A stretch of 64,000 nt of DNA from Arenibacter catalasegens. Lineage in GTDB: Bacteria > Bacteroidota > Bacteroidia > Flavobacteriales > Flavobacteriaceae. The stretch spans positions 1 through 64,000 of the forward strand of contig NZ_PHQQ01000021.1 in assembly GCF_002909235.1 (NCBI RefSeq), read 5' to 3'. The notes beneath the pieces are model-generated. The model searched no databases and was not told where the DNA came from. It was given only the letters and a program-made list of their open reading frames with translations. Below, piece by piece: positions 1 through 64,000 of the stretch (its first letter is position 1; each line of letters opens with the position of its first letter). The translations under genes and the position numbers were made by a program.

Positions 1-7
1 AAAGATT

Positions 8-117
8 TTAGGTGGCCATGGCGACGGGGCCCACCCCTTACCATTCCGAACAGGGAAGTTAAGCCCGTCTGCGCCGATGGTACTGCTACACCAAGTGGGA
101 GAGTAGGCCGCCGCCTT
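8..117 (+). rRNA. rrf: 5S ribosomal RNA
   Basis: The conserved 5S core around CCATTCCGAACAGGGAAGTT (positions 41-60) and the GATGGTACTGC segment are present. The terminal helix closes: AGGTGGC (10-16) pairs with GCCGCCT (110-116) with one G-U pair. The length of about 110 nt is normal. It would be the last gene of an rRNA operon whose 16S and 23S genes lie left of the window. A rho-independent terminator follows within 10 bases. The exact ends are estimated from the helix. Confidence 0.95.
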
Positions 118-123
118 TTTTTG

Positions 124-161
124 AAAGCACTTACCATGTATATGGTAGGTGCTTTTTTTTT
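124..161 (+). terminator. rRNA operon terminator 1
   Basis: A 12-bp stem (126-137 with 142-153, one G-U pair) has a four-base loop and is followed by nine T. It sits immediately after the 5S gene and would end the rRNA transcript. Confidence 0.9.
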
Positions 162-349
162 GTCCTAAACTCTTCATAAAAGAGACCTCCATTAAATATA
201 TCGATCCGACAACCTGTCACTAAATTCTACCTGGAGTTACGGGCTGTCATGGAATGGCACGCCTAGGGCGTGATCAGTTCCTGCGACCACCGCTACTGCA
301 CTTTGTTTGTGCCAATGGGCAGTCATTAATAGGCCTCCGTCTTTTTTTG

Positions 350-386
350 AAGGCACTTGCCATGTATATGGTAGGTGCTTTTTTTT
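350..386 (+). terminator. rRNA operon terminator 2 (repeat copy)
   Basis: This is a near copy of terminator 1. The stem 352-363 pairs with 368-379, and eight T follow. It is preceded by the same CTTTTTTTGAA that joins the real 5S gene to its terminator. Confidence 0.8.
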
Positions 387-493
387 GGTTAGGACCCAGG
401 GCAAGCCCCTGGCACGATCAATTCCTGCTTCCATGGCCACTGCACTTTGTTTGTGCCAATGGGCAGTCATTAATAGGCCGCCGCCTTTTTTTG

Positions 494-528
494 AAGTCCC
501 CCCGCCTACGATGAAGGGACTTTTTTTT
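494..528 (+). terminator. rRNA operon terminator 3 (divergent hairpin)
   Basis: AAGTCCC (494-500) pairs with GGGACTT (516-522), followed by a run of T. It occupies the same place in the repeat as terminators 1 and 2 but the stem sequence is unrelated, so the hairpin was replaced while its position was kept. Confidence 0.75.
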
Positions 529-593
529 GCCCTAAATCCAAGTACTTTTTCGGCTATAGTAAATTAACCATATTAAATTATCTAAATCTTATA

Positions 594-1115
594 TTATAGT
601 AATTTATTGGCTACTTCCAGCCAATTGTCGGCACGTTCATATCCTGTGGTATGTATATTGTGTGGGGAGGTAAACAATATTTTTCTGCCCTTAAAGTGTT
701 CTAGATTGTAACTGCGATCATCAATTAAAATATCTCCAGATAGAATATGTTTGCTACCGCAGAGAATGCGATTTCTCCAATGTATAAAAGGAAAATGTTC
801 GTCCAACCAGTCACTTTTTTCCCTTAAAGAATTAGGGTATTCCATTGCAGCCGAGGCTACATATAGATCATATTTTAAGGATAGTTCCTTTAAAACCTTT
901 TTACTGTCCTTGATGGGTTTTAGGTCTCTAAAGAAACCATCTGTCCTGGCGTGACTCCTTATGCTAAATTGCCGTTCTTCCGGGACACTCTGCCAAACTT
1001 CCCGGCCCATGCAGTCCATTTCAGAAAGGGTTTCATTAAATTCCGCATTGTATCGTGTTATGTGTGCGTTATATGCATCGGCAAACACCTCGTCCATATC
1101 TACAAATAAAGTCAT
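594..1115 (-). CDS. 5'(3')-deoxyribonucleotidase-family HAD phosphatase
   Basis: A 173-residue protein of the NT5C-type nucleotidase family, HAD superfamily, expected to dephosphorylate (deoxy)nucleoside monophosphates in the cytoplasm. Motif I is DMDEV (Asp6 nucleophile, Asp8), motif II is in VASAAME (Ser88), a lysine at 122 fits motif III, and the metal-binding DD pair is at 132-133 (LIDDRS). The length is normal for the family. It is a single gene, reading toward the rRNA operon, with about 200 featureless bases upstream. The family is clear; the exact substrate is not. Confidence 0.85.
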   Translation of the reverse strand: MTLFVDMDEVFADAYNAHITRYNAEFNETLSEMDCMGREVWQSVPEERQFSIRSHARTDGFFRDLKPIKDSKKVLKELSLKYDLYVASAAMEYPNSLREKSDWLDEHFPFIHWRNRILCGSKHILSGDILIDDRSYNLEHFKGRKILFTSPHNIHTTGYERADNWLEVANKLL

Positions 1116-1318
1116 TGAAATAATTTTTAACTACGAAAATAACCATTTTCCTTTGAAGTAAGGAACCATTATATTCAGGTAAGATTTGAAATTGGAAGGA
1201 GAGAGGTTTAATTAAAGATGCTGGAGAGTTAGGGATAATTTTACTTCGATCGCTTTAGAGTGGTCCTGCCTTAAAAGGATGTTGCAGCAATAGTTACGTT
1301 GAATATGGTAGGTAATAA

Positions 1319-1555
1319 TTAATCCTGCCTATTGTCCTTGTTGAAAAGTGCATCCATAATTAGTTTTATACTGTAAAAACCAAGGCTAATAGCGGCAATT
1401 GCCAATATTATACCAAAAATCAAAACTGGCCAATACAACGGATGGCCTTCATTTTTAAAAGCCTGATATATTACAAGAGGGGCTGTAAACATTAGGGCAA
1501 TAGTATAGGCTATATATTTTAGGCCTTTTAGTAAAAGCGCTTTATTTGTTCTCAT
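1319..1555 (-). CDS. DUF6095-like small membrane protein
   Basis: A 78-residue protein with two predicted membrane helices (about 10-30 and 42-66) and a short charged C-terminus. It resembles the uncharacterised DUF6095 family of flavobacteria; function unknown. It lies 36 bases downstream of the DUF4249 lipoprotein gene on the same strand, so it may be the last gene of that transcript. I recognise it by overall pattern rather than by a catalytic motif. Confidence 0.75.
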   Translation of the reverse strand: MRTNKALLLKGLKYIAYTIALMFTAPLVIYQAFKNEGHPLYWPVLIFGIILAIAAISLGFYSIKLIMDALFNKDNRQD

Positions 1556-1591
1556 AGTGATGATATTAGGGATCGTCTTAAATTAAATGGA

Positions 1592-2431
1592 TTATTTTTT
1601 TATTATAAGGGAGTCCGAAAAAGTCTGGCATACAGCAAAATAACCCAGCGCAAAATTAGTGCTTAATGAACCATTGCCTATATTATTAGTTTCGTTGGTA
1701 ATATTAATGATATTACCTTTCACGGTGGTGGCTGGGCTACTAAAGGGGCCAGTGTCCGGTCCGCTCTGAAAAATTAATTGATTCATATAATTATAAAAAT
1801 CCTGATCTACCCCTAAAATACTAATTATCACTTCCCTTTCTTCTTCTACTTTACTATCATAAAAAAATGAAAATTGAAATCGCTTTCCCTGATAAAATTC
1901 ATCTTCTGTGACTAAATATTCGCCAAAATCAAAATCGAATAAATAATAATCGTCACGTTCCCCATTATCTGTAAAAGTAACAAGTACTTCTGTCTCATCA
2001 TCTCCAAAAAGGGTAGTTGTTCCTTGCTTCAGAGAATCTATGGGAACGGCGGGAACATATTTGGTTTTGGCCAAATAGGTTTGGTTGTCGTGATTAATGC
2101 CGAGTTCCAATTCACCCCGTGTCAATTCTTCCAAATCCCATTCGTTTTCATAGATACCTGAGCCTGGAATAGATTCCAATAAGTTTAAAACAGCCCCTGA
2201 TTGAATATTTCTGAGGGTAATTCCCAGTAGTTGGGCTGGTTGTACCTCTTCAAAGAACGAACTAGTTAAACTGGCCTTAATTCGTACTAATACCGATGGG
2301 TTGTCCATGTTTTCCAATCTGATCAAAGCATCAATGACCAATCTTGGCTCTTCGGTAGGAAGATCAACCTCAATCACATCCTGACAACCAAGAATTAAAA
2401 AATAAAGGGTTAAAAATAAAATGTTCTTCAT
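1592..2431 (-). CDS. DUF4249 lipoprotein, partner of TonB receptor
   Basis: A 279-residue lipoprotein. The frame opens further upstream, but ATG at 2431 gives a proper lipoprotein signal (MKNILFLTLYFLILGC, Cys16) and begins 4 bases after the receptor gene's stop. DUF4249 proteins in Bacteroidota are usually encoded next to a TonB-dependent receptor. A role as surface-exposed substrate-binding partner, by analogy with SusD, is inference. The body is rich in beta-strand-like sequence with no enzyme motif visible. It forms an operon with the receptor. Confidence 0.85.
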   Translation of the reverse strand: MKNILFLTLYFLILGCQDVIEVDLPTEEPRLVIDALIRLENMDNPSVLVRIKASLTSSFFEEVQPAQLLGITLRNIQSGAVLNLLESIPGSGIYENEWDLEELTRGELELGINHDNQTYLAKTKYVPAVPIDSLKQGTTTLFGDDETEVLVTFTDNGERDDYYLFDFDFGEYLVTEDEFYQGKRFQFSFFYDSKVEEEREVIISILGVDQDFYNYMNQLIFQSGPDTGPFSSPATTVKGNIINITNETNNIGNGSLSTNFALGYFAVCQTFSDSLIIKK

Positions 2432-2435
2432 TTCA

Positions 2436-4811
2436 TTAGAATTTGAAATTATAGGTAGCTGCAGGTACCAAACCAAAGATGGAGGTCCGGACGGCTTCAT
2501 TTACTCCGGTATCCCCATTGCGACCAAACCCGATCGAGGCTGCATTCCTTCTATTGTATAGGTTATAGATACTAAAAACCCATTCGGATTTAAGCTTTCG
2601 ACCCTTGTTTTTTCGAGGTGTAAGTGTGGCAGAAAAATCGATTCTATGATAGGCAGGCAGCCGCTGCATATTTCTTGGACCATAATAAGGCACCGCTAAA
2701 TTTTGGAATTCGAATTGGCCAATTGGATAATTGGTGGGTTGACCAGTCTGAAAAACAAAATTACTATTAAAGCTCCACTTTTCATTTAATTTATAATTGG
2801 CATATAAGGAAAAATCATGAGTTTTATCGTAAGGCGTATTATACCATTTTCCTGAATTAATCCCTGGTTCCGATATATTTCTGCCGGGAGTTTTTTGTTC
2901 CGATTTTGATAGGGTGTATGCTAGCCAACCCTGGAATCTCCCATGGTTTTTCCGTAGCAGGAACTCAAATCCATAAGCTCTGGCTTCCCCGTTCAGGATT
3001 ACCTGCTCTATAGCATCATTCGCAATTAAATTGGCACCATCTATATAATCTATGCGATTTTGTATATCCTTATAAAAAACTTCTGTCTCCAATGAATAAT
3101 CCCCGTTTTTTAAGTTCTTGAAATAACCCAGGGCGTACTGATCCAATAATTGCGGCTTTACAAAGGGACCGCTTGGTGTCCAAACATCTAGCGGAGTAGG
3201 GGAACTGGTATTGGAAAGCAGATGGAGGTATTGTGTCAATCTTGTGTAACTGGCTTTTATAGAATTATTAGTGTCCAGTGTATAGGCCAAGGCCAAACGG
3301 GGCTCAAAATGGGTAAAAGTTGACAAACGCTCATTTCGTTTGGGCTTAATTACATCTATGGGATCTGCCTCCTTATAGATTTGTAGAAATGGGTCAAAAT
3401 AGACAGAGTTGTTTTCCTCATAGATATTGAGTTCTTCTTGACCTAAGCGCATGAAATTACTGAGACGTAATCCGTATTGTAAACGTAATTGTTTCGTAAT
3501 GTCCTGCTCAATATCTACATATATTGCAAATTCGTTGGCATATTTTTGGATCAACTGATTTTCTATAATCCCCGATTCCGAATCACTGGGTTCGATCTTC
3601 CCAGGATTAAAGCGATAATATATATTATTGATTCCATAGTTTATTTGAAAATTATTGCTCAAATAATGCTTAAAATCGTATTTCAGATTGAAATTTTGGA
3701 TTCCTGAATTCCATTTAAAGCCAACAAAATCGAGTTTTAAACCGTAGTAATAATCAGAATAGATTAGAGATAGATTAGAGAATAGTTTGTCCGAGAATAA
3801 GTGGTTCCACCTGAAATTAAGGACAGCGTTGCCATAGGTATTTACAAAACTATCGCTTATACCAAAAACATCCCTTCCAAAGTATCCCGAAAAATATATA
3901 TTATTCTGCTCATTTAATTTAAAATTCAACTTGGTATTTAAATCGTAGAAATACGCGGTATTGTCAACATCGAAGAGCGGAAGGAACAGATGTGCGTAGG
4001 ACGCCCGGCCACCAATTAAAAAGGCAGCTTGGTCCTCAATGATTGGTCCTTCAACCAAAAGCCTGCTGGCAACCGCTCCGATACCGCCATTAACTTTTAG
4101 CTCTTTACTGTTTCCTTCTTTTTGAAAAATCTCCAATACGGAAGAGACCCTACCGCCATAACGGGAAGGGATTCCCCCTTTGAATAGTTTTACATCCTTT
4201 ATGGCGTCTGGATTAAAGACTGAGAAAAAACCGAAAAGGTGGGAGGAATTAAAAATAGTGGCCTCGTCCAAGAGAATAAGGTTTTGATCTACGGAGCCTC
4301 CCCTAACATTAAAGCCCGAAGAGCCCTCACCAGCATTGCTAACGCCAGGCAGTAGTAGAATAGACTTGATGATATCGGCTTCACCTAGAATAACGGGTAT
4401 GTTCTTTATGGTTTCCACCGAAAGTGAGTTAACACTCATCTGTGGTTTACGGATATTTAATTTTTCCACATTCTCCGTAACGATCACTTCTTCGAGTTGC
4501 TCTGCAACTTCAAGCAATTGAAAGTTTATTTTTTGATCGTAGGACAGGTCTATATTTTGGACAATATCTTGGTATCCCAATGAACTTAATTGAACCTCGT
4601 AGCTTCCCTGGGGTAATGTAATAGAGTAGAAACCGTATTCATTGGTGATAACACCAGTACTTAATGATGGTACAGCAACAGTGACCCCGATTAGGGTTTC
4701 GTTACTGGATATTTCGGTAACCGTGCCACTTAACGTGAACCGCTCCTGGGAAAATATATTTACGGAAAAAATTAGTAGAATATAAAAAGGTAGAAATAGA
4801 TTTTTCCCCAT
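2436..4811 (-). CDS. TonB-dependent outer-membrane receptor
   Basis: About 791 residues. A signal peptide (MGKNLFLPFYILLIFSVNIFS) is followed by a carboxypeptidase-D regulatory-like beta-sandwich domain (about 25-110), a plug domain with the typical GVSNAGEGSSGFNVRGG region (about 155-175), and a beta-barrel ending in phenylalanine (NFKF), as expected for BAM recognition. A TTG opens the frame 9 bases earlier, but ATG at 4811 fits the signal peptide better. It would import an unknown ligand using TonB energy, together with the DUF4249 lipoprotein encoded 4 bases downstream. Confidence 0.9.
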   Translation of the reverse strand: MGKNLFLPFYILLIFSVNIFSQERFTLSGTVTEISSNETLIGVTVAVPSLSTGVITNEYGFYSITLPQGSYEVQLSSLGYQDIVQNIDLSYDQKINFQLLEVAEQLEEVIVTENVEKLNIRKPQMSVNSLSVETIKNIPVILGEADIIKSILLLPGVSNAGEGSSGFNVRGGSVDQNLILLDEATIFNSSHLFGFFSVFNPDAIKDVKLFKGGIPSRYGGRVSSVLEIFQKEGNSKELKVNGGIGAVASRLLVEGPIIEDQAAFLIGGRASYAHLFLPLFDVDNTAYFYDLNTKLNFKLNEQNNIYFSGYFGRDVFGISDSFVNTYGNAVLNFRWNHLFSDKLFSNLSLIYSDYYYGLKLDFVGFKWNSGIQNFNLKYDFKHYLSNNFQINYGINNIYYRFNPGKIEPSDSESGIIENQLIQKYANEFAIYVDIEQDITKQLRLQYGLRLSNFMRLGQEELNIYEENNSVYFDPFLQIYKEADPIDVIKPKRNERLSTFTHFEPRLALAYTLDTNNSIKASYTRLTQYLHLLSNTSSPTPLDVWTPSGPFVKPQLLDQYALGYFKNLKNGDYSLETEVFYKDIQNRIDYIDGANLIANDAIEQVILNGEARAYGFEFLLRKNHGRFQGWLAYTLSKSEQKTPGRNISEPGINSGKWYNTPYDKTHDFSLYANYKLNEKWSFNSNFVFQTGQPTNYPIGQFEFQNLAVPYYGPRNMQRLPAYHRIDFSATLTPRKNKGRKLKSEWVFSIYNLYNRRNAASIGFGRNGDTGVNEAVRTSIFGLVPAATYNFKF

Positions 4812-4880
4812 TAAAGGCAATTTTCCTTAAATGTATTGATAATTTTTATGATGGAAAAAAGTTTGCAATGACATTAAGCT

Positions 4881-4910
4881 AAAAGACCTTCTCAGAGGTT
4901 GAAAAGGTCT
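4881..4910 (-). terminator. Terminator of icd
   Basis: On the minus strand, AGACCTT pairs with AAGGTCT (4904-4910 with 4884-4890), followed by TTTT. It lies 23 bases past the isocitrate dehydrogenase stop. Confidence 0.65.
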
Positions 4911-4932
4911 ATTAATTAAAGTGATTATTTGT

Positions 4933-7290
<2,358 letters not shown>

Positions 7291-7295
7291 TTACA

Positions 7296-7342
7296 TCAAA
7301 AATAAAAGCCATATCAATGTATAATTACCTTGATATGGCTTT
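7296..7342 (-). terminator. Orphan terminator hairpin upstream of icd
   Basis: A perfect 13-bp stem (7305-7317 with 7330-7342) is followed on the minus strand by TTTTATTTTT. It lies upstream of the icd promoter, so it is not in the icd leader, and rplS has its own terminator 440 bases earlier. It therefore ends a transcript from the 7343-7785 region that I cannot assign. Confidence 0.65.
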
Positions 7343-7785
7343 CTAGAAATAGTTTACAAACTTGTTGTTTTGCTTTTTACAAAACGGCAACCATTGATTG
7401 CATTTGCGTCGCTATTTCAACGTTTGAAACATTTCGTCCTTAATAATTCAACCAAGCGACAAAAATGTTCCTCCTCAATGTTTAAATATTTGTTATTCTT
7501 AATGCACAACCTAGATTTCACACTAACAATATCAAAATATCCACAAATTCAACTACCTACTAAAGCAAGTAAATGATTTGACCGCAATTTATTATGTTGA
7601 ACACAATAAAAGGACAAATAACAAGGAGATAAAGAACGTAAACTTTATATGACATTCATTAATCCGTGTAACGAATTACCAGCCACATATTAAAAGTAGC
7701 TAATATTTATTTAAAAACCAAGCATTGTAAAGGATTTATTATCAACATGTTGTAAACTTTAGTTTTAAACAAATGTTCATAAATG
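7343..7785 (-). other. Gene-free region, possible small RNA
   Basis: No convincing protein gene is present on either strand. On the minus strand a segment near 7400-7480 can fold: GTCGC with GCGAC enclosing TTTCAA/TTGAAA. It runs into the strong terminator at 7296-7342. I found no perfect TAnnTTTG element for it. A non-coding RNA is possible but unproven. Confidence 0.3.
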
Positions 7786-7821
7786 AAAAAAGCACCCTTA
7801 CAATGAGTAAGGGTGCTTTTT
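7786..7821. terminator. Bidirectional terminator after rplS
   Basis: AAAAAGCACCCTTAC (from 7787) pairs with GTAAGGGTGCTTTTT (7807-7821) around a five-base loop. There is an A-run on one side and a T-run on the other, so it can work in both directions. It lies 18 bases beyond the rplS stop. Confidence 0.85.
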
Positions 7822-7839
7822 CTATATTGACTATACTTA

Positions 7840-8190
7840 TTAAGAGCGAACCTCTTTAATTCTTGCTTTTTTACCGGTAAGACCTCTAAAGTAGAATATA
7901 CGTGATCTACGGACTTTACCTTTTTTATTGACTTCAACCTTTTGCAAAGCGGGCATATTAATTGGGAAAATACGCTCTACACCAACTGTTCCGGACATTT
8001 TACGGATAGTAAATGTTTCGGTTGCCCCTGATCCTCTTCTTTGGATAACAACACCTTTAAAAAACTGTGTTCTTGTTTTTTCACCTTCCTTAATTTCGTA
8101 GTAGACAGTAATGGTGTCTCCAGCTGAAAATTTTGGAAAATCTTTTTTCTGGACAAATTCGTTTTCTACAAATTTTAATAACTCTTCCAT
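7840..8190 (-). CDS. rplS: 50S ribosomal protein L19
   Basis: A 116-residue protein matching bL19 in length and content: FSAGDTITVYYEIKEG near residues 22-37, then FKGVVIQRRGSG and RKMSGTVGVERIFPI, and the basic C-terminus GKVRRSRIFYFRG. It binds 23S rRNA at the subunit interface. It is transcribed alone from a well-formed promoter (8258-8287) through a roughly 60-base leader that may be regulatory. trmD, its usual neighbour, lies 230 bases upstream in the same direction but is separated by this promoter. Confidence 0.97.
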   Translation of the reverse strand: MEELLKFVENEFVQKKDFPKFSAGDTITVYYEIKEGEKTRTQFFKGVVIQRRGSGATETFTIRKMSGTVGVERIFPINMPALQKVEVNKKGKVRRSRIFYFRGLTGKKARIKEVRS

Positions 8191-8216
8191 TGTAATTTAT
8201 TAATGTTTGCTCAAGC

Positions 8217-8244
8217 CAACTTTCACGATTATCGTCAGAGGTTG
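8217..8244 (-). promoter_or_regulatory. Possible L19 mRNA leader structure
   Basis: In the rplS 5' leader, CAAC (8241-8244) pairs with GTTG (8217-8220), and inside it ACGA pairs with TCGT around a three-base loop (8225-8235), separated by an internal loop. Leader RNAs of ribosomal protein genes, including an L19 leader candidate in flavobacteria, have been described in general terms; whether this is that motif needs a covariance search. Confidence 0.35.
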
Positions 8245-8257
8245 ATTTAATGGAGTG

Positions 8258-8287
8258 CAAAATTAATCAATTATTTATATTTTACAA
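8258..8287 (-). promoter_or_regulatory. rplS promoter (TTG-N19-TAATTTTG)
   Basis: On the minus strand a TTG (8285-8287) is followed after exactly 19 bases by TAATTTTG (8258-8265), the canonical Bacteroidota housekeeping promoter. It predicts a transcript start near 8252 and a leader of about 60 bases. Confidence 0.75.
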
Positions 8288-8423
8288 GTGATTATGAACT
8301 TTTTATCGTAAATATCCACTAAAAATGTTCGGTTTGGCTATTCGACCATTTATTAGTGTATGTGGAATTTTAAGCATTTACATTGACGTCCGTTTGAACA
8401 AGCTATTAGATTATATAACGGGA

Positions 8424-9101
8424 CTATTCACTTAGCAAGTCGGGACGTAGCTGTTCTGTTCTTTTGTAAGCCTCGTCTTCCCGCCATGTTTCTATCTCAG
8501 GAAAGTTACCGCTTAGTAAAATATCTGGAACTTTATATCCCTTATACTCTGCAGGTCTGGTATATACGGGTGGGGCAAGCAAGTTATCTTGAAATGTATC
8601 TGTAAGGGCCGAGGTTTCGTTGTTCAGTACTCCCGGGATTAACCTAATAACGGTATCGCAAAGCACTGCTGCCCCCAACTCTCCACCAGACAATACATAA
8701 TCGCCGATAGATATTTCCCTGGTTATAAATAGATCTCTGACCCGTTGGTCTACACCCTTATAGTGGCCACATAGAATAATTACATTGTTTAGCAAAGACA
8801 GCCCATTGGCTATTTTTTGGTTCAAAGTTTTTCCATCCGGGGTCATATAAATAACTTCATCGTATTCGCGTTGACTTTTTAATGCAGAAATACATTTGTC
8901 GATGGGCTCGATCATCATGACCATACCGGCACCGCCTCCAAACTGATAATCATCAACCTGATTGTAGCTTTTATCGGTATAATCCCTTAAATTATGCATA
9001 TGCACTTCCACAATGCCTTTTTCAATAGCCCTTTTTAGAATGGACGCTTCAAACGGACTTTTAAGTAATTCCGGCAATACGGTAATTATATCTATTCGCA
9101 T
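8424..9101 (-). CDS. trmD: tRNA (guanine(37)-N1)-methyltransferase
   Basis: A 225-residue SPOUT methyltransferase that makes m1G37 in tRNAs with G36, preventing frameshifts. The start is set at ATG 9101 ([13 protein letters not shown]), dropping six residues that the open frame adds. Family marks are [11 protein letters not shown] (knot entry), [12 protein letters not shown] and [14 protein letters not shown], which form the trefoil-knot SAM site. A -7 element lies 42 bases upstream. The length is typical. Confidence 0.96.
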
Positions 9102-9410
9102 GGGTAAAATAAATAACAATTAATGTTTTTTCAAGGCGTGTTCAAAAGTAGTGAAATTAGCAGCAATCCTCTATATTTAAAATTTGGTCCTGTTATTTAG
9201 GATGTTATGATTAGGCTCTTAAATAATTGTAAGATTTATTTTCTACAGACCCAATTACAAATAGGATTATCAGAAAAGTTACAAGATGGCATGTAATTCC
9301 AAAAAGCTAATAGTCAAATTTTGTTGTTGGCTTAGCATTAGAAAAACATCACAAAACTATTTAAATCCTGACCCAAATGGTTTAGGGCACTTCTGACATT
9401 GTTAAAGCCA
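9102..9410. other. Gene-free region upstream of trmD
   Basis: AT-rich sequence containing the trmD -7 element at 9143-9150. I see no RNA gene, repeat or credible short reading frame in the rest. Confidence 0.5.
9143..9150 (-). promoter_or_regulatory. -7 element of trmD promoter
   Basis: TACTTTTG on the minus strand fits TAnnTTTG and lies 42 bases before the trmD start. No TTG is seen at ideal spacing. Confidence 0.5.
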
Positions 9411-9440
9411 AAAAAAAATAGGCTCCATTTTTGGAGCCTA
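9411..9440 (-). terminator. Terminator of the coiled-coil protein gene
   Basis: TAGGCTCCA and TGGAGCCTA (9419-9427 with 9432-9440) form a 9-bp stem with a short loop, followed on the minus strand by eight T. It is 5 bases past the stop codon. Confidence 0.88.
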
Positions 9441-9445
9441 CCATA

Positions 9446-10066
9446 TTATTTGGATTTTTTGTGTTTATTGATCTCGTCTTGGAGCTGCCTGCTAATTTTT
9501 TGCTCCCTTTCCAGAGCTCTTCGTCGGTGGTCCTCATATTCGGTTTCCACTTCTGCAAGAGTTGATTTAGCTTCTTGGGTAAGAATATTGCTATTTCTGA
9601 ATTTATATATAAAAAATAATAGAAACAGTAATAATCCAGCGATAATAGTCCAAAGGATAAAATTGTAGGTGCTTTTTGCCACTAGAATTCCTAAAAACGA
9701 CATACTATCCTTTTCCTCTGTAACAGAAGAAAGGTTGTTTGTGGTTTCTGCCAATTTTTTGTTCAATGATTCAATTGTTTCAACATGACCTGTAATAGTG
9801 CCATTGAGTTCATTGACCTTTTTATTAAAGGCATTAATAGAGTCCAGTACATTCTGTCTCAATTTACCCAAGTTAAATTCTTTTACAACCTCATACCTTA
9901 TACCATCGGCTCTATAATTACCTGATTTTTTGGAGACGTATTCAAATTGGGAACTAATTGGGCCTTCATCCAAGGAAAGTTTATCTTCCTCCTCGGAATC
10001 TTGGGCAAAGTGTAGGTTAAATGACAATAGAGCCATTACGATAAAGAGTATTCTCGATATTTTCAT
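9446..10066 (-). CDS. Secreted-type coiled-coil membrane protein, unknown function
   Basis: 206 residues with no enzyme motif. The order is a signal peptide (1-21, ending HFAQ), an acidic stretch, a heptad-rich coiled coil (about 60-122), one membrane helix (about 134-154, FILWTIIAGLLLFLLFFIYKF) and a second basic coiled coil to the C-terminus (EREQKISRQLQDEINKHKKSK). Such proteins in flavobacteria are sometimes labelled tRNA methyltransferase, probably by spread from the neighbouring trmD; nothing here supports that label. It has its own terminator. Function unknown. Confidence 0.75.
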   Translation of the reverse strand: MKISRILFIVMALLSFNLHFAQDSEEEDKLSLDEGPISSQFEYVSKKSGNYRADGIRYEVVKEFNLGKLRQNVLDSINAFNKKVNELNGTITGHVETIESLNKKLAETTNNLSSVTEEKDSMSFLGILVAKSTYNFILWTIIAGLLLFLLFFIYKFRNSNILTQEAKSTLAEVETEYEDHRRRALEREQKISRQLQDEINKHKKSK

Positions 10067-10538
10067 TTATGTAATTCTTATTGTTAATAATGATTTAGAG
10101 AGGGCTAAAATACTTTAATATTCCCATAATTAAAAAAAAATGGATTACAACGTACTATTTACCAATTAGGATAACCGACTATTTTACAATTTATTATGTT
10201 CAAATTAAATTATTAATAATAAGTTTTACTGCGGACTTTTACAATGTACTTTGCAAGATGTCATAAATAGCCGGTGCCGAAGTTTCAACTATACCTGTTT
10301 AATCCAGTTCGATGTTGAGGGGGTACTTTAATTGTTTCACCAGTTGCCTTCCTGTGCATATTTTATAACTGTGGTTTTTAATGCTACTTACTATTAATCA
10401 GTTTCGTGATTGCCTTTCTCTTACTGCTTCGTAATCTAATTCTTTTTCATGTAATTGAGCAGTGATCATAGGTTTTGTGGATTTAATGGGTTTTGTATAA
10501 AATTATAGATTTTAAACGTTTTCTTTAAAATAAATGCA
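10067..10538. other. Gene-free region of about 470 bases
   Basis: No intact gene. On the minus strand, two adjacent stretches in one frame (about 10380-10246) read like coding sequence (for example TGRQLVKQLKYPLNIELD, then a stop, then TGIVETSAPAIYDIL). This could be a decayed gene remnant or chance. No RNA gene seen. Confidence 0.35.
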
Positions 10539-10565
10539 TAAAAAAAGCGCCCCGGTTGGGGCGCT
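10539..10565 (-). terminator. Terminator of HtrA protease gene
   Basis: An AGCGCCCC / GGGGCGCT perfect 8-bp GC-rich stem (10546-10553 with 10558-10565) with a four-base loop, followed on the minus strand by a run of T. Confidence 0.92.
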
Positions 10566-10582
10566 CGTCTATATCTTCGTTT

Positions 10583-11977
10583 TTATTGTATTATTAGGCG
10601 TTCTTTTTCTCCTTTTTTATTCAACATGGTAATACTTGCTCTATCATATCTAGAAATTTTACCAAATTTGCTTTTGGCATCCTGAATATTATTTATTTCA
10701 TCATCCCCAAAGGAAAGTAAAACCTTTCCTTCAAATCCATAATTTCTATATGTTTCAGGGACACCAATAATCTTAACCCCTTTCTTGGTCTTAAAGCTCT
10801 TTTTCTCATCCTCGGTCAAGTTTTTGACCTCAAAACCCAAAACAGGAATTATGATGGTTTGTCTTTCTTTAAGCATTACGGGGAAATCCATGCGCTCTTC
10901 GTTACGCAATACGGTAACCAAAAGCTCATCTCCTGGTCTTTTGGAAGATATATAGCCTATTAGGTCCGCGAATTTGTGAATTTCAACATTGTCGATGTTT
11001 TTTATAATATCGCCTTCTTTTAAATCGGCATCAAATGCACCGGAATCTTCCTCGACACCAGCGATATAAACCCCATCAATTTCGTTTATGCCATTTTCAA
11101 CGGCATACGGACTGTTCATGGGGACGGTATTGATGCCTAGAATGCCTTTCTGTACATTGCCGTATTCCATGATGTCCTCTACCACTTTTTTTGCAATATT
11201 ACTTGGTACTGCAAAGGAATACCCTACATAGGAGCCGGTTTGTGAGGTAATTGCGGTGTTGATTCCTATGAGGTCACCATTGGTGTTTACCAAAGCCCCA
11301 CCGCTATTCCCAGGATTAACAGCTGCATCTGTTTGTATAAATGACTGATCCAGACTGGCCAATGCCCTAGCTTTGGCACTAACGATTCCAGCTGTAACCG
11401 TGGAGGTTAAATTAAAGGGATTCCCGACAGCCAACACCCATTCTCCCACCTTGGTGTTGTCCGAATCTCCAAATGCCAGATAAGGTAATTGCCTGTCAAC
11501 CGCAATCTTTATAAGGGCAATATCCGAATTAGGGTCTGTGCCGATTAGCTCAGCGTCATACGTTTTGTTATTATTTAATGTAACCTGCAATTGATCGGCA
11601 TTGGCAATTACGTGGTTGTTAGTAACAATATAACCGTCCTGTGAGATAATTACTCCAGAACCAGTTCCTACCTGAGGTGTTTGACTGCCGCTGTAACCGT
11701 AAAAATACTCCATTATACTGGATGGGCCTTTGCTTGCAGAAACATTTTTAACGTGTACTACAGCATTCACAGTGTTTTGTGCCGCTATTGTAAAATCAAT
11801 TTCGTTAATGCCAGATCCCTTTGCAGAGGTTGCGGTGTAACTAGTTGTAAACATCTTTGCCCCGTTTTCCTCCTGGATTACTGCATAGTTGGGTTTCTCT
11901 AAAAAAAGTTTGTAAGCACCTAAAGTAATAGCACCTGCAAAAACAGCGACCAATAATAAACTTCCAAATCTCTTCAT
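10583..11977 (-). CDS. degP: HtrA/DegP-family periplasmic serine protease
   Basis: 464 residues. An N-terminal hydrophobic signal or anchor (4-21) is followed by a trypsin-like domain with the triad His122 (TNNHVIA), Asp152 (NSDIALIKI) and Ser225 (NPGNSGGAL). Two PDZ regions follow (about 265-355, well formed, and about 375-460, weaker). The family degrades or refolds misfolded envelope proteins. It is a single gene with a strong terminator, transcribed divergently from dapF. DegP versus DegQ versus DegS cannot be decided from sequence alone; two PDZ-like regions favour DegP/DegQ. Confidence 0.93.
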   Translation of the reverse strand: MKRFGSLLLVAVFAGAITLGAYKLFLEKPNYAVIQEENGAKMFTTSYTATSAKGSGINEIDFTIAAQNTVNAVVHVKNVSASKGPSSIMEYFYGYSGSQTPQVGTGSGVIISQDGYIVTNNHVIANADQLQVTLNNNKTYDAELIGTDPNSDIALIKIAVDRQLPYLAFGDSDNTKVGEWVLAVGNPFNLTSTVTAGIVSAKARALASLDQSFIQTDAAVNPGNSGGALVNTNGDLIGINTAITSQTGSYVGYSFAVPSNIAKKVVEDIMEYGNVQKGILGINTVPMNSPYAVENGINEIDGVYIAGVEEDSGAFDADLKEGDIIKNIDNVEIHKFADLIGYISSKRPGDELLVTVLRNEERMDFPVMLKERQTIIIPVLGFEVKNLTEDEKKSFKTKKGVKIIGVPETYRNYGFEGKVLLSFGDDEINNIQDAKSKFGKISRYDRASITMLNKKGEKERLIIQ

Positions 11978-12079
11978 AAAAACATTTTTTTAATTTGCTC
12001 TTGTAAAATTAACATAATTCTATACCAATAATTCGGGTTTAACGCGTTTTTAACTGATAATAAAACCTTAATAAAATTA

Positions 12080-12087
12080 TATCTTTG
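12080..12087 (+). promoter_or_regulatory. -7 element of dapF operon promoter
   Basis: TATCTTTG, a perfect TAnnTTTG match, lies 16 bases before the dapF start codon. No TTG at the 19-base spacing. Confidence 0.6.
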
Positions 12088-12103
12088 CGTTATAATTTAC
12101 GAT

Positions 12104-12886
12104 ATGCTATTGAATTTTTATAAATACCAAGGAACGGGAAATGATTTTGTAATCATTGATAATCGCCAGAAGGTTTTCCCAAAAGACAATGTTGAATTGG
12201 TCTCATTTTTATGTGATAGAAGATTTGGCATTGGCGGCGATGGACTTATTTTATTGGAAAATGATAAGACAACGGATTTTAAAATGGTCTATTATAATTC
12301 AGATGGCAGGCAAAGTTCCATGTGTGGCAACGGGGGCAGGTGTATTGTGGCCTTCGCCAATTATTTGGGTATCGTAGATAAAAACACCTCATTTATGGCT
12401 GTAGACGGACTTCATAATGCTACTATAGAAAATGGTATTGTTAGTTTGGAAATGCAGGAGGTAAAAGAAATAAAGGTTAAAGCCAATTCTTTGTTTTTAA
12501 ATACGGGTTCTCCCCACCACGTGCAGTTGGTAGATGGTCTTAAGGATTTTAATGTTCGTAAAGAAGGTGAAAAGCTTCGCTACGGGGTATATGGTGAGCA
12601 GGGAAGTAATATTAACTTTGTGGATCAAGCAGGAGAGGATACCTTTAATGTGAGGACCTATGAACGTGGAGTTGAAGATGAGACACTATCCTGTGGAACT
12701 GGAGTTACCGCTGTGGCCCTGGCCATGCACCATTCGGGTAAAACCAACAGCAATAGTGTAAAAATAGTTACACCCGGTGGTACGCTCGAAGTGAATTTCA
12801 AAAGCAAAGAAAATGGATATAACCAGATTTGGCTTACCGGCCCTGCACAACTTGTTTTTAAAGGAGGGATAAATGTTGAGTCTTAA
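12104..12886 (+). CDS. dapF: Diaminopimelate epimerase
   Basis: 260 residues. It interconverts LL- and meso-diaminopimelate, supplying lysine and the peptidoglycan cross-linking residue. Both catalytic cysteines are present: Cys74 in MCGNGGRC and Cys197 in SCGTGVTA. The N-terminal YQGTGNDFV and the GPAQLVFKG end are typical. It is the first gene of an operon: the next reading frame starts 14 bases before its stop. It is linked in purpose to dapA at 35737, although the two are far apart. Confidence 0.97.
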   Translation: MLLNFYKYQGTGNDFVIIDNRQKVFPKDNVELVSFLCDRRFGIGGDGLILLENDKTTDFKMVYYNSDGRQSSMCGNGGRCIVAFANYLGIVDKNTSFMAVDGLHNATIENGIVSLEMQEVKEIKVKANSLFLNTGSPHHVQLVDGLKDFNVRKEGEKLRYGVYGEQGSNINFVDQAGEDTFNVRTYERGVEDETLSCGTGVTAVALAMHHSGKTNSNSVKIVTPGGTLEVNFKSKENGYNQIWLTGPAQLVFKGGINVES

Positions 12887-13397
12887 AGGGGAGCATATAT
12901 ATTTAAGGGGCTTGGAGCCAGAAGATTTGGATTTTCTATATAAACTGGAAAACGATCCTGAAATATGGGAAATAAGTGGTACCACAGCACCTTATTCTAA
13001 ACATGTATTAAATCTATATTTAGAAAATGCCTATAAAGACATTTATGAGGTAAAGCAATTGCGGTTATGCATCTGCAATATGAAAGGGACCGTAGTTGGT
13101 TTAATAGATTTATTTGATTTTGACCCCAAGAATTTAAGGGTGGGAATGGGAATTATAGTGAGCAGCAAGGTTGACAGAAACAAAGGCGTGGGCGCTGAAG
13201 CGATTGGGATTCTTACCAAATATACTTTTTCGGTTTTGGGCATGAGACAGATTTATGCAAATGTATTGGAGGATAATGCCAACAGTATACATTTGTTTTC
13301 TAAACTGGGGTTCGAAAAAGTAGGTGTAAAAAAAGATTGGATCTATACCAACGGTACTTTTAAAAATGAAATATTGTTTCAAAAGATAAATAACTAA
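12873..13397 (+). CDS. GNAT-family N-acetyltransferase (RimJ/RimL-like)
   Basis: 174 residues with the acetyltransferase_3 layout: LKGEHIYLRGLEPEDLDFLYKL at the N-terminus, a central acetyl-CoA region around VDRNKGVGAEAIGIL (about 110-125) and a C-terminal NANSIHLFSKLGFEKVG. The acceptor is unknown. It overlaps dapF by 14 bases and mltG by one (TAATG), so the three are probably translationally coupled; a cell-wall-related job is conceivable but only from context. Confidence 0.85.
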   Translation: MLSLKGEHIYLRGLEPEDLDFLYKLENDPEIWEISGTTAPYSKHVLNLYLENAYKDIYEVKQLRLCICNMKGTVVGLIDLFDFDPKNLRVGMGIIVSSKVDRNKGVGAEAIGILTKYTFSVLGMRQIYANVLEDNANSIHLFSKLGFEKVGVKKDWIYTNGTFKNEILFQKINN

Positions 13398-14440
13398 TGT
13401 CTATAAAGAAAATTTTACTGGTTATTGTTATTGCGGGAATGTTGGTTGGCGGTGTTTTTGCCTATATGGTTTACAGCGCCTTTTTTATATCAAATACTCA
13501 ATTTGACAATGAGGTAGCTTACGTCCATATCCCTTCAGATTCAAACTTTGAACAAGTAGAGGAAATTATGGAGCCGCTATTGAAGGATTTGAAAACATTT
13601 GGGTCGGCCGCCGATAAAAAGGGTTATAGCGATAATGTAAAAGCAGGAAAATATGCCATAAAAAAAGGGATGAACAATAATGATATCGTAAATTCCTTGA
13701 GAAGTGGCAATATTCCTGTTAAGGTTGCTTTTAACAACCAGGAAACCTTGGCAGATTTGGCAGGAAGAATATCGCTGCAGATTGAAGCGGACAGTATCAC
13801 TTTGCTGAGTAACTTTATTGATCAAGATTTTTTAAGGAACAACGGGTTCAATGATAAGACTGCCTTGGCGATGTACATTCCGAATAGTTATGAGTTTTTT
13901 TGGAATACTTCGGCTGAAGGATTTAGGGAAAGGATGTTAAAGGAATATGCTAGGTTTTGGAACGATAAACGCCAAGAAAAGGCAAAATCTTTGGGATTAA
14001 CCTCTTCAGAAGTCATTACTTTGGCTTCCATAGTACATAAAGAGACCGCAAAGGTAGATGAAAGGCCTAGGGTAGCAGGAGTATATCTTAACCGGTTGAG
14101 AACAGGAATGAAGCTTCAGGCGGATCCTACCGTTATTTATGCCATAAAACGACACTCAGGTAATTTTGATACCATTATAAAAAGGGTACTGTACAAAGAT
14201 TTGGAATTGGACTCACCTTATAATACCTATAAGGTAGCCGGATTGCCTCCTGGTCCCATTGCCATGCCCGACATTACGGCTATAGATGCCGTTTTAAATT
14301 CTGAAAGGCATGAGTATTATTACTTTGTCGCAAATGTGGAAAACTTTGGTTATCACAAGTTTGCAAAGACATTGGCGCAACATAACCGCAATAAAGAGCA
14401 GTATGTCCGATGGATCAATAGTCAAAAGATTATCAGGTGA
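13397..14440 (+). CDS. mltG: Endolytic transglycosylase MltG
   Basis: 347 residues. An N-terminal membrane anchor (6-28) is followed by a LysM-like segment and the YceG domain. The conserved catalytic glutamate is Glu216 in ASIVHKET; QADPTVIYA, AGLPPGPIAMP and YYYFVAN are family signatures. MltG cuts nascent glycan strands at the inner membrane and sets their length. It overlaps the acetyltransferase stop by one base. It is the last gene of the dapF operon; 156 bases with a fresh promoter separate it from the next gene. Confidence 0.95.
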   Translation: MSIKKILLVIVIAGMLVGGVFAYMVYSAFFISNTQFDNEVAYVHIPSDSNFEQVEEIMEPLLKDLKTFGSAADKKGYSDNVKAGKYAIKKGMNNNDIVNSLRSGNIPVKVAFNNQETLADLAGRISLQIEADSITLLSNFIDQDFLRNNGFNDKTALAMYIPNSYEFFWNTSAEGFRERMLKEYARFWNDKRQEKAKSLGLTSSEVITLASIVHKETAKVDERPRVAGVYLNRLRTGMKLQADPTVIYAIKRHSGNFDTIIKRVLYKDLELDSPYNTYKVAGLPPGPIAMPDITAIDAVLNSERHEYYYFVANVENFGYHKFAKTLAQHNRNKEQYVRWINSQKIIR

Positions 14441-14533
14441 ACCAATGGTCCTTATATAGTTGTCATTCATCCAATATTTATAACATTTTGTACAAAGTTG
14501 CGTTAAAATAGGTCGGTTTTTAAAAATCGGGCA

Positions 14534-14541
14534 TATCTTTG
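14534..14541 (+). promoter_or_regulatory. -7 element upstream of transglycosylase-like gene
   Basis: TATCTTTG, a perfect TAnnTTTG match, lies 55 bases before the start codon of the next gene. Confidence 0.5.
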
Positions 14542-14596
14542 TCAAGTGAAATTTAAGCAAACGCTTTTTTGTTGTAAGTCTTAAGAAAACAAATAT

Positions 14597-15226
14597 ATGA
14601 GAAAGTGGACAAGTTATTTGTTCCCCGTTATCATGATTTTTATTCTTATTAGTTATGGGTTTAAACCAGTTAAAATGGTGATTCCCGAGGCTTTTAGAGT
14701 AAACGGACCTACCGAAGTTTTGTATCCCAAACACAAAACTATTTTAAAAACAACTATGGCTGCGCCACCCTTTTTAGGAACATCCTACAATGGGTTTAAA
14801 GAGGCATTAGCCTTTAAGGAATCTCAAGGAAATTATTTTACTACCAACGCTTTAGGTTATTTAGGAAAGTATCAATTTGGTATTGGTACCCTGGAACTTC
14901 TGGGTGTTTACAACGCTACATTATTTCTAAATGATCCAATTTTACAGGAAAGGGTATTTCATACCAATCTTTCTAGGAATAAGTGGATTTTGAGAAGGGA
15001 TATTAAGCGTTTTGTTGGCTTGGTAATTAATGGCCAGGAGATTACGGAATCGGGAATTCTGGCTGCTGCCCATTTGGCGGGAGCGGGGAATGTAAAGAAG
15101 TACCTAAGGTCCTCTGGGGCATTAAATGTGGATGACGACTTTGGGTCATCGGTTTCATATTATATCAAAAAATTCTCAGGTTATGATATTTCCCATGTAA
15201 CACCGAAAAGAAATCCAAGGATATAA
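14597..15226 (+). CDS. Lytic-transglycosylase-like exported protein
   Basis: 209 residues. A hydrophobic N-terminal segment (8-22) acts as signal or anchor. The domain from about 65 resembles SLT/lysozyme folds: a catalytic-type glutamate (Glu75 in AFKESQGNY), the GKYQFG turn (90-95) and AAAHLAGAGNVKKYL further on. Such proteins cut peptidoglycan. It follows the dapF-mltG operon but has its own promoter and terminator. The family is recognised by motif pattern; substrate and true activity are inferred. Confidence 0.7.
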   Translation: MRKWTSYLFPVIMIFILISYGFKPVKMVIPEAFRVNGPTEVLYPKHKTILKTTMAAPPFLGTSYNGFKEALAFKESQGNYFTTNALGYLGKYQFGIGTLELLGVYNATLFLNDPILQERVFHTNLSRNKWILRRDIKRFVGLVINGQEITESGILAAAHLAGAGNVKKYLRSSGALNVDDDFGSSVSYYIKKFSGYDISHVTPKRNPRI

Positions 15227-15254
15227 AGAGTTTATAATTATGAAAATGGAAGGA

Positions 15255-15281
15255 CCCTAACAAGATTGTTGGGGTTTTTTT
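15255..15281 (+). terminator. Terminator of transglycosylase-like gene
   Basis: CCCTAACAA (15255-15263) pairs with TTGTTGGGG (15266-15274, one wobble), followed by seven T. It overlaps the last codons of the converging methyltransferase gene. Confidence 0.8.
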
Positions 15282-16002
15282 ATGCGTGGATAATAAAAAT
15301 AGTGGGCCTCTTGTGAAGGTCAACAGATGTTCCTTGCCAATCCGACACTTTTTTTGTGGCGATATATTCTGTGGGTAAAGTAATGTCACAGGCAATGCAA
15401 ACTAAGGTTTGTGGCGCAAGTGTTCTTATTAATTCGGCAAGAAGTTTATCGTTTCTATAGGGCGTTTCAATGAAAATTTGTGATTGATCGTAATCTCTGG
15501 ACAATTTTTCCAACTTCTTGATACTCTTTTTTCTTTCACTGGATTCAATAGGTAAATAACCATTGAAAGCAAAACTTTGACCATTTAAGCCGCTGGCCAT
15601 AAGGGCCAATAGAATAGAGGAGGGGCCCACCAATGGCACTACCTGTATTCCTTTTTGATGCGCAATACTCACAATGTCCGCTCCTGGATCCGCTATTCCG
15701 GGACAACCTGCTTCTGATAGTATTCCTACATTATATCCCTCAAAACATGGGTCTAAAAAAGAAGGAAGTATTTCTGGCTCGGTAAATTTGTTGAGTAGGT
15801 TAATGTGTAAATTGGGTTGGGATTTTTTAGAACTTATCTTTTTTATAAAGTGCCTAGCAGTTTTTTCATTCTCTACTATGTAGTGATCAATTTGTTCAAT
15901 AGTCCTTTTAATGGATATTGGCAGCACCTCTAAGGGTTCATTATCGCCCAAGGTGGTTGGGATTAAATACAGTTTTCCAATATTGCCCATTGTTTGGTTC
16001 AT
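15280..16002 (-). CDS. RsmI-type SAM-dependent methyltransferase
   Basis: 240 residues of the tetrapyrrole methyltransferase/RsmI superfamily. Evidence: LYLIPTTLGDNEPLEVLP near the N-terminus, SEAGCPGIADPGADIV and VVPLVGPSSILLALMASGLNGQSFAFNGYLP. RsmI methylates 16S rRNA C1402, but this shorter, divergent form is a separate Bacteroidota branch, so the target is uncertain. Starts at 16002 or 15990 are both possible. It lies downstream of dnaA and the phosphatase on the same strand, 10 bases from the latter. Confidence 0.85.
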   Translation of the reverse strand: MNQTMGNIGKLYLIPTTLGDNEPLEVLPISIKRTIEQIDHYIVENEKTARHFIKKISSKKSQPNLHINLLNKFTEPEILPSFLDPCFEGYNVGILSEAGCPGIADPGADIVSIAHQKGIQVVPLVGPSSILLALMASGLNGQSFAFNGYLPIESSERKKSIKKLEKLSRDYDQSQIFIETPYRNDKLLAELIRTLAPQTLVCIACDITLPTEYIATKKVSDWQGTSVDLHKRPTIFIIHA

Positions 16003-16012
16003 AGGTGTAAAA

Positions 16013-16471
16013 TTATTTGTGCATTAAGTCTGGGGCAATAATGTTGCATGCCGAATCTATTAAACGAAATATTTCATCAAAACCATCGTCCCCTCCGTAA
16101 TATGGATCTGGGACTTCCTTGTTGATCGAATTTGATTTCTGAAGCAATAAATTCACTTTTGCTTTTTCGTCCTTACTTTTGGCGAGAGAAATTATGTTTT
16201 CATAATTACTATTGTCCATAGCAAAAATGTGGTCAAAATCGCTAAAATCTTTGTGAGTGAATTGCCTACATCGCTGTTGGCTAATATCGATCCCATATCT
16301 TTTAGCTATTGAAATAGAGCGAATATCAGGTTTTTTTCCAATATGATAACTGGCGGTACCTGCTGAATCCACAAAGAATTTGTCCCCATCCAGTTTGCTT
16401 TTTAGAATACCTTCGGCCAAAGGTGACCTGCAGATATTTCCTAAGCACACCATAAGGACTTTGGTTCTCAT
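16013..16471 (-). CDS. Low-molecular-weight protein-tyrosine phosphatase
   Basis: 152 residues. The phosphate-binding loop CLGNICR (Cys9 to Arg15, C-x5-R) and the general acid Asp122 in PDPYYGG are both present, and the length is typical. It hydrolyses phosphotyrosine or small aryl phosphates. It sits 13 bases after dnaA and 10 bases before the RsmI-type gene, so the three are probably co-transcribed. No tyrosine kinase or polysaccharide locus is nearby in the window, so its target is unknown. Confidence 0.93.
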   Translation of the reverse strand: MRTKVLMVCLGNICRSPLAEGILKSKLDGDKFFVDSAGTASYHIGKKPDIRSISIAKRYGIDISQQRCRQFTHKDFSDFDHIFAMDNSNYENIISLAKSKDEKAKVNLLLQKSNSINKEVPDPYYGGDDGFDEIFRLIDSACNIIAPDLMHK

Positions 16472-16484
16472 GCTAATGTCAATA

Positions 16485-17909
16485 TTAGGAAAACTTCTTT
16501 GTTAAATCGTCTATATATTTTCGGAATTGTTTATCGGTTTCTGCAAGGTTGTCCACGGTTTTGCAAGCGTGCAGAACTGTAGCATGGTCTCTTTTTCCTA
16601 TTTGGGATCCGATGCTTGCCAGGGAGGCTTTAGTGAATTTTTTGGCAAAGAACATGGCCAATTGTCTGGCTTGTACAATATGTCTTTTTCTGGTTTTGGA
16701 CTGTAAAGTGGCTACATCCATTTCGAAATAGTCAGAAACTACTTTTTGGATATAATCAATGGATACTTCCCTTTTGGTATTCTTTACAAATTTCTCTACT
16801 ACCAATTGTGCCAATTCAAGAGTAACTTCTTTTTTGTTGAAGGAGGATTGGGCAATTAAGGAAATTATGGCCCCTTCCAGCTCTCGAATATTGGTTTTTA
16901 TGTGTTTGGCAACGTACTCTATTATATCTTCCGGCATTTCTACGCCATCGCGATACAGTTTGTTTTTTAAGATCGATATCCTTGTTTCGTAGTCGGGTGT
17001 TTGAAGCTCTGCGGATAATCCCCATTTAAAACGGGACAGCAAACGCTGTTCGATGTCCTGCATATCTACAGGAGCTTTGTCCGAAGTTAGGATTACCTGT
17101 TTGCCATTTTGGTGCAAATGATTGAAAATGTGGAAGAAAACATCCTGGGTCCCTGACTTTCCAGATAAGAACTGTACGTCATCAATGATAAGCACATCAA
17201 TTAACTGGTAGAAATGGATGAAATCGTTCCTAGTGTTTTTCTTTACGGATTCTATGTATTGTTGTGTGAATTTTTCAGCCGAAATGTATAAGACCGTCCT
17301 TTCCGGGTATTTATCTTTGATCTCTACACCTATGGCATGTGCCAAATGTGTTTTTCCCAAACCAACACCACCAAAAATCAATAAGGGATTAAAGGATGTT
17401 CCGCCTGGTTTGTTGGCAACCGCCATACCGGCAGATCTGGCCAATCTGTTAGCATCACCCTCAAGGAAATTGTCGAAATTGTAATTGGGATTTAATTGAG
17501 ATTCAATTTTTATGTTTCTAATTCCTGGAATTACAAAAGGATTCTTTAATTCCGGATTTTTGGATTTTATGGCGACGTCCAATTCTTGGGGCTCTACGTG
17601 AGACCTATTGGAACTCGGTATTTTTTCGGTAAAAGGTTCACGGTTGCCATAAGTGTTTTCCATTTTAATGATGTACACCAATTTGGCCGTCTCACCCAAT
17701 TCTTTAGTGAGCGCAACTTTTAAAAGTTTAACGTAGTGTTCCTCAAGCCATTCATAAAAGAATTTACTGGGAACTTGAATGCTCAAGGCATTATCGGAAA
17801 GTTTAACAGGTTTTATTGGCTCGAACCAAGTTTTGAATGCCTGCGGTTGGATATTGTCTTTAATAAAGCCCAAACAATGGTTCCATACGGACGTTGCAGT
17901 AACACTCAT
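16485..17909 (-). CDS. dnaA: Chromosomal replication initiator DnaA
   Basis: 474 residues. Domain I is at 1-85, followed by a short linker. The AAA+ domain has Walker A GGVGLGKT (180-187) and Walker B LIIDDVQF, then the sensor and arginine-finger region around QRLLSRFKWG. The C-terminal DNA-binding domain has KRDHATVLHACKT, which reads DnaA boxes. It binds oriC and melts it to start replication. No cluster of DnaA boxes is visible around the gene, so the origin is probably elsewhere. It is divergent from the thioesterase gene. Confidence 0.98.
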   Translation of the reverse strand: MSVTATSVWNHCLGFIKDNIQPQAFKTWFEPIKPVKLSDNALSIQVPSKFFYEWLEEHYVKLLKVALTKELGETAKLVYIIKMENTYGNREPFTEKIPSSNRSHVEPQELDVAIKSKNPELKNPFVIPGIRNIKIESQLNPNYNFDNFLEGDANRLARSAGMAVANKPGGTSFNPLLIFGGVGLGKTHLAHAIGVEIKDKYPERTVLYISAEKFTQQYIESVKKNTRNDFIHFYQLIDVLIIDDVQFLSGKSGTQDVFFHIFNHLHQNGKQVILTSDKAPVDMQDIEQRLLSRFKWGLSAELQTPDYETRISILKNKLYRDGVEMPEDIIEYVAKHIKTNIRELEGAIISLIAQSSFNKKEVTLELAQLVVEKFVKNTKREVSIDYIQKVVSDYFEMDVATLQSKTRKRHIVQARQLAMFFAKKFTKASLASIGSQIGKRDHATVLHACKTVDNLAETDKQFRKYIDDLTKKFS

Positions 17910-18108
17910 TTTTAATGTTTTCTTTTTTTTGGTTAGTGTAAATTACTGATGATATGAAGTCAGGTTAAGTGACATTATCAAGTGGGCAAATATGTGAACA
18001 ATTATTCTAAAAAAAAAATCCAAAGTGGTTGAATTTTCTATTTTTTTTTCTCATGTTGTACCACAATATTTTCACACTTTTAAATATAAAGGTTTTACAC
18101 GGAATAAC

Positions 18109-18507
18109 ATGGATTATAATGAATTTTCTTTTAGGGTTAGATATGGCGAAACGGATCAAATGGGTGTAGTTTATCATGGGAATTACCCGCAATATCTGGA
18201 GATGGGACGGGTAGAATGGCTAAGGTCTATGGGCATTTCCTACAAAACGATGGAAGAAAACGGAATAATGTTGCCTGTAATTTCCTTAAACATTGTATAT
18301 AAAAAATCTGCGGTTTACGATGATCTTTTAACGGTAAAGACTTTTATTCGAAAGAGACCGATGGTTAGAATAGAATTTGACTATGAGATTCGTAATGAGG
18401 CCAAGGAATTGTTGATTGAAGCTAATACAGTTTTGGCTTTTATAGATAAGAAGACAAATAGGCCCATAAAATGTCCAAGCTATATACTGGATAACCTAGA
18501 GATCTAG
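18109..18507 (+). CDS. YbgC-like acyl-CoA thioesterase (hotdog fold)
   Basis: 132 residues from ATG 18109; the frame is open earlier, but the family starts at RVRYGETDQMGVVYHGNY. Asp16 and the HGNY segment (23-26) match the catalytic region of the 4-hydroxybenzoyl-CoA thioesterase/YbgC group, which hydrolyses short acyl-CoA thioesters. It is a lone gene whose last 12 bases overlap the end of the converging YigZ gene. The substrate is not predictable. Confidence 0.9.
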   Translation: MDYNEFSFRVRYGETDQMGVVYHGNYPQYLEMGRVEWLRSMGISYKTMEENGIMLPVISLNIVYKKSAVYDDLLTVKTFIRKRPMVRIEFDYEIRNEAKELLIEANTVLAFIDKKTNRPIKCPSYILDNLEI

Positions 18508-19107
18508 TTTTTCTATTTTTACAGGATACAGAGACTCAAAAATATTTTCCGTAAGATCGGCGTCATTTCTTCTAACGGATATTTCAATAACGCAGTCCAT
18601 TTCCATTTTTTGGCCGATTATTTCCATTTGATATTGCTTAATGGTTCGCATTACCTTGTCCATGTCCGAATAGTCAAACCTAAGCAGATATCTTTGCTGC
18701 AGTGTCTTTTCAATTATTTCAGCAGCATCAAGCGCCATTTGTGCTGCTGTTCTGTAGGCGGATATCAGTCCTCCGACCCCTAGTTTGGTGCCGCCAAAAA
18801 TACGCGCCACTGCCACAAGGATATTTGTAACTTCAAATGACTGTATTTGCCCATAAATTGGCATTCCGGCGGAATTGTTGGGTTCGCCGTCATCATTTGC
18901 CCTATAGTTGACATCCATAAACCCCAATTGCCAGGCATAGCAAACATGGTTGGCCGTGTGGTGGTGTTTTCTTATTTCCTCAATTAGGGGCTTTACCTCT
19001 TCCTCGTTCCTTATTGGGAAAGCATATCCGAAAAACTTGCTTTTGCGTTCTTTGAATAAAACCTCCTTTGAGGGTGATTCCAAAGTTTTGTACGTGTCAG
19101 ACTCCAT
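18496..19107 (-). CDS. yigZ: YigZ/IMPACT family protein
   Basis: 203 residues with the UPF0029/IMPACT N-terminal domain: KSKFFGYAFPI, HHTANHVCYAW, NDDGEPNNSAGMPI and ARIFGGTKLGVGGLISAYR, all hallmark stretches. A C-terminal DUF1949-like ferredoxin-fold domain follows (about 135-200). The biochemical role is not settled; the eukaryotic relative IMPACT acts in translation stress signalling. It is the last gene of the ribD-HAD-EamA-YigZ operon, 9 bases after the transporter gene. Confidence 0.92.
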   Translation of the reverse strand: MESDTYKTLESPSKEVLFKERKSKFFGYAFPIRNEEEVKPLIEEIRKHHHTANHVCYAWQLGFMDVNYRANDDGEPNNSAGMPIYGQIQSFEVTNILVAVARIFGGTKLGVGGLISAYRTAAQMALDAAEIIEKTLQQRYLLRFDYSDMDKVMRTIKQYQMEIIGQKMEMDCVIEISVRRNDADLTENIFESLYPVKIEKLDL

Positions 19108-19116
19108 ATTGTACCA

Positions 19117-19980
19117 TTAAAAAAAAGCGACTAGGATAATACTGATAATCGCTAGTGAAATACCCATCCAATTTTTGGTGCTGATACGCTCCTTGAAGAG
19201 TATAACCGCCAAAAGGGTGGAGAACATAACAATGGCTACATTATTTATTGTAAACACAGAAGCACTGTTAAGGTCTTCGTGCTGTAGTGCACGCAAGAGG
19301 TAATATATTGAAAAATAATTTAGAATGCCAAGCCCGATCCCGCCAAGTACAGTTGTAATACTTGGTGTAGACCTTTTTTTAAAGGATTTGATAGCGATAA
19401 AAATAATGCCGGTTACCGCTGCAGAACCAAAAACTACTGCGGAAAACAGGGAAAACTCCTCTTTAGGAACTAGTGTTTCCTCCAAATATTTAATGCTGGT
19501 GTCTATGACGCCAGAACCAATAAAAACCAGGGCGGGAAGTACCAGGACGCTTTTCTTTATCAAAATATCCCTTTTCTTTACAGAAGCGAAATAGACGGCG
19601 GCAAGGGCCAAGAGAATACCTAAGGATTTTAATGATCCTAGTTTTTCATCATATACCAGCAAACCAAAGATAACTGGAATTACGAGCGACATCTTAGTGG
19701 CTACCGATGCAACGGATACCCCATTTTTCTGGGAGGTAGCGGCCATAAGATTAAATACGAGGATAAACAAAATACCCAAAACCATAGTGCCCAGAAACCA
19801 CGGTTTTGTAGGGATTTCCAAGAGAACAATATTTTTTTCGTACAAAAGTAATCCTACTGATGAGGCAACAACATAATTAATTATGATGGCATATAGGGTT
19901 TCAACCTTATAAGTATCAAACAATTTAAAAACAACAAAAATGGAACTGGAAAACAGTACACTTAAACCTAGGTCCAACAT
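19117..19980 (-). CDS. EamA/DMT-family transporter
   Basis: 287 residues, almost entirely hydrophobic, with about ten predicted membrane helices in two EamA repeats, as in drug/metabolite exporters. The second repeat holds FTINNVAIVMFSTLLAVILFKERIS, where the conserved KE-R turn ends the penultimate helix. The cargo is unknown. It begins one base after the HAD phosphatase stop, so it is co-transcribed with ribD and the phosphatase; this does not by itself imply flavin transport. Confidence 0.85.
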   Translation of the reverse strand: MLDLGLSVLFSSSIFVVFKLFDTYKVETLYAIIINYVVASSVGLLLYEKNIVLLEIPTKPWFLGTMVLGILFILVFNLMAATSQKNGVSVASVATKMSLVIPVIFGLLVYDEKLGSLKSLGILLALAAVYFASVKKRDILIKKSVLVLPALVFIGSGVIDTSIKYLEETLVPKEEFSLFSAVVFGSAAVTGIIFIAIKSFKKRSTPSITTVLGGIGLGILNYFSIYYLLRALQHEDLNSASVFTINNVAIVMFSTLLAVILFKERISTKNWMGISLAIISIILVAFF

Positions 19981-19981
19981 G

Positions 19982-20584
19982 TTAAAGTTTATCCTTTAAT
20001 TGTATAACATCTTCCACGCCTACCTGTAGGTTCCAAGTTTTTATCCCTAGTTTTTTGGCAGCATCCGTATTTTCTTTGGTGTCGTCTATAAAAAGGGTAT
20101 CCTCTGGCACCAGGTTATTTTGATCGAGCACATATTGAAATATTTCCGCATTGGGTTTCCGCAATTGAATTTCATGCGACAAATAAAATTGTTCAAACGA
20201 ATGTTTAAAACGCCTATAATTTTCCGCGCCCATAATCTGACTCACATGGGGGATGTGCAAGGCATTGGTATTGCTTAAAAGGAATAGTCTATATTTTTTT
20301 TCTTTATCCAGGTTTTCTAAAAAGTTGAGACGATATTCAGGAAAATCCAACAACATGGAATTCCAAATATCGATGATCGATTTGGATGTGAGGTGGGGAA
20401 AATCTGGTTGCAATAAGTCTACAAATTCCTGAGGGTCGATCTTGCCAACTTCAAATTCCTCATTTATGGAATGATATTTAGGTAGAAATTCTTGGATATT
20501 TTTATTTTCCAATGCTTTAAAAACTACCTGTTTGTCTAAGTTGATAAATATATCACCAAAATCGAATATGATGTTTTTAATCAT
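19982..20584 (-). CDS. HAD-family hydrolase, YihX-like
   Basis: 200 residues of HAD subfamily IA. Motif I is FDFGDIF (Asp8, with Gly10 at the second-Asp position as in YihX relatives), motif II is in LLSNTNALH, motif III lysine is in LRKPNAEIF and motif IV is FIDDTKEN. YihX dephosphorylates sugar phosphates. A link to riboflavin synthesis is tempting because the start overlaps the ribD stop by 8 bases and the pathway needs a HAD phosphatase after RibD, but this is only inference. Confidence 0.87.
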   Translation of the reverse strand: MIKNIIFDFGDIFINLDKQVVFKALENKNIQEFLPKYHSINEEFEVGKIDPQEFVDLLQPDFPHLTSKSIIDIWNSMLLDFPEYRLNFLENLDKEKKYRLFLLSNTNALHIPHVSQIMGAENYRRFKHSFEQFYLSHEIQLRKPNAEIFQYVLDQNNLVPEDTLFIDDTKENTDAAKKLGIKTWNLQVGVEDVIQLKDKL

Positions 20585-21626
20585 GTTTAATGAGTGTTAG
20601 TGTATCTGATTCTATTTGCTTTTCACAAGTGGTAATACCATGGATTACTGGAGCTCTTAGACCTTCCCCAAATGTAGTTTTGCCTTTAAATACCCTGGCT
20701 TCATCCCATAGTTCCGTATCTATAAAGCTCTGAAGTGTTTTGGCCCCTCCTTCAATAATGACACTCAATATGTTATGTTTATAGAGAATGGTGCAAATTT
20801 GAGGAGCTATATTATTTCTAAAATCAATTTCCTCATATAAAATTTCGCCCTCGGACTTTTTATGATCATGGCCGCTGAGGATGATGGTTTTTACGCTACC
20901 GTCCAATACATGGTATTTGCTATTTATTTTTAATTCCCTGTCCAAAACAATTCTAATGGGATCCTTACCTTTCCAATGACGCACATTTAGTTTGGGGTTA
21001 TCGGCCAATACAGTGTTGGTGCCCACTAAAATGGCCTGTTCCTGACTTCGCCATTGGTGGACCAATTGCTGGGAGTACTGGTTGGTAATCCAAAAAGGCT
21101 CAAGATGGCTATTTCTTTTTTCTTGGTTCGGCGCTATAAATCCATCGGCTGTTTCTGCCCATTTTAAAATTATGTATGGTCTTTTTTGGGTATGATAGGT
21201 CAAAAATCTCCTATGGTGTTCCCAGCACTCTTTTTCTAGAATACCAACCGTAACTTGGCAGCCCGAAGCCCTTAGTTTTTCAATGCCTTTACCCGCTACT
21301 TTTTCATGTGGATCCAAAAGACCAATAACCACATGAGGTATTCCATGTTTTATGATAAGGTCTGCACAGGGTGGAGTTTTTCCTTGATGGGAACATGGTT
21401 CAAGGGTTACGTATATAGTAGCGTCTTTTAAAAGCGCTAAATCTTTTACTGAATTTATGGCATTGACTTCGGCATGGGGACCACCATAAGGACTAGTGTA
21501 GCCCTCCCCAATAATTTTGTCGTCTAGGACAATTACACTGCCCACCATTGGATTGGGGAAGGTTGTTCCCAGTCCATTTTTGGCCAGTTGTATGCATCTT
21601 GAAATATATTTTTCGTGTATCTTCAC
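20577..21626 (-). CDS. ribD: Bifunctional riboflavin biosynthesis deaminase/reductase
   Basis: 349 residues from a GTG start at 21626 (VKIHEKYISRC, which aligns with usual RibD starts; an ATG lies 42 bases further out). The deaminase domain has the zinc ligands in PHAEVNAI and PCSHQGKTPPC. The reductase domain follows (about 150-349: LKWAETADGFIAP, VGTNTVLADNP, IIEGGAKTLQSF). It performs the second and third steps of riboflavin synthesis from GTP. It leads the operon, divergent from an acetyltransferase gene only 42 bases away. Confidence 0.95.
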   Translation of the reverse strand: MKIHEKYISRCIQLAKNGLGTTFPNPMVGSVIVLDDKIIGEGYTSPYGGPHAEVNAINSVKDLALLKDATIYVTLEPCSHQGKTPPCADLIIKHGIPHVVIGLLDPHEKVAGKGIEKLRASGCQVTVGILEKECWEHHRRFLTYHTQKRPYIILKWAETADGFIAPNQEKRNSHLEPFWITNQYSQQLVHQWRSQEQAILVGTNTVLADNPKLNVRHWKGKDPIRIVLDRELKINSKYHVLDGSVKTIILSGHDHKKSEGEILYEEIDFRNNIAPQICTILYKHNILSVIIEGGAKTLQSFIDTELWDEARVFKGKTTFGEGLRAPVIHGITTCEKQIESDTLTLIKHD

Positions 21627-21668
21627 TTCGTAAAAATAGAACAATATAGGTATATTATTGATAAACAA

Positions 21669-22196
21669 ATGTTAGTCACTATTATAAGGGAAATTCAGCC
21701 CAATGATAATGAGGAGGTTGCAAGGGTGATAAGGAAAGTATTGGAAGATTTGGGAGTGCCTAAAGTGGGTACTGCCTATGCCGATAAAGCTTTGGAGCGG
21801 ATGTATGATAATTATAATGTTTCAAGGGCCGATTATTTTGTGGTCGAAGAAAATGGTCATATCCTAGGATGTGCAGGAATTGCCCAATTGGAAAATTATG
21901 AAGGGAATGTATGTGAATTGCAAAAAATGTATTTTTTAGAAGAAGCTAGGGGCAGGGGGTTAGGCCTTAAGATGATTAATGTTTGTCTAAATAGGGCGAT
22001 TGAATATGGTTATGAGCAATGTTATTTGGAAACCATGCCCTATATGGAGGATGCCCAAAAATTATATTTAAAAACCGGGTTTCAATATATTAATGGGCCT
22101 ATGGGTAATACCGGCCATTATTCATGCCCTGTTTGGATGCTAAAAGTTTATAGAAAAGCACAATGCAAGATAAAAGGGGAATTAACTGTTGGCTAA
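21669..22196 (+). CDS. GNAT-family N-acetyltransferase
   Basis: 175 residues from ATG 21669 (MLVTIIREIQ); an earlier ATG would run back into the ribD start. The acetyl-CoA loop is at LEEARGRGLGLKMIN, with a C-terminal AQKLYLKTGFQYI, as in PaiA/ElaA-type enzymes. The acceptor is unknown. It lies 9 bases before prmC, so it is probably in the same transcript and might act on a translation component, but no direct evidence. Confidence 0.87.
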   Translation: MLVTIIREIQPNDNEEVARVIRKVLEDLGVPKVGTAYADKALERMYDNYNVSRADYFVVEENGHILGCAGIAQLENYEGNVCELQKMYFLEEARGRGLGLKMINVCLNRAIEYGYEQCYLETMPYMEDAQKLYLKTGFQYINGPMGNTGHYSCPVWMLKVYRKAQCKIKGELTVG

Positions 22197-22205
22197 ACTT
22201 TAAGC

Positions 22206-23066
22206 ATGTTATTAAAGGAGATTAAAAATATTTATCATTTAGAACTAGATTCCCTTTTTCCAAAAGAAGAAGTAGATAGTTTTTTTTATATGGTCATTGA
22301 TCATTATATGGGATTGGAGAAATTTGTTTTGGTCATGGAACCTAATCTGGTAGTGCCCAAAGCAAAGGAGGAACCTTTGTTTAGTGCTTTGAGCCAATTA
22401 AAAGAGGAGCGTCCCATTCAACATATTTTAGGGAAATCCCATTTTTGTGACCTCGATTTTTATGTAGACGAAAATGTCTTGATTCCAAGGCCGGAAACCG
22501 AAGAATTGGTGTATTGGATTCTAGACCATGTACAAAAGTTAGGTAGCGGCAACGAGATTAAAATATTGGATATTGGTACAGGAAGTGGGTGTATTGCCAT
22601 TTCCCTTGCTAAAAACCTGCCAAACGCTACAGTAGCTGCCATAGATATTTCAAAAAAAGCCATTGGAATGGCAAGACAGAATGCAAAGGAAAATAATGTC
22701 ATCGTCGAGTTTATTGAGGCGGATATACTGGCTAAATTGGATTTTAAAGAAAAATTCGATGTAATTGTATCTAACCCTCCCTATGTCAGGGAATTGGAAA
22801 AAGTAGAAATGAAAAATAATGTATTGGATTACGAACCTGGATCGGCACTTTTTGTTTCAGATGAAAACCCTTTAATTTTTTATAAAAAAATTGTCCAATT
22901 TGCCGTTGATCATTTAAAGGCCAATGGTGTTTTGTTCTTTGAGATAAACCAATTTTTGGGTAATGAGACAAAACAGCTTTTGGAAAATGAAAATTTTTCG
23001 GAAATTGAACTCAGAAAGGACATGTTCGGGAACGATAGAATGTTAAGAGGGATGATTAATTTGTAA
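22206..23066 (+). CDS. prmC: Release factor glutamine methyltransferase
   Basis: 286 residues. The SAM-binding motif ILDIGTGSGCIAISL (about 120-134) and the catalytic NPPY (190-193) that holds the glutamine are present, along with IPRPETEELV. It methylates the GGQ glutamine of RF1 and RF2, raising termination efficiency. The N-terminal helical domain (1-70) is present. It follows the acetyltransferase closely. The length is typical. Confidence 0.95.
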   Translation: MLLKEIKNIYHLELDSLFPKEEVDSFFYMVIDHYMGLEKFVLVMEPNLVVPKAKEEPLFSALSQLKEERPIQHILGKSHFCDLDFYVDENVLIPRPETEELVYWILDHVQKLGSGNEIKILDIGTGSGCIAISLAKNLPNATVAAIDISKKAIGMARQNAKENNVIVEFIEADILAKLDFKEKFDVIVSNPPYVRELEKVEMKNNVLDYEPGSALFVSDENPLIFYKKIVQFAVDHLKANGVLFFEINQFLGNETKQLLENENFSEIELRKDMFGNDRMLRGMINL

Positions 23067-23170
23067 TCTTTTAAATATAGCGAATGGATACGGTAGTATG
23101 GGGGCTATTTGTAAGGGGAATTATAATTAAATAATCACCTACTTTTTTTAATAGGTAAGATATATATGAA

Positions 23171-23752
23171 ATGAAAAGGATAGTTGTGTTTTGTGGAAGT
23201 AGTGAGGGCAATGATCCTGAAATAATAAAAGGCGCCTATAAGCTTGGGGCGAGCTTGGCCAAAGGAGGAATTACCTTAGTATATGGTGCCGCCAAAATAG
23301 GCATTATGGGTAAATTGGCGCAAGGTGCCCTAGAAAATAATGGAAAAGTTATTGGCGTTATCCCAGATTTTTTAAAAATGAAGGAAGTATTCCATGATGG
23401 ACTTACACAGCTTATAGTTACCGAAAACATGCATCAACGTAAATTAAGGATGCACGACCTTTCCGATGGAATTATTACGCTTCCTGGGGGATATGGTACC
23501 ATGGAGGAATTATTCGAGATGATTACCTGGGCACAATTAGGCCTCCATCAAAAACCAATTGGACTTTTGAATGTCAACGGGTTTTATGATGAATTGCTTG
23601 CTATGTTACGTACTATGGTAAGTAAGGGGTTCTTAAAACAGGAATATTACGATATATTGCTAGTAGATAATTCTGTTGACGGACTTTTGAATAAAATGAA
23701 AAACTATCAACCCTTGCCGTTGCCAAAATGGATTAAAAAGGAACAGCTTTAA
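23171..23752 (+). CDS. LOG-family Rossmann-fold protein (TIGR00730)
   Basis: 193 residues. GSSEGNDPEI near the N-terminus and PGGYGTMEELFEMITWAQLG are the signature of the lysine-decarboxylase-like LOG family, whose studied members are 5'-phosphoribohydrolases acting on nucleotides such as cytokinin riboside monophosphate. The actual substrate here is unknown. The ligA ATG begins on the base right after its stop, so the two are coupled. Confidence 0.92.
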   Translation: MKRIVVFCGSSEGNDPEIIKGAYKLGASLAKGGITLVYGAAKIGIMGKLAQGALENNGKVIGVIPDFLKMKEVFHDGLTQLIVTENMHQRKLRMHDLSDGIITLPGGYGTMEELFEMITWAQLGLHQKPIGLLNVNGFYDELLAMLRTMVSKGFLKQEYYDILLVDNSVDGLLNKMKNYQPLPLPKWIKKEQL

Positions 23753-25747
<1,995 letters not shown>

Positions 25748-25842
25748 TTTTGCCTGCTATGAAGAATGATGATAATCAATGTTTGTTACAGATAGTTTAG
25801 GGAGGTTATGAAGTTTAAAAAGTACTACACTAAATAATAATT

Positions 25843-27177
25843 ATGTATACCATCCTTTTACTGCTAATCTGTATTGTTTTCATTATTGTGGCTTCCACCC
25901 GTTTTAAGCTGCATCCATTTTTGGCATTATTGGCCGCTAGTTTGATATTTGGAATTTTTTCCGGACTGCCCTTGGATCAACTCATTAAAACCATTAACGA
26001 TGGATTTGGTGCTACCATAGGTGGGATTGGCATCATAATTATCGCCGGACTGATCATAGGCACTTTTCTGGAAAAGTCGGGCGGGGCCTATGCTTTGGCC
26101 AACCTTGTTTTACGCATTATAGGTCCCAAGCGCGTACATATGGCCATGGGCTTTATAGGTTATTTTGTATCCATTCCCGTCTTTGCAGATAGCGGATTTA
26201 TTATTGTTTCCCCGTTAAATAGAGCGTTGACCAAAAAAGCGAAATTATCCTTGGCAGGAACTACAGTGGCTTTGTCCTTGGGACTATTGGCATCGCACAC
26301 AATGGTGCCGCCAACTCCCGGGCCCATTGCGGCGGCAGGAATTATAGGTGCCGATTTGGGGCAGGTGATCCTTTTTGGGTTAATGACCAGCATACCGGCA
26401 TTGTTAGTTTGTATATTATTTGCGAAAAAAATAGGTTCCAAGATATTTATTGATCCCGCTCCCAAGATAACCGAGGAACAGATCAATACCCAACTAGAAA
26501 ATGCTCCATCTGTCTTTAAATCCTTTATTCCTATTGTAATCCCAATATTACTAATTGTGTTGAGGTCCTTTGCTGAATACCCGACCCTGCCTTTTGGAGA
26601 GGGGACTTTTAAATTGGCTATTGGTTTTGTCGGTAATCCTGTGGTGGCTTTATTGATAGGTATGGTTTTATCCTTCACATTACCCAAAAAATTGGATAAG
26701 GAAATGTTGGGTACTACGGGTTGGATTGGGGAAGCGCTGACTTCGGCGGCTATAATTATTTTAATCACCGGTGCTGGTGGCGCCTTTGGGAAAGTATTGC
26801 AGACTTCGGACATAAGTTCCTTGTTGGAATCCAATGTCACGAATGGAAATTTAGGGATATGGCTTCCATTCCTTATTGCCGCGGGCATTAAGACAGCCCA
26901 AGGCTCCTCTACCGTGGCCATTATTACGACTGCGTCTATTATTGCCCCTTTAATGCCTGCAATGGGTTTTGATACCGAGGTTTCAAAGGCTTTGGCGGTA
27001 ATAGCCATCGGTGCAGGTGCATCCGTGGTGTCCCATGCCAACGATAGCTTTTTTTGGGTAGTAACCCAATTAAGTGATATGAAGGTAAATCAGGGTTATA
27101 GGACACATAGTTTGGGATCTGCCATTTTGGGCTTTTCAGCAATGATAGTTTTAACCATTATCAGTTTATTAATATAA
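25843..27177 (+). CDS. GntP-family gluconate/sugar-acid:H+ symporter
   Basis: 444 residues, about 12 membrane helices. Family marks are STRFKLHPFLALLAASLIFG near the N-terminus, ADSGFIIVSPLN, SHTMVPPTPGPIAAA and KTAQGSSTVAIITTAS. GntP relatives import gluconate, fructuronate or similar acids with protons. It starts a three-gene unit with a fumarylacetoacetase-family enzyme (10 bases later) and a small conserved protein, so a sugar acid is the likely cargo. A gluconokinase exists at 48047-48553, but not nearby. Confidence 0.92.
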   Translation: MYTILLLLICIVFIIVASTRFKLHPFLALLAASLIFGIFSGLPLDQLIKTINDGFGATIGGIGIIIIAGLIIGTFLEKSGGAYALANLVLRIIGPKRVHMAMGFIGYFVSIPVFADSGFIIVSPLNRALTKKAKLSLAGTTVALSLGLLASHTMVPPTPGPIAAAGIIGADLGQVILFGLMTSIPALLVCILFAKKIGSKIFIDPAPKITEEQINTQLENAPSVFKSFIPIVIPILLIVLRSFAEYPTLPFGEGTFKLAIGFVGNPVVALLIGMVLSFTLPKKLDKEMLGTTGWIGEALTSAAIIILITGAGGAFGKVLQTSDISSLLESNVTNGNLGIWLPFLIAAGIKTAQGSSTVAIITTASIIAPLMPAMGFDTEVSKALAVIAIGAGASVVSHANDSFFWVVTQLSDMKVNQGYRTHSLGSAILGFSAMIVLTIISLLI

Positions 27178-27187
27178 TTTAAAAAGA

Positions 27188-28021
27188 ATGAAAGTTTTTA
27201 AGACCAACCAGGGTATTTTAATTGAAAAAGACAGTAAATTTTATCTAATGGAGACGGACTGGGATTCGTTTATTACGGATGATGACATTTACGCCAGTAC
27301 CCTGGACATAATTTCAAAACTAGATCCTATAGGAAACAGCGCTTCTTTGTTGAATGGAAGTATATTGCCTCCTGTAGGGCGCCAAGAAATTTGGGCCTCT
27401 GGGGTAACTTATTACAGCAGTAGGGAGGCACGTATTGAAGAATCCAAAGATGCGGGTGGAGGCGATTTTTATGACCGGGTGTATAGTGCAGAAAGGCCGG
27501 AATTGTTTTTTAAAAGTACTGCTAGCCGAGCTGTGGGGCATAAACAGGATGTTAGGATCAGAAAGGATTCTAAATGGAATGTCCCTGAGCCGGAATTGAC
27601 ATTGGTAATAACGCCTAATGCAAAAATAATAGGGTATACCATTGGTAATGATATGAGTTCTAGGGATATTGAGGGGGAGAATCCCTTATACCTCCCGCAA
27701 GCCAAAAGTTATGATGGAGCAGCGGCTGTAGGACCTTGTATTTGGCTTACCAAGGAACCCATCGCTATGGATACCAAGATTAAAATTCAAATTGTTCGTA
27801 AAGGCAATACTGTTTTCGAGGGTGAGACAGAGGTGGGCCAAATGAAAAGAAAACTTACCGATCTAGTTAGCTACCTGTACCGTGAAATGTCTTTTCCTTA
27901 TGGTAGTCTATTAATGACGGGGACCGGGGTGGTGCCACCGGATTCCTTTACACTTGATCATGGAGACGTTATTGATATTACTGTTGATTCAATTGGGACC
28001 CTATCCAATACGGTAGCCTAG
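27188..28021 (+). CDS. Fumarylacetoacetate hydrolase-family enzyme
   Basis: 277 residues. The FAH fold is visible: EPELTLVIT, GYTIGNDMSSRDIEGENPLYLPQAK, AVGPCIW, and the near-C-terminal LLMTGTGVVPP. Metal ligands are expected among the acidic residues of PEPEL and the following stretch. Relatives cut or dehydrate keto acids, including sugar-derived 2-keto-3-deoxy acids. Placed after a GntP permease, it probably acts in sugar-acid breakdown. The exact substrate is unknown. Confidence 0.88.
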   Translation: MKVFKTNQGILIEKDSKFYLMETDWDSFITDDDIYASTLDIISKLDPIGNSASLLNGSILPPVGRQEIWASGVTYYSSREARIEESKDAGGGDFYDRVYSAERPELFFKSTASRAVGHKQDVRIRKDSKWNVPEPELTLVITPNAKIIGYTIGNDMSSRDIEGENPLYLPQAKSYDGAAAVGPCIWLTKEPIAMDTKIKIQIVRKGNTVFEGETEVGQMKRKLTDLVSYLYREMSFPYGSLLMTGTGVVPPDSFTLDHGDVIDITVDSIGTLSNTVA

Positions 28022-28044
28022 TTTGTAAAATTAAAATAAGAATA

Positions 28045-28350
28045 ATGTCCACTCCGAAAAGTTATAAGGAATTTGAAGAAACCCTGATCCAACAGTCGCC
28101 ATCAGCATCCTGGTCCGAGGCTTTGAGTGCCATGTGGTTCGATGTTAAGGGGGATTGGGAGGCATCCCATAATATTGCCCAGGACATGCATGATAACAAT
28201 GGAAGCTGGATCCATGCTTATTTGCACAGGAAAGAAGGAGATAAATTTAATGCGGGTTATTGGTATAGAATGGCAGGGAAAACATTTCCTAACAAAAACT
28301 TGGAGGAGGAGCAACGAGAATTGGTGGAATATTTTTTAGCCCAAAAATAA
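28045..28350 (+). CDS. Small conserved protein of unknown function
   Basis: 101 residues with conserved-looking aromatic and histidine patches: ALSAMWFDVKGDWEASHNIAQD, GSWIHAYLHRKEGDKFNAGYWYRMAGK. I recognise it as a widespread uncharacterised family whose members share the WIHAYLHRKEGD and AGYWYRRAGK segments. No signal peptide or membrane helix. It closes the GntP/FAH unit, 23 bases after the latter, ahead of a terminator. Role unknown. Confidence 0.75.
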   Translation: MSTPKSYKEFEETLIQQSPSASWSEALSAMWFDVKGDWEASHNIAQDMHDNNGSWIHAYLHRKEGDKFNAGYWYRMAGKTFPNKNLEEEQRELVEYFLAQK

Positions 28351-28395
28351 TTGTAATAGCAGTTTTGGTAGAAAGGCTTAGACGTTATATAAAAC

Positions 28396-28430
28396 AAAAT
28401 AGGCCGTGAATTAGTTTCACGGCCTATTTT
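28396..28430. terminator. Bidirectional terminator between converging units
   Basis: A perfect 15-bp stem (28396-28410 with 28416-28430) with A-run and T-run ends serves both the rightward GntP unit and the leftward NIPSNAP gene. Confidence 0.9.
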
Positions 28431-28499
28431 GCCTTATAAATTTATTATCCCTAACATGGTCTTACATTTAGGGTAATTGGAAACACAGTGGGGTTATGC

Positions 28500-29276
28500 T
28501 TAATAATCGGAATATTCCGTAGGGTAAAAGAAACGGGTAACGTTTTTGGAAACATTATTTTGATAATTGGGTTCTGTTTTTATTTTATTCCATACTGGGG
28601 AATCGGAAAATGATTTCCAATGGGCATCCCTACTGGCCTGATTTTCAAATGTGGTCATATACATGAGGTTGGGCATAGTAGCACCTGACAATACTTCTCC
28701 GTAGAAAACGGCATTAAAGCCTAATGCATCAAATAGCGATACTTCCCCGCCTTTGTTGAACATGTCTACCTTGTTAATGTATTTCGCCGGAGTGGCAGAC
28801 TCATAGCTTCTTAATTCGTATACACGGTCTTTACGAGGTCCAGTAAGAGGTGAAGGCTTCATTCTAGGCATATCAACAAAAGCCTTTAAAAGGACTGATT
28901 CAACCCTACTAAAGGGAGGATTCTTATAGGGTGCATCCAAGAAATCCTTGGCAGATGTCATATAAACTTTGTCCTTTTGCAGTTTTGCATCCAATGTTTC
29001 CAAATCGGCAATGCCTTTCATAGGGATCAAGACCTTAATACTTCTTGGATTTAAGGAGTCTATGGTTCTTGGTTTTAAAACACCTACGTGCTTTATATTC
29101 AGTTTTTTAAGTGCAGGTAATAAGGATTCACTTAGATATTTGTCCGTACTTTTTTCCTGTTCCTCGGTGTCCAAAAGATAGGTTTTAAGTTGGTAATATT
29201 CCCGTTGGTGGGCTTGGCCCCATGTGCTTAAAGTGAATAATAGAAAAAGAATAGGCAGGTATAAGGCTTTGTACAT
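28500..29276 (-). CDS. Exported NIPSNAP-family protein
   Basis: 258 residues from ATG 29276, giving a clean signal peptide (MYKALYLPILFLLFTLSTWG); the frame is open 75 bases further. Two ferredoxin-like NIPSNAP repeats follow, with REYYQLKTYLL and VYELRSYESATPAKYINKVDMF, and SRDAHWKSFSDSPVWNKI at the end of the second. The molecular role of bacterial members is unknown. It is the last gene of the leftward cluster, 71 bases after an acetyltransferase gene. Confidence 0.88.
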   Translation of the reverse strand: MYKALYLPILFLLFTLSTWGQAHQREYYQLKTYLLDTEEQEKSTDKYLSESLLPALKKLNIKHVGVLKPRTIDSLNPRSIKVLIPMKGIADLETLDAKLQKDKVYMTSAKDFLDAPYKNPPFSRVESVLLKAFVDMPRMKPSPLTGPRKDRVYELRSYESATPAKYINKVDMFNKGGEVSLFDALGFNAVFYGEVLSGATMPNLMYMTTFENQASRDAHWKSFSDSPVWNKIKTEPNYQNNVSKNVTRFFYPTEYSDY

Positions 29277-29347
29277 TATGTCTGAATTAGGATAAATAAT
29301 TGATTTTTTTTTTGACGATTGGTAAGGTAGTGTTTTTCTAAATAATG

Positions 29348-29797
29348 TCATAGTTCTTTAATAAAACAGACACTGTTGTCCATATTCTTGTATTGGCCGT
29401 AATTGGGAATAGAGAGATAACCATTTTTTTTATAGAGGGAAATGGCCTCTGGCTGTCTAAGTCCTGTTTCCAATATACAGGAATGGCAATTCTTCTCCGC
29501 TGCCCATTTCTCCAACTCTTTTAAAATCATTGACGCGATTCCCTTTCCCCGTTCGCTTGGTGCAACATACATTCTTTTTATTTCCATGATGTCGGCATTG
29601 TATTCCTTTATAGCACGACAACCTACTGGCTTGTTATTCCGATAGGCCAAAACCACAAATGGGAGGTTTTCTATGCCATTGAATTGTGCATAGAAGTCAT
29701 GTTCATCCCCATCCCTTTGTTTTAGATCGGCATCGAGTAGTTGAACCAGCGCTATAAAATCCAAATCTTTGGAATTGCTTCTTTTTATCGTCACCAT
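29348..29797 (-). CDS. GNAT-family N-acetyltransferase
   Basis: 149 residues. The pantetheine-binding loop is APSERGKGIASMIL (about 92-105) after MEIKRMYV, with a C-terminal AISLYKKNGYLSIPNYGQY. This resembles small PaiA/Ats1-like acetyltransferases; the substrate is unknown. It sits 58 bases downstream of the molybdoenzyme gene on the same strand. Confidence 0.88.
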   Translation of the reverse strand: MVTIKRSNSKDLDFIALVQLLDADLKQRDGDEHDFYAQFNGIENLPFVVLAYRNNKPVGCRAIKEYNADIMEIKRMYVAPSERGKGIASMILKELEKWAAEKNCHSCILETGLRQPEAISLYKKNGYLSIPNYGQYKNMDNSVCFIKEL

Positions 29798-29855
29798 AAT
29801 AATTCCATTTTCTTAAAGCATGTTACGATAAGGCCAGGCTTCATAAATAAAAAGT

Positions 29856-32165
29856 TTAAGGAATATGAATTTTAACTTTAATAACCACCGATTTGGAAGT
29901 GGGGGTATTGCTTTGGTCGGCAGTACTATTTAAAGGAACCAGAACATTGGCCTCTGGAAAGTAGGTTGCACAGCATTGTTGAGGGATATCGTATGGTAGA
30001 ACAATAAATTTTTGCGCGACCCTTTCCGTATTGTCGTGATAATTAAAAAGGTCTACCAAATCCCTTTCTTTAAGTTGTTGTGCTGCTATATCCTTGGTAT
30101 TCATTAGTATAATCCTTCTTTCATTAAAAATGCCTCTATAGCGATCATTTAGTCCGTAGATAGTGGTGTTAAACTGATCATGGCTTCGTATGGTCATCAT
30201 TAAAAGTTCATCTGCTTGTAAAATAACGGCATCGCTATTGGAAATACTGAAATTGGCCTTCCCCGTTGAGGTATTATAGGAATTGTCACGTGGCCCATTC
30301 GGTAAATAAAAGCCTGAAGGCTGTCTTACTCTTTGGTTATAGTTGTTAAATCCTGGAATACAAGCTTCAATACTGTCCCTGATGTGGTCATAATGCTGCA
30401 GGTATTTTTCCCAATCCACTTTTGAATTTTCCAGGGTGGCCATGGCCAAATCACAAACAATGGAAGGCTCGCTCAGCAATTGGGAGGATATGGGCTTAAG
30501 GCTTCCTTTAGAGCTATGAACAACTCCCATGGAATTTTCAACACTTACAAATTGTAATTCCCCCTTAATAAGATCTTTGTCGGTCCTTCCCAAACAGGGC
30601 AGGATGATCGCTTCCTTGCCATGGATAAGGTGGCTACGGTTGAGTTTGGTGGATACCTGAACGGTAAGATCACATTTTTGAAGCGCTTTTGCCGTATATG
30701 ACGTATCCGGGGTGGCCGATAGAAAATTACCTCCCATGGCAAAAAAGACCCTTGCTTTTCCCGAATGCATGGCTTTAATACTATCTACAGTATCAAACCC
30801 ATGTTTGCGAGGTGGATTGAATCCAAATACTTTTTCCAAGTTGTCCAATAATGATTTTGGAGGCTGTTCGTAGATCCCCATGGTTCGGTCTCCCTGTACA
30901 TTGCTGTGGCCACGAACAGGGCAGGTGCCGGCACCGGGTTTTCCGATGCTTCCCTTTAAAAGTAAAAGATTGACAATTTCTTTTATAGTATTTACGGAAT
31001 TCTTGTGCTGGGTAAGTCCCATGGCCCAGCAAGCAATAATTTTATTTTTTCTGCCCAAGATGTTGGCAACAGTTTGTATCTTTTCGAGTGGTATTCCACA
31101 TTCGGCTACAAGCACATTTAAATCTAGTGTTCTTATATGGGCTAGGTAATCTTTAAATCCTAGTGTTTTTTCTTCTATAAAGGAAAGATCAAAAACACTA
31201 CATGGAAGCTGATCTTCATTTGCCAACATAAGTTTTACCATGGCTTGAAGGAGTGCCATATCCCCATTTATCTTTACTTGCAGATATAGATCGGTTATTT
31301 TGGACTTTATCCCCAAGGCCCCCTTCAATTCTTGCGGGTTGCTGAAATTTAAAAGGCCTGTCTCAATAATGGGGTTTATTGAAATAATTGTGGCACCATT
31401 ATCTTTGGCCTTTTTTAGGGCACTTAGCATTCTTGGATGATTGGTGCCAGGATTCTGGCCCAATATCAGGATGACCTCCGTATTGTAGAAATCTTCTAGT
31501 TTTACAGACCCTTTGCCTATTCCAAGGGTATCTGTTAGAGCCACACCACTGCTCTCATGACACATATTACTGCAATCCGGCATATTATTGGTGCCATACT
31601 CCCTTACAAAAAGTTGATAAAGAAAGGCGGCCTCGTTACTGGTTCTGCCCGAGGTGTAAAATATAGCCTCATCAGGGTTATTTAAAGCATTGAGATGCTC
31701 TGCTATTTTATGAAAAGCGCCTTCCCATGTTATTTCTTGATAAAAGTCGGATCCTTTAGGTAGGTACATAGGTTGTGCGAGCCTCCCTTTTTTGCCTATT
31801 TCGTAGTCGGAAAGCATAGATAATTGTGAGACACTATTTTTTTTAAAAAAATTGGCATCCAATTTTTTGGTGGTGGCTTCCTCGGCAATGGCCTTGGCAC
31901 CATTTTCACAATATTCCGCTATAGTGCTTCGCTCATCATCTGGGTCTGGCCAAGCGCAGCCAGGACAGTCGATTCCACCTTTTTGGTTGAGGTTGGCAAG
32001 CGCTTTTAATCCCCTTCCCAGTCCCATTTCGCCAAAAATATGTTTGGCTGAAGAAATAACTGCAGGAATCCCTGCAGCCACTTTTTTAGGTTCTGTGGTT
32101 TTTAGACCGGTTAATTTGGCTGGGGACGTTGGGCTTGGGCCTAATTTTTCAGGGTTTTTCGCCAT
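29856..32165 (-). CDS. FdhF/YdeP-family molybdopterin oxidoreductase
   Basis: 769 residues. It is a DMSO-reductase-superfamily enzyme of the YdeP type, predicted to bind bis-MGD molybdenum. A Cys-x2-Cys (67, 70) near the N-terminus is a reduced iron-sulfur-like motif. Cys202-His203 (SNMCHESSG) aligns by eye with the metal-ligand Sec/Cys-His of formate dehydrogenases. ILGQNPGTNHPRM and the C-terminal MTIRSHDQFNTTIYGLNDRYRG are family features. The substrate is unsettled for YdeP relatives. It overlaps the preceding small gene by one base and has fdhD just upstream. Confidence 0.92.
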   Translation of the reverse strand: MAKNPEKLGPSPTSPAKLTGLKTTEPKKVAAGIPAVISSAKHIFGEMGLGRGLKALANLNQKGGIDCPGCAWPDPDDERSTIAEYCENGAKAIAEEATTKKLDANFFKKNSVSQLSMLSDYEIGKKGRLAQPMYLPKGSDFYQEITWEGAFHKIAEHLNALNNPDEAIFYTSGRTSNEAAFLYQLFVREYGTNNMPDCSNMCHESSGVALTDTLGIGKGSVKLEDFYNTEVILILGQNPGTNHPRMLSALKKAKDNGATIISINPIIETGLLNFSNPQELKGALGIKSKITDLYLQVKINGDMALLQAMVKLMLANEDQLPCSVFDLSFIEEKTLGFKDYLAHIRTLDLNVLVAECGIPLEKIQTVANILGRKNKIIACWAMGLTQHKNSVNTIKEIVNLLLLKGSIGKPGAGTCPVRGHSNVQGDRTMGIYEQPPKSLLDNLEKVFGFNPPRKHGFDTVDSIKAMHSGKARVFFAMGGNFLSATPDTSYTAKALQKCDLTVQVSTKLNRSHLIHGKEAIILPCLGRTDKDLIKGELQFVSVENSMGVVHSSKGSLKPISSQLLSEPSIVCDLAMATLENSKVDWEKYLQHYDHIRDSIEACIPGFNNYNQRVRQPSGFYLPNGPRDNSYNTSTGKANFSISNSDAVILQADELLMMTIRSHDQFNTTIYGLNDRYRGIFNERRIILMNTKDIAAQQLKERDLVDLFNYHDNTERVAQKFIVLPYDIPQQCCATYFPEANVLVPLNSTADQSNTPTSKSVVIKVKIHIP

Positions 32166-32539
32166 TATTTTTTGCTTGTTGCCGCGGGGTTAGGGTAATT
32201 GTCCGTTTGGTCTTCAATGCGTTCATCCAAACAAACAAAATCTTTTTCCAAAAGTAGGTGTAATGTATGTCCATTGTCCATGATCATATCATTCGCATAT
32301 CCTACAAGATTGCTATCTGCCCATTTCTTACTTTCAACTTTGGGTAGAAATAGGGTTATAGTGTTTTTTTGGAATTCCGCTTGCAGGCCGGTGATACCCT
32401 CCTTGGCCATTACACAATAACCAAAGTTTAATCCGTTAAATCTTGTGTGCTCCTCAAAGAAGCCTTTTTCCTGTAGCACGCTAACTTCGGAACGGGTGAG
32501 CCTGTAGCGAATAGAATTACCTTGTATCCTTATCTTCAT
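32165..32539 (-). CDS. DUF7009-like small protein
   Basis: 124 residues, no signal peptide or membrane helix. The start MKIRIQGNSIRYRLTRSEV and a lysine/acid-rich middle resemble a small Bacteroidota family (DUF7009, from memory) seen near fdhD. Its stop overlaps the molybdoenzyme start (TAATG), which argues for a functional link, for example in cofactor insertion. That role is inference. Confidence 0.65.
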   Translation of the reverse strand: MKIRIQGNSIRYRLTRSEVSVLQEKGFFEEHTRFNGLNFGYCVMAKEGITGLQAEFQKNTITLFLPKVESKKWADSNLVGYANDMIMDNGHTLHLLLEKDFVCLDERIEDQTDNYPNPAATSKK

Positions 32540-32606
32540 TCAAACCAAATTTTATATCTGAGTATATAAAGTTATGGATTACACGATCAGCCTCAAAGTT
32601 TAGTTT

Positions 32607-33440
32607 CTATATTTTAATTCGATTTGCTCCAGTGTAGATATTGTAACGGGTTTTATTTAAAAAGCCTATTAAGGTAATATCGTGTTCCACTGCCATTTCT
32701 ATAGCCAAGCTAGATGGCGCTCCTACCGCCATAATAAAGTGAATTCCGGCCATGGCCGCCTTTTGAATCAACTCGAAGCTGGCACGACCGCTTAGAAATA
32801 ATAAATACTGGTTTAAGGGTAATTGTCCTTGTTGAAGACTATGTCCAATGAGTTTATCCAAGGCATTATGTCTACCTACGTCTTCCCGTACATTAATTAG
32901 TTGGCCTTGAGTATTGAATAGGGCAGCTGCATGTATTCCTCCGGTGTAATTAAAAATATTCTGTTGCTGCTGTAGTATCCCGGGAAAGGTTTTGATGAGA
33001 TTTTTTTCAATTCTAAAATCCGATGGGGAAGGGGGGAGGCGACATACTGTTTTTATAGCATCAATACTGGTTTTGCCGCAAACACCACAGCTACTGCTGG
33101 TGTAAAAATGTCTTTCTAGTTTGCTGAGATCTACTTCTTCCGAATTATTTAGTTGGACATTAACACTATTTTGATTAATAATAACCTCTGTAATTTGATG
33201 GGGCGCTTTAATAATTCCCTCAGTAAAAAGAAATCCTAAGGCAAGATCTCGATCATGGCCGGGGGTCCTCATCGTGATGGAAATATTTTTATTGGTAATA
33301 GGTGAAACCTTAATTAAAACACTGATACTAATTTCCAAGGGTTCTTCAACTGCAATGGCATCTGTATATTCCTCAAAGTCGTCTCCCTGTATTTTAATGA
33401 TTTTTTTAGAGACTATAGATCTGCTTTTTTCCTGAATCAT
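32607..33440 (-). CDS. fdhD: Formate dehydrogenase sulfurtransferase FdhD
   Basis: 277 residues. FdhD moves sulfur from a cysteine desulfurase to the molybdenum cofactor, activating formate dehydrogenase-type enzymes. The catalytic CxxC lies in SSSCGVCGKTS; TGGIHAAALF, REDVGRHNALDKLIG and SGRASFELIQKAA are signatures. The start is ATG 33440, 10 bases after the upstream stop; longer frames would overlap that gene by 49 bases. Its client is most likely the YdeP-type enzyme two genes downstream. Confidence 0.95.
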   Translation of the reverse strand: MIQEKSRSIVSKKIIKIQGDDFEEYTDAIAVEEPLEISISVLIKVSPITNKNISITMRTPGHDRDLALGFLFTEGIIKAPHQITEVIINQNSVNVQLNNSEEVDLSKLERHFYTSSSCGVCGKTSIDAIKTVCRLPPSPSDFRIEKNLIKTFPGILQQQQNIFNYTGGIHAAALFNTQGQLINVREDVGRHNALDKLIGHSLQQGQLPLNQYLLFLSGRASFELIQKAAMAGIHFIMAVGAPSSLAIEMAVEHDITLIGFLNKTRYNIYTGANRIKI

Positions 33441-33450
33441 AAATATGTGT

Positions 33451-34365
33451 TTATACCTTGATAGAAACTCCTTCGGAAACATTTTGCTTTCCGTCGTCAA
33501 AATAAAAGTCGATACGGCCTAAATTAACACCAAAGCAACCTACTTGGTTAACCAACATTTGTTGGTCCTTTCTATTGTTTGTTATTGTTGGCCGATCTAA
33601 AAATGTATGCGTATGGCCGCCAATAATTAGATCAATATTCTCTGTGCTGGCCGCCAATTTTAGGTCGTCCGGTTTTTGTGGATTTTGATATTGATATCCT
33701 AAATGGGAAAGGCAAATAATTAAATCACACTGCTCTTCTTCCTTTAATGTAAGGCTTATTTCTTGGGCTATTTCTATAGGGTCTAGGTATACGGTTTCTT
33801 GATATAACTTTTTAGTCACTAAACCGACAAGTTCTATTCCCAATCCAAAAACTCCAATTTTCACACCATCTACAAGATAAGTCTTATAGGGCTTTACATG
33901 CCCTTCCATTAGGGTATTGGTAAAATCATAATTGGCGGATAGAAAATCGAAACTAGCGTGGGGAAGTTGTGAATAAAGTCCTTGGATGCCATTGTCAAAA
34001 TCGTGATTACCAATGGTAGCGGCGTCATATTTTAAAAGGCTCATTAGTTTAAATTCTAATTCGCCCCCATAAAAATTGAAGTAGGGTGTACCCTGAAAAA
34101 TATCGCCGGCATCGAACAAAAGTGTATTTGGATTTTCCTTTCTTATTTCGTCGACCAAAGTAGCCCTTCTTGCCAGGCCGCCCAAGTTGGGATAGGTTGA
34201 ATGGGTTTTTGGAAAAGGGTCTATGTGGCTATGGACATCGTTCGTGTGTAAGATGGTAATATGTTTGCTGGAAGAATTATGGCAAGAATTCAGACTTAGG
34301 CCGCCTAAGCCAATAAATGTAGAGGAGGCAGTTGTTTGTGATATAAATTTTCTACGATCCATCAT
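33451..34365 (-). CDS. 5'-nucleotidase metallophosphatase domain (split UshA, N-half)
   Basis: 304 residues that match only the catalytic half of UshA-type nucleotidases. After MDRRKFISQTTASSTFIGLGGLSLNSC (a twin-arginine-like or lipoprotein export signal), the metal ligands follow: ILHTNDVHSH, LFDAGDIFQGTPY, IGNHDFDNG and GGHTHTF. It ends where UshA would continue into the nucleotide-binding half. That half is the gene directly upstream, overlapping by one base (TAATG). The two polypeptides would have to work together. Confidence 0.9.
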   Translation of the reverse strand: MMDRRKFISQTTASSTFIGLGGLSLNSCHNSSSKHITILHTNDVHSHIDPFPKTHSTYPNLGGLARRATLVDEIRKENPNTLLFDAGDIFQGTPYFNFYGGELEFKLMSLLKYDAATIGNHDFDNGIQGLYSQLPHASFDFLSANYDFTNTLMEGHVKPYKTYLVDGVKIGVFGLGIELVGLVTKKLYQETVYLDPIEIAQEISLTLKEEEQCDLIICLSHLGYQYQNPQKPDDLKLAASTENIDLIIGGHTHTFLDRPTITNNRKDQQMLVNQVGCFGVNLGRIDFYFDDGKQNVSEGVSIKV

Positions 34366-35129
34366 TAATCAATTTTTATAAATCGGTTATCTTCATACGC
34401 GTTAATAGTGTCCATTTTCTTAAAATAATCGATCATGGTGTTTCTAATCAAGTAATCCGAATCGGTCAAGGAGATATAATCTTTTAGAAAATCCATACTA
34501 TCGCCACCTGTTACCAAATAATCCGATGTAGCAACAAAATAGGTCCTATTCTCGTCAAAAGGTTCGCCTTGAATGTTAACCGCTTGTAAACTTTTATTTT
34601 TATCAGTGATTATTTGAATCCCTGCAATAGGGTGGGCAACGGTAGACTTTATAAGGAACGATACCATAGCCCTAATTGCTTTGCCATCCAATTCGGCTAT
34701 AACCACCGAATTTTCAAATGGCATTACTTCATAAGCAGTACGTTCTGTAATGTTACCTGCTGAAATTACAGATCGTATACTTCCAAAATTAAGCAGTACA
34801 AGATCTATTTTATTACCAGTCCTTGTGGTAAAAACAGGGTCTACTTCATGCATAACTATATCTGCCATTAAATTGCCCGCCGGAGTATTCAGTGTGCCGT
34901 CCGTTTTGGATATGGCCCTTGGGGCAAAGGCTAGGATGCTATCCAATACCTGGTTGATCCTGTTATGATAGGGGGAAATAATGTTTTCAATAGAATCTTT
35001 TGGAGTAGCGGCGTAATTGACCTGAATCCTTTGTCCTTCTATGTTTCTTAGTTTGGGAACCGTATCATTACAGGCCAGGAAGATCACACATGTTACAATT
35101 ATAACAAAATGTTTGTTTTTTAAATCCAT
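34365..35129 (-). CDS. 5'-nucleotidase C-terminal domain lipoprotein (split UshA, C-half)
   Basis: 254 residues. A lipoprotein signal (MDLKNKHFVIIVTCVIFLAC) is followed by a 5'_nucleotid_C domain: NLMADIVMH, DLVLLNFGSIRSVISAGNIT, YEVMPFENSVVIAELDGKAI and FVATSDYLVTGGDSMDFL. The aromatic stacking segment that positions the base would be in this half. It is encoded before, not after, the catalytic half, the reverse of the fused enzyme. It is the first gene of the leftward cluster and faces DUF6913 across a 71-base region with inverted repeats. Confidence 0.9.
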   Translation of the reverse strand: MDLKNKHFVIIVTCVIFLACNDTVPKLRNIEGQRIQVNYAATPKDSIENIISPYHNRINQVLDSILAFAPRAISKTDGTLNTPAGNLMADIVMHEVDPVFTTRTGNKIDLVLLNFGSIRSVISAGNITERTAYEVMPFENSVVIAELDGKAIRAMVSFLIKSTVAHPIAGIQIITDKNKSLQAVNIQGEPFDENRTYFVATSDYLVTGGDSMDFLKDYISLTDSDYLIRNTMIDYFKKMDTINAYEDNRFIKID

Positions 35130-35146
35130 ATACTTCTTACCTTCGT

Positions 35147-35195
35147 GTAAATATTGCGTTGATAATATTTACATTTACATTCTTGATAATGTAAA
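35147..35195. promoter_or_regulatory. Two adjacent inverted repeats in a divergent promoter region
   Basis: GTAAATATT (35147-35155) is perfectly inverted as AATATTTAC (35164-35172). TTTACATT (35174-35181) is perfectly inverted as AATGTAAA (35188-35195). All four half-sites share GTAAA/TTTAC. They fill most of the 71 bases between the nucleotidase cluster and the DUF6913-dapA unit, so operator sites for a dimeric regulator are plausible. Confidence 0.45.
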
Positions 35196-35200
35196 AATAC

Positions 35201-35737
35201 ATGTTTTTAAAAGCGCTTAAGGAAAAAATTAAATTTAGGGTCGGTAATAGGTTTTTACAGCGGGGATTGAATGCGCCATCACAGCTGGTAAATCGGGAAA
35301 AAGGTATAAGTTCTGTAGGTTGTATTGTGGATTTGGACGCATTTGAAAATACGAATGCCTTTTATGAGTTCGTGGATGAATTTTCTTTAAGGCCCAATTC
35401 GGTAAAAATAATTGGTTACAAGAAATTTTACGATAAAAACTCTCCATATTCCACACCGGTTTTTTCCGATAAGGATTTGGGATGGAAAGCAAATATTGAA
35501 AACAGCTATGCCTTGGAATTTTTAAACAGGGAATATGATTTATTGGTAAATTATTATACAGATGAAAAATTATTATTACAATTAATGACGTTAAAGACCA
35601 AAGCAAGGTTAAAGGTAGGCTTTGGTAATGTAGATAAAAATTTAAATGATTTGATATTGAATACCCCCATTAAGGATTTCCAAACATTCAAAAAGGAGTT
35701 ACGGAAATACTTAAGGGTTTTAAATGAGATTAAATAA
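35201..35737 (+). CDS. DUF6913-like conserved protein
   Basis: 178 residues, no signal peptide or catalytic motif. A central region ([27 protein letters not shown]) resembles an uncharacterised Bacteroidota family (DUF6913). It overlaps dapA by one base (TAATG), so the two are translationally coupled and conserved linkage is likely. Whether it affects lysine or cell-wall synthesis is unknown. Confidence 0.8.
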
Positions 35738-36627
35738 TGGAACAGTTAGTTGGTACAGGTGTTGCCTTGGTCACTCCTTTTAAGGAAGATTTTTCTATAG
35801 ATACGATGGCATTGACGGAAATCGTAAACTATTGCGTGGATGGTGGAATAGATTACTTAGTTGTTCTAGGGACTACTGGTGAATCTGTTGTATTATCGAA
35901 AAAAGAAAAACAACAGGTTATACAAACCATTGTTATGGCCAACGCAGGAAGGCTTCCGTTGGTTTTAGGTGTTGGAGGTAATAATACTGCCGCCGTGGTG
36001 GAAGAGGTTCAGGAAACCGATCTAAGCGATTTTGTGGCAATTTTATCGGTCTCGCCTTATTATAATAGACCAACCCAAGAGGGTATTTATCAACATTTTA
36101 AAGCTATTTCCTTGGTATCGCCCAAGCCAATAATATTGTACAATGTGCCCGGAAGGACAGGGAGTAATATGTTGCCTGAAACGGTTTTGAGATTGGCCAA
36201 TGATTTCAATAATATTATTGGGATAAAAGAGGCTTGTGGTGATATGGTGCAAATAATGCGTACCATAAAGGACAAACCTGCTGATTTTATGGTGATTTCT
36301 GGAGATGATTTTACGGCTCTGTCCACAGTGTTGGCCGGTGGTTCCGGAGTTATATCCGTGATTGGACAAGGTGTGCCAACAGAATTCTCCCAAATGATAC
36401 GCCTTGGACTGGCAGGGAAGGTCAAGGAAGCCTTTACCTTACATTATGCTCTACAGGATGGTATGGATTTAATTTTCAAAGAAGGAAATCCTGCAGGCAT
36501 AAAAGCACTTATGGAAACTGTTGGTTTGTGTACTGCTGTAGTCAGGTTGCCGTTGGTTGAGGCTACCACAACTCTAAAAAAGACCATTAAAATTTTTTTA
36601 AACACCTTGCTTAAGACGGTTGCATAG
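35737..36627 (+). CDS. dapA: 4-hydroxy-tetrahydrodipicolinate synthase
   Basis: 296 residues. It condenses pyruvate with aspartate semialdehyde, the first committed step to lysine and diaminopimelate. The Schiff-base lysine is Lys164 (GIKEACGD), with Tyr135 in [11 protein letters not shown], the TTGES loop (46-50) and Arg140. The TIM-barrel length is normal. It starts on the last base of the DUF6913 stop. dapF at 12104 acts later in the same pathway. Confidence 0.97.
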
Positions 36628-36757
36628 CAATATTCGGCCGACTTACTTTAAGATTCTTTGCCCACAAAGTTAAAACTTGCATAAAAATGTTGCCGTTGGT
36701 AAATAGGCAGGCTATTTTAGCAAGTGAAAAATGTTTTTTATATCCGTTTAGAATCCT

Positions 36758-36765
36758 TAATTTTG
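36758..36765 (+). promoter_or_regulatory. -7 element of bamD operon promoter
   Basis: TAATTTTG, a TAnnTTTG match, lies 16 bases before ATG 36782. It argues against the upstream ATG at 36770, which would fall at or before the transcript start. Confidence 0.6.
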
Positions 36766-36781
36766 CAAAATGTTTTTAAAA

Positions 36782-37591
36782 ATGAAGCGTATATTTTCCT
36801 TTTTATTATTGGTTACCATTCTTAGCTCTTGTAGCGAGTACCAAAAGGTGCTTAAAAATGAAGATGTTAAGGCCAAGTATGATTTGGCCGAAAAATTTTA
36901 TGATGCCGGTGATTTTAAAAGGGCAAACCGTTTATTGGAGCAGATTGCGCCCAAGTATATAGGTAAGCCACAAGGTGAGCGTGTTATGTTCTTTCTTGCT
37001 GATTCTTATTATCAGACCAAGGACTATAACATGGCGGGTTATCAATTTGAAAGGTTTCTAAAGTCGTACGCTAAAAGTGATAAGGCTGCTGAAGCAGGAT
37101 TTTACGGTGCAAAAAGTTACTATAAGCTATCGCCTAAATATTCTTTGGATCAAACAGATACGGACAAGGCCTTAATAAAATTGCAAAACTTCATTAATGC
37201 ATACCCAGAGTCGGAATATTTGGTAGAGGCCAATATTATGGCAAAGGAATTGACGACAAAGAAGGAACGTAAATCTTATGAGATTGCAAAGCAATTCAAT
37301 ACCATCGGAGAATTTGATTACACTTTTTTAACTCCAGCAGTTACCGCTTTTGATAACTTTGTGTCTGATAATCCTGGCTCTGTTTATAGAGAAGATGCCC
37401 TTTATTATAAGTTTGATGCGACTACGCATTTGGCGCTGAATAGTTACGATTTTCTTAAAAAAGAACGTTTGAACGATGCTAAAGCCGCATATTTGGCTTT
37501 TACGAAATATTTTCCTGAGTCCAAGTATCTTAAGGATGCCAACAAGACTTTGGAAAAAGTTGAAAAAGAATTAGAAGTTTATTCCAAATAA
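36782..37591 (+). CDS. bamD: Outer-membrane assembly lipoprotein BamD
   Basis: 269 residues from ATG 36782: MKRIFSFLLLVTILSSC gives a lipobox Cys. Tetratricopeptide-like repeats follow (AEKFYDAGDFKRANRLLEQIAPKY, FLADSYYQTKDYNMAGYQFERF, FINAYPESEYLVEA). BamD is an essential part of the BAM complex that folds beta-barrel proteins such as the TonB receptor and PorP barrel in this window. It leads the operon bamD-rpoZ-coaBC-porD and is probably expressed from the promoter at 36758. Confidence 0.94.
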   Translation: MKRIFSFLLLVTILSSCSEYQKVLKNEDVKAKYDLAEKFYDAGDFKRANRLLEQIAPKYIGKPQGERVMFFLADSYYQTKDYNMAGYQFERFLKSYAKSDKAAEAGFYGAKSYYKLSPKYSLDQTDTDKALIKLQNFINAYPESEYLVEANIMAKELTTKKERKSYEIAKQFNTIGEFDYTFLTPAVTAFDNFVSDNPGSVYREDALYYKFDATTHLALNSYDFLKKERLNDAKAAYLAFTKYFPESKYLKDANKTLEKVEKELEVYSK

Positions 37592-37606
37592 AAATACCTT
37601 TTTGAT

Positions 37607-37939
37607 ATGAATATGAACGATTTAAAAAATTCGAAAGCTCCTGTTTCCACGGTAACTATCAATAAAAATGATTTTGATGCCAAGACTGGGAATATCTACG
37701 AGGCTATTTCTATAACTGCCAAAAGAGCTGTTCAGATAAATTCTGAAATTAAAAAAGAGCTTTTGGAGAAGTTAGAGGAGTTTGCAACCTATAGTGATAG
37801 TTTGGAGGAGGTTTTTGAAAACAAAGAACAGATCGAGGTTTCTAAATTCTACGAAAAATTGCCTAAACCTCACGCATTGGCGGTAAAGGAATGGTTAGAT
37901 GATAAAATTTATCACAGGAATACAGAGAAAGACGCTTAA
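37607..37939 (+). CDS. rpoZ: RNA polymerase omega subunit, Bacteroidota type
   Basis: 110 residues. AKTGNIYEAISITAKRAVQINSEIKKELLEKLEEF matches the omega/Rpb6 region that clamps the beta' subunit; KPHALAVKEWLDDKIYHR is usual at the C-terminus of the longer Bacteroidota form. Starts at residue 1 or 3 cannot be separated. It lies 15 bases after bamD and 3 bases before coaBC, the arrangement I expect in this phylum. Confidence 0.88.
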   Translation: MNMNDLKNSKAPVSTVTINKNDFDAKTGNIYEAISITAKRAVQINSEIKKELLEKLEEFATYSDSLEEVFENKEQIEVSKFYEKLPKPHALAVKEWLDDKIYHRNTEKDA

Positions 37940-37942
37940 AGG

Positions 37943-39148
37943 ATGTTGAGCGGTAAGAATATACTTTTAGGCATTTCTGGGGGTATAGCTGCTTATAAAA
38001 CTACCTTTTTGGTTCGTTTACTTATAAAAGCTGGCGCTAACGTTAAAGTTATTTTAACGGATAGCGCTAGCTCTTTTGTTACCCCCTTAACCTTAGCTAC
38101 CCTTTCTAAGAATGCGGTGCTTTCTTCATTTATAGATGAGGAAAACGGAAGCGTTTCATGGAACAACCATGTAAAATTGGGACTTTGGGCGGACATTGTT
38201 CTAATTGCGCCCGCCACGGCCAATACCCTGTCGAAAATGGCGAATGGGACTTGCGATAATTTATTGATGGCAGCCTACCTATCTGCTAAATGTCCAGTTT
38301 ATTTTGCTCCTGCAATGGATCTGGATATGTTTGGACATCCTTCTACTAAAGCAACTTTTAAAAAGCTCTTATCCTTTGGGAATACAATGATTCCGGCTAC
38401 TTCGGGCGAGTTGGCCAGTGGATTGATAGGAGAGGGCCGTATGGCCGAACCTGAGGATATTGTCGATTTTTTGAATGATCACCTTAGGAAGGGACTGCCG
38501 TTGAGCGGTAAAAAAATATTGATTACGGCCGGGCCCACCTATGAGGCCATTGACCCGGTAAGGTTTATAGGGAATCACTCTACAGGATTAATGGGGTACG
38601 AATTGGCAAGAAATGCGGCTAAACTTGGGGCTATGGTATATTTGGTTTCAGGGCCTTCGCATCTAACGGTTCAGCATTCGAATATTCACCTTATTAAAGT
38701 AACTTCAGCGGATGAAATGTATACAGAAACCATTGCCCTGTACAAGGACATGGACGTGGTTATTTGTGCTGCAGCAGTAGCGGATTACAAACCAAAAACT
38801 GTGGCTGAACAGAAAATAAAGAAATCTTCTGAAGAGTTTAGTATTACCTTGGTGAAAAACAAGGATATCCTATATTCCTTGGGGGAAATGAAGAAGGAGC
38901 AGTTTTTGGTGGGATTTGCCCTGGAAACGGAAAATGAAGTTGAAAATGCCATTGGAAAATTAAAAAGGAAAAATTTGGACGCCATTGTGTTAAATTCCCT
39001 GAACGATAAAGGGGCTGGTTTTGGCAAGCTCACCAATAAAGTATCGTTTATAGATAAGAATTTGGATATTAAAACGTTTGAGTTAAAAACCAAGGCAGAG
39101 GTAGCCTCGGATATTTTAAATGAAATCACCAATAGGATCCATGCGTAA
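37943..39148 (+). CDS. coaBC: Bifunctional phosphopantothenoylcysteine synthetase/decarboxylase
   Basis: 401 residues. The CoaC flavin decarboxylase half has GISGGIAAYKT, WNNHVKLG with the active-site histidine, APATANTLSKMANGTCDN and the PAMDLDM loop. The CoaB synthetase half has ITAGPTYEAIDPVRFIGNHSTG, KNKDIL and VGFALETE. Together they turn phosphopantothenate and cysteine into phosphopantetheine for CoA. coaE, the last step, is at 44884. Its end overlaps the porD start by 8 bases. Confidence 0.96.
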   Translation: MLSGKNILLGISGGIAAYKTTFLVRLLIKAGANVKVILTDSASSFVTPLTLATLSKNAVLSSFIDEENGSVSWNNHVKLGLWADIVLIAPATANTLSKMANGTCDNLLMAAYLSAKCPVYFAPAMDLDMFGHPSTKATFKKLLSFGNTMIPATSGELASGLIGEGRMAEPEDIVDFLNDHLRKGLPLSGKKILITAGPTYEAIDPVRFIGNHSTGLMGYELARNAAKLGAMVYLVSGPSHLTVQHSNIHLIKVTSADEMYTETIALYKDMDVVICAAAVADYKPKTVAEQKIKKSSEEFSITLVKNKDILYSLGEMKKEQFLVGFALETENEVENAIGKLKRKNLDAIVLNSLNDKGAGFGKLTNKVSFIDKNLDIKTFELKTKAEVASDILNEITNRIHA

Positions 39149-40031
39149 TCTACTTTTTGTCATAATTTGTTTTATAGCTTCCTTCTCGGTAGGGGCCCAG
39201 GAATTAAATTGTGTTGTTACCATAAATTCGGATCAGGTTGGGCAGACCAATCAGCAAATATTTAAGACATTGGAGCGTTCCTTGAACGATTTTGTCAATA
39301 AAAATAGATGGTCCAATAGGGTTTACAAGGAAAATGAACGCGTGAATGCCCAAATGTTTATTACTATTACCGAGTATGAATCCAATAGGTTTAAGGGGAA
39401 TATTCAGATCCAATCTTCAAGACCGGTTTTTAATACTTCCTATACAAGTCCAATTTTTAATTATAAGGACAATCAATTGAGCTTTAACTACATTGAGTTT
39501 CAACCTTTGGTTTTCAATGAAAACAACATAGAATCCAATTTGGTAGGAGTAGTATCCTTTTATACTTATCTTATTTTAGGCTTGGATGCCGATACCTTTT
39601 CTTTAGAAGGTGGAAGTGACTTTTATAAAAAAGCGCAGCAGATTGTTACTTTGTCCCAAAGTGCCGGGTTTTCTGGATGGGCACAGACATCAGGCGACAG
39701 AAGTAGGTTCGAGTTGGTGGACAATCTTATGTCCAACTCTTATAGGGAATATAGAATAGCCATGTACAATTACCATAGAAAAGGATTGGATGTATTGGCA
39801 GATAATAATAGTACGGGAAAACAAGTGGTAGCTGGCACCATGCGCCTGTTCGAAACTATGATAGGTAGACATCCCAATGCTTTTTTGATTCAAACTTTTT
39901 TTGATGCCAAGGCGGAGGAGATCCAAAATGTATTTTCCGATGGTCCTAAAGTGGATATTGTGCAGCTAAAGCAGACATTGAATAAAATTGCACCTCTCTA
40001 TTCTTCCACTTGGAATGAAATAAAATTCTAG
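39141..40031 (+). CDS. porD: Type IX secretion protein PorD (DUF4835)
   Basis: 296 residues from ATG 39141: MRNLLFVIICFIASFSVGAQ is a signal peptide. The body matches the DUF4835 family to which PorD belongs: LNCVVTINSDQVGQTNQQIF, FKTLERSLNDFVN and, later, SSRPVFNTSYTSP. PorD is needed for type IX secretion and gliding in Bacteroidota, though its exact place in the machine is unclear. It overlaps coaBC by 8 bases. Recognition is by family memory, not by a motif with known chemistry. Confidence 0.87.
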   Translation: MRNLLFVIICFIASFSVGAQELNCVVTINSDQVGQTNQQIFKTLERSLNDFVNKNRWSNRVYKENERVNAQMFITITEYESNRFKGNIQIQSSRPVFNTSYTSPIFNYKDNQLSFNYIEFQPLVFNENNIESNLVGVVSFYTYLILGLDADTFSLEGGSDFYKKAQQIVTLSQSAGFSGWAQTSGDRSRFELVDNLMSNSYREYRIAMYNYHRKGLDVLADNNSTGKQVVAGTMRLFETMIGRHPNAFLIQTFFDAKAEEIQNVFSDGPKVDIVQLKQTLNKIAPLYSSTWNEIKF

Positions 40032-40129
40032 GCAGGTATCTCAAATATTTTTTTTATTGCATCATAAGTTATTAGAAATTGGTGTTAGGAAATTTTTTAT
40101 CCTACATTTTTTTCCAAAGCAATATAAAT

Positions 40130-40137
40130 TATCTTTA
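40130..40137 (+). promoter_or_regulatory. Probable -7 element of recN
   Basis: TATCTTTA differs from TAnnTTTG in the last base and lies 22 bases before the TTG start proposed for recN. Confidence 0.4.
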
Positions 40138-40159
40138 CGGTAATATTAGAACATATACA

Positions 40160-41812
40160 TTGCTGACAAATCTCTCCATTAAAAATTACGCATTAATAGA
40201 CCATTTAAACGTTAAGTTTACCAATGGTTTTACAGTAATAACCGGTGAAACCGGTGCCGGTAAATCCATTTTATTGGGTGGATTATCCTTGGTACTGGGG
40301 AAAAGGGCAGATCTCTCCTCACTAAGAGAAAAGGATGATAAATGTATAGTGGAGGCAGAATTCGAAATTTCCAAATATGGTTTGGAAGCCTTTTTTGATG
40401 ACAACGATCTGGATTACGAGAATAGGACCATAATTAGAAGGGAGATTTTACCAAGCGGTAAATCTAGGGCCTTTATCAATGATTCTCCTGTAACCTTGGA
40501 CATCCTTTCCAAATTGGGGGATCAATTGATAGACGTGCACTCACAGCATCAAACTTTACGCCTTGCCGATAATGATTTTCAGCTAAAAGTGATAGATGCT
40601 TTGGCAGACAATGGAAAAGGGATTAAAGAGTACCTATCCAAGTTGTTGAAGTATCAGTCTACATTAAAGGATTTGCAAATTCTGCAAGAGTTTCAGAATA
40701 GTGCCACCAAGGAGCAAGAGTATAATAGTTTTTTGTTACAGGAATTAAATTCGGCCCCCTTGAAAGAGGGAATATTGGAAGAGTTGGAGGAGCAATACGA
40801 ACAGCTCAACAACGTGGAAATTATCTTGGAGCAATTGTCCCATGGTCAACAATTGCTAAATGACGAGCAGATCGGGGTGGTGAACCTTCTTACTGAATTG
40901 AAACAGGTATCCAGTAAATTAGCAAGTTTTGGCCAGCAATATTCTGGTATAAATGAGCGTATAAAATCGGTTTTTATTGAGTTGGATGATGTCTCCAATG
41001 AACTTAACTTGCTGGCTGAAAATGTTGAGGCCGATCCGCAAATGTTGGAGGAGGTAAATACAAAATTGAAATTGCTATATGACCTTCAAAAGAAACATAA
41101 GGCACAGAGCATAACCGAGTTGTTGGAGATTAGGAATAAGCTGGACGAAAAGGTAAGTGCTACAGAGAATGTGGCCGTGGATATAGACCGTAAAAAGAAA
41201 GAGCTACAGCTTTTGGAGGTTACTTTAAATACTGAAGCTTCCAATATAAGTAAGAAAAGAAAGGCGGTTATTCCAAATTTGAAAAAACAATTGGAAGATA
41301 CCTTGATCGACTTGGGCATGGCGAGTGCTACTTTTAAAATAGAAATCGACCCTTCAAAAGAATTCAAGCCAACTGGTAAGGATGATCTAACCTTTCTATT
41401 TTCTGCAAATAAGGGATCTGCTTACGGTGATCTTAAAAAAGTCGCCTCGGGAGGCGAGCTGTCTAGGATTATGTTGACCATTAAGGCTATTTTGGCAAAA
41501 TATGAACAACTGCCAACCATGATGTTCGATGAAATAGATACCGGAGTTTCTGGGGAAATCTCTAATAAGATGGGAGACATTATGCAGGCTATGAGTAATA
41601 CGATGCAAATATTTTCGATTACCCATCTACCACAAGTGGCGGCCAAAGGAGTGCATCATTTTAAAGTTTATAAAGAGGAGGAATTGATGGGGACCAACAC
41701 TAAAATGAAAAAACTTTCTGCGGAAGAGCGAATTGTAGAGCTGGCCGAAATGTTGGGGGGCAAAACCTTGTCAGATTCAGCTTTGGCCCATGCTAGGCAG
41801 TTGTTGGATTAA
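40160..41812 (+). CDS. recN: DNA repair protein RecN
   Basis: 550 residues from a TTG start at 40160, which yields the standard family start MLTNLSIKNYALIDHL; the open frame continues 81 bases upstream without family similarity. It is an SMC-like ATPase: Walker A TGETGAGKSIL near residue 35, a central coiled coil with a short hinge, then the ABC signature ASGGELSRIML and Walker B TMMFDEIDTGVSGE. It acts early in double-strand-break repair. It follows porD by 128 bases with its own -7 element. Confidence 0.96.
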   Translation: MLTNLSIKNYALIDHLNVKFTNGFTVITGETGAGKSILLGGLSLVLGKRADLSSLREKDDKCIVEAEFEISKYGLEAFFDDNDLDYENRTIIRREILPSGKSRAFINDSPVTLDILSKLGDQLIDVHSQHQTLRLADNDFQLKVIDALADNGKGIKEYLSKLLKYQSTLKDLQILQEFQNSATKEQEYNSFLLQELNSAPLKEGILEELEEQYEQLNNVEIILEQLSHGQQLLNDEQIGVVNLLTELKQVSSKLASFGQQYSGINERIKSVFIELDDVSNELNLLAENVEADPQMLEEVNTKLKLLYDLQKKHKAQSITELLEIRNKLDEKVSATENVAVDIDRKKKELQLLEVTLNTEASNISKKRKAVIPNLKKQLEDTLIDLGMASATFKIEIDPSKEFKPTGKDDLTFLFSANKGSAYGDLKKVASGGELSRIMLTIKAILAKYEQLPTMMFDEIDTGVSGEISNKMGDIMQAMSNTMQIFSITHLPQVAAKGVHHFKVYKEEELMGTNTKMKKLSAEERIVELAEMLGGKTLSDSALAHARQLLD

Positions 41813-41905
41813 AATGGTTCTGTACGATATATGCTGATCTACCAGCCTTTATATAGCTAACATTTTCTGCATATGGGGTAATGCTATCTGCCCGTTAATT
41901 TTTAA

Positions 41906-41913
41906 TATCTTTG
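41906..41913 (+). promoter_or_regulatory. -7 element of fabI
   Basis: TATCTTTG, a perfect TAnnTTTG match, lies 30 bases before the fabI start. Confidence 0.6.
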
Positions 41914-41943
41914 ACGATCTAAAATTCACTAAGAAAATAGACT

Positions 41944-42756
41944 ATGTCGTTTAATTTATTAAAAGGAAAGAAGGGAATTATTTTTGGGGCATTGGATGCT
42001 AATTCAATTGCTTGGAAAACTGCTGAAACTATACATGCCGAAGGGGGCACCTTCGTGCTTACCAATGCACCTATAGCCATGCGCATGGGACAAATAGATG
42101 AGCTTGCCAAAAAAACAGGTTCGGAAATTGTCCCTGCCGATGCCACTAGCGAAGAAGATCTGGATAATCTAGTAACAAAATCCATGGAGATTTTGGGAGG
42201 CAAAATAGATTTTGTACTTCATGCCATAGGAATGTCTGTCAACGTGCGTAAAGGCAGGGCGTATGTGGATGAGAAATACGAATTTACTACAAAAGGTTGG
42301 GATGTTTCTGCCCTTTCCTTTCACAAAGTAATGCAGAGCCTTTACAAGGCGGACGCTATGAAGGAATGGGGAAGTATTGTAGCTTTGACCTATATGGCGG
42401 CCCAACGTACCTTTCCTGATTATAATGATATGGCGGACAATAAGGCCTATTTGGAATCGGTGGCCCGTAGTTTTGGATACTTTTTTGGTAAAGAGAAGAA
42501 GGTAAGGGTAAACACTATTTCCCAATCCCCAACACCTACTACGGCGGGACAAGGAGTTAAAGGTTTTAATAACTTTATTTCTTATGCGGATAAGATGTCG
42601 CCTTTAGGAAATGCAACTGCACAAGATTGTGCAGATTATACCGTTACCCTGTTTTCGGATCTGACCAAAAAGGTTACAATGCAAAATTTATTTCATGATG
42701 GTGGTTTTTCCAATACAGGAGTTAGTCAGGAGGTAATAGATAGGTTTTCGGAATAA
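41944..42756 (+). CDS. fabI: Enoyl-[acyl-carrier-protein] reductase (NADH)
   Basis: 270 residues. It performs the final reduction of each round of fatty-acid elongation. Evidence: GIIFGALDANSIAWKTA (cofactor-binding loop of divergent SDR enoyl reductases), the Tyr160-x6-Lys167 pair in DYNDMADNKAYL, and SQSPTPTTAGQGVKGFNNF. The length is typical. It is a single gene with its own promoter. The FabI type is the target of triclosan-like inhibitors; resistance cannot be read here. Confidence 0.95.
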   Translation: MSFNLLKGKKGIIFGALDANSIAWKTAETIHAEGGTFVLTNAPIAMRMGQIDELAKKTGSEIVPADATSEEDLDNLVTKSMEILGGKIDFVLHAIGMSVNVRKGRAYVDEKYEFTTKGWDVSALSFHKVMQSLYKADAMKEWGSIVALTYMAAQRTFPDYNDMADNKAYLESVARSFGYFFGKEKKVRVNTISQSPTPTTAGQGVKGFNNFISYADKMSPLGNATAQDCADYTVTLFSDLTKKVTMQNLFHDGGFSNTGVSQEVIDRFSE

Positions 42757-42917
42757 TACTTTAGCGCTGAAAGGAATCCTTTAAAACGGATAATACGCTA
42801 TTAAAAAAAGGTGGACGTCTTGGGTCTGCACAATTAAAATTTAAATGAGGTAATTGCTGCAACGTAATACACCAACCTATACGATTGTTCTACCTCCTTA
42901 TTTTATAAGTAACGATA

Positions 42918-43925
42918 ATGAATTTATTCTTTTCTTTTATAGTACCTGTTTATAACAGACCCAATGAGATAAATGAATTACTGGAAAGCCTTTCCTTACT
43001 GGACTACGACAAAGCTTTTGAGGTAGTTATTGTGGAAGATGGCTCTACGGAAAGTTCTGAGGGTATTGTGGAAAAGTATAAAGACAAACTAGCTATAACT
43101 TATTTAAAGAAACACAATTCTGGTCCAGGGGATTCCCGTAATTATGGAATGAACCGAGCAAAGGGCAATTATTTTATAGTGTTGGATTCCGATTGTATAA
43201 TTCCATCGCAGTATTTATCCGTAGTGGAAGAATCTCTGACCAATAATTATGTGGATTGTTATGGTGGACCTGATGCAGCACATCATACATTCACCAATGT
43301 ACAAAAGGCTATTAACTATGCCATGACCTCCGTACTTACTACCGGTGGAATAAGAGGAAATAAGGCGGCTGTAGGTAAATTTCAACCAAGGAGTTTTAAT
43401 ATGGGTATTTCAAAGCTTGCTTTTGGGAAAACTCAGGGGTATGGGAATATTCATCCCGGAGAAGACCCGGACCTTACTTTTAGGATATGGGAGGCCGGAT
43501 TTGTAACAAAATTAATTGAAGATGCCTATGTTTACCATAAAAGAAGGATAGATTGGAATAAATTTTATATACAGGTCAATAAATTTGGAATGGTACGGCC
43601 TATTTTAAATCAATGGCATCCTGGCCAATCAAAAATCACTTATTGGTTTCCCACTTTATTCTGCCTGGGATTTATTGTGGCCATTGTTTTGTTGGCACTA
43701 GGGGTTTTTTGGCCGATAACTGTTTATATTCTTTATTTTGTTTTACTTTTTGTACATTCTTTAATGGTCAACAAAAATTTTAAGGTCGCTTTACTGTCCT
43801 TAGTTGCGGTGGTAATCCAATTTGTGGGATATGGCTTTGGATTTTTGAAAAATTCAACGCTATTGGCCCTAAGTAATAAGACGGCAGAGGAGTTATTTCC
43901 AAAGCTTTTCTTTAAAACGATGTAG
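42918..43925 (+). CDS. Family 2 glycosyltransferase, membrane-anchored
   Basis: 335 residues. A GT-A domain is first (FIVPVYNRPNEINELL, VIVEDGSTESSEG, LDSDCIIP with the DxD-like metal site). The acidic EDPDLTFRIWEAG motif and a YHKRR stretch resembling QxxRW-type regions follow, then two to three C-terminal membrane helices (about 235-310). It would transfer a sugar at the cytoplasmic face of the inner membrane; donor and acceptor are unknown. It is three bases from the YbbR gene. Confidence 0.88.
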   Translation: MNLFFSFIVPVYNRPNEINELLESLSLLDYDKAFEVVIVEDGSTESSEGIVEKYKDKLAITYLKKHNSGPGDSRNYGMNRAKGNYFIVLDSDCIIPSQYLSVVEESLTNNYVDCYGGPDAAHHTFTNVQKAINYAMTSVLTTGGIRGNKAAVGKFQPRSFNMGISKLAFGKTQGYGNIHPGEDPDLTFRIWEAGFVTKLIEDAYVYHKRRIDWNKFYIQVNKFGMVRPILNQWHPGQSKITYWFPTLFCLGFIVAIVLLALGVFWPITVYILYFVLLFVHSLMVNKNFKVALLSLVAVVIQFVGYGFGFLKNSTLLALSNKTAEELFPKLFFKTM

Positions 43926-43927
43926 AA

Positions 43928-44887
43928 TTGATAGAAAAAATAAAAAACGGACTCAATAAAAGAAAGGTTAAGCTGTTTCTAGTCTTACTTTTATGTTCAA
44001 GCCTCGCTTGGTTTATAAGTAATTTGGGAGAGCAATATACCAATAATGGCACCTTTGATATTTATTATGGCAGCACTCCTGATAGCTTATTGCTCAACAG
44101 TGTCTCAAAAAGGAACATTAAGGTAAGGCTTAGGGCAAGTGGCTTTCAATTCTTAATGTTCGGTTTTAAAAACAAATCAGTGGCTGTAGACTTGTCAGAA
44201 CTGGAAAACAGAGGGTCTAAGTTTTTTGTTTCCCCAATAGCCTATAGAAGTCAAATAGAAAATCAACTTTCTAAATTTATCACCGTGTTGGACATGGATA
44301 GGGATACCTTGTTTTTTGATTTTCAAAGACTTTATAAAAAGAAGGTTCCCGTGATAGCTAATGTTACTATTGATTTGGAACAAAATTATTTAATGGACAA
44401 AGGTTATATCTTAATGCCCGACTCCATTACGGTAATAGGACCTAAAAAGGAAATAGATACTTTAAAGGGGATATCTACCCAGGCCATGATTCTGTCACAT
44501 ACGGCAAGTGATGTGTCCAAGGAATTAAAATTAAGCCTTCCCTCTAACCTAAAGAACACCAAATACTCCAATAGGAGCGTTACCTTATCGGCCAAAATAT
44601 TTAGATTTTCCGAAAAGATTTTCAAGGTTCCCGTTGAGGTGGTCAATGTACCTGAGGGTGTCGAGATAAGAACATTTCCAGAAATGGCTTCTGTACTGTG
44701 TAGGGGTGGATTGAATGTAATAAAGGAATTGACAGTTTCGGATTTTGTAGTGGCAGCCGATTACTTGAGTCTAAGGGATAAAAGTGAAAATATTTTGGAG
44801 TTGAAATTGGTAAAAAAGCCGAACACACCCAATCTGGTTCAATTAAAGGAGGATAAGGTAGAATTTATACTAAAGAGGCAGCAATGA
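43928..44887 (+). CDS. YbbR-domain membrane-anchored protein (CdaR-like)
   Basis: 319 residues from a TTG start, 2 bases after the glycosyltransferase stop. One N-terminal membrane helix (about 16-33) is followed by YbbR-like beta repeats outside the membrane (KVPVIANVTIDLEQNYLMDKG, KVPVEVVNVPEGVEI). In Firmicutes CdaR controls a diadenylate cyclase, but none is encoded here, so that role is open. It overlaps coaE by 4 bases (ATGA), as commonly linked in this phylum. Confidence 0.85.
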   Translation: MIEKIKNGLNKRKVKLFLVLLLCSSLAWFISNLGEQYTNNGTFDIYYGSTPDSLLLNSVSKRNIKVRLRASGFQFLMFGFKNKSVAVDLSELENRGSKFFVSPIAYRSQIENQLSKFITVLDMDRDTLFFDFQRLYKKKVPVIANVTIDLEQNYLMDKGYILMPDSITVIGPKKEIDTLKGISTQAMILSHTASDVSKELKLSLPSNLKNTKYSNRSVTLSAKIFRFSEKIFKVPVEVVNVPEGVEIRTFPEMASVLCRGGLNVIKELTVSDFVVAADYLSLRDKSENILELKLVKKPNTPNLVQLKEDKVEFILKRQQ

Positions 44888-45471
44888 TGATCGTAGGGTT
44901 GACCGGGGGTATAGGTAGTGGAAAATCTACGGTCGGGGCAATGTTCCGAAAATTGGGCGTACCAGTATATAATTCCGATGTTGAGGCAAAAAAATTAATG
45001 TCCCGTTCAAAAAAGATAAAAAAAGACATTGAAGCCTTGTTGGGAAAGCAGAGTTATTTGGAAGGGGAGCTGAACAGGGAATATATAGCGAAATCAGTGT
45101 TCAAGGATAACCATTTATTACAGGCCTTGAACGGCATTGTGCATCCCGCTGTAAGACGTCATTTTGTTAGTTGGTCCAAACAACAGAAAGCACCTTATGT
45201 AATACAGGAAGCAGCCATCATCTTTGAAAATGGAAACAACGAATTTTATGATAAGATTGTTTTGGTCACCACCCCGTCCGAAATTAGAATACAAAGGGTT
45301 GTTGATAGGGATGGGATTGCCCCTGCGAAGGTGAAGGAACGCATAAGTAATCAATGGCCAGATAGTAAAAAGGAAAAGCTTGCAGATTTCATAATTGAAA
45401 ACATCAATCTTGAAAATACGGAAGAAAAAGTTTCCCAGATTCACTATAAACTACTTAAAATAAGTGCTTAA
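44884..45471 (+). CDS. coaE: Dephospho-CoA kinase
   Basis: 195 residues; phosphorylates dephospho-CoA to CoA, the last biosynthetic step. P-loop GLTGGIGSGKST (5-16), YNSDVEAKKLM, HPAVRRHF and QRVVDRDG are signatures. Starts at the first or second of two tandem ATG codons are both possible. It overlaps the YbbR gene by 4 bases. coaBC, earlier in the pathway, is at 37943. Confidence 0.95.
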   Translation: MMIVGLTGGIGSGKSTVGAMFRKLGVPVYNSDVEAKKLMSRSKKIKKDIEALLGKQSYLEGELNREYIAKSVFKDNHLLQALNGIVHPAVRRHFVSWSKQQKAPYVIQEAAIIFENGNNEFYDKIVLVTTPSEIRIQRVVDRDGIAPAKVKERISNQWPDSKKEKLADFIIENINLENTEEKVSQIHYKLLKISA

Positions 45472-45536
45472 GAGCATAATTTTAACATTTTTGTTAAGGT
45501 TAGGTTAAACGTACAATCCGCTAAATGTTAAATTTA

Positions 45537-45544
45537 TAATTTTG
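45537..45544 (+). promoter_or_regulatory. -7 element of two-component operon
   Basis: TAATTTTG, a TAnnTTTG match, lies 7 bases before the histidine kinase ATG. It would give a very short or absent leader. Confidence 0.45.
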
Positions 45545-45551
45545 TTAATAA

Positions 45552-47126
45552 ATGAATAAGAGGTTATTTGGTCTTTTGGTAGTCTTAATGAGCCTTTCCC
45601 TAATTGGAATCATCTTTGTTCAGAGCTATTGGATAAATAAGTCAGTAGAGGATAAGGAGGAACAATTTTCAAATAGCGTCAACCAAATTTTAAGTAGGGT
45701 TGTCGAGAATATTGAAAAACGGGAAGTGCAAGATTACCTTAACGAATTTTACAAGTTAAAGGATAGTATAGGAAAGCCAAAGGCAACCCATCTTAAGAAT
45801 TTCTTTTTTTTTGATCGCGATATCAATTCCAATGAAATACGGTTTTATACCCATGGTATTTTGGAGGAGGATTACAATATGGCATCTACGTTCTTTGATA
45901 TAGGCTTGGACACAACAACCTTTAGAAATATTACGAGTACTAGAAAAACCGAAATTTACAAAGAAGATTTTGGTCTGGATGGTAGGCAATATTCCTTGAC
46001 ACCGGTCCAAAAGCTCGAGAAAATCGGTGGGCTTTCATCTATTGATAAAGCTGCATTGGATGATGTATTTAGGGAACAAGCGAAATCTAGGTCTATTCAC
46101 AAACGAGTATCCAAACAGGAGATAGAATTGTTCCTTAGTAGGGAACTTGAGAATAGGGGAATAGATATAGACTACGAATACGGAGTTTATAGCAAAGGAC
46201 TGCCAACAAAAGTGAAATCTAAAAAATTTAAGTTTACACAAACAACACTTTACAAGGCACCATTATTTAAGGATAGTGAAGGGAATACCAATTTTTCCCT
46301 CTTGCTCACCTTTCCCAAAAAGAAAAGGTTCCTAATTCAGTCCATTCTCGGAATGGCAATATTGTCCTTAGCATTTACCTTGGTTATTGTAGTGGCGTAT
46401 TCCAGTGCTATCTATCAGTTGATAAAACAAAAGCAGATTTCAGAGATAAAATCAGACTTTATCAATAATATGACGCATGAGTTTAAAACGCCAATAGCAA
46501 CAATAAATTTAGCTGTTGAAGCTATAAAAAATCCAAAGATAATAGATGATAAGGAGAAGGTGTTGCGCTATTTACAAATGATCCGGGATGAAAACAAAAG
46601 AATGCATGCGCAGGTGGAAAATGTGCTGCGGATATCCAAGTTGGAAAAAAATCAGTTGGATATTAGTAAGGATAGGGCAGATGTGCACGACATAATTGAA
46701 GATGCTATTACCCATGTTGAGCTTATTGTTGCGGATAGGGGAGGATATATTAAGCCCCATTTGAAGGCGGAACGCACTGAGGTATTGGCCAATGAGATGC
46801 ATTTTACCAATGTAATTGTGAATATATTGGATAATGCGGTTAAATATTCGCCAGAAGTACCAAAGATTGATGTTTTTACTGAAGTGGTCGGTAATTCTAT
46901 CATTGTGAAAATACAGGATCAAGGTGCGGGAATGAGCAAGGCAGTGCTAAAGAAGGTTTTTGAAAAGTTCTATAGGGAACATACAGGAGATATACACAAT
47001 GTAAAGGGGCATGGTTTAGGGCTTTCTTACGTAAAAAAAATAGTTGATGATCACCAAGGTGAGGTTTATGCAGAAAGTGAAAAAGGTAAAGGAAGCACTT
47101 TCTATATAAAACTGCCTTTAATTTAA
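45552..47126 (+). CDS. Membrane sensor histidine kinase
   Basis: 524 residues. Membrane helix 1 (about 6-28), a 225-residue extracytoplasmic sensor region of unknown fold, membrane helix 2 (about 259-282), then HisKA with the phosphorylated His309 (FINNMTHEFKTP) and an HATPase_c domain (N-box VNILDNAVKYS, GAGMS, GHGLGLSYVKKIV). No HAMP domain is obvious between helix 2 and HisKA. It is cognate with the response regulator 7 bases downstream. The layout recalls RprX of Bacteroides, but the signal is unknown. Confidence 0.94.
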   Translation: MNKRLFGLLVVLMSLSLIGIIFVQSYWINKSVEDKEEQFSNSVNQILSRVVENIEKREVQDYLNEFYKLKDSIGKPKATHLKNFFFFDRDINSNEIRFYTHGILEEDYNMASTFFDIGLDTTTFRNITSTRKTEIYKEDFGLDGRQYSLTPVQKLEKIGGLSSIDKAALDDVFREQAKSRSIHKRVSKQEIELFLSRELENRGIDIDYEYGVYSKGLPTKVKSKKFKFTQTTLYKAPLFKDSEGNTNFSLLLTFPKKKRFLIQSILGMAILSLAFTLVIVVAYSSAIYQLIKQKQISEIKSDFINNMTHEFKTPIATINLAVEAIKNPKIIDDKEKVLRYLQMIRDENKRMHAQVENVLRISKLEKNQLDISKDRADVHDIIEDAITHVELIVADRGGYIKPHLKAERTEVLANEMHFTNVIVNILDNAVKYSPEVPKIDVFTEVVGNSIIVKIQDQGAGMSKAVLKKVFEKFYREHTGDIHNVKGHGLGLSYVKKIVDDHQGEVYAESEKGKGSTFYIKLPLI

Positions 47127-47133
47127 AACAATA

Positions 47134-47841
47134 ATGGAAACAGCAGATAAGAAAATATTACTCGTAGAGGATGATCCTAATTTTGGGATTGTACTTAAAG
47201 ATTATTTGGCAATGAACGATTTTGACGTTACGTTGGCAAAAAACGGAATGGAAGGTTTTGAAAAGTTTAAGAAAGACAATTTTGACGTCTGTATCTTGGA
47301 TGTTATGATGCCTTACAAAGATGGATTTACCCTTGCCAAGGAAATTCGTGAAAAGAACGAAAACGTACCTATTGTTTTTCTCACCGCTAAGACTATGAAA
47401 GAAGATGTCCTGAAAGGATATAAGGCAGGTGCCGACGATTATTTGAACAAGCCTTTTGATTCAGAAGTCCTACTGATGAAACTTAAAGCTATAATTCAAA
47501 GAAAGTCTTCGAGTTCTTTATCGGATAGTAAGCAATTTGAATTTACCATTGGTGGTTTTCAACTGAATTCCAAGCTCCGGTTCTTAAAATATAAGGAGGA
47601 AGAGGCTTCTAAATTGTCACCTAAGGAAAATGAACTGCTTAGATTGTTGGCTTTGCACGAGAACGACTTAATGCCAAGAGAATTGGCCTTGACCAAAATC
47701 TGGAGGGACGATAATTATTTTACTTCTCGAAGTATGGACGTATACATTGCGAAATTGCGTAAATACCTTAAAAAAGATGAAAATGTGGAGATTTTAAATA
47801 TCCACGGTGAAGGGTTTAGATTGGTTATTAAAACCGAGTAA
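47134..47841 (+). CDS. OmpR-family response regulator
   Basis: 235 residues. The receiver domain has the acidic pair Asp13-Asp14, phospho-acceptor Asp56 (CILDVMMP), Thr/Lys in FLTAKTMKED, then an OmpR/PhoB-type winged helix (about 135-235) with LSPKENELLRLLALHENDLM and SMDVYIAKLRKYL. It binds DNA when phosphorylated by the kinase encoded directly upstream. Similar to RprY-type regulators; targets unknown. Confidence 0.95.
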   Translation: METADKKILLVEDDPNFGIVLKDYLAMNDFDVTLAKNGMEGFEKFKKDNFDVCILDVMMPYKDGFTLAKEIREKNENVPIVFLTAKTMKEDVLKGYKAGADDYLNKPFDSEVLLMKLKAIIQRKSSSSLSDSKQFEFTIGGFQLNSKLRFLKYKEEEASKLSPKENELLRLLALHENDLMPRELALTKIWRDDNYFTSRSMDVYIAKLRKYLKKDENVEILNIHGEGFRLVIKTE

Positions 47842-47863
47842 GTCCTTTGTATCTAGATATTTG

Positions 47864-47897
47864 AAAAAACACCAGGGGAGACTTTGGTGTTTTTTTA
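47864..47897 (+). terminator. Terminator of two-component operon
   Basis: AAAAAACACCA (47864-47874) pairs with TGGTGTTTTTT (47885-47895), the loop is ten bases, and the T-run extends to 47897. It lies 22 bases past the response regulator stop. Confidence 0.85.
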
Positions 47898-48046
47898 TTC
47901 GTGAGACCCGCATTTCAAAAGCTGCAGGCTCATGGAATTACAACAGTCGAACGAACCCCGCCTTTTTTGGTGGGGTTTCTGGTTATATACCCATACCCTT
48001 AGGGCCATATCTTTAAGGGCGCTAAGGAATTCTCTAGCGTTTAATA

Positions 48047-48553
48047 TTATTGAGTTCTGGAATATTCCTTTAATATTGTATCGACAATTTCTTGGGGACT
48101 CGGCTCAATGGTAATTTTTATAGCCCTGGTAGGAGCTTCAAAAGTGTCTAGTTGAGATCGCAGTAAATCTGCTGGCATAAAATGGCCCTTCCGCTTTTGT
48201 AAACGGTCCAACAACAATTCAAAAGAACCTTCTAGGGAGATCCATATCACCTTGTCTTCAATTTTGCTTTCGAGTAATTTTCTATAGGATTCCTTTAAGG
48301 CGGAACATACTATTACGGCACCGGTTTCTTTATTGTTTACGGCCAGTTTATTTAAAGTTAGAAGCCAGTCATATCTATCCTCGTCGGTCAAAGGATTTTT
48401 ATTGGCCATTTTTTGTACATTGGATTCTGAGTGGAAGTCGTCGCCATCAAAAAAAGCTAGGTTCAATTTTTCAGCCAACAACTTACCAACGGTAGACTTA
48501 CCGGTACCGGAAACACCAATTACAAAAAGAATATCTTTTTTGCCGTCTGTCAT
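48047..48553 (-). CDS. gntK: Gluconokinase
   Basis: 168 residues. P-loop GVSGTGKSTVGK (13-24), DGDDFHSESNVQKMANKNPLTDEDRYDWL and CSALKESYRKLL are GntK signatures. It phosphorylates gluconate to 6-phosphogluconate. It overlaps miaA by 4 bases (ATGA). A GntP-type permease lies at 25843, so a gluconate route may be split across the chromosome. Confidence 0.94.
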   Translation of the reverse strand: MTDGKKDILFVIGVSGTGKSTVGKLLAEKLNLAFFDGDDFHSESNVQKMANKNPLTDEDRYDWLLTLNKLAVNNKETGAVIVCSALKESYRKLLESKIEDKVIWISLEGSFELLLDRLQKRKGHFMPADLLRSQLDTFEAPTRAIKITIEPSPQEIVDTILKEYSRTQ

Positions 48554-49464
48554 TTTCTATCTGTTTCTTGTGCTACTTTTTGTAGAAGTTCCTCTAGGTC
48601 ATATTCGTAATCTACCCAAAGGATATCTTCTTTTTTCCTCAGCCATGTTAATTGCCGTTTTGCAAACCTCCGGGTATTCTTCTTTATTTCTGCAATAGCG
48701 GTATCCAAATCATATTCTCCATTAAAATAACTAAATAGCTCTCTATAGCCTACGGTTTGCAGTGCATTTAGGTGCTGTTGTTTTTTTAAGGATTGCACTT
48801 CTTCCAACAGGCCTTGTTCCAACATTATAGCTACTCTTTGGTTTATTCGATCGTAAATAGTCTTCCTCTCCGCGGTTATGCCTAGGGTAATTGAATTAAA
48901 ATTTCTAGAAACTTTTTCTTGGTTAAGGAAGGAGCTGTATGGGAGGCCAGAGCCAATACAGATCTCTAGAGCTCTAATAAGCCTATGTGGGTTGTTTAAA
49001 TCTACTTTGTTGTAATATTCGACATCTAAAGATTTAAGCTTCGCCTGGAGGCTTAAAATTCCTTCGTCTCTTAAGGTACTGTTCAGTGTTTCGCGCACTT
49101 CCGGGTCTATTGTGGGAAAATTATCCAGGCCGTTTTTAATGGCATCAACATATAATCCACTGCCACCGACCATTACAACAATATCGTGTTGTTCAAAGAG
49201 TATTTCTAGCTTTTTTAGGACCTCCCTTTCAAAGTCCCCAACGGTGTATTCTTCAAATATACTTTTATGCTGAATAAAATGATGGGGAACGGATGCTAAT
49301 TCATCCACTGATGGTACCGCGGTCCCAATGGACATTTCTTTAAAGAACTGACGGGAATCGGCTGAAATGATCTCGGTACCGTAATGTTTGGCTATGGCAA
49401 TGGCCAAGGATGTCTTTCCAATTGCAGTTGGTCCAACAACGCTAATAAGATTTTTTCCCTTCAT
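48550..49464 (-). CDS. miaA: tRNA dimethylallyltransferase
   Basis: 304 residues. P-loop GPTAIGKTSLAIAIA, SADSRQFFKEMSIGTA, VGGSGLYVDA and NPHRLIRALEI are hallmark stretches. It adds a dimethylallyl group to A37 of tRNAs that read UNN codons. It overlaps the channel gene by one base upstream and gntK by four downstream, an operon of unrelated functions. Confidence 0.96.
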   Translation of the reverse strand: MKGKNLISVVGPTAIGKTSLAIAIAKHYGTEIISADSRQFFKEMSIGTAVPSVDELASVPHHFIQHKSIFEEYTVGDFEREVLKKLEILFEQHDIVVMVGGSGLYVDAIKNGLDNFPTIDPEVRETLNSTLRDEGILSLQAKLKSLDVEYYNKVDLNNPHRLIRALEICIGSGLPYSSFLNQEKVSRNFNSITLGITAERKTIYDRINQRVAIMLEQGLLEEVQSLKKQQHLNALQTVGYRELFSYFNGEYDLDTAIAEIKKNTRRFAKRQLTWLRKKEDILWVDYEYDLEELLQKVAQETDRK

Positions 49465-50291
49465 TAATCTTCACTTAATCTATGCCCACATTGCCTACAG
49501 TAATGGGCATCTATACGCATAATTTCTGTGCCACAATCCGGGCAGGTTCTCCCAGTGTCAATATTTTTTTTATTGATTGCGGCAGAAGTATATTCGGCAG
49601 ATACAATTCCTGTAGGTACTGCAATTACCCCATAACCAATGATCATAATCAAGGTGGCGATAAATTGCCCCAAGGGGGTTTCTGGAGAAATATCTCCATA
49701 GCCAACTGTAGTTAAGGTAACAATGGTCCAATACACACTGTGTGGGATACTAGAGAAACCATGGGTAGGCCCTTCAACGATGTACATCACCGTTCCCAAT
49801 AAAACGGATATTACAATAACAAAGAATACAAAAACAAAGATTTTGGTTCTACTGGCATGTAGTGCTCTTATTAGATTATTGGATTCTCCTACAAAACGTA
49901 CCAACTTTAATATTCTAAAAACCCTTAACAATCTTAAAATACGAAAAGCGGTAATGTATTGGGAACCGATTAGGAAAAGGGAAAGGTATTTGGGTATGGT
50001 GGATAGCAAATCTACAATACCGAAAAAACTAAAAATATATTTTTTGGGCCGGTTGATAGAAACAATTCGTAATATGTATTCAATGGAAAAAAGAATTGTC
50101 ACAATCCATTCCGAAAAGTTTAGAAACCTATGATGCTTTTCGTCAAAGGTGGGGATGCTTTCCAGCATTACGATGATAACACTATAAACTATTAAAACTA
50201 GTAAAAGGATGTCAAAGAGTTTTCCGGCAGGAGTATGTGTCCCGTAGATTACTTCGTGTATCTTCTGTTTCCAACTTCTTTTTAGTTTCAA
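49464..50291 (-). CDS. Voltage-gated-type potassium channel with zinc ribbon
   Basis: 275 residues. Six membrane segments are visible, with S4 carrying arginines every third residue (FRILRLLRVFRILKLVRF, 116-133), a pore helix and the selectivity filter TTVGYGD (194-200). After S6, the C-terminus has a zinc-ribbon-like Cys250-x2-Cys253 ... Cys265-x2-Cys268. It should conduct K+ across the inner membrane with voltage sensitivity. The zinc ribbon may serve tetramer assembly or ligand control. It begins 3 bases after the exonuclease gene's stop. Confidence 0.92.
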   Translation of the reverse strand: MKLKRSWKQKIHEVIYGTHTPAGKLFDILLLVLIVYSVIIVMLESIPTFDEKHHRFLNFSEWIVTILFSIEYILRIVSINRPKKYIFSFFGIVDLLSTIPKYLSLFLIGSQYITAFRILRLLRVFRILKLVRFVGESNNLIRALHASRTKIFVFVFFVIVISVLLGTVMYIVEGPTHGFSSIPHSVYWTIVTLTTVGYGDISPETPLGQFIATLIMIIGYGVIAVPTGIVSAEYTSAAINKKNIDTGRTCPDCGTEIMRIDAHYCRQCGHRLSED

Positions 50292-50294
50292 AGT

Positions 50295-51662
50295 TTAGTA
50301 TTTAAGTTCTAGAATTTTAAGGACCTTTTTTTTTCTAAGGTAGGATGAAATAATGTGGGTCGTGTTTTCATTTCCTTCCATAGGCGTTATTATGGATTCC
50401 AAGATATGAATATTATTTATTTGATGGTTTAAATTAAAATAGCCAAAGCCTTTAAAAACACCATCCTTGATTTCAATCCCACAACGTTCGCCAATTTCCC
50501 GCCCCTTATCCATAAGCAAGATGCTCTTTTTTGAAAAACTGTATTTATCAATCGCCTGCCTTGCTCTTTCATTGTAGGCTTCCGCTGGCTCTTGTTTAAT
50601 GCATCCGCCAAGGCAACTGCGGTCCTCATAATGGGAACAGTGCATTTTAGCCTGAGACAGTCCATTTATTTTATTGCACAATTGAAATTCCTCTCTAATT
50701 TTATGAAGGAAATTCTCGGCACCTTGGAAGCTGTTAAAGGTAGCCACCGGTCTTTTTTTAGAGTCTATTGCTGCTACGGTCAGCGCTATATAACCATTCT
50801 CGTTTATGGATTGGTACAGGCCATGCGAAAACAGCCTTTTTTTGTAAAGGGAATTGTATTTAGGTTTGTTTCGTAATAGCTCTGCATTTTCTTTTAGCAA
50901 GGCGGCCAATTCGTTGCCAGTTTTTTCATAAGAAACACTTTTGGTCTCTTTTTGAATTTTTCTGGCTTTTGGACTATTGTTCGTAAAATGCTGATTTACT
51001 CTTTTTTTTATGTTGCTACTTTTGCCCAATAAGATAATATCACCATCCTTATTATGCAGATAGAAGACCCCTGTTTCGGAAGGTAATTCGTCTACCATAT
51101 CCAGCTGCCTAGGTGAAAGTTCACCTTGGGTTTCATTTCTTAAAACACTTTTAATTATCGTTTTGTCTAGATCTTTTGAAAGTAAAAGTTTAAATAGTTG
51201 TAAAGTGGCGAGTGCATCCCCATTCGCCCTATGTCGGTCACTTACTGGTATTCCCAACGAGCGAACCAATTTACCCAGACTATAGGATTCCGCATCCGGC
51301 AGTAATTGTTTGGAAAGTTCAACGGTACATAGGGTCTTACGTTCAAAATTAAACCCTAACCGTCTAAATTCAGTGCGCATTATACGGTAGTCGAACTGAG
51401 CATTGTGCGCAACTATTACTGCGTCTTCCGTAATTTCGACTATGCGCTTGGCTACTTCATAGAATTTAGGGGCCGTACGTAACATATTGTTGTTAATGCC
51501 CGTAAGATTGACTACAAATGGCTGGATTTCTTTTTCAGGGTTTACTAGGCTAATAAATTGATCCACTACTTTATGCCCGTCAAATCTGTGAATAGCAATT
51601 TCCGTAACCCCCTCTTCATTGTACTTTCCTCCCGTGGTTTCAATATCTAAAATGACGTACAT
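50295..51662 (-). CDS. DnaQ-like exonuclease fused to UvrC/Cho-like GIY-YIG region
   Basis: 455 residues. The N-terminal DEDDh exonuclease has Asp6/Glu8 in LDIETTG, AHNAQFD (86-91) and HRANGDA (His144, Asp149). From about 190 a GIY-YIG region resembles UvrC and Cho: GVFY (198-201), LLGK (211-214), Arg221 and Glu258. The second tyrosine of the motif is leucine here. Cys329, Cys342, Cys350 and Cys354 match the UvrC-like cysteine cluster. The role is presumably nucleotide-excision-type or other repair; the nuclease status of the second half is uncertain. Confidence 0.88.
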   Translation of the reverse strand: MYVILDIETTGGKYNEEGVTEIAIHRFDGHKVVDQFISLVNPEKEIQPFVVNLTGINNNMLRTAPKFYEVAKRIVEITEDAVIVAHNAQFDYRIMRTEFRRLGFNFERKTLCTVELSKQLLPDAESYSLGKLVRSLGIPVSDRHRANGDALATLQLFKLLLSKDLDKTIIKSVLRNETQGELSPRQLDMVDELPSETGVFYLHNKDGDIILLGKSSNIKKRVNQHFTNNSPKARKIQKETKSVSYEKTGNELAALLKENAELLRNKPKYNSLYKKRLFSHGLYQSINENGYIALTVAAIDSKKRPVATFNSFQGAENFLHKIREEFQLCNKINGLSQAKMHCSHYEDRSCLGGCIKQEPAEAYNERARQAIDKYSFSKKSILLMDKGREIGERCGIEIKDGVFKGFGYFNLNHQINNIHILESIITPMEGNENTTHIISSYLRKKKVLKILELKY

Positions 51663-51733
51663 GTATTATTTATAATTCGAATTGGTAAACAAAGATACAT
51701 ATTCTGTGGTCAAAGAAATAGCCACAATACCCT

Positions 51734-52387
51734 CTAATTTCTGGCTCCAAAAATAAAACTACCAACGCGTATCATAGTACTCCCCTCGGCAATCGCTATC
51801 TCGTAATCGCCACTCATTCCCATAGAAAGCTCGGTTATATCCGGGAGTTTGGTTTTGGCTTTGTCAAACAAACTTTTTAGCCGCTTAAATTCTTTTCTAA
51901 TTTGTTGTGTGTTATCGGTAAATGTTGCCATGCCCATTAATCCAGCAATCTTAATGTTGCTTAGTTGCAGTAAATCAATAGAGGTAATTATTTCATTTAA
52001 TTCATTCTCGTCAAAACCAAATTTAGTTTCTTCCTCGGCAATGTCAATTTGTAGCAGGCAGGGAATGGTGCGATCGCAATTTTTGGCATGTTTATTAATT
52101 TCCTTCAGGAGTTTTAGGGTATCCACTCCATGGATCAACGATACATATTCGGCCATATATTTAACCTTGTTGCGTTGTAAATGGCCAATCATATGCCATT
52201 GGATATCCTTGGGCAGTACTTCCCATTTCTGAGTCATTTCCTGTATTTTATTTTCACCGAAAACCCTTTGCCCAGCCTTATAAGCTTCCATTATATCCTC
52301 TATGGGCTTGGTCTTGGAAACTGCAACCAGTTTAACATGGACGGGGAGGGATTCCTTGATTTTTTTTAAATTTTCTTTGATGGACAT
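51734..52387 (-). CDS. YggS-family PLP homeostasis protein
   Basis: 217 residues. The PLP lysine is Lys25 in AVSKTKP; FGENKIQEMTQKWEVLP, WHMIGHLQRNK and LSMGMSGDYEIAIAEGSTMIRVGSFIFG are signature stretches. YggS/PLPBP proteins keep vitamin B6 and amino-acid pools balanced rather than catalysing a known reaction. It stands 84 bases downstream of hbd and 71 bases before the exonuclease gene. Confidence 0.95.
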   Translation of the reverse strand: MSIKENLKKIKESLPVHVKLVAVSKTKPIEDIMEAYKAGQRVFGENKIQEMTQKWEVLPKDIQWHMIGHLQRNKVKYMAEYVSLIHGVDTLKLLKEINKHAKNCDRTIPCLLQIDIAEEETKFGFDENELNEIITSIDLLQLSNIKIAGLMGMATFTDNTQQIRKEFKRLKSLFDKAKTKLPDITELSMGMSGDYEIAIAEGSTMIRVGSFIFGARN

Positions 52388-52471
52388 GCACTTATTTTTT
52401 TGACTTTAATCTTTTTTGGGCCATTTTAAACGATCAAATATATAATTGAAATAAAGGGTTTCAATTACCTA

Positions 52472-53359
52472 CTAATTAAACTGTTTTGAAACTTTTTCAG
52501 ACTTTCTGGATTGGGAATAATCATAAAATCCTTCCCCTGATTTAATGCCTAATTTTCCTGCGGTTACCATATTTACCAATAGAGGACATGGCGCATATTT
52601 GGGATTTTTAAATCCGTCATACATAACATTTAGGATAGACAAACAAACATCCAACCCAATAAAATCGGCCAGTTGTAAGGGACCCATAGGGTGCGCCATT
52701 CCCAATTTCATGACGGTATCTATTTCGGCAACACCGGCAACTTTATTGTACAAGGTTTCTATGGCTTCATTGATCATGGGCATTAATATGCGGTTGGCCA
52801 CAAATCCTGGATAATCATTCACCTCCGTAGGGGTTTTTCCAAGTTTTAGAGAGAGTGCCATAATAGTTTTTGTAACCTCATCAGAAGTGTTGTAACCACG
52901 TATGATCTCTACTAATTGCATAATGGGCACAGGGTTCATAAAATGCATTCCTATAACCTTATCCGCCCTTTTGGTGGCCGCGGCTATTTGTGTAATGGAA
53001 ATGGATGAGGTGTTGGTAGCTAAAATGGTGCCTGTCTCGCAGATGGTGTCCAGTTCTTTGAAGATGTTAAGCTTCAAAGTAGTGTTTTCCGTTGCGGCCT
53101 CTATTACCAAGTCTGCCTGTTGAACTCCGTCCGCCAATATGGTGTATGCAGTTATATTTTCCAAGGTAGATTTCTTATCATTTTCGGTGATAAGCCCCTT
53201 GGCTACCATTCGGTCCAGGTTCTTGCCAATGGTCGCTAACCCTTTGTCCAAGGAATCCTGTGAAATGTCTATGAGGTTGGTTTTATATCCATTTTGGGCA
53301 AATACATGGGCAATGCCATTACCCATTGTCCCGGCTCCTATGACTGCTATGTTTTTCAT
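52472..53359 (-). CDS. hbd: 3-hydroxybutyryl-CoA dehydrogenase
   Basis: 295 residues. The NAD-binding AVIGAGTMGNGIAHVFAQ (4-21) is followed by TNTSSISITQIA, GMHFMNPVPIMQLVEIIRG with the catalytic histidine, and the C-terminal MGPLQLADFIGLDVCL. It oxidises 3-hydroxyacyl-CoA to 3-ketoacyl-CoA in butyrate or fatty-acid metabolism. The size fits the stand-alone enzyme. It is between the Gfo/Idh oxidoreductase and YggS. Confidence 0.94.
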   Translation of the reverse strand: MKNIAVIGAGTMGNGIAHVFAQNGYKTNLIDISQDSLDKGLATIGKNLDRMVAKGLITENDKKSTLENITAYTILADGVQQADLVIEAATENTTLKLNIFKELDTICETGTILATNTSSISITQIAAATKRADKVIGMHFMNPVPIMQLVEIIRGYNTSDEVTKTIMALSLKLGKTPTEVNDYPGFVANRILMPMINEAIETLYNKVAGVAEIDTVMKLGMAHPMGPLQLADFIGLDVCLSILNVMYDGFKNPKYAPCPLLVNMVTAGKLGIKSGEGFYDYSQSRKSEKVSKQFN

Positions 53360-53429
53360 TATGGTATGTTTTTACCTAGAATTTAGACCCAATAGCTTAC
53401 TTGGGCATTTTTAACATTAATCCTATCTT

Positions 53430-54398
53430 TTATTTCTTTTGAAACGATTTAATGACTTCTAAAGCAACCCTTAATGCGCGGGTACCCTGTTCTAGGGTGA
53501 CCACAGGGACCGTATTGTGGTTAATAGCGTCTGCAAAAGTTTCCAATTCTTCCAGAATGGCATTGTTTGGGGCTATATCCGGGTTTTCAAAATAAATCTG
53601 TTTTTTTAAACCTTCGGCATTCTGTAAGATCATATCAAAATCTCCTGGTTTTTCAGGAGCATCTTTCATTTTAACCACTTCCACCTTTTTCTCCAGAAAA
53701 TCCACAGCGATATAAGCATCTTTTTGGAAAAAGCGCGACTTTCGCATGTTTTTCAAGGAAATTCTACTGGCCGTTAGGTTGGCAACACAGCCATTTTCAA
53801 ATTCGATTCTGGCATTTGCAATATCCGGGGAATTACTGATAACGGATACCCCGCTGGCATTAATTTGTTTTACCTCGGATTTTACAACACTTAGTATGGC
53901 ATCGATATCATGGATCATTAAATCCAAAACAACAGGTACGTCGGTACCCCTGGGGTTAAATTCGGCCAATCTATGGGTTTCAATGAACATAGGGTTGTTA
54001 ATGTTCTCTTTTACTGCCATAAAAGCGGGATTAAATCTTTCCACATGGCCCACCTGGCCTTTCACCCTATATTTTATCTCTAACTCCAATAACTCATTTG
54101 CCTCTTGTAATGTATTGGTGATGGGTTTTTCAATAAAGACATGTTTCCCTTTTTCCATTGCTTTCTTGGCGCAATCGAAATGAGAAAGGGTAGGGGTTAC
54201 AATGTCTATAACGTCAACGGCATCTATTAATTTGTTTATGTTGTCGAAAAAAGTATAACCGAATTCGGCTTCCACTTTTTTGCCATTAATGACATCCGGG
54301 TCGTAAAAACCTACTAAATTATATTTTTGGGACTCATTGAGTAATCTAAGATGAATTTTTCCTAAATGTCCTGCTCCGAGGACGCCAACATTAAGCAT
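53430..54398 (-). CDS. Gfo/Idh/MocA-family oxidoreductase
   Basis: 322 residues. The N-terminal Rossmann domain has VGVLGAGHLGKIHLRLL; DVIDIVTPTLSHFDCAKKAMEKGKHVFIEKPIT carries the EKP lysine used in catalysis. HVERFNPAFMAV and LMIHDIDAIL (His-Asp-x-Asp region) follow in the second domain. Family members oxidise sugars or sugar derivatives with NAD(P). The substrate is unknown and no sugar operon surrounds it. A -7 element lies 16 bases before the start. Confidence 0.92.
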   Translation of the reverse strand: MLNVGVLGAGHLGKIHLRLLNESQKYNLVGFYDPDVINGKKVEAEFGYTFFDNINKLIDAVDVIDIVTPTLSHFDCAKKAMEKGKHVFIEKPITNTLQEANELLELEIKYRVKGQVGHVERFNPAFMAVKENINNPMFIETHRLAEFNPRGTDVPVVLDLMIHDIDAILSVVKSEVKQINASGVSVISNSPDIANARIEFENGCVANLTASRISLKNMRKSRFFQKDAYIAVDFLEKKVEVVKMKDAPEKPGDFDMILQNAEGLKKQIYFENPDIAPNNAILEELETFADAINHNTVPVVTLEQGTRALRVALEVIKSFQKK

Positions 54399-54414
54399 AT
54401 TTGTTTATTTTCTT

Positions 54415-54422
54415 CAAAAATA
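54415..54422 (-). promoter_or_regulatory. -7 element of Gfo/Idh gene
   Basis: TATTTTTG on the minus strand fits TAnnTTTG, 16 bases before the ATG, the same spacing as at dapF and bamD. Confidence 0.5.
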
Positions 54423-54640
54423 AGGATAGTTTGCAAGTTTAAGGGCTTTAAAAATAAAAGTTGGGTTTTATATCCCATCTTTAGTGCGATAATTTAAAAC
54501 CATTAAAAAAGATAAAACAAGCGTGGGCAATACAGCTTTGGATTGGGTAGTTGAAAATAAATCTACCCGCATTTAATAGAATGAGTTAGATTGCAGCATG
54601 TAATTTAAACGATTTTTTCATTTTAAGTTTTTCATTTTTT

Positions 54641-54648
54641 TAACTTTA
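54641..54648 (+). promoter_or_regulatory. Probable -7 element of pcm
   Basis: TAACTTTA, one base from TAnnTTTG, lies 18 bases before the TTG start chosen for pcm. Confidence 0.35.
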
Positions 54649-54666
54649 CGGACCAAAACCAAACAA

Positions 54667-55308
54667 TTGAAGGATACATTAAAACATCGCGGAATGCGTA
54701 ACAAATTGGCAGACATTCTTGCGGAAAAAGGAATTCTGGATAATGCCGTACTAAATGCTATTCGCGCTGTACCAAGGCACTTATTTTTGGATAGTAGTTT
54801 TGAGGACCATGCCTATCAGGACAAAGCATTTCCAATTGGGGCGGACCAAACAATATCCCAGCCCTATACTGTGGCCTTTCAGTCAGAACTTTTACAGGTT
54901 AAGCCTAACCATAAAATATTGGAAATAGGGACGGGTAGTGGTTACCAAACTGCAGTATTGTTAAAACTGATGGCTAAAGTTTATACTATTGAGCGCCAAT
55001 TGGAACTCTTTAAAAAAACAAATCTCTTTTTTAAGAAGATGGGTTACAGGCCCAAAAAAGTAATTTTTGGTGACGGTTATAAAGGATTGCCCGAAGAGGC
55101 GCCTTTTGATAGTATCATAGTAACTGCTGGGGCACCATTTGTGCCAAATCCTTTGTTGGCGCAACTTAAGGTAGGTGGTAGGTTGGTAATACCTGTGGGC
55201 TTGGACGAGCAAATTATGACCTTGTATGTAAGAAAATCGGCCAAGGAATTTGAAAAAAAGGAATTAGGGTCTTTTAAATTCGTCCCTTTATTGGAAGATA
55301 AAAATTAG
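54667..55308 (+). CDS. pcm: Protein-L-isoaspartate O-methyltransferase
   Basis: 213 residues from a TTG start that yields MKDTLKHRGMRNKLADIL, matching family starts; ATG at 54694 is the alternative. SAM motif ILEIGTGSGYQTAVL, FGDGYKGLPEEAPFDSIIVTAGA and IGADQTISQPYTVAFQ are hallmarks. It repairs isoaspartyl damage in ageing proteins. It converges on smpB; a small hairpin (55303-55322) covers both stop codons. Confidence 0.94.
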   Translation: MKDTLKHRGMRNKLADILAEKGILDNAVLNAIRAVPRHLFLDSSFEDHAYQDKAFPIGADQTISQPYTVAFQSELLQVKPNHKILEIGTGSGYQTAVLLKLMAKVYTIERQLELFKKTNLFFKKMGYRPKKVIFGDGYKGLPEEAPFDSIIVTAGAPFVPNPLLAQLKVGGRLVIPVGLDEQIMTLYVRKSAKEFEKKELGSFKFVPLLEDKN

Positions 55309-55316
55309 TTGATCCA

Positions 55317-55778
55317 CTAATTATTAAAACTCTTTTTAATTCTGTCCAGGTTTTTCTTATTATCTCGGTCTTTAATCGTTTCGCGCTTGTCAAATAACTT
55401 TTTACCCTTTGCCAAAGCAATATTTATTTTAGCCAAACCCCTGTCGTTCAGGAAGAGGTTTAAAGGGATTATGGTAAGGCCCGAATTTTTTACCTCTTTT
55501 TCCAGTTTTTTAAGCTCACCACGATTCAAAAGGAGTTTTCGCTCTGCTTTTGGCAAATGGTTGTAATGGGATCCATGGGAATATTCATCTACCTGCATAT
55601 TAATGACAAATAATTCGCCCAGATCATTAAATTCACAAAAACTTTCAGAGATCGAAGCCTTGCTCTCCCGGATAGATTTAATTTCGGTGCCCGATAATAC
55701 AATGCCTGCTGTATAGGTATCCAACAACTCATAATCAAACCGAGCCCTTTTATTTTTTATGTTTATTTTTTTCTGCAT
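55317..55778 (-). CDS. smpB: SsrA-binding protein SmpB
   Basis: 153 residues from ATG 55778 ([20 protein letters not shown]). The frame is open to 56018, but those 80 codons overlap the divergent lipoprotein gene and resemble nothing. [38 protein letters not shown] and [18 protein letters not shown] are signature stretches. It binds tmRNA to rescue stalled ribosomes. The tmRNA gene itself is not in this window. A TATTTTTG element lies just 8 bases before the start. Confidence 0.97.
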
Positions 55779-55914
55779 ATGTTTGACAAAAATAGAAACA
55801 ATTATCCGATTGGCAATTAGTGCCCACACATAGATTTTGCATTGTGCTTGGATACATGTTTGTTTTTTTTGTAATGACTGGTACATCTTTACGATTAACC
55901 ATAAAATTAATAAG

Positions 55915-56661
55915 ATGAGAATAGTAGTTCCTGTGTTTGTGGTTTTGTTGATTATTTCCTGCAAGGAGAAAGTAAGAACCGCTATTTCTGCCCAAGAAAT
56001 AGTGGATAGGTCTATCAAAGTAAGTGGCGGAGAGTTGTATACTACGAGTGATATTTCCTTTAAATTTAGAGATTATCATTACACCTCGGAATGGGATGAT
56101 GGGAGTAGAATTTTAAAGCGTATTAAACTCACTGATTCCACAAAGGTGGTAGATGAAAAAGGCATCAGTGGATTAAAGCGTTTTGTTAATGATAGCTTGG
56201 TTCCCTTAAAAGATTCGATTGCCAATGTATATGCAAATTCGGTAAATTCTGTCCATTACTTTGGGCACTTGCCCTACGGTCTAAATGATCCCGCGGTTAA
56301 AAAGGAGTTGCTGGGCCAAGTTACGCTGAACGGTAAAGAATATTATAAGCTAAAGGTGACCTTTGATAAAAAGGGGGGAGGGGATGACTATGACGATATT
56401 TATTTGTATTGGTTTAATAAGGAGACTTTTAAGCCCGATTACCTAGCGTATGAATTTCATGTGGATGGCGGTGGAATCCGTTTTAGAGTGGCTTATAATG
56501 AGCGTATCGTAGGAGGAATCCGTTTTGTGGATTACGAAAATTATGAGGCCTCAGCGCAAGATGCCTCAATAATTGGGATCGATGATCTATATGGACGGGG
56601 TGAGTTGAAATTGTTATCAAAAATAGCGTTGGAAGATATTTCCGTAGTGGTGGCCGATTAG
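55915..56661 (+). CDS. DUF6503-like lipoprotein
   Basis: 248 residues from ATG 55915: [16 protein letters not shown] gives a lipoprotein signal with Cys16. The mature part holds [31 protein letters not shown] and a beta-rich body with [21 protein letters not shown]. It resembles an uncharacterised flavobacterial family (DUF6503). It is likely in the periplasm or outer membrane; function unknown. Its end overlaps the converging phosphatase gene by 4 bases. Confidence 0.78.
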
Positions 56662-57188
56662 TCCATTTTCAACCTAATATCGGAAGCTTTCCCATTTATA
56701 ATCCGCACAATAAAAAGACTGCTATTATCATAATCGTCCATGTGTTCATATTTTTCTTGCCCCAACATAAGATTTACAAATTCAGGGGTGGTATTACTGT
56801 GTCCGACAATAAGAACGTTCTTGCCTAGGTTCTCTTTTTTAAATTCTTCTAAAATTATCGCTTTGGGGTCATAATATTGAGGGGTTATTTCTTTTTTTAT
56901 GGAGGTAGGGGCTGCGGTCATTGCAGTTCTTTCAAAATCCGTGATGTAAATGGCATCAAGGGCTACGGGGTCAAAAACCTCGGCCCAACGTATTGCCCGT
57001 CCCAATCCGTCCTGGTTCAATTCTGGATCTATATTTTCCGGGTCGCTGCGGTCTTTTTCGGCATGTCTTATAAAATAAAAGGTAGAAATATAATCTTCTG
57101 CATTTTCCAATGGTACCTTGGGTTCATCTTTACAGGCTAGGTTGCCAATAGTTAATGCTAGAATTAATAGCAGTTTTATATTTTTCAT
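56658..57188 (-). CDS. Histidine-phosphatase-superfamily lipoprotein
   Basis: 176 residues from ATG 57188. A lipoprotein signal (MKNIKLLLILALTIGNLAC, Cys19-20) is followed by a phosphoglycerate-mutase-like domain: FYFIRHAEKD with the phospho-accepting His, TDFERTAMTAAPT and VGHSNTTPEFV with the second His. It is located outside the cytoplasm, so a role in central glycolysis is unlikely; an extracytoplasmic phosphatase is the better reading. Substrate unknown. Confidence 0.88.
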   Translation of the reverse strand: MKNIKLLLILALTIGNLACKDEPKVPLENAEDYISTFYFIRHAEKDRSDPENIDPELNQDGLGRAIRWAEVFDPVALDAIYITDFERTAMTAAPTSIKKEITPQYYDPKAIILEEFKKENLGKNVLIVGHSNTTPEFVNLMLGQEKYEHMDDYDNSSLFIVRIINGKASDIRLKMD

Positions 57189-57284
57189 GGTCAATTCTAT
57201 TTTTGGTAAATGATTATTCTAGTAATGTAACTAAAATTACATTAAAAAAGTATGTAGTGCCCGCAGTTTTTTGTTCTTTTGTAT

Positions 57285-58892
57285 ATGGATAAAAAGTATG
57301 CTATTTATGCTGTTTTGTTTGCGATATTTTTTTCGCATGCCCAAGAGGTTGCACTTCCGACCGATCTAAGGCAGCATAACTTAAATGAATTCAATTCCAG
57401 TTTATTTAATCCCGTTTTTTCCCTCGACCGGAACAATCCCCAGTCCATTGCATGGTGGTCCAGGTATCAATGGCAAACTATTGACGCTGATCCAACTTCC
57501 ATGTTTCTAAATTATTCCAAAAAAATAAACGATCAATCGGCTATTGGAGTTGGTTTTATCCAGAATAATACGGGTGTGTTTTTAAATACAGGAGGAGTGC
57601 TTAATTATGCATATGCCTTTAATTTCGACAATAATATGCAACTGTCTCTAGGGTTGAATGTTTTTGGTTTTAGTAGTGAAATTGCGGATGACCGTTATAG
57701 TCCAGATCCTGATATTTTAATTCCTCAATTGCAGGTGTCCAATGCCTTTATTATGCAATTTGCACCTGGTGTACGATTTTCCGTAGACGGATTTGGTGTA
57801 GGTTTTACGGCAGAAAATCTTTTTGATTATAATTTTTCTACCAATAAGAGTTTTTCAGAATCCGATGAAAAAATCTATATGGGTATGGTGGACTATCGCC
57901 TTCCGTTAACACTTTTTGATGGAGCAGATAATGCCTACTTACAGCCTTTGTTGTATGTGAAGTCGGTTCCTTATGGCGATACCCAGGTTGGGTTAAACGC
58001 ATTATTGTCGTCCAATATATTTTGGGTGCAAGGGGGCTATAATAGTTTTTATGGGCTATCTGGTGGATTGGGAGGTAGGTTCTTTAAGCATTTGTCGTTG
58101 GGTGTCCTAATGGAATATGGTCTGGATGCTGATATTAAGGATCAGGATCCGAGTTTTGAAATAATCGCAGGATACACTTTCGGTAGTCCCGATGCCCGTA
58201 AAAAGGTAGTAGGTTTTGAGGAGGAAGAAGAACAGATGGAGCTGGTAAAACAGGAGAATGAAAATGAATTGAAAGAAGCAGTCCAGGAAGAAGAGGAGTT
58301 GAAAATGAAGGAGGAGCTTACAAAAGCAGAGGCTTTGGCTGAGAAAAATGCCGATAAAAAACCTAAAAAACAGAAAAGGGTAAGAGGTAAGAAAAAGAAA
58401 GCTCTTGCTGAAGAATTGAGGCTGGCCCAAGAATTGGCCGATGCAAAAAGTTTGAAGGAGAAGCAGGAGGCCGAAGCTTTGGCTAAGGCTATTCAATTGA
58501 AGGAACAGCAAAGATTGGACTCGATAAAGGGTATGGAACTGGCACTAGCAAATAAAATTCAGGAAGATTTGGATAGGATTGCAGCTAGGAAGAAGGCTGG
58601 TAAGTCCGTGACTCAAGGCCATTATGAGGAGGTAGATAAATTGGAAGGGCACAAGGCCGGATTTTATCTAATTGGCAATGTATATGGAACCAGTAGGTAT
58701 CGTGACATATTTATTCAAAATCTCAAGAAGAAAGGGATTGATGCCAAGTTTTTCTACTTAGCCAAGACCAAATGGGACTATGTGTATTTGGAAAGGTTTG
58801 ATACTTTGAGCGATGCCGAAGCGGCACGGGATAATAACTTCGGTGGCAAATATTCAGAAAAAACGTGGATTCTTAGGATTATCGCGGAGTAG
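57285..58892 (+). CDS. PorP/SprF outer-membrane protein with coiled coil and SPOR-like domain
   Basis: 535 residues from ATG 57285. A signal peptide (ending SHAQ) is followed by a PorP/SprF-type barrel (about 20-310: LRQHNLNEFNSSLFNPVFSLD, GVGFIQNNTGVF, LGGRFFKHLSLGVLMEYG). A Glu/Lys/Ala-rich coiled coil with the basic patch KKPKKQKRVRGKKKK follows (about 310-455), then a C-terminal domain (about 465-535: GFYLIGNVYGTSRYRDIFIQNLKKKG, WDYVYLERFDTLSDAEAARD) of SPOR-like beta-alpha-beta pattern. SprF-type proteins bind type IX cargo at the cell surface. Confidence 0.88.
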   Translation: MDKKYAIYAVLFAIFFSHAQEVALPTDLRQHNLNEFNSSLFNPVFSLDRNNPQSIAWWSRYQWQTIDADPTSMFLNYSKKINDQSAIGVGFIQNNTGVFLNTGGVLNYAYAFNFDNNMQLSLGLNVFGFSSEIADDRYSPDPDILIPQLQVSNAFIMQFAPGVRFSVDGFGVGFTAENLFDYNFSTNKSFSESDEKIYMGMVDYRLPLTLFDGADNAYLQPLLYVKSVPYGDTQVGLNALLSSNIFWVQGGYNSFYGLSGGLGGRFFKHLSLGVLMEYGLDADIKDQDPSFEIIAGYTFGSPDARKKVVGFEEEEEQMELVKQENENELKEAVQEEEELKMKEELTKAEALAEKNADKKPKKQKRVRGKKKKALAEELRLAQELADAKSLKEKQEAEALAKAIQLKEQQRLDSIKGMELALANKIQEDLDRIAARKKAGKSVTQGHYEEVDKLEGHKAGFYLIGNVYGTSRYRDIFIQNLKKKGIDAKFFYLAKTKWDYVYLERFDTLSDAEAARDNNFGGKYSEKTWILRIIAE

Positions 58893-58899
58893 CACTAAA

Positions 58900-59496
58900 C
58901 TACTTCTTGATTTCGTGGACAATTAATTGGTCCAAGTAGGCTATAGTGTTCAGTAAGTATTTTCTATCGCCTGTAATAGTGGCCATGGAAACTGCGCCTT
59001 GTATCATGGTAAAAAGTTGTTTGGAAAATTGAAGAGGGGTAACGGGTAACTTTAGTTCATTGTTGTTGGATCCATTTTCCAGGACCAAGGCAATTTTTCC
59101 TTCAATAGTTTTTATAATTTCTCTTGTGGCGGCCAACAACTGTTTGTTATTGTGATTAGCATCAATACCAACATTTAAAATTGGGCAGCCCCCCAAATCT
59201 TCTACAAAGGTGTCATAGTGCCGATAAAAATTGGTAAGGACAAAAAGTTTCTCAAGTGATGTTCCATTTGAATTTAATTTTTCATCAATTTCAGTTAGGA
59301 GTTTTTTACTATTGTATTCAAATGCGGCAAGCGCCAAGGAATCTTTATTTTCAAAGTTTCCGTATATGGCTCCTTTGGTAAGTCCAGTAGCCTCTGTAAG
59401 ATCACTCATACTTGTTCCTACATAACCGAGCTTGTTAAAAATAGGCGCAACGGTTTCTATGATATAGGCGGTGGTTCTTTCAGCTTTTGTAGACAT
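58900..59496 (-). CDS. TetR-family transcriptional regulator
   Basis: 198 residues. The helix-turn-helix is in IIETVAPIFNKLGYVGTSMSDLTEATGLTKGAIYGNFENKDSLALAAF (about 12-59). The C-terminal ligand-binding domain resembles the AcrR group with GGCPILNVGIDANHNN. The ligand and targets are unknown; no adjacent efflux pump or divergent enzyme gene is present. It converges on the PorP/SprF gene with a 7-base gap. Confidence 0.92.
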   Translation of the reverse strand: MSTKAERTTAYIIETVAPIFNKLGYVGTSMSDLTEATGLTKGAIYGNFENKDSLALAAFEYNSKKLLTEIDEKLNSNGTSLEKLFVLTNFYRHYDTFVEDLGGCPILNVGIDANHNNKQLLAATREIIKTIEGKIALVLENGSNNNELKLPVTPLQFSKQLFTMIQGAVSMATITGDRKYLLNTIAYLDQLIVHEIKK

Positions 59497-59555
59497 CTCC
59501 TTACAGTTTTATGCTAATATAAAAAATATTATACTGCATGGTATTTATTGTTAAT

Positions 59556-59588
59556 AAAAAAAAGGCATCCAATTATGTATTGGATGCC
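59556..59588 (-). terminator. Terminator of clpB
   Basis: GGCATCCAAT / ATTGGATGCC form a perfect 10-bp stem (59564-59573 with 59579-59588) followed on the minus strand by eight T, 20 bases past the clpB stop. Confidence 0.92.
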
Positions 59589-59608
59589 CAAGTATTGACA
59601 ATGATAAT

Positions 59609-62209
59609 TTATTTTGCTAATTCGTTCTCATTTCTAAATACCAACTGGTCGTCAAAGGAGTCTATGAGGATAAGCCCACCTGGTTGAATATTGCCACTTA
59701 ATAATTCTTTGGAAATATTGTTCAATACTTCTTTCTGAATTACCCTTTTTATGGGACGTGCACCATATTGTGGGTCGTATCCTTTATTGGCCAAATATGC
59801 AATGGCCTCATCCGTTGCATCAATTGTTATATTCTGCTTGGCAACCAATTTTTTAAGCAGATCTAATTGTAGGACTACTATCTTGCTGATATCTTTTTTA
59901 TTTAAAGGGGTAAACATGATAATGTCGTCTATACGGTTTAGAAACTCTGGTCGTATCGTTTTTCGCAATAGCCCAAGCACTTCTACCCTTGCGGCTTCTG
60001 TGGCGCTATAGATGTCTTTGTTGTCTTCAAACTTTTCCTGTATAATATGGCTTCCCATATTACTGGTCATTATTATTATGGTATTCTTGAAGTCTGCCAC
60101 CCGGCCTTTGTTGTCCGTTAATCTACCTTCGTCCAGCACTTGCAACAAGACGTTAAAGGTATCTGGATGGGCTTTTTCAATTTCATCCAGTAATACTACG
60201 GAATAGGGTCTTCTTCGCACTGCTTCGGTCAATTGCCCTCCTTCGTCATAACCAACATATCCTGGAGGTGCCCCTACCAATCTACTCACAGCATGTCGCT
60301 CTTGATATTCACTCATATCAATTCGCGTCATGGCATTTTCGTCGTCAAAAAGATAGGCGGCCAATGTTTTGGCCAATTCTGTTTTTCCTACCCCGGTTGT
60401 TCCTAAAAATAAGAAGGAGCCAATGGGTCTTTTGCTATCCTGTAATCCGGCCCTACTTCTTCGTATGGCATCGGAAACCGCTTGTATTGCTTCTTCCTGT
60501 CCAACCACTCTTTTGTGGAGCACGTCTTCCAACTGCAACAGTTTTTCACGTTCGCTTTGGAGCATTTTTGTAACAGGGATTCCTGTCCATTTGGCCACCA
60601 CTTCGGCTATATCTTCGCTAGTTACCTCCTCTTTAATAAGAGTCTCCCCAAGCTGTTGTTGTTCCAGTTCGGTTTCGAGTTTTTCCAACCGCTCTTGGGC
60701 TTCTTTTATTTTTCCGTACCGGATTTCTGCAACCTTTCCATAATCCCCATTTCGTTCCGCTCTTTCGGCTTCCACCTTAAAGTTCTCAATATCGTTCTTT
60801 GTTTTTTGGACGTCGTCTACAACGGTCTTTTCGCTTTCCCATTTAGCAAATATTTCATTGCGTTCCTCCTTTATATTGGCCAAATCTATGTTTAAAGCTT
60901 TTAATTTTGAGGTGTCGTTCTCTCGCTTTATAGCTTCTATTTCAATCTCCAACTGCATTATTTTGCGATCTAAAACATCGAGTTCCTCGGGCTTGGAGTT
61001 GATTTCCATTCTTAACTTGGAAGCTGCCTCGTCAATAAGGTCAATAGCCTTATCCGGCAAAAATCTATTGGTAATGTAGCGTTGCGATAATTCTACTGCA
61101 GCAATTACAGCTTCATCCTTAATTCTCACCTTGTGGTGCGCCTCATATTTTTCTTTTATCCCCCTAAGAATGGATATTGCACTTTCGGTATCCGGTTCAT
61201 CTACTATGATCTTTTGAAACCTTCGTTCCAGGGCCTTGTCTTTCTCAAAATACTTTTGATACTCGTCCAAGGTAGTGGCTCCAATGGCACGCAGCTCTCC
61301 ACGGGCCAAGGCTGGCTTTAGTATATTGGCTGCATCCATGGCACCTTGGCCCCCGCCTGCGCCAACGAGAGTGTGGATTTCATCTATAAAAAGCACAATG
61401 TTTCCATCGGAAGAGGTTACTTCCTTGATAACAGCTTTCAAACGTTCCTCAAATTCCCCTTTGTATTTAGCACCAGCAATTAGTGCGCCCATATCCAATG
61501 AAAAAATTATTTTATCCTTTAAATTTTCGGGGATATCCCCTTGTACTATTCTATGGGCCAAACCTTCGGCAATAGCAGTTTTACCTACTCCCGGCTCACC
61601 TACTAGCATAGGGTTGTTTTTGGTTCTCCTAGAAAGAATTTGCAACACCCGTCTTATTTCCTCGTCCCTTCCAATTACTGGATCCAGTTTACCACTATCT
61701 GCAAGTTCATTAAGATTACGGGCATATTTATTCAAGGAATTGTAAGTGTCCTCTGCGCTTTGTGAGGTGACTTTCCCTCCCTTTCTCAATTCGGAAATGG
61801 TAGCCTTAAAATCCTTCTCCGTAACCCCTTGGTCTTTTAGGATTTGGGCTATTTTGCTTTTGGATTTGAAAATAGCCAATAACAAATGTTCTATGGAAAC
61901 ATATTCATCTTCCATTTTTTTTGCGATAATACTAGCCTCGGTCAAGGTTTTATTGGCTTCCCGGGAAAGCATAATTTCTCCACCTGAAACTTTAGGGAAG
62001 CTTTCCAGTTCCTTTTCTAAGATTTGATTTAATAAGGTGGTATTGACATTCAGTTTTTTGAGAATAAATGGGAGCACATTTTCCTCAACCTCGGAAATGG
62101 CCTTAAAAATATGTTCGTTCTCAATTTGTTGGTGGCCTAAACCTTGCGCTATTTGTTGCGCATGCTGTATGGCCTCCTGTGATTTTATAGTGAAGTTATT
62201 AAAATTCAT
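59609..62209 (-). CDS. clpB: ATP-dependent disaggregase ClpB
   Basis: 866 residues. The N-domain (1-145) has two Clp repeats. AAA-1 has Walker A GEPGVGKTAIAEG and Walker B VLFIDEIHTLVGAGG. The middle coiled-coil domain typical of ClpB/Hsp104 is at about 400-520. AAA-2 has GTTGVGKTELAKTLA and VVLLDEIEKAHPD. With DnaK it rescues aggregated proteins after heat stress. It has no close operon partner. The 5' region carries stem-loops and an inverted repeat (62244-62320). Confidence 0.98.
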   Translation of the reverse strand: MNFNNFTIKSQEAIQHAQQIAQGLGHQQIENEHIFKAISEVEENVLPFILKKLNVNTTLLNQILEKELESFPKVSGGEIMLSREANKTLTEASIIAKKMEDEYVSIEHLLLAIFKSKSKIAQILKDQGVTEKDFKATISELRKGGKVTSQSAEDTYNSLNKYARNLNELADSGKLDPVIGRDEEIRRVLQILSRRTKNNPMLVGEPGVGKTAIAEGLAHRIVQGDIPENLKDKIIFSLDMGALIAGAKYKGEFEERLKAVIKEVTSSDGNIVLFIDEIHTLVGAGGGQGAMDAANILKPALARGELRAIGATTLDEYQKYFEKDKALERRFQKIIVDEPDTESAISILRGIKEKYEAHHKVRIKDEAVIAAVELSQRYITNRFLPDKAIDLIDEAASKLRMEINSKPEELDVLDRKIMQLEIEIEAIKRENDTSKLKALNIDLANIKEERNEIFAKWESEKTVVDDVQKTKNDIENFKVEAERAERNGDYGKVAEIRYGKIKEAQERLEKLETELEQQQLGETLIKEEVTSEDIAEVVAKWTGIPVTKMLQSEREKLLQLEDVLHKRVVGQEEAIQAVSDAIRRSRAGLQDSKRPIGSFLFLGTTGVGKTELAKTLAAYLFDDENAMTRIDMSEYQERHAVSRLVGAPPGYVGYDEGGQLTEAVRRRPYSVVLLDEIEKAHPDTFNVLLQVLDEGRLTDNKGRVADFKNTIIIMTSNMGSHIIQEKFEDNKDIYSATEAARVEVLGLLRKTIRPEFLNRIDDIIMFTPLNKKDISKIVVLQLDLLKKLVAKQNITIDATDEAIAYLANKGYDPQYGARPIKRVIQKEVLNNISKELLSGNIQPGGLILIDSFDDQLVFRNENELAK

Positions 62210-62243
62210 ATAGTTGTTTTTTTTAGGTTATTGTTTACTTTTG

Positions 62244-62320
62244 TAAGTTGTTAAAGGCAACAACCTTACCACTGTGTTCTACAGGACAAAATGTCGCTTA
62301 ATCGTGAAAAATGAGCGACA
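62244..62320. promoter_or_regulatory. Inverted repeats in clpB/ytxJ divergent region
   Basis: TGTCGCT (62292-62298) is inverted as AGCGACA (62314-62320) with a 15-base gap. Nearer clpB, a stem-loop on the minus strand pairs TAAG-GTTGTT with AACAACTTA (62244-62268). No CIRCE element (the HrcA operator) is present. A heat-stress operator or mRNA structure is possible. Confidence 0.3.
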
Positions 62321-62375
62321 ATTAGGCAGCTTGTAATTTTTGAGGCCTTGTACGACTTAATATTAAAATTACGAA

Positions 62376-62771
62376 ATGGGAATTCTTAAGACGCTTTTTG
62401 GGAAAGATAATAATAAAGAAAAAAGGAAGGCCAAGGTGGCTCCGTGGATTCCATTAGTGTCTGTTGAGCAGCTAGGGGAAATAAAGGAAAAATCCAAGGA
62501 TAAGCCTCAGGCAATTTTCAAGCATTCTACGACCTGCGGAATTAGTAGTATGGTTATGAACAGGTTTAATGAAGGTTATGATATACCTACCGATAGTTTA
62601 GATCTTCATTATCTGGACCTGCATAATTTCCGCTCGGTTTCAAATGAAGCTAGCAATACCTTTGGTGTCAGACATGAGTCGCCTCAGTTGCTTGTAATTG
62701 TAAACGGAGATGTAGTTGCGCATGAATCCCACGGGGCTATTACCCAATTGGATTTAAAAAAATACATCTAG
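62376..62771 (+). CDS. ytxJ: Bacillithiol-system redox protein YtxJ
   Basis: 131 residues. A monothiol bacilliredoxin-like protein: the key cysteine is Cys54 in FKHSTTCGISSMV, and HYLDLHNFRSVSNEASNTFGVRHESPQLLVI follows the thioredoxin-like fold. Family members are linked to bacillithiol, the low-molecular-weight thiol of Firmicutes and many Bacteroidota. The gene is alone, divergent from clpB, with a long hairpin at its end. No other bacillithiol gene is in the window. Confidence 0.92.
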   Translation: MGILKTLFGKDNNKEKRKAKVAPWIPLVSVEQLGEIKEKSKDKPQAIFKHSTTCGISSMVMNRFNEGYDIPTDSLDLHYLDLHNFRSVSNEASNTFGVRHESPQLLVIVNGDVVAHESHGAITQLDLKKYI

Positions 62772-62812
62772 TTTTAAAGAGTTATCTTTCTTTAAAACCA
62801 GATGCATTTTTC
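62763..62812. terminator. Bidirectional terminator between ytxJ and lipoprotein gene
   Basis: An 18-base stem with two mismatches (62763-62780 with 62789-62806), the ytxJ stop codon inside the first arm. It is followed by TTTTT on the plus strand and T-rich sequence on the minus strand. Confidence 0.8.
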
Positions 62813-62850
62813 ATTTTGGGGCTAAAAAAATAAGTAAGACTTATTTTACT

Positions 62851-64000
62851 TTAATTAAATCTATGTCTAGTGACAATTCCTTTTAATTTGGCTTTTAAAT
62901 CTTCTCCGGCATCATAAACCATTTGTTCATTACTAGGGAACGGAACCGCAGTAAGTTGCAGCAAAGGCACTAGATCTTCTTCCAGGGCATTTGTGTCACC
63001 ATTGTGTTTGGCATAAACGTGGTTAAAGATAAATTGGCTGGCCAAGGGATAAGAATTAATTTGTTGTTGATTTTGTAAATCCAAAAAGCTTACATTTCCG
63101 ACTACTTCAACCGACTTCTGCTGGGTAAATTGATAAAAGTTACATTTTACGGTTTTAAATTTGTCCACCTTTATTTTGTTACCCAAACTGTCCTTTAAAA
63201 CCTCTCCTTGAGGGTTTGTGGCATATTTGTAACCATCCTTGATCTGCTTTTCTTTGGAGATTTGTTTTTCGGTAACTTGTTCCGGACTTATGTTTATATC
63301 CCTGAAAGCCACTTGCAGCTCATAGTCATATTTAATATTTTCCAAAGCATTGGTGTGATAAACTGTCCAAAGATCGTTTAACCCGTAGGTGTTGAAATTT
63401 AATAATTCCTGTTCCAGACGATTAGGGACTATTTGTTCCGAATCGTTGATCATGACTACTTGTACATAATCCATGCCTTTGTTATGGGCTTCTTCCAATT
63501 TAAGCCCGGTATCCTTGTAATTGGGACTTAGCTCGTTTAAATAGGTAAATTGGTCAAAAGCTTTTCTAAAATCTTCTTTGTAGTTGCCAGTGTTTAAGAG
63601 GGCAGTGGCGTTGTTGTACAGATAGTCGGACAATTGCCGTTTCGACTTTAGTATTTCCTCGTCATAATTCTTAAAGGCAAATCTAGCGTCCCTATTATCA
63701 TCCTGCAAATTTAAAGGCATTAAAGGTTTTATGCGCTCCTGAATTGATTTTAGGTTCTGATAACGATTAAAGATTACCTCATGGTTTGCCGGATTGTTAT
63801 CCTTTTTCAAGAATGCAATCTCTTGAAGCTCACGTTCGGTATTTTTCTTAAAAGCTTCCTCCAACAACTGAATGTAAGGTTGATTGGACTTCTTTGTCTT
63901 ATTTTCTGCAATGTTTTTCAATGCTGTATTAATGGCATTGCCATAATTACCCGTATTTAGGGCTTCCTGTGTTTTTTTAACCCCTCCACAAGAGATTAAA
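62851..64000 (-). CDS. Lipoprotein of unknown function (5' end outside window)
   Basis: The reading frame continues from 63921 to the right edge: upstream codons read LISCGGVKKTQEALNTGNYGNAINTAL, a lipobox Cys then a repeat-like helix, so the true start lies outside. About 382 residues are visible. Two TPR-like stretches are present (EALNTGNYGNAINTAL, LLNTGNYKEDFRKAFDQFTYL), then a beta-rich C-terminal half (YELQVAFRDINISPEQVTEKQ, VKCNFYQFTQQKSVEVVGNV). I do not recognise the family. An envelope location is likely. Confidence 0.75.
   Translation of the reverse strand, partial: LISCGGVKKTQEALNTGNYGNAINTALKNIAENKTKKSNQPYIQLLEEAFKKNTERELQEIAFLKKDNNPANHEVIFNRYQNLKSIQERIKPLMPLNLQDDNRDARFAFKNYDEEILKSKRQLSDYLYNNATALLNTGNYKEDFRKAFDQFTYLNELSPNYKDTGLKLEEAHNKGMDYVQVVMINDSEQIVPNRLEQELLNFNTYGLNDLWTVYHTNALENIKYDYELQVAFRDINISPEQVTEKQISKEKQIKDGYKYATNPQGEVLKDSLGNKIKVDKFKTVKCNFYQFTQQKSVEVVGNVSFLDLQNQQQINSYPLASQFIFNHVYAKHNGDTNALEEDLVPLLQLTAVPFPSNEQMVYDAGEDLKAKLKGIVTRHRFN

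Follow-up and report, generated by a model that had tools for sequence, protein, structure and literature searches.

The stretch of DNA analysed here (the window, 64,000 nt) opens contig C14 of a 5.45-Mb Arenibacter genome (labelled G000) and starts at the end of an rRNA operon, the contig beginning 7 bases before the 5S gene. Between this gene and a convergent 5' nucleotidase gene lies a short array made of two kinds of module, T and P, with the features below (bit scores for P are to the covariance model R1, of which both copies are member sequences).

8..119, plus strand: 5S rRNA gene, end of the rRNA operon (Rfam RF00001, 76.1 bits)
104..163, plus strand: T module 1, the 5S 3' tail, a T-run and a predicted intrinsic terminator of type A (stem -20 kcal/mol)
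239..255, plus strand: ACGGGCTGTCATGGAAT, likely a remnant of a P 3' end (compared with P units by eye)
256..330, plus strand: P module 1, an apparently chimeric two-hairpin palindromic repeat (79.5 bits)
330..389, plus strand: T module 2, a copy of the 5S tail (330-351, 2 mismatches) with a predicted type A terminator (stem -20 kcal/mol)
400..474, plus strand: P module 2 (76.9 bits)
474..531, plus strand: T module 3, an exact copy of the 5S tail (474-495) with a degraded type B stem at 493-523 (stem -10 kcal/mol)
594..1115, minus strand: 5' nucleotidase (NT5C family), convergent with the rRNA operon (ORF; Pfam PF06941, E 2.1e-58)

The 22-mer at 104-125 has an exact copy at 474-495 and a two-mismatch copy at 330-351, and no further place within five mismatches was found on either strand of the whole 64 kb. 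The copies at 256-352 and 400-496 (97 nt each) are 86% identical and spaced 144 nt apart, and 104-163 is 92% identical to 330-389. A first-pass annotation of this DNA had claimed that the 5S tail and a terminator occur three times after the rRNA operon and that the second and third tails lack a 5S body; repeats, coordinates and spacing were all re-measured and agree with the former claim, and the latter holds as well, no 5S body standing before the tail copies and RF00001 scoring a single 5S in the window in both gathering and lax scans. One strong stem forms both the first and the second hairpin (-20 kcal/mol each, reached by 0 of 200 shuffles), whereas hairpin three is a different and weaker one (-10 kcal/mol, 4 of 200 shuffles as good); a terminator scan recovered the first two and missed the third, finding 2 against a shuffle mean of 1.2. 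At gathering cut-offs the Rfam scan of the window returned only the 5S and an L19-Flavobacteria ribosomal protein leader at 8217-8244 on the minus strand (RF03130, 41.6 bits).

Terminator and palindrome modules in Arenibacter

The modules were resolved by reading rRNA operon ends across the genus Arenibacter. Fifty-five ends were fetched and 20 of them, which had no 5S, flank or recognised module, were dropped, leaving 35 with 5S and flank on one contig. The array that follows the 5S consists of two kinds of module of about 75 nt each, and the window reads 5S-T-P-T-P-T. T is made up of AGGCCGCCGCC, a T-run, GA, the terminator stem, a second T-run and a short spacer; P runs through GCACGCC, four bases, GCGTGAT, a TAATTCC-like motif and a longer second hairpin to a GTCATTGAAT-like end. 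The 144-base tandem unit described at first therefore keeps its spacing but is really two modules. There are two main T stem types within identical flanks, type A (AGCACTTACCATGTATATGGTAGGTGCT-like) and type B (GTCCC...GGGAC), and the window carries, in order, A, A and B. Its third stem does differ from the first two, as had been remarked, but it is no oddity, being of the type that is commonest at Arenibacter operon ends.

The two P modules of the window are 100% identical over their 3' halves and 71% identical over their 5' halves. P1 folds no better than its shuffles (z 0.27), its arms no longer matching, and to judge from these identities it is a visible recombinant that joins the 3' half of P2 to a 5' half of another type. 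P2 alone folds into a structure other than that of the family. Positions 160-299 of the window, within which the putative P remnant lies, also open contig C67 at 99% identity.

Across the 35 ends, 19 have one T without P, six have one T with P, seven have two T and three, the window among them, have three T; more than one tail copy is present in 10 of the 35. Spacing is regular, at 72-76 nt from T to P in 32 of 35 intervals, 74-76 from P to P in 19 of 21 and 75-76 from P to T in 16 of 18, and what follows a full P unit (50 units) is another P in 19 instances, a 5S-tail copy in 16 and the flank in 15. We take the array to be real and widespread in the genus. It is true that the window contig, like many others, starts at a repeat (the rRNA), but an assembly artefact of a short-read draft is so unlikely that it carries next to no weight with us: here and on contig C12 the array runs without a break into unique flank, one operon of the single-contig genome G004 carries three tail copies (the terminator of the third being broken), and the same arrangement is found in the finished E. 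coli K-12.

Operon loci were told apart by sequence motifs of their downstream genes, the 5' nucleotidase gene marking the locus named alpha. At this locus the arrangement ranges from 5S-T alone (G014, G011, G001, G007), via that of the window, to ten full P units (G003). In the last genome (L098 33-782, G003:C10) the ten units stand head to tail at an exact 75-nt spacing, with a piece of an eleventh, at a contig start that is presumably an rRNA operon end. Among the 50 full P units, mean identity is 0.86 within the same array (78 pairs), 0.73 between operons of the same genome, 0.70 at the same locus in other genomes (212 pairs) and 0.68 for the remainder (850 pairs). Identity is thus highest within arrays and has a near-zero excess for orthologous loci, which argues that arrays evolve together and that operon orthology is nearly lost. 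Model R1 had no match on the fetched ends of G001, G007, G008, G011, G012 and G013; CACGCC-like scraps persist at the ends of G011 and G013, and the end of G010, which lay outside the R1 search, stops directly after T. Copied tails have a mean mismatch of 2.1 to the 5S of their own host and 3.9 to that of other hosts, and the own-host 5S was best or tied for 10 of 14 tail copies from 12 lineages (sequences entered by hand), which weakly suggests that the copied tail tracks the 5S of its host.

In many Arenibacter ends (for example L066, L071 and L085) the stretch from the last module to the first gene also holds long quasi-repeats, rich in A+T and of the type ATTGNTACATTGA, and the blastn cross-matches seen between flanks of different operon loci were attributed to these.

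The P repeat family and its distribution

Eighteen P units from Arenibacter and other Flavobacteriaceae were aligned and folded jointly by RNAalifold, which gave a hairpin 1 and a long hairpin 2. In this structure 94.0% of cells are paired compared with 81.9% in shuffles, 13 of 25 pairs vary on both sides, and the covariation score of 0.415 stands against a shuffled mean of 0.171 (sd 0.014) with 0 of 500 shuffles as high; these figures are flattered by the structure having been derived from the sequences tested, and related units are counted more than once. Shifting the partners by 1-3 columns lowers pairing to 21-41%. The number of further pair types is not above that of shuffles (313 of 500 as high), and hairpin 1 has no both-side changes. 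P is a real structured family with strong covariation, and its members share a GATTARTTC-like motif between the hairpins and a TCAYTAAT-like motif at the 3' end. In the eight sources scanned, no Rfam match was found over P at E up to 1, the lax scan of the window giving only a sub-threshold Pseudomon-1 that touches P2 (22.7 of 50 bits, E 0.04). With P there is one more structured repeat family, one that went unrecognised in these Rfam searches. A sub-threshold BSnc120 (33.2 of 114 bits, E 0.00015) lies near the end of a sister array, described below, in L213, over a stretch that is mostly another hairpin.

With up to two mismatches, the pattern CACGCCNNNNGCGTGATYNNTTCC has four places in this genome, on contigs C12, C14 and C67, all of which were taken as rRNA ends: C12 and C14 carry a 5S, and C67 begins just past one (its identity to the window is given above). 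P as a dispersed REP in this genome was accordingly rejected. In the genus the pattern matches in 10 of 18 genomes, with 2 matches in total for a reversed-pattern control, and all its places fall within regions taken as operon ends; for several ends with no 5S on the contig (C67 of this genome, G003:C10, G016:C12, G002:C11 and G006:C28 among them) this placing was inferred from the contig end, modules or flank. The unit is thus present at other rRNA flanks, absence from which had been named at the outset as the outcome that would speak against it.

R1 itself has five matches at rRNA ends of this genome (one partial) and two more on units of a sister array at 83.6-83.8 kb of C67, in which a focused search found six units, down to E 0.027. 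These six tandem repeats (ATCCCGCC..GGCGGGATTAGTTCAACC..; G000:C67 83647-84185, L219 1501-2039, minus strand) have as neighbours, named by eye, a dnaJ-like ORF and an ABC transporter ATP-binding ORF, and similar repeats are dispersed in G030, G246, G287 and G128. Under strict filters, R1 matches in 14 of 299 family genomes. Eight of these matches were judged to be at rRNA ends (G000, G009, G172, G312, G260, G187, G071 and G222, the last on a contig with no 5S); six have no 5S alongside (G030, G128, G246, G264, G287, G323), as have second loci in G172 and G000. The dispersed relatives are mostly of the form ATCCCGC..GCGGGATTAGTTCAAC..GTTTCACTAA. P looks like the rRNA-end branch of a wider Flavobacteriaceae superfamily of two-hairpin repeats, a link suggested by model scores of 30-57 bits and by common motifs.

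A pattern scan of GTDB genomes gave 60 stretches, of which 16 from Arenibacter and 17 others were read; the other 27, from many phyla, were judged chance matches of a loose pattern. Among named genomes, rRNA operon ends carry the pattern in Hyunsoonleella pacifica, H. jejuensis, Jejuia pallidilutea, a Flavobacteriaceae MAG and a Bacteroidetes MAG. In each a 5S-like tail comes next, and behind it a terminator, which is not clear in the Flavobacteriaceae MAG. Across 395 genomes of the phylum (a draw that includes family members), R1 matched one genome under strict filters, the window's own. In an uncultured Flavobacteriaceae (CANLWN010000001.1, 2, 3, 7 and 10; L129, L132, L146, L155, L158, L166, L167) a dispersed repeat with hairpins CACGCC..GGCGTG and CCTCC..GGAGG was seen, which may represent a further branch of the superfamily or a chance hit of the search pattern. 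A phage or plasmid origin was rejected, the P pattern having no exact match in viral contigs and positions 104-540 none in plasmids and phages. A link to Y1 transposases was likewise rejected: Y1_Tnp has five matches in this genome, four above cut-off, and their 1.5-kb flanks hold no R1 match.

One explanation for these data is that P acts as a functional RNA in the 3' trailer of the rRNA, an aid to processing or termination that is inherited vertically and includes the tail copy. The covariation of P and its presence at operon ends of several genera fit such a role. Nevertheless, P is absent by model from 19 of the 35 Arenibacter ends, the rRNA-end matches of R1 come from only 8 of the 299 family genomes (weak matches do not pass the strict filters, and contigs of many drafts end at rRNA), P always stands behind a terminator in arrays that carry a 5S, both window copies are decayed or chimeric, and Rfam gave no match beyond the weak one at P2. 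We consider this explanation improbable.

Filled and empty sites at rRNA operon ends

A survey of the family took 80 regions for their downstream room, regardless of P; one (L286) was too short, which left 79 ends from 53 genomes. A tail match with at most 3 of 16 mismatches and 0 of 100 shuffles as good was found at seven of the 79, and six remain once the match of L273 at +531 is taken as chance. By genome, tail copies stood at two of two ends read in G214, one of two in G166, two of two in G215 and one of two in G203. L296 of G118 is borderline (4 mismatches at +136, 2 of 100 shuffles) and was left uncounted, and G071 has a diverged tail copy that the tail-match test missed and model R1 found. 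Outside the family, 63 ends at class level were analysed, five more being dropped as too short; the best 25 of the 63 include one clear tail copy (L344, 0 mismatches), which has 5S sequence before it, and a match of L354 at +665 with 3 mismatches was taken as chance.

The two ends of G166 form a filled and empty pair. L303, the filled end, is the empty end L304 with an extra 149 bp, which stand between two copies of the 18-mer TAGGTCGCCGCCTTCTTT; the stretch that starts at the second tail and takes in the resident stem is identical at 46 of 46 bases, and past a one-base difference in a T-run so are 101 of 106. The terminator brought in bears no relation to the resident one, so this is not a simple local duplication. 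The spacers of G166 and G214 appear unrelated to P.

E. coli rrnB carries two terminators. In K-12, rrnA, rrnB and rrnD all read tail, T1, a spacer of two hairpins (seen by eye), tail and T2, with a T2 stem unrelated to that of T1. The end of rrnG is without the insert, having a tail, a T2-like terminator and a flank in common with rrnA, and supplies the empty partner of a second pair: rrnA differs from rrnG by 168 bp between copies of AACTGCCAGGCATCAAAT, and the sequence matches beyond the second terminator. At offset 168, 93 of 130 positions are identical (the stretch includes bases before the tail), compared with 28-42 at other offsets. The ends of rrnC, rrnE and rrnH are of other types, and the tail copy behind rrfF bears the tail variant of rrfF itself. 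By megablast, and within its sensitivity, the T1-T2 spacer is absent from 1512 of 5426 E. coli genomes; the other 3914 have it in a median of 2 places (range 1 to 9), and 28 of 7919 spacer places are on plasmids. Missing in some genomes and in one to nine places elsewhere, the module is thus polymorphic within one species.

The tail copies might also be the remains of second 5S genes left by a degraded tandem duplication. This does hold for two genomes, G215 and G203, whose spacers can still be read as the 3' half of a 5S, so that simple 5S duplication also occurs, and 5S sequence also stands before the tail copy of L344. The stretches before the tail copies of L305, L306 (G215) and L307 (G203), recognised by eye as degraded 5S 3' halves, resemble 5S pseudogenes from tandem duplication. 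What stands before the Arenibacter tail copies, however, is P, with a covarying structure of its own, and the window scores one 5S only; a 5S duplication is disfavoured for the window and, as a general account, appears very improbable.

Proposed movement of modules and comparison with known systems

We propose that the window ends in a modular, fast-changing tandem array of T and P whose units are moved by recombination between rRNA operon ends, a reading to which we give a probability of roughly 0.6. A T-P unit of about 150 bp would enter exactly at the 5S tail and push the resident tail and terminator downstream, which would explain why the tail recurs while the 5S stays intact. Units may be gained and lost by homologous recombination, by gene conversion between operon ends or from imported DNA, every event leaving a tail copy and a spare terminator. 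Gene conversion between rRNA operons of E. coli is the subject of PMC8022953, and the identities among P units suggest that it may also act between the ends considered here. Recombination between operon ends had been put forward in the first-pass annotation and is well supported, as every place of the P pattern found in this genome is at an rRNA end, the arrangement of one operon varies among species and P1 has the look of a recombinant. The precision of the P/tail junction in several genera counts against our reading, being more than plain illegitimate recombination requires, and so do the unrelated incoming terminator of the G166 pair, the lost and altered folds of the two P copies in the window and the 28 spacer places on E. 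coli plasmids.

T1 would probably suffice to end the operon, and the extra T modules may provide back-up termination, stopping transcripts that would otherwise run on into the convergent 5' nucleotidase gene. It is plausible, as also suggested earlier, that serial predicted terminators make the operon end very tight, although the third stem is weak and was missed by the terminator scan, which speaks against back-up termination. P may persist mainly because a palindromic repeat tolerates or corrects itself, its fold being maintained either by selection for the folded strand or by palindrome correction during replication.

Another possibility is that the T-P unit is a site-specific, non-autonomous miniature element that integrates at the 5S 3' end and brings a replacement tail and terminator, as tRNA-targeting islands do, with a recombinase supplied elsewhere that reads the P hairpins as folded single-strand DNA. 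Consistent with this are the precise filled and empty pairs of G166, where the direct repeat is 18 bp long, and of E. coli K-12, the identical P/tail junction at operon ends of several genera and its recurrence with spacers seemingly unrelated to P (G166, G214, E. coli), the conservation of P in structure and not in sequence, the dispersed sister repeats, which this genome has too, and a presence that is patchy even among operons of one genome. Against it, the P pattern in this genome is confined to rRNA ends, P has no exact match in viral contigs and 104-540 none in plasmids or phages, 0 of 5 Y1 transposase matches (four over cut-off) have a model match within 1.5 kb, and other tail copies carry degraded 5S in place of P (G215, G203). 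The T-P unit has no room for a gene, and the search for a helper covered Y1_Tnp alone. Of the earlier suggestion of a mobile palindromic element carrying rRNA tails, the palindromic P with its covariation, the dispersed relatives and the filled and empty pairs in a relative and in E. coli are borne out; neither a mobilising enzyme nor a transposition event was found. On balance we think it doubtful that the unit is such an element. It is similarly a tentative idea that T-P units are miniature mobile elements with the 5S 3' end as attachment site, whose insertion spares both 5S and termination, and that this strategy arose more than once, in Flavobacteriaceae and at rrnA, rrnB and rrnD of E. 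coli; if true, the textbook T1-T2 terminator would be a domesticated insertion.

Whichever process moves their units, the arrays are of a kind known from E. coli; the modules, their covariation and their distribution appear new within the searches made. Among the literature matches listed, titles and the openings of abstracts named neither 5S-tail copies at rRNA ends nor the P repeat. Like the T1-T2 region of rrnB, the window repeats the 5S tail ahead of a second terminator (104-125, 330-351, 474-495) and has a palindromic spacer between terminators, although its own P copies fold poorly or differently. The E. coli spacer appears unrelated in sequence to Arenibacter P (by eye, unaligned), the insert is 168 bp in place of about 150 for the T-P unit, and the many-unit spacer runs of Arenibacter are met at none of the seven K-12 operon ends read.

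REP elements sometimes occur in arrays and are associated with RAYT transposases. P resembles them as a short palindrome outside genes with conserved motifs and a tendency to form arrays. However, REPs are palindromes of 20-40 bp tagged GTAG and CGTC according to PMC3733652, whereas P has about 75 nt and two hairpins. A REP tag (GTAG, CGTC or reverse complement) lies within about 6 bases of an end in 2 of 50 full P units, both of them one sequence in two loci of G002. P further differs from the REP/RAYT system in being found in this genome only at rRNA ends, with no transposase alongside.

In islands that integrate in tRNA 3' ends, a direct repeat of the 3' end of the gene flanks the insert and the gene stays intact. 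Here too a direct repeat of an RNA gene end flanks a precise insert (L303/L304 of G166; rrnA/rrnG of E. coli), but the T-P unit lies at 5S genes and not at tRNA genes, is about 150 bp long, has no integrase and includes a terminator. The ends of rRNA operons are usually regarded as mere terminators. Those described here are a hot spot for the gain, loss and exchange of terminators and of a structured palindrome, the same architecture is present in two phyla, and the Arenibacter array offers a testable account of how the double terminator of E. coli rrnB evolved.
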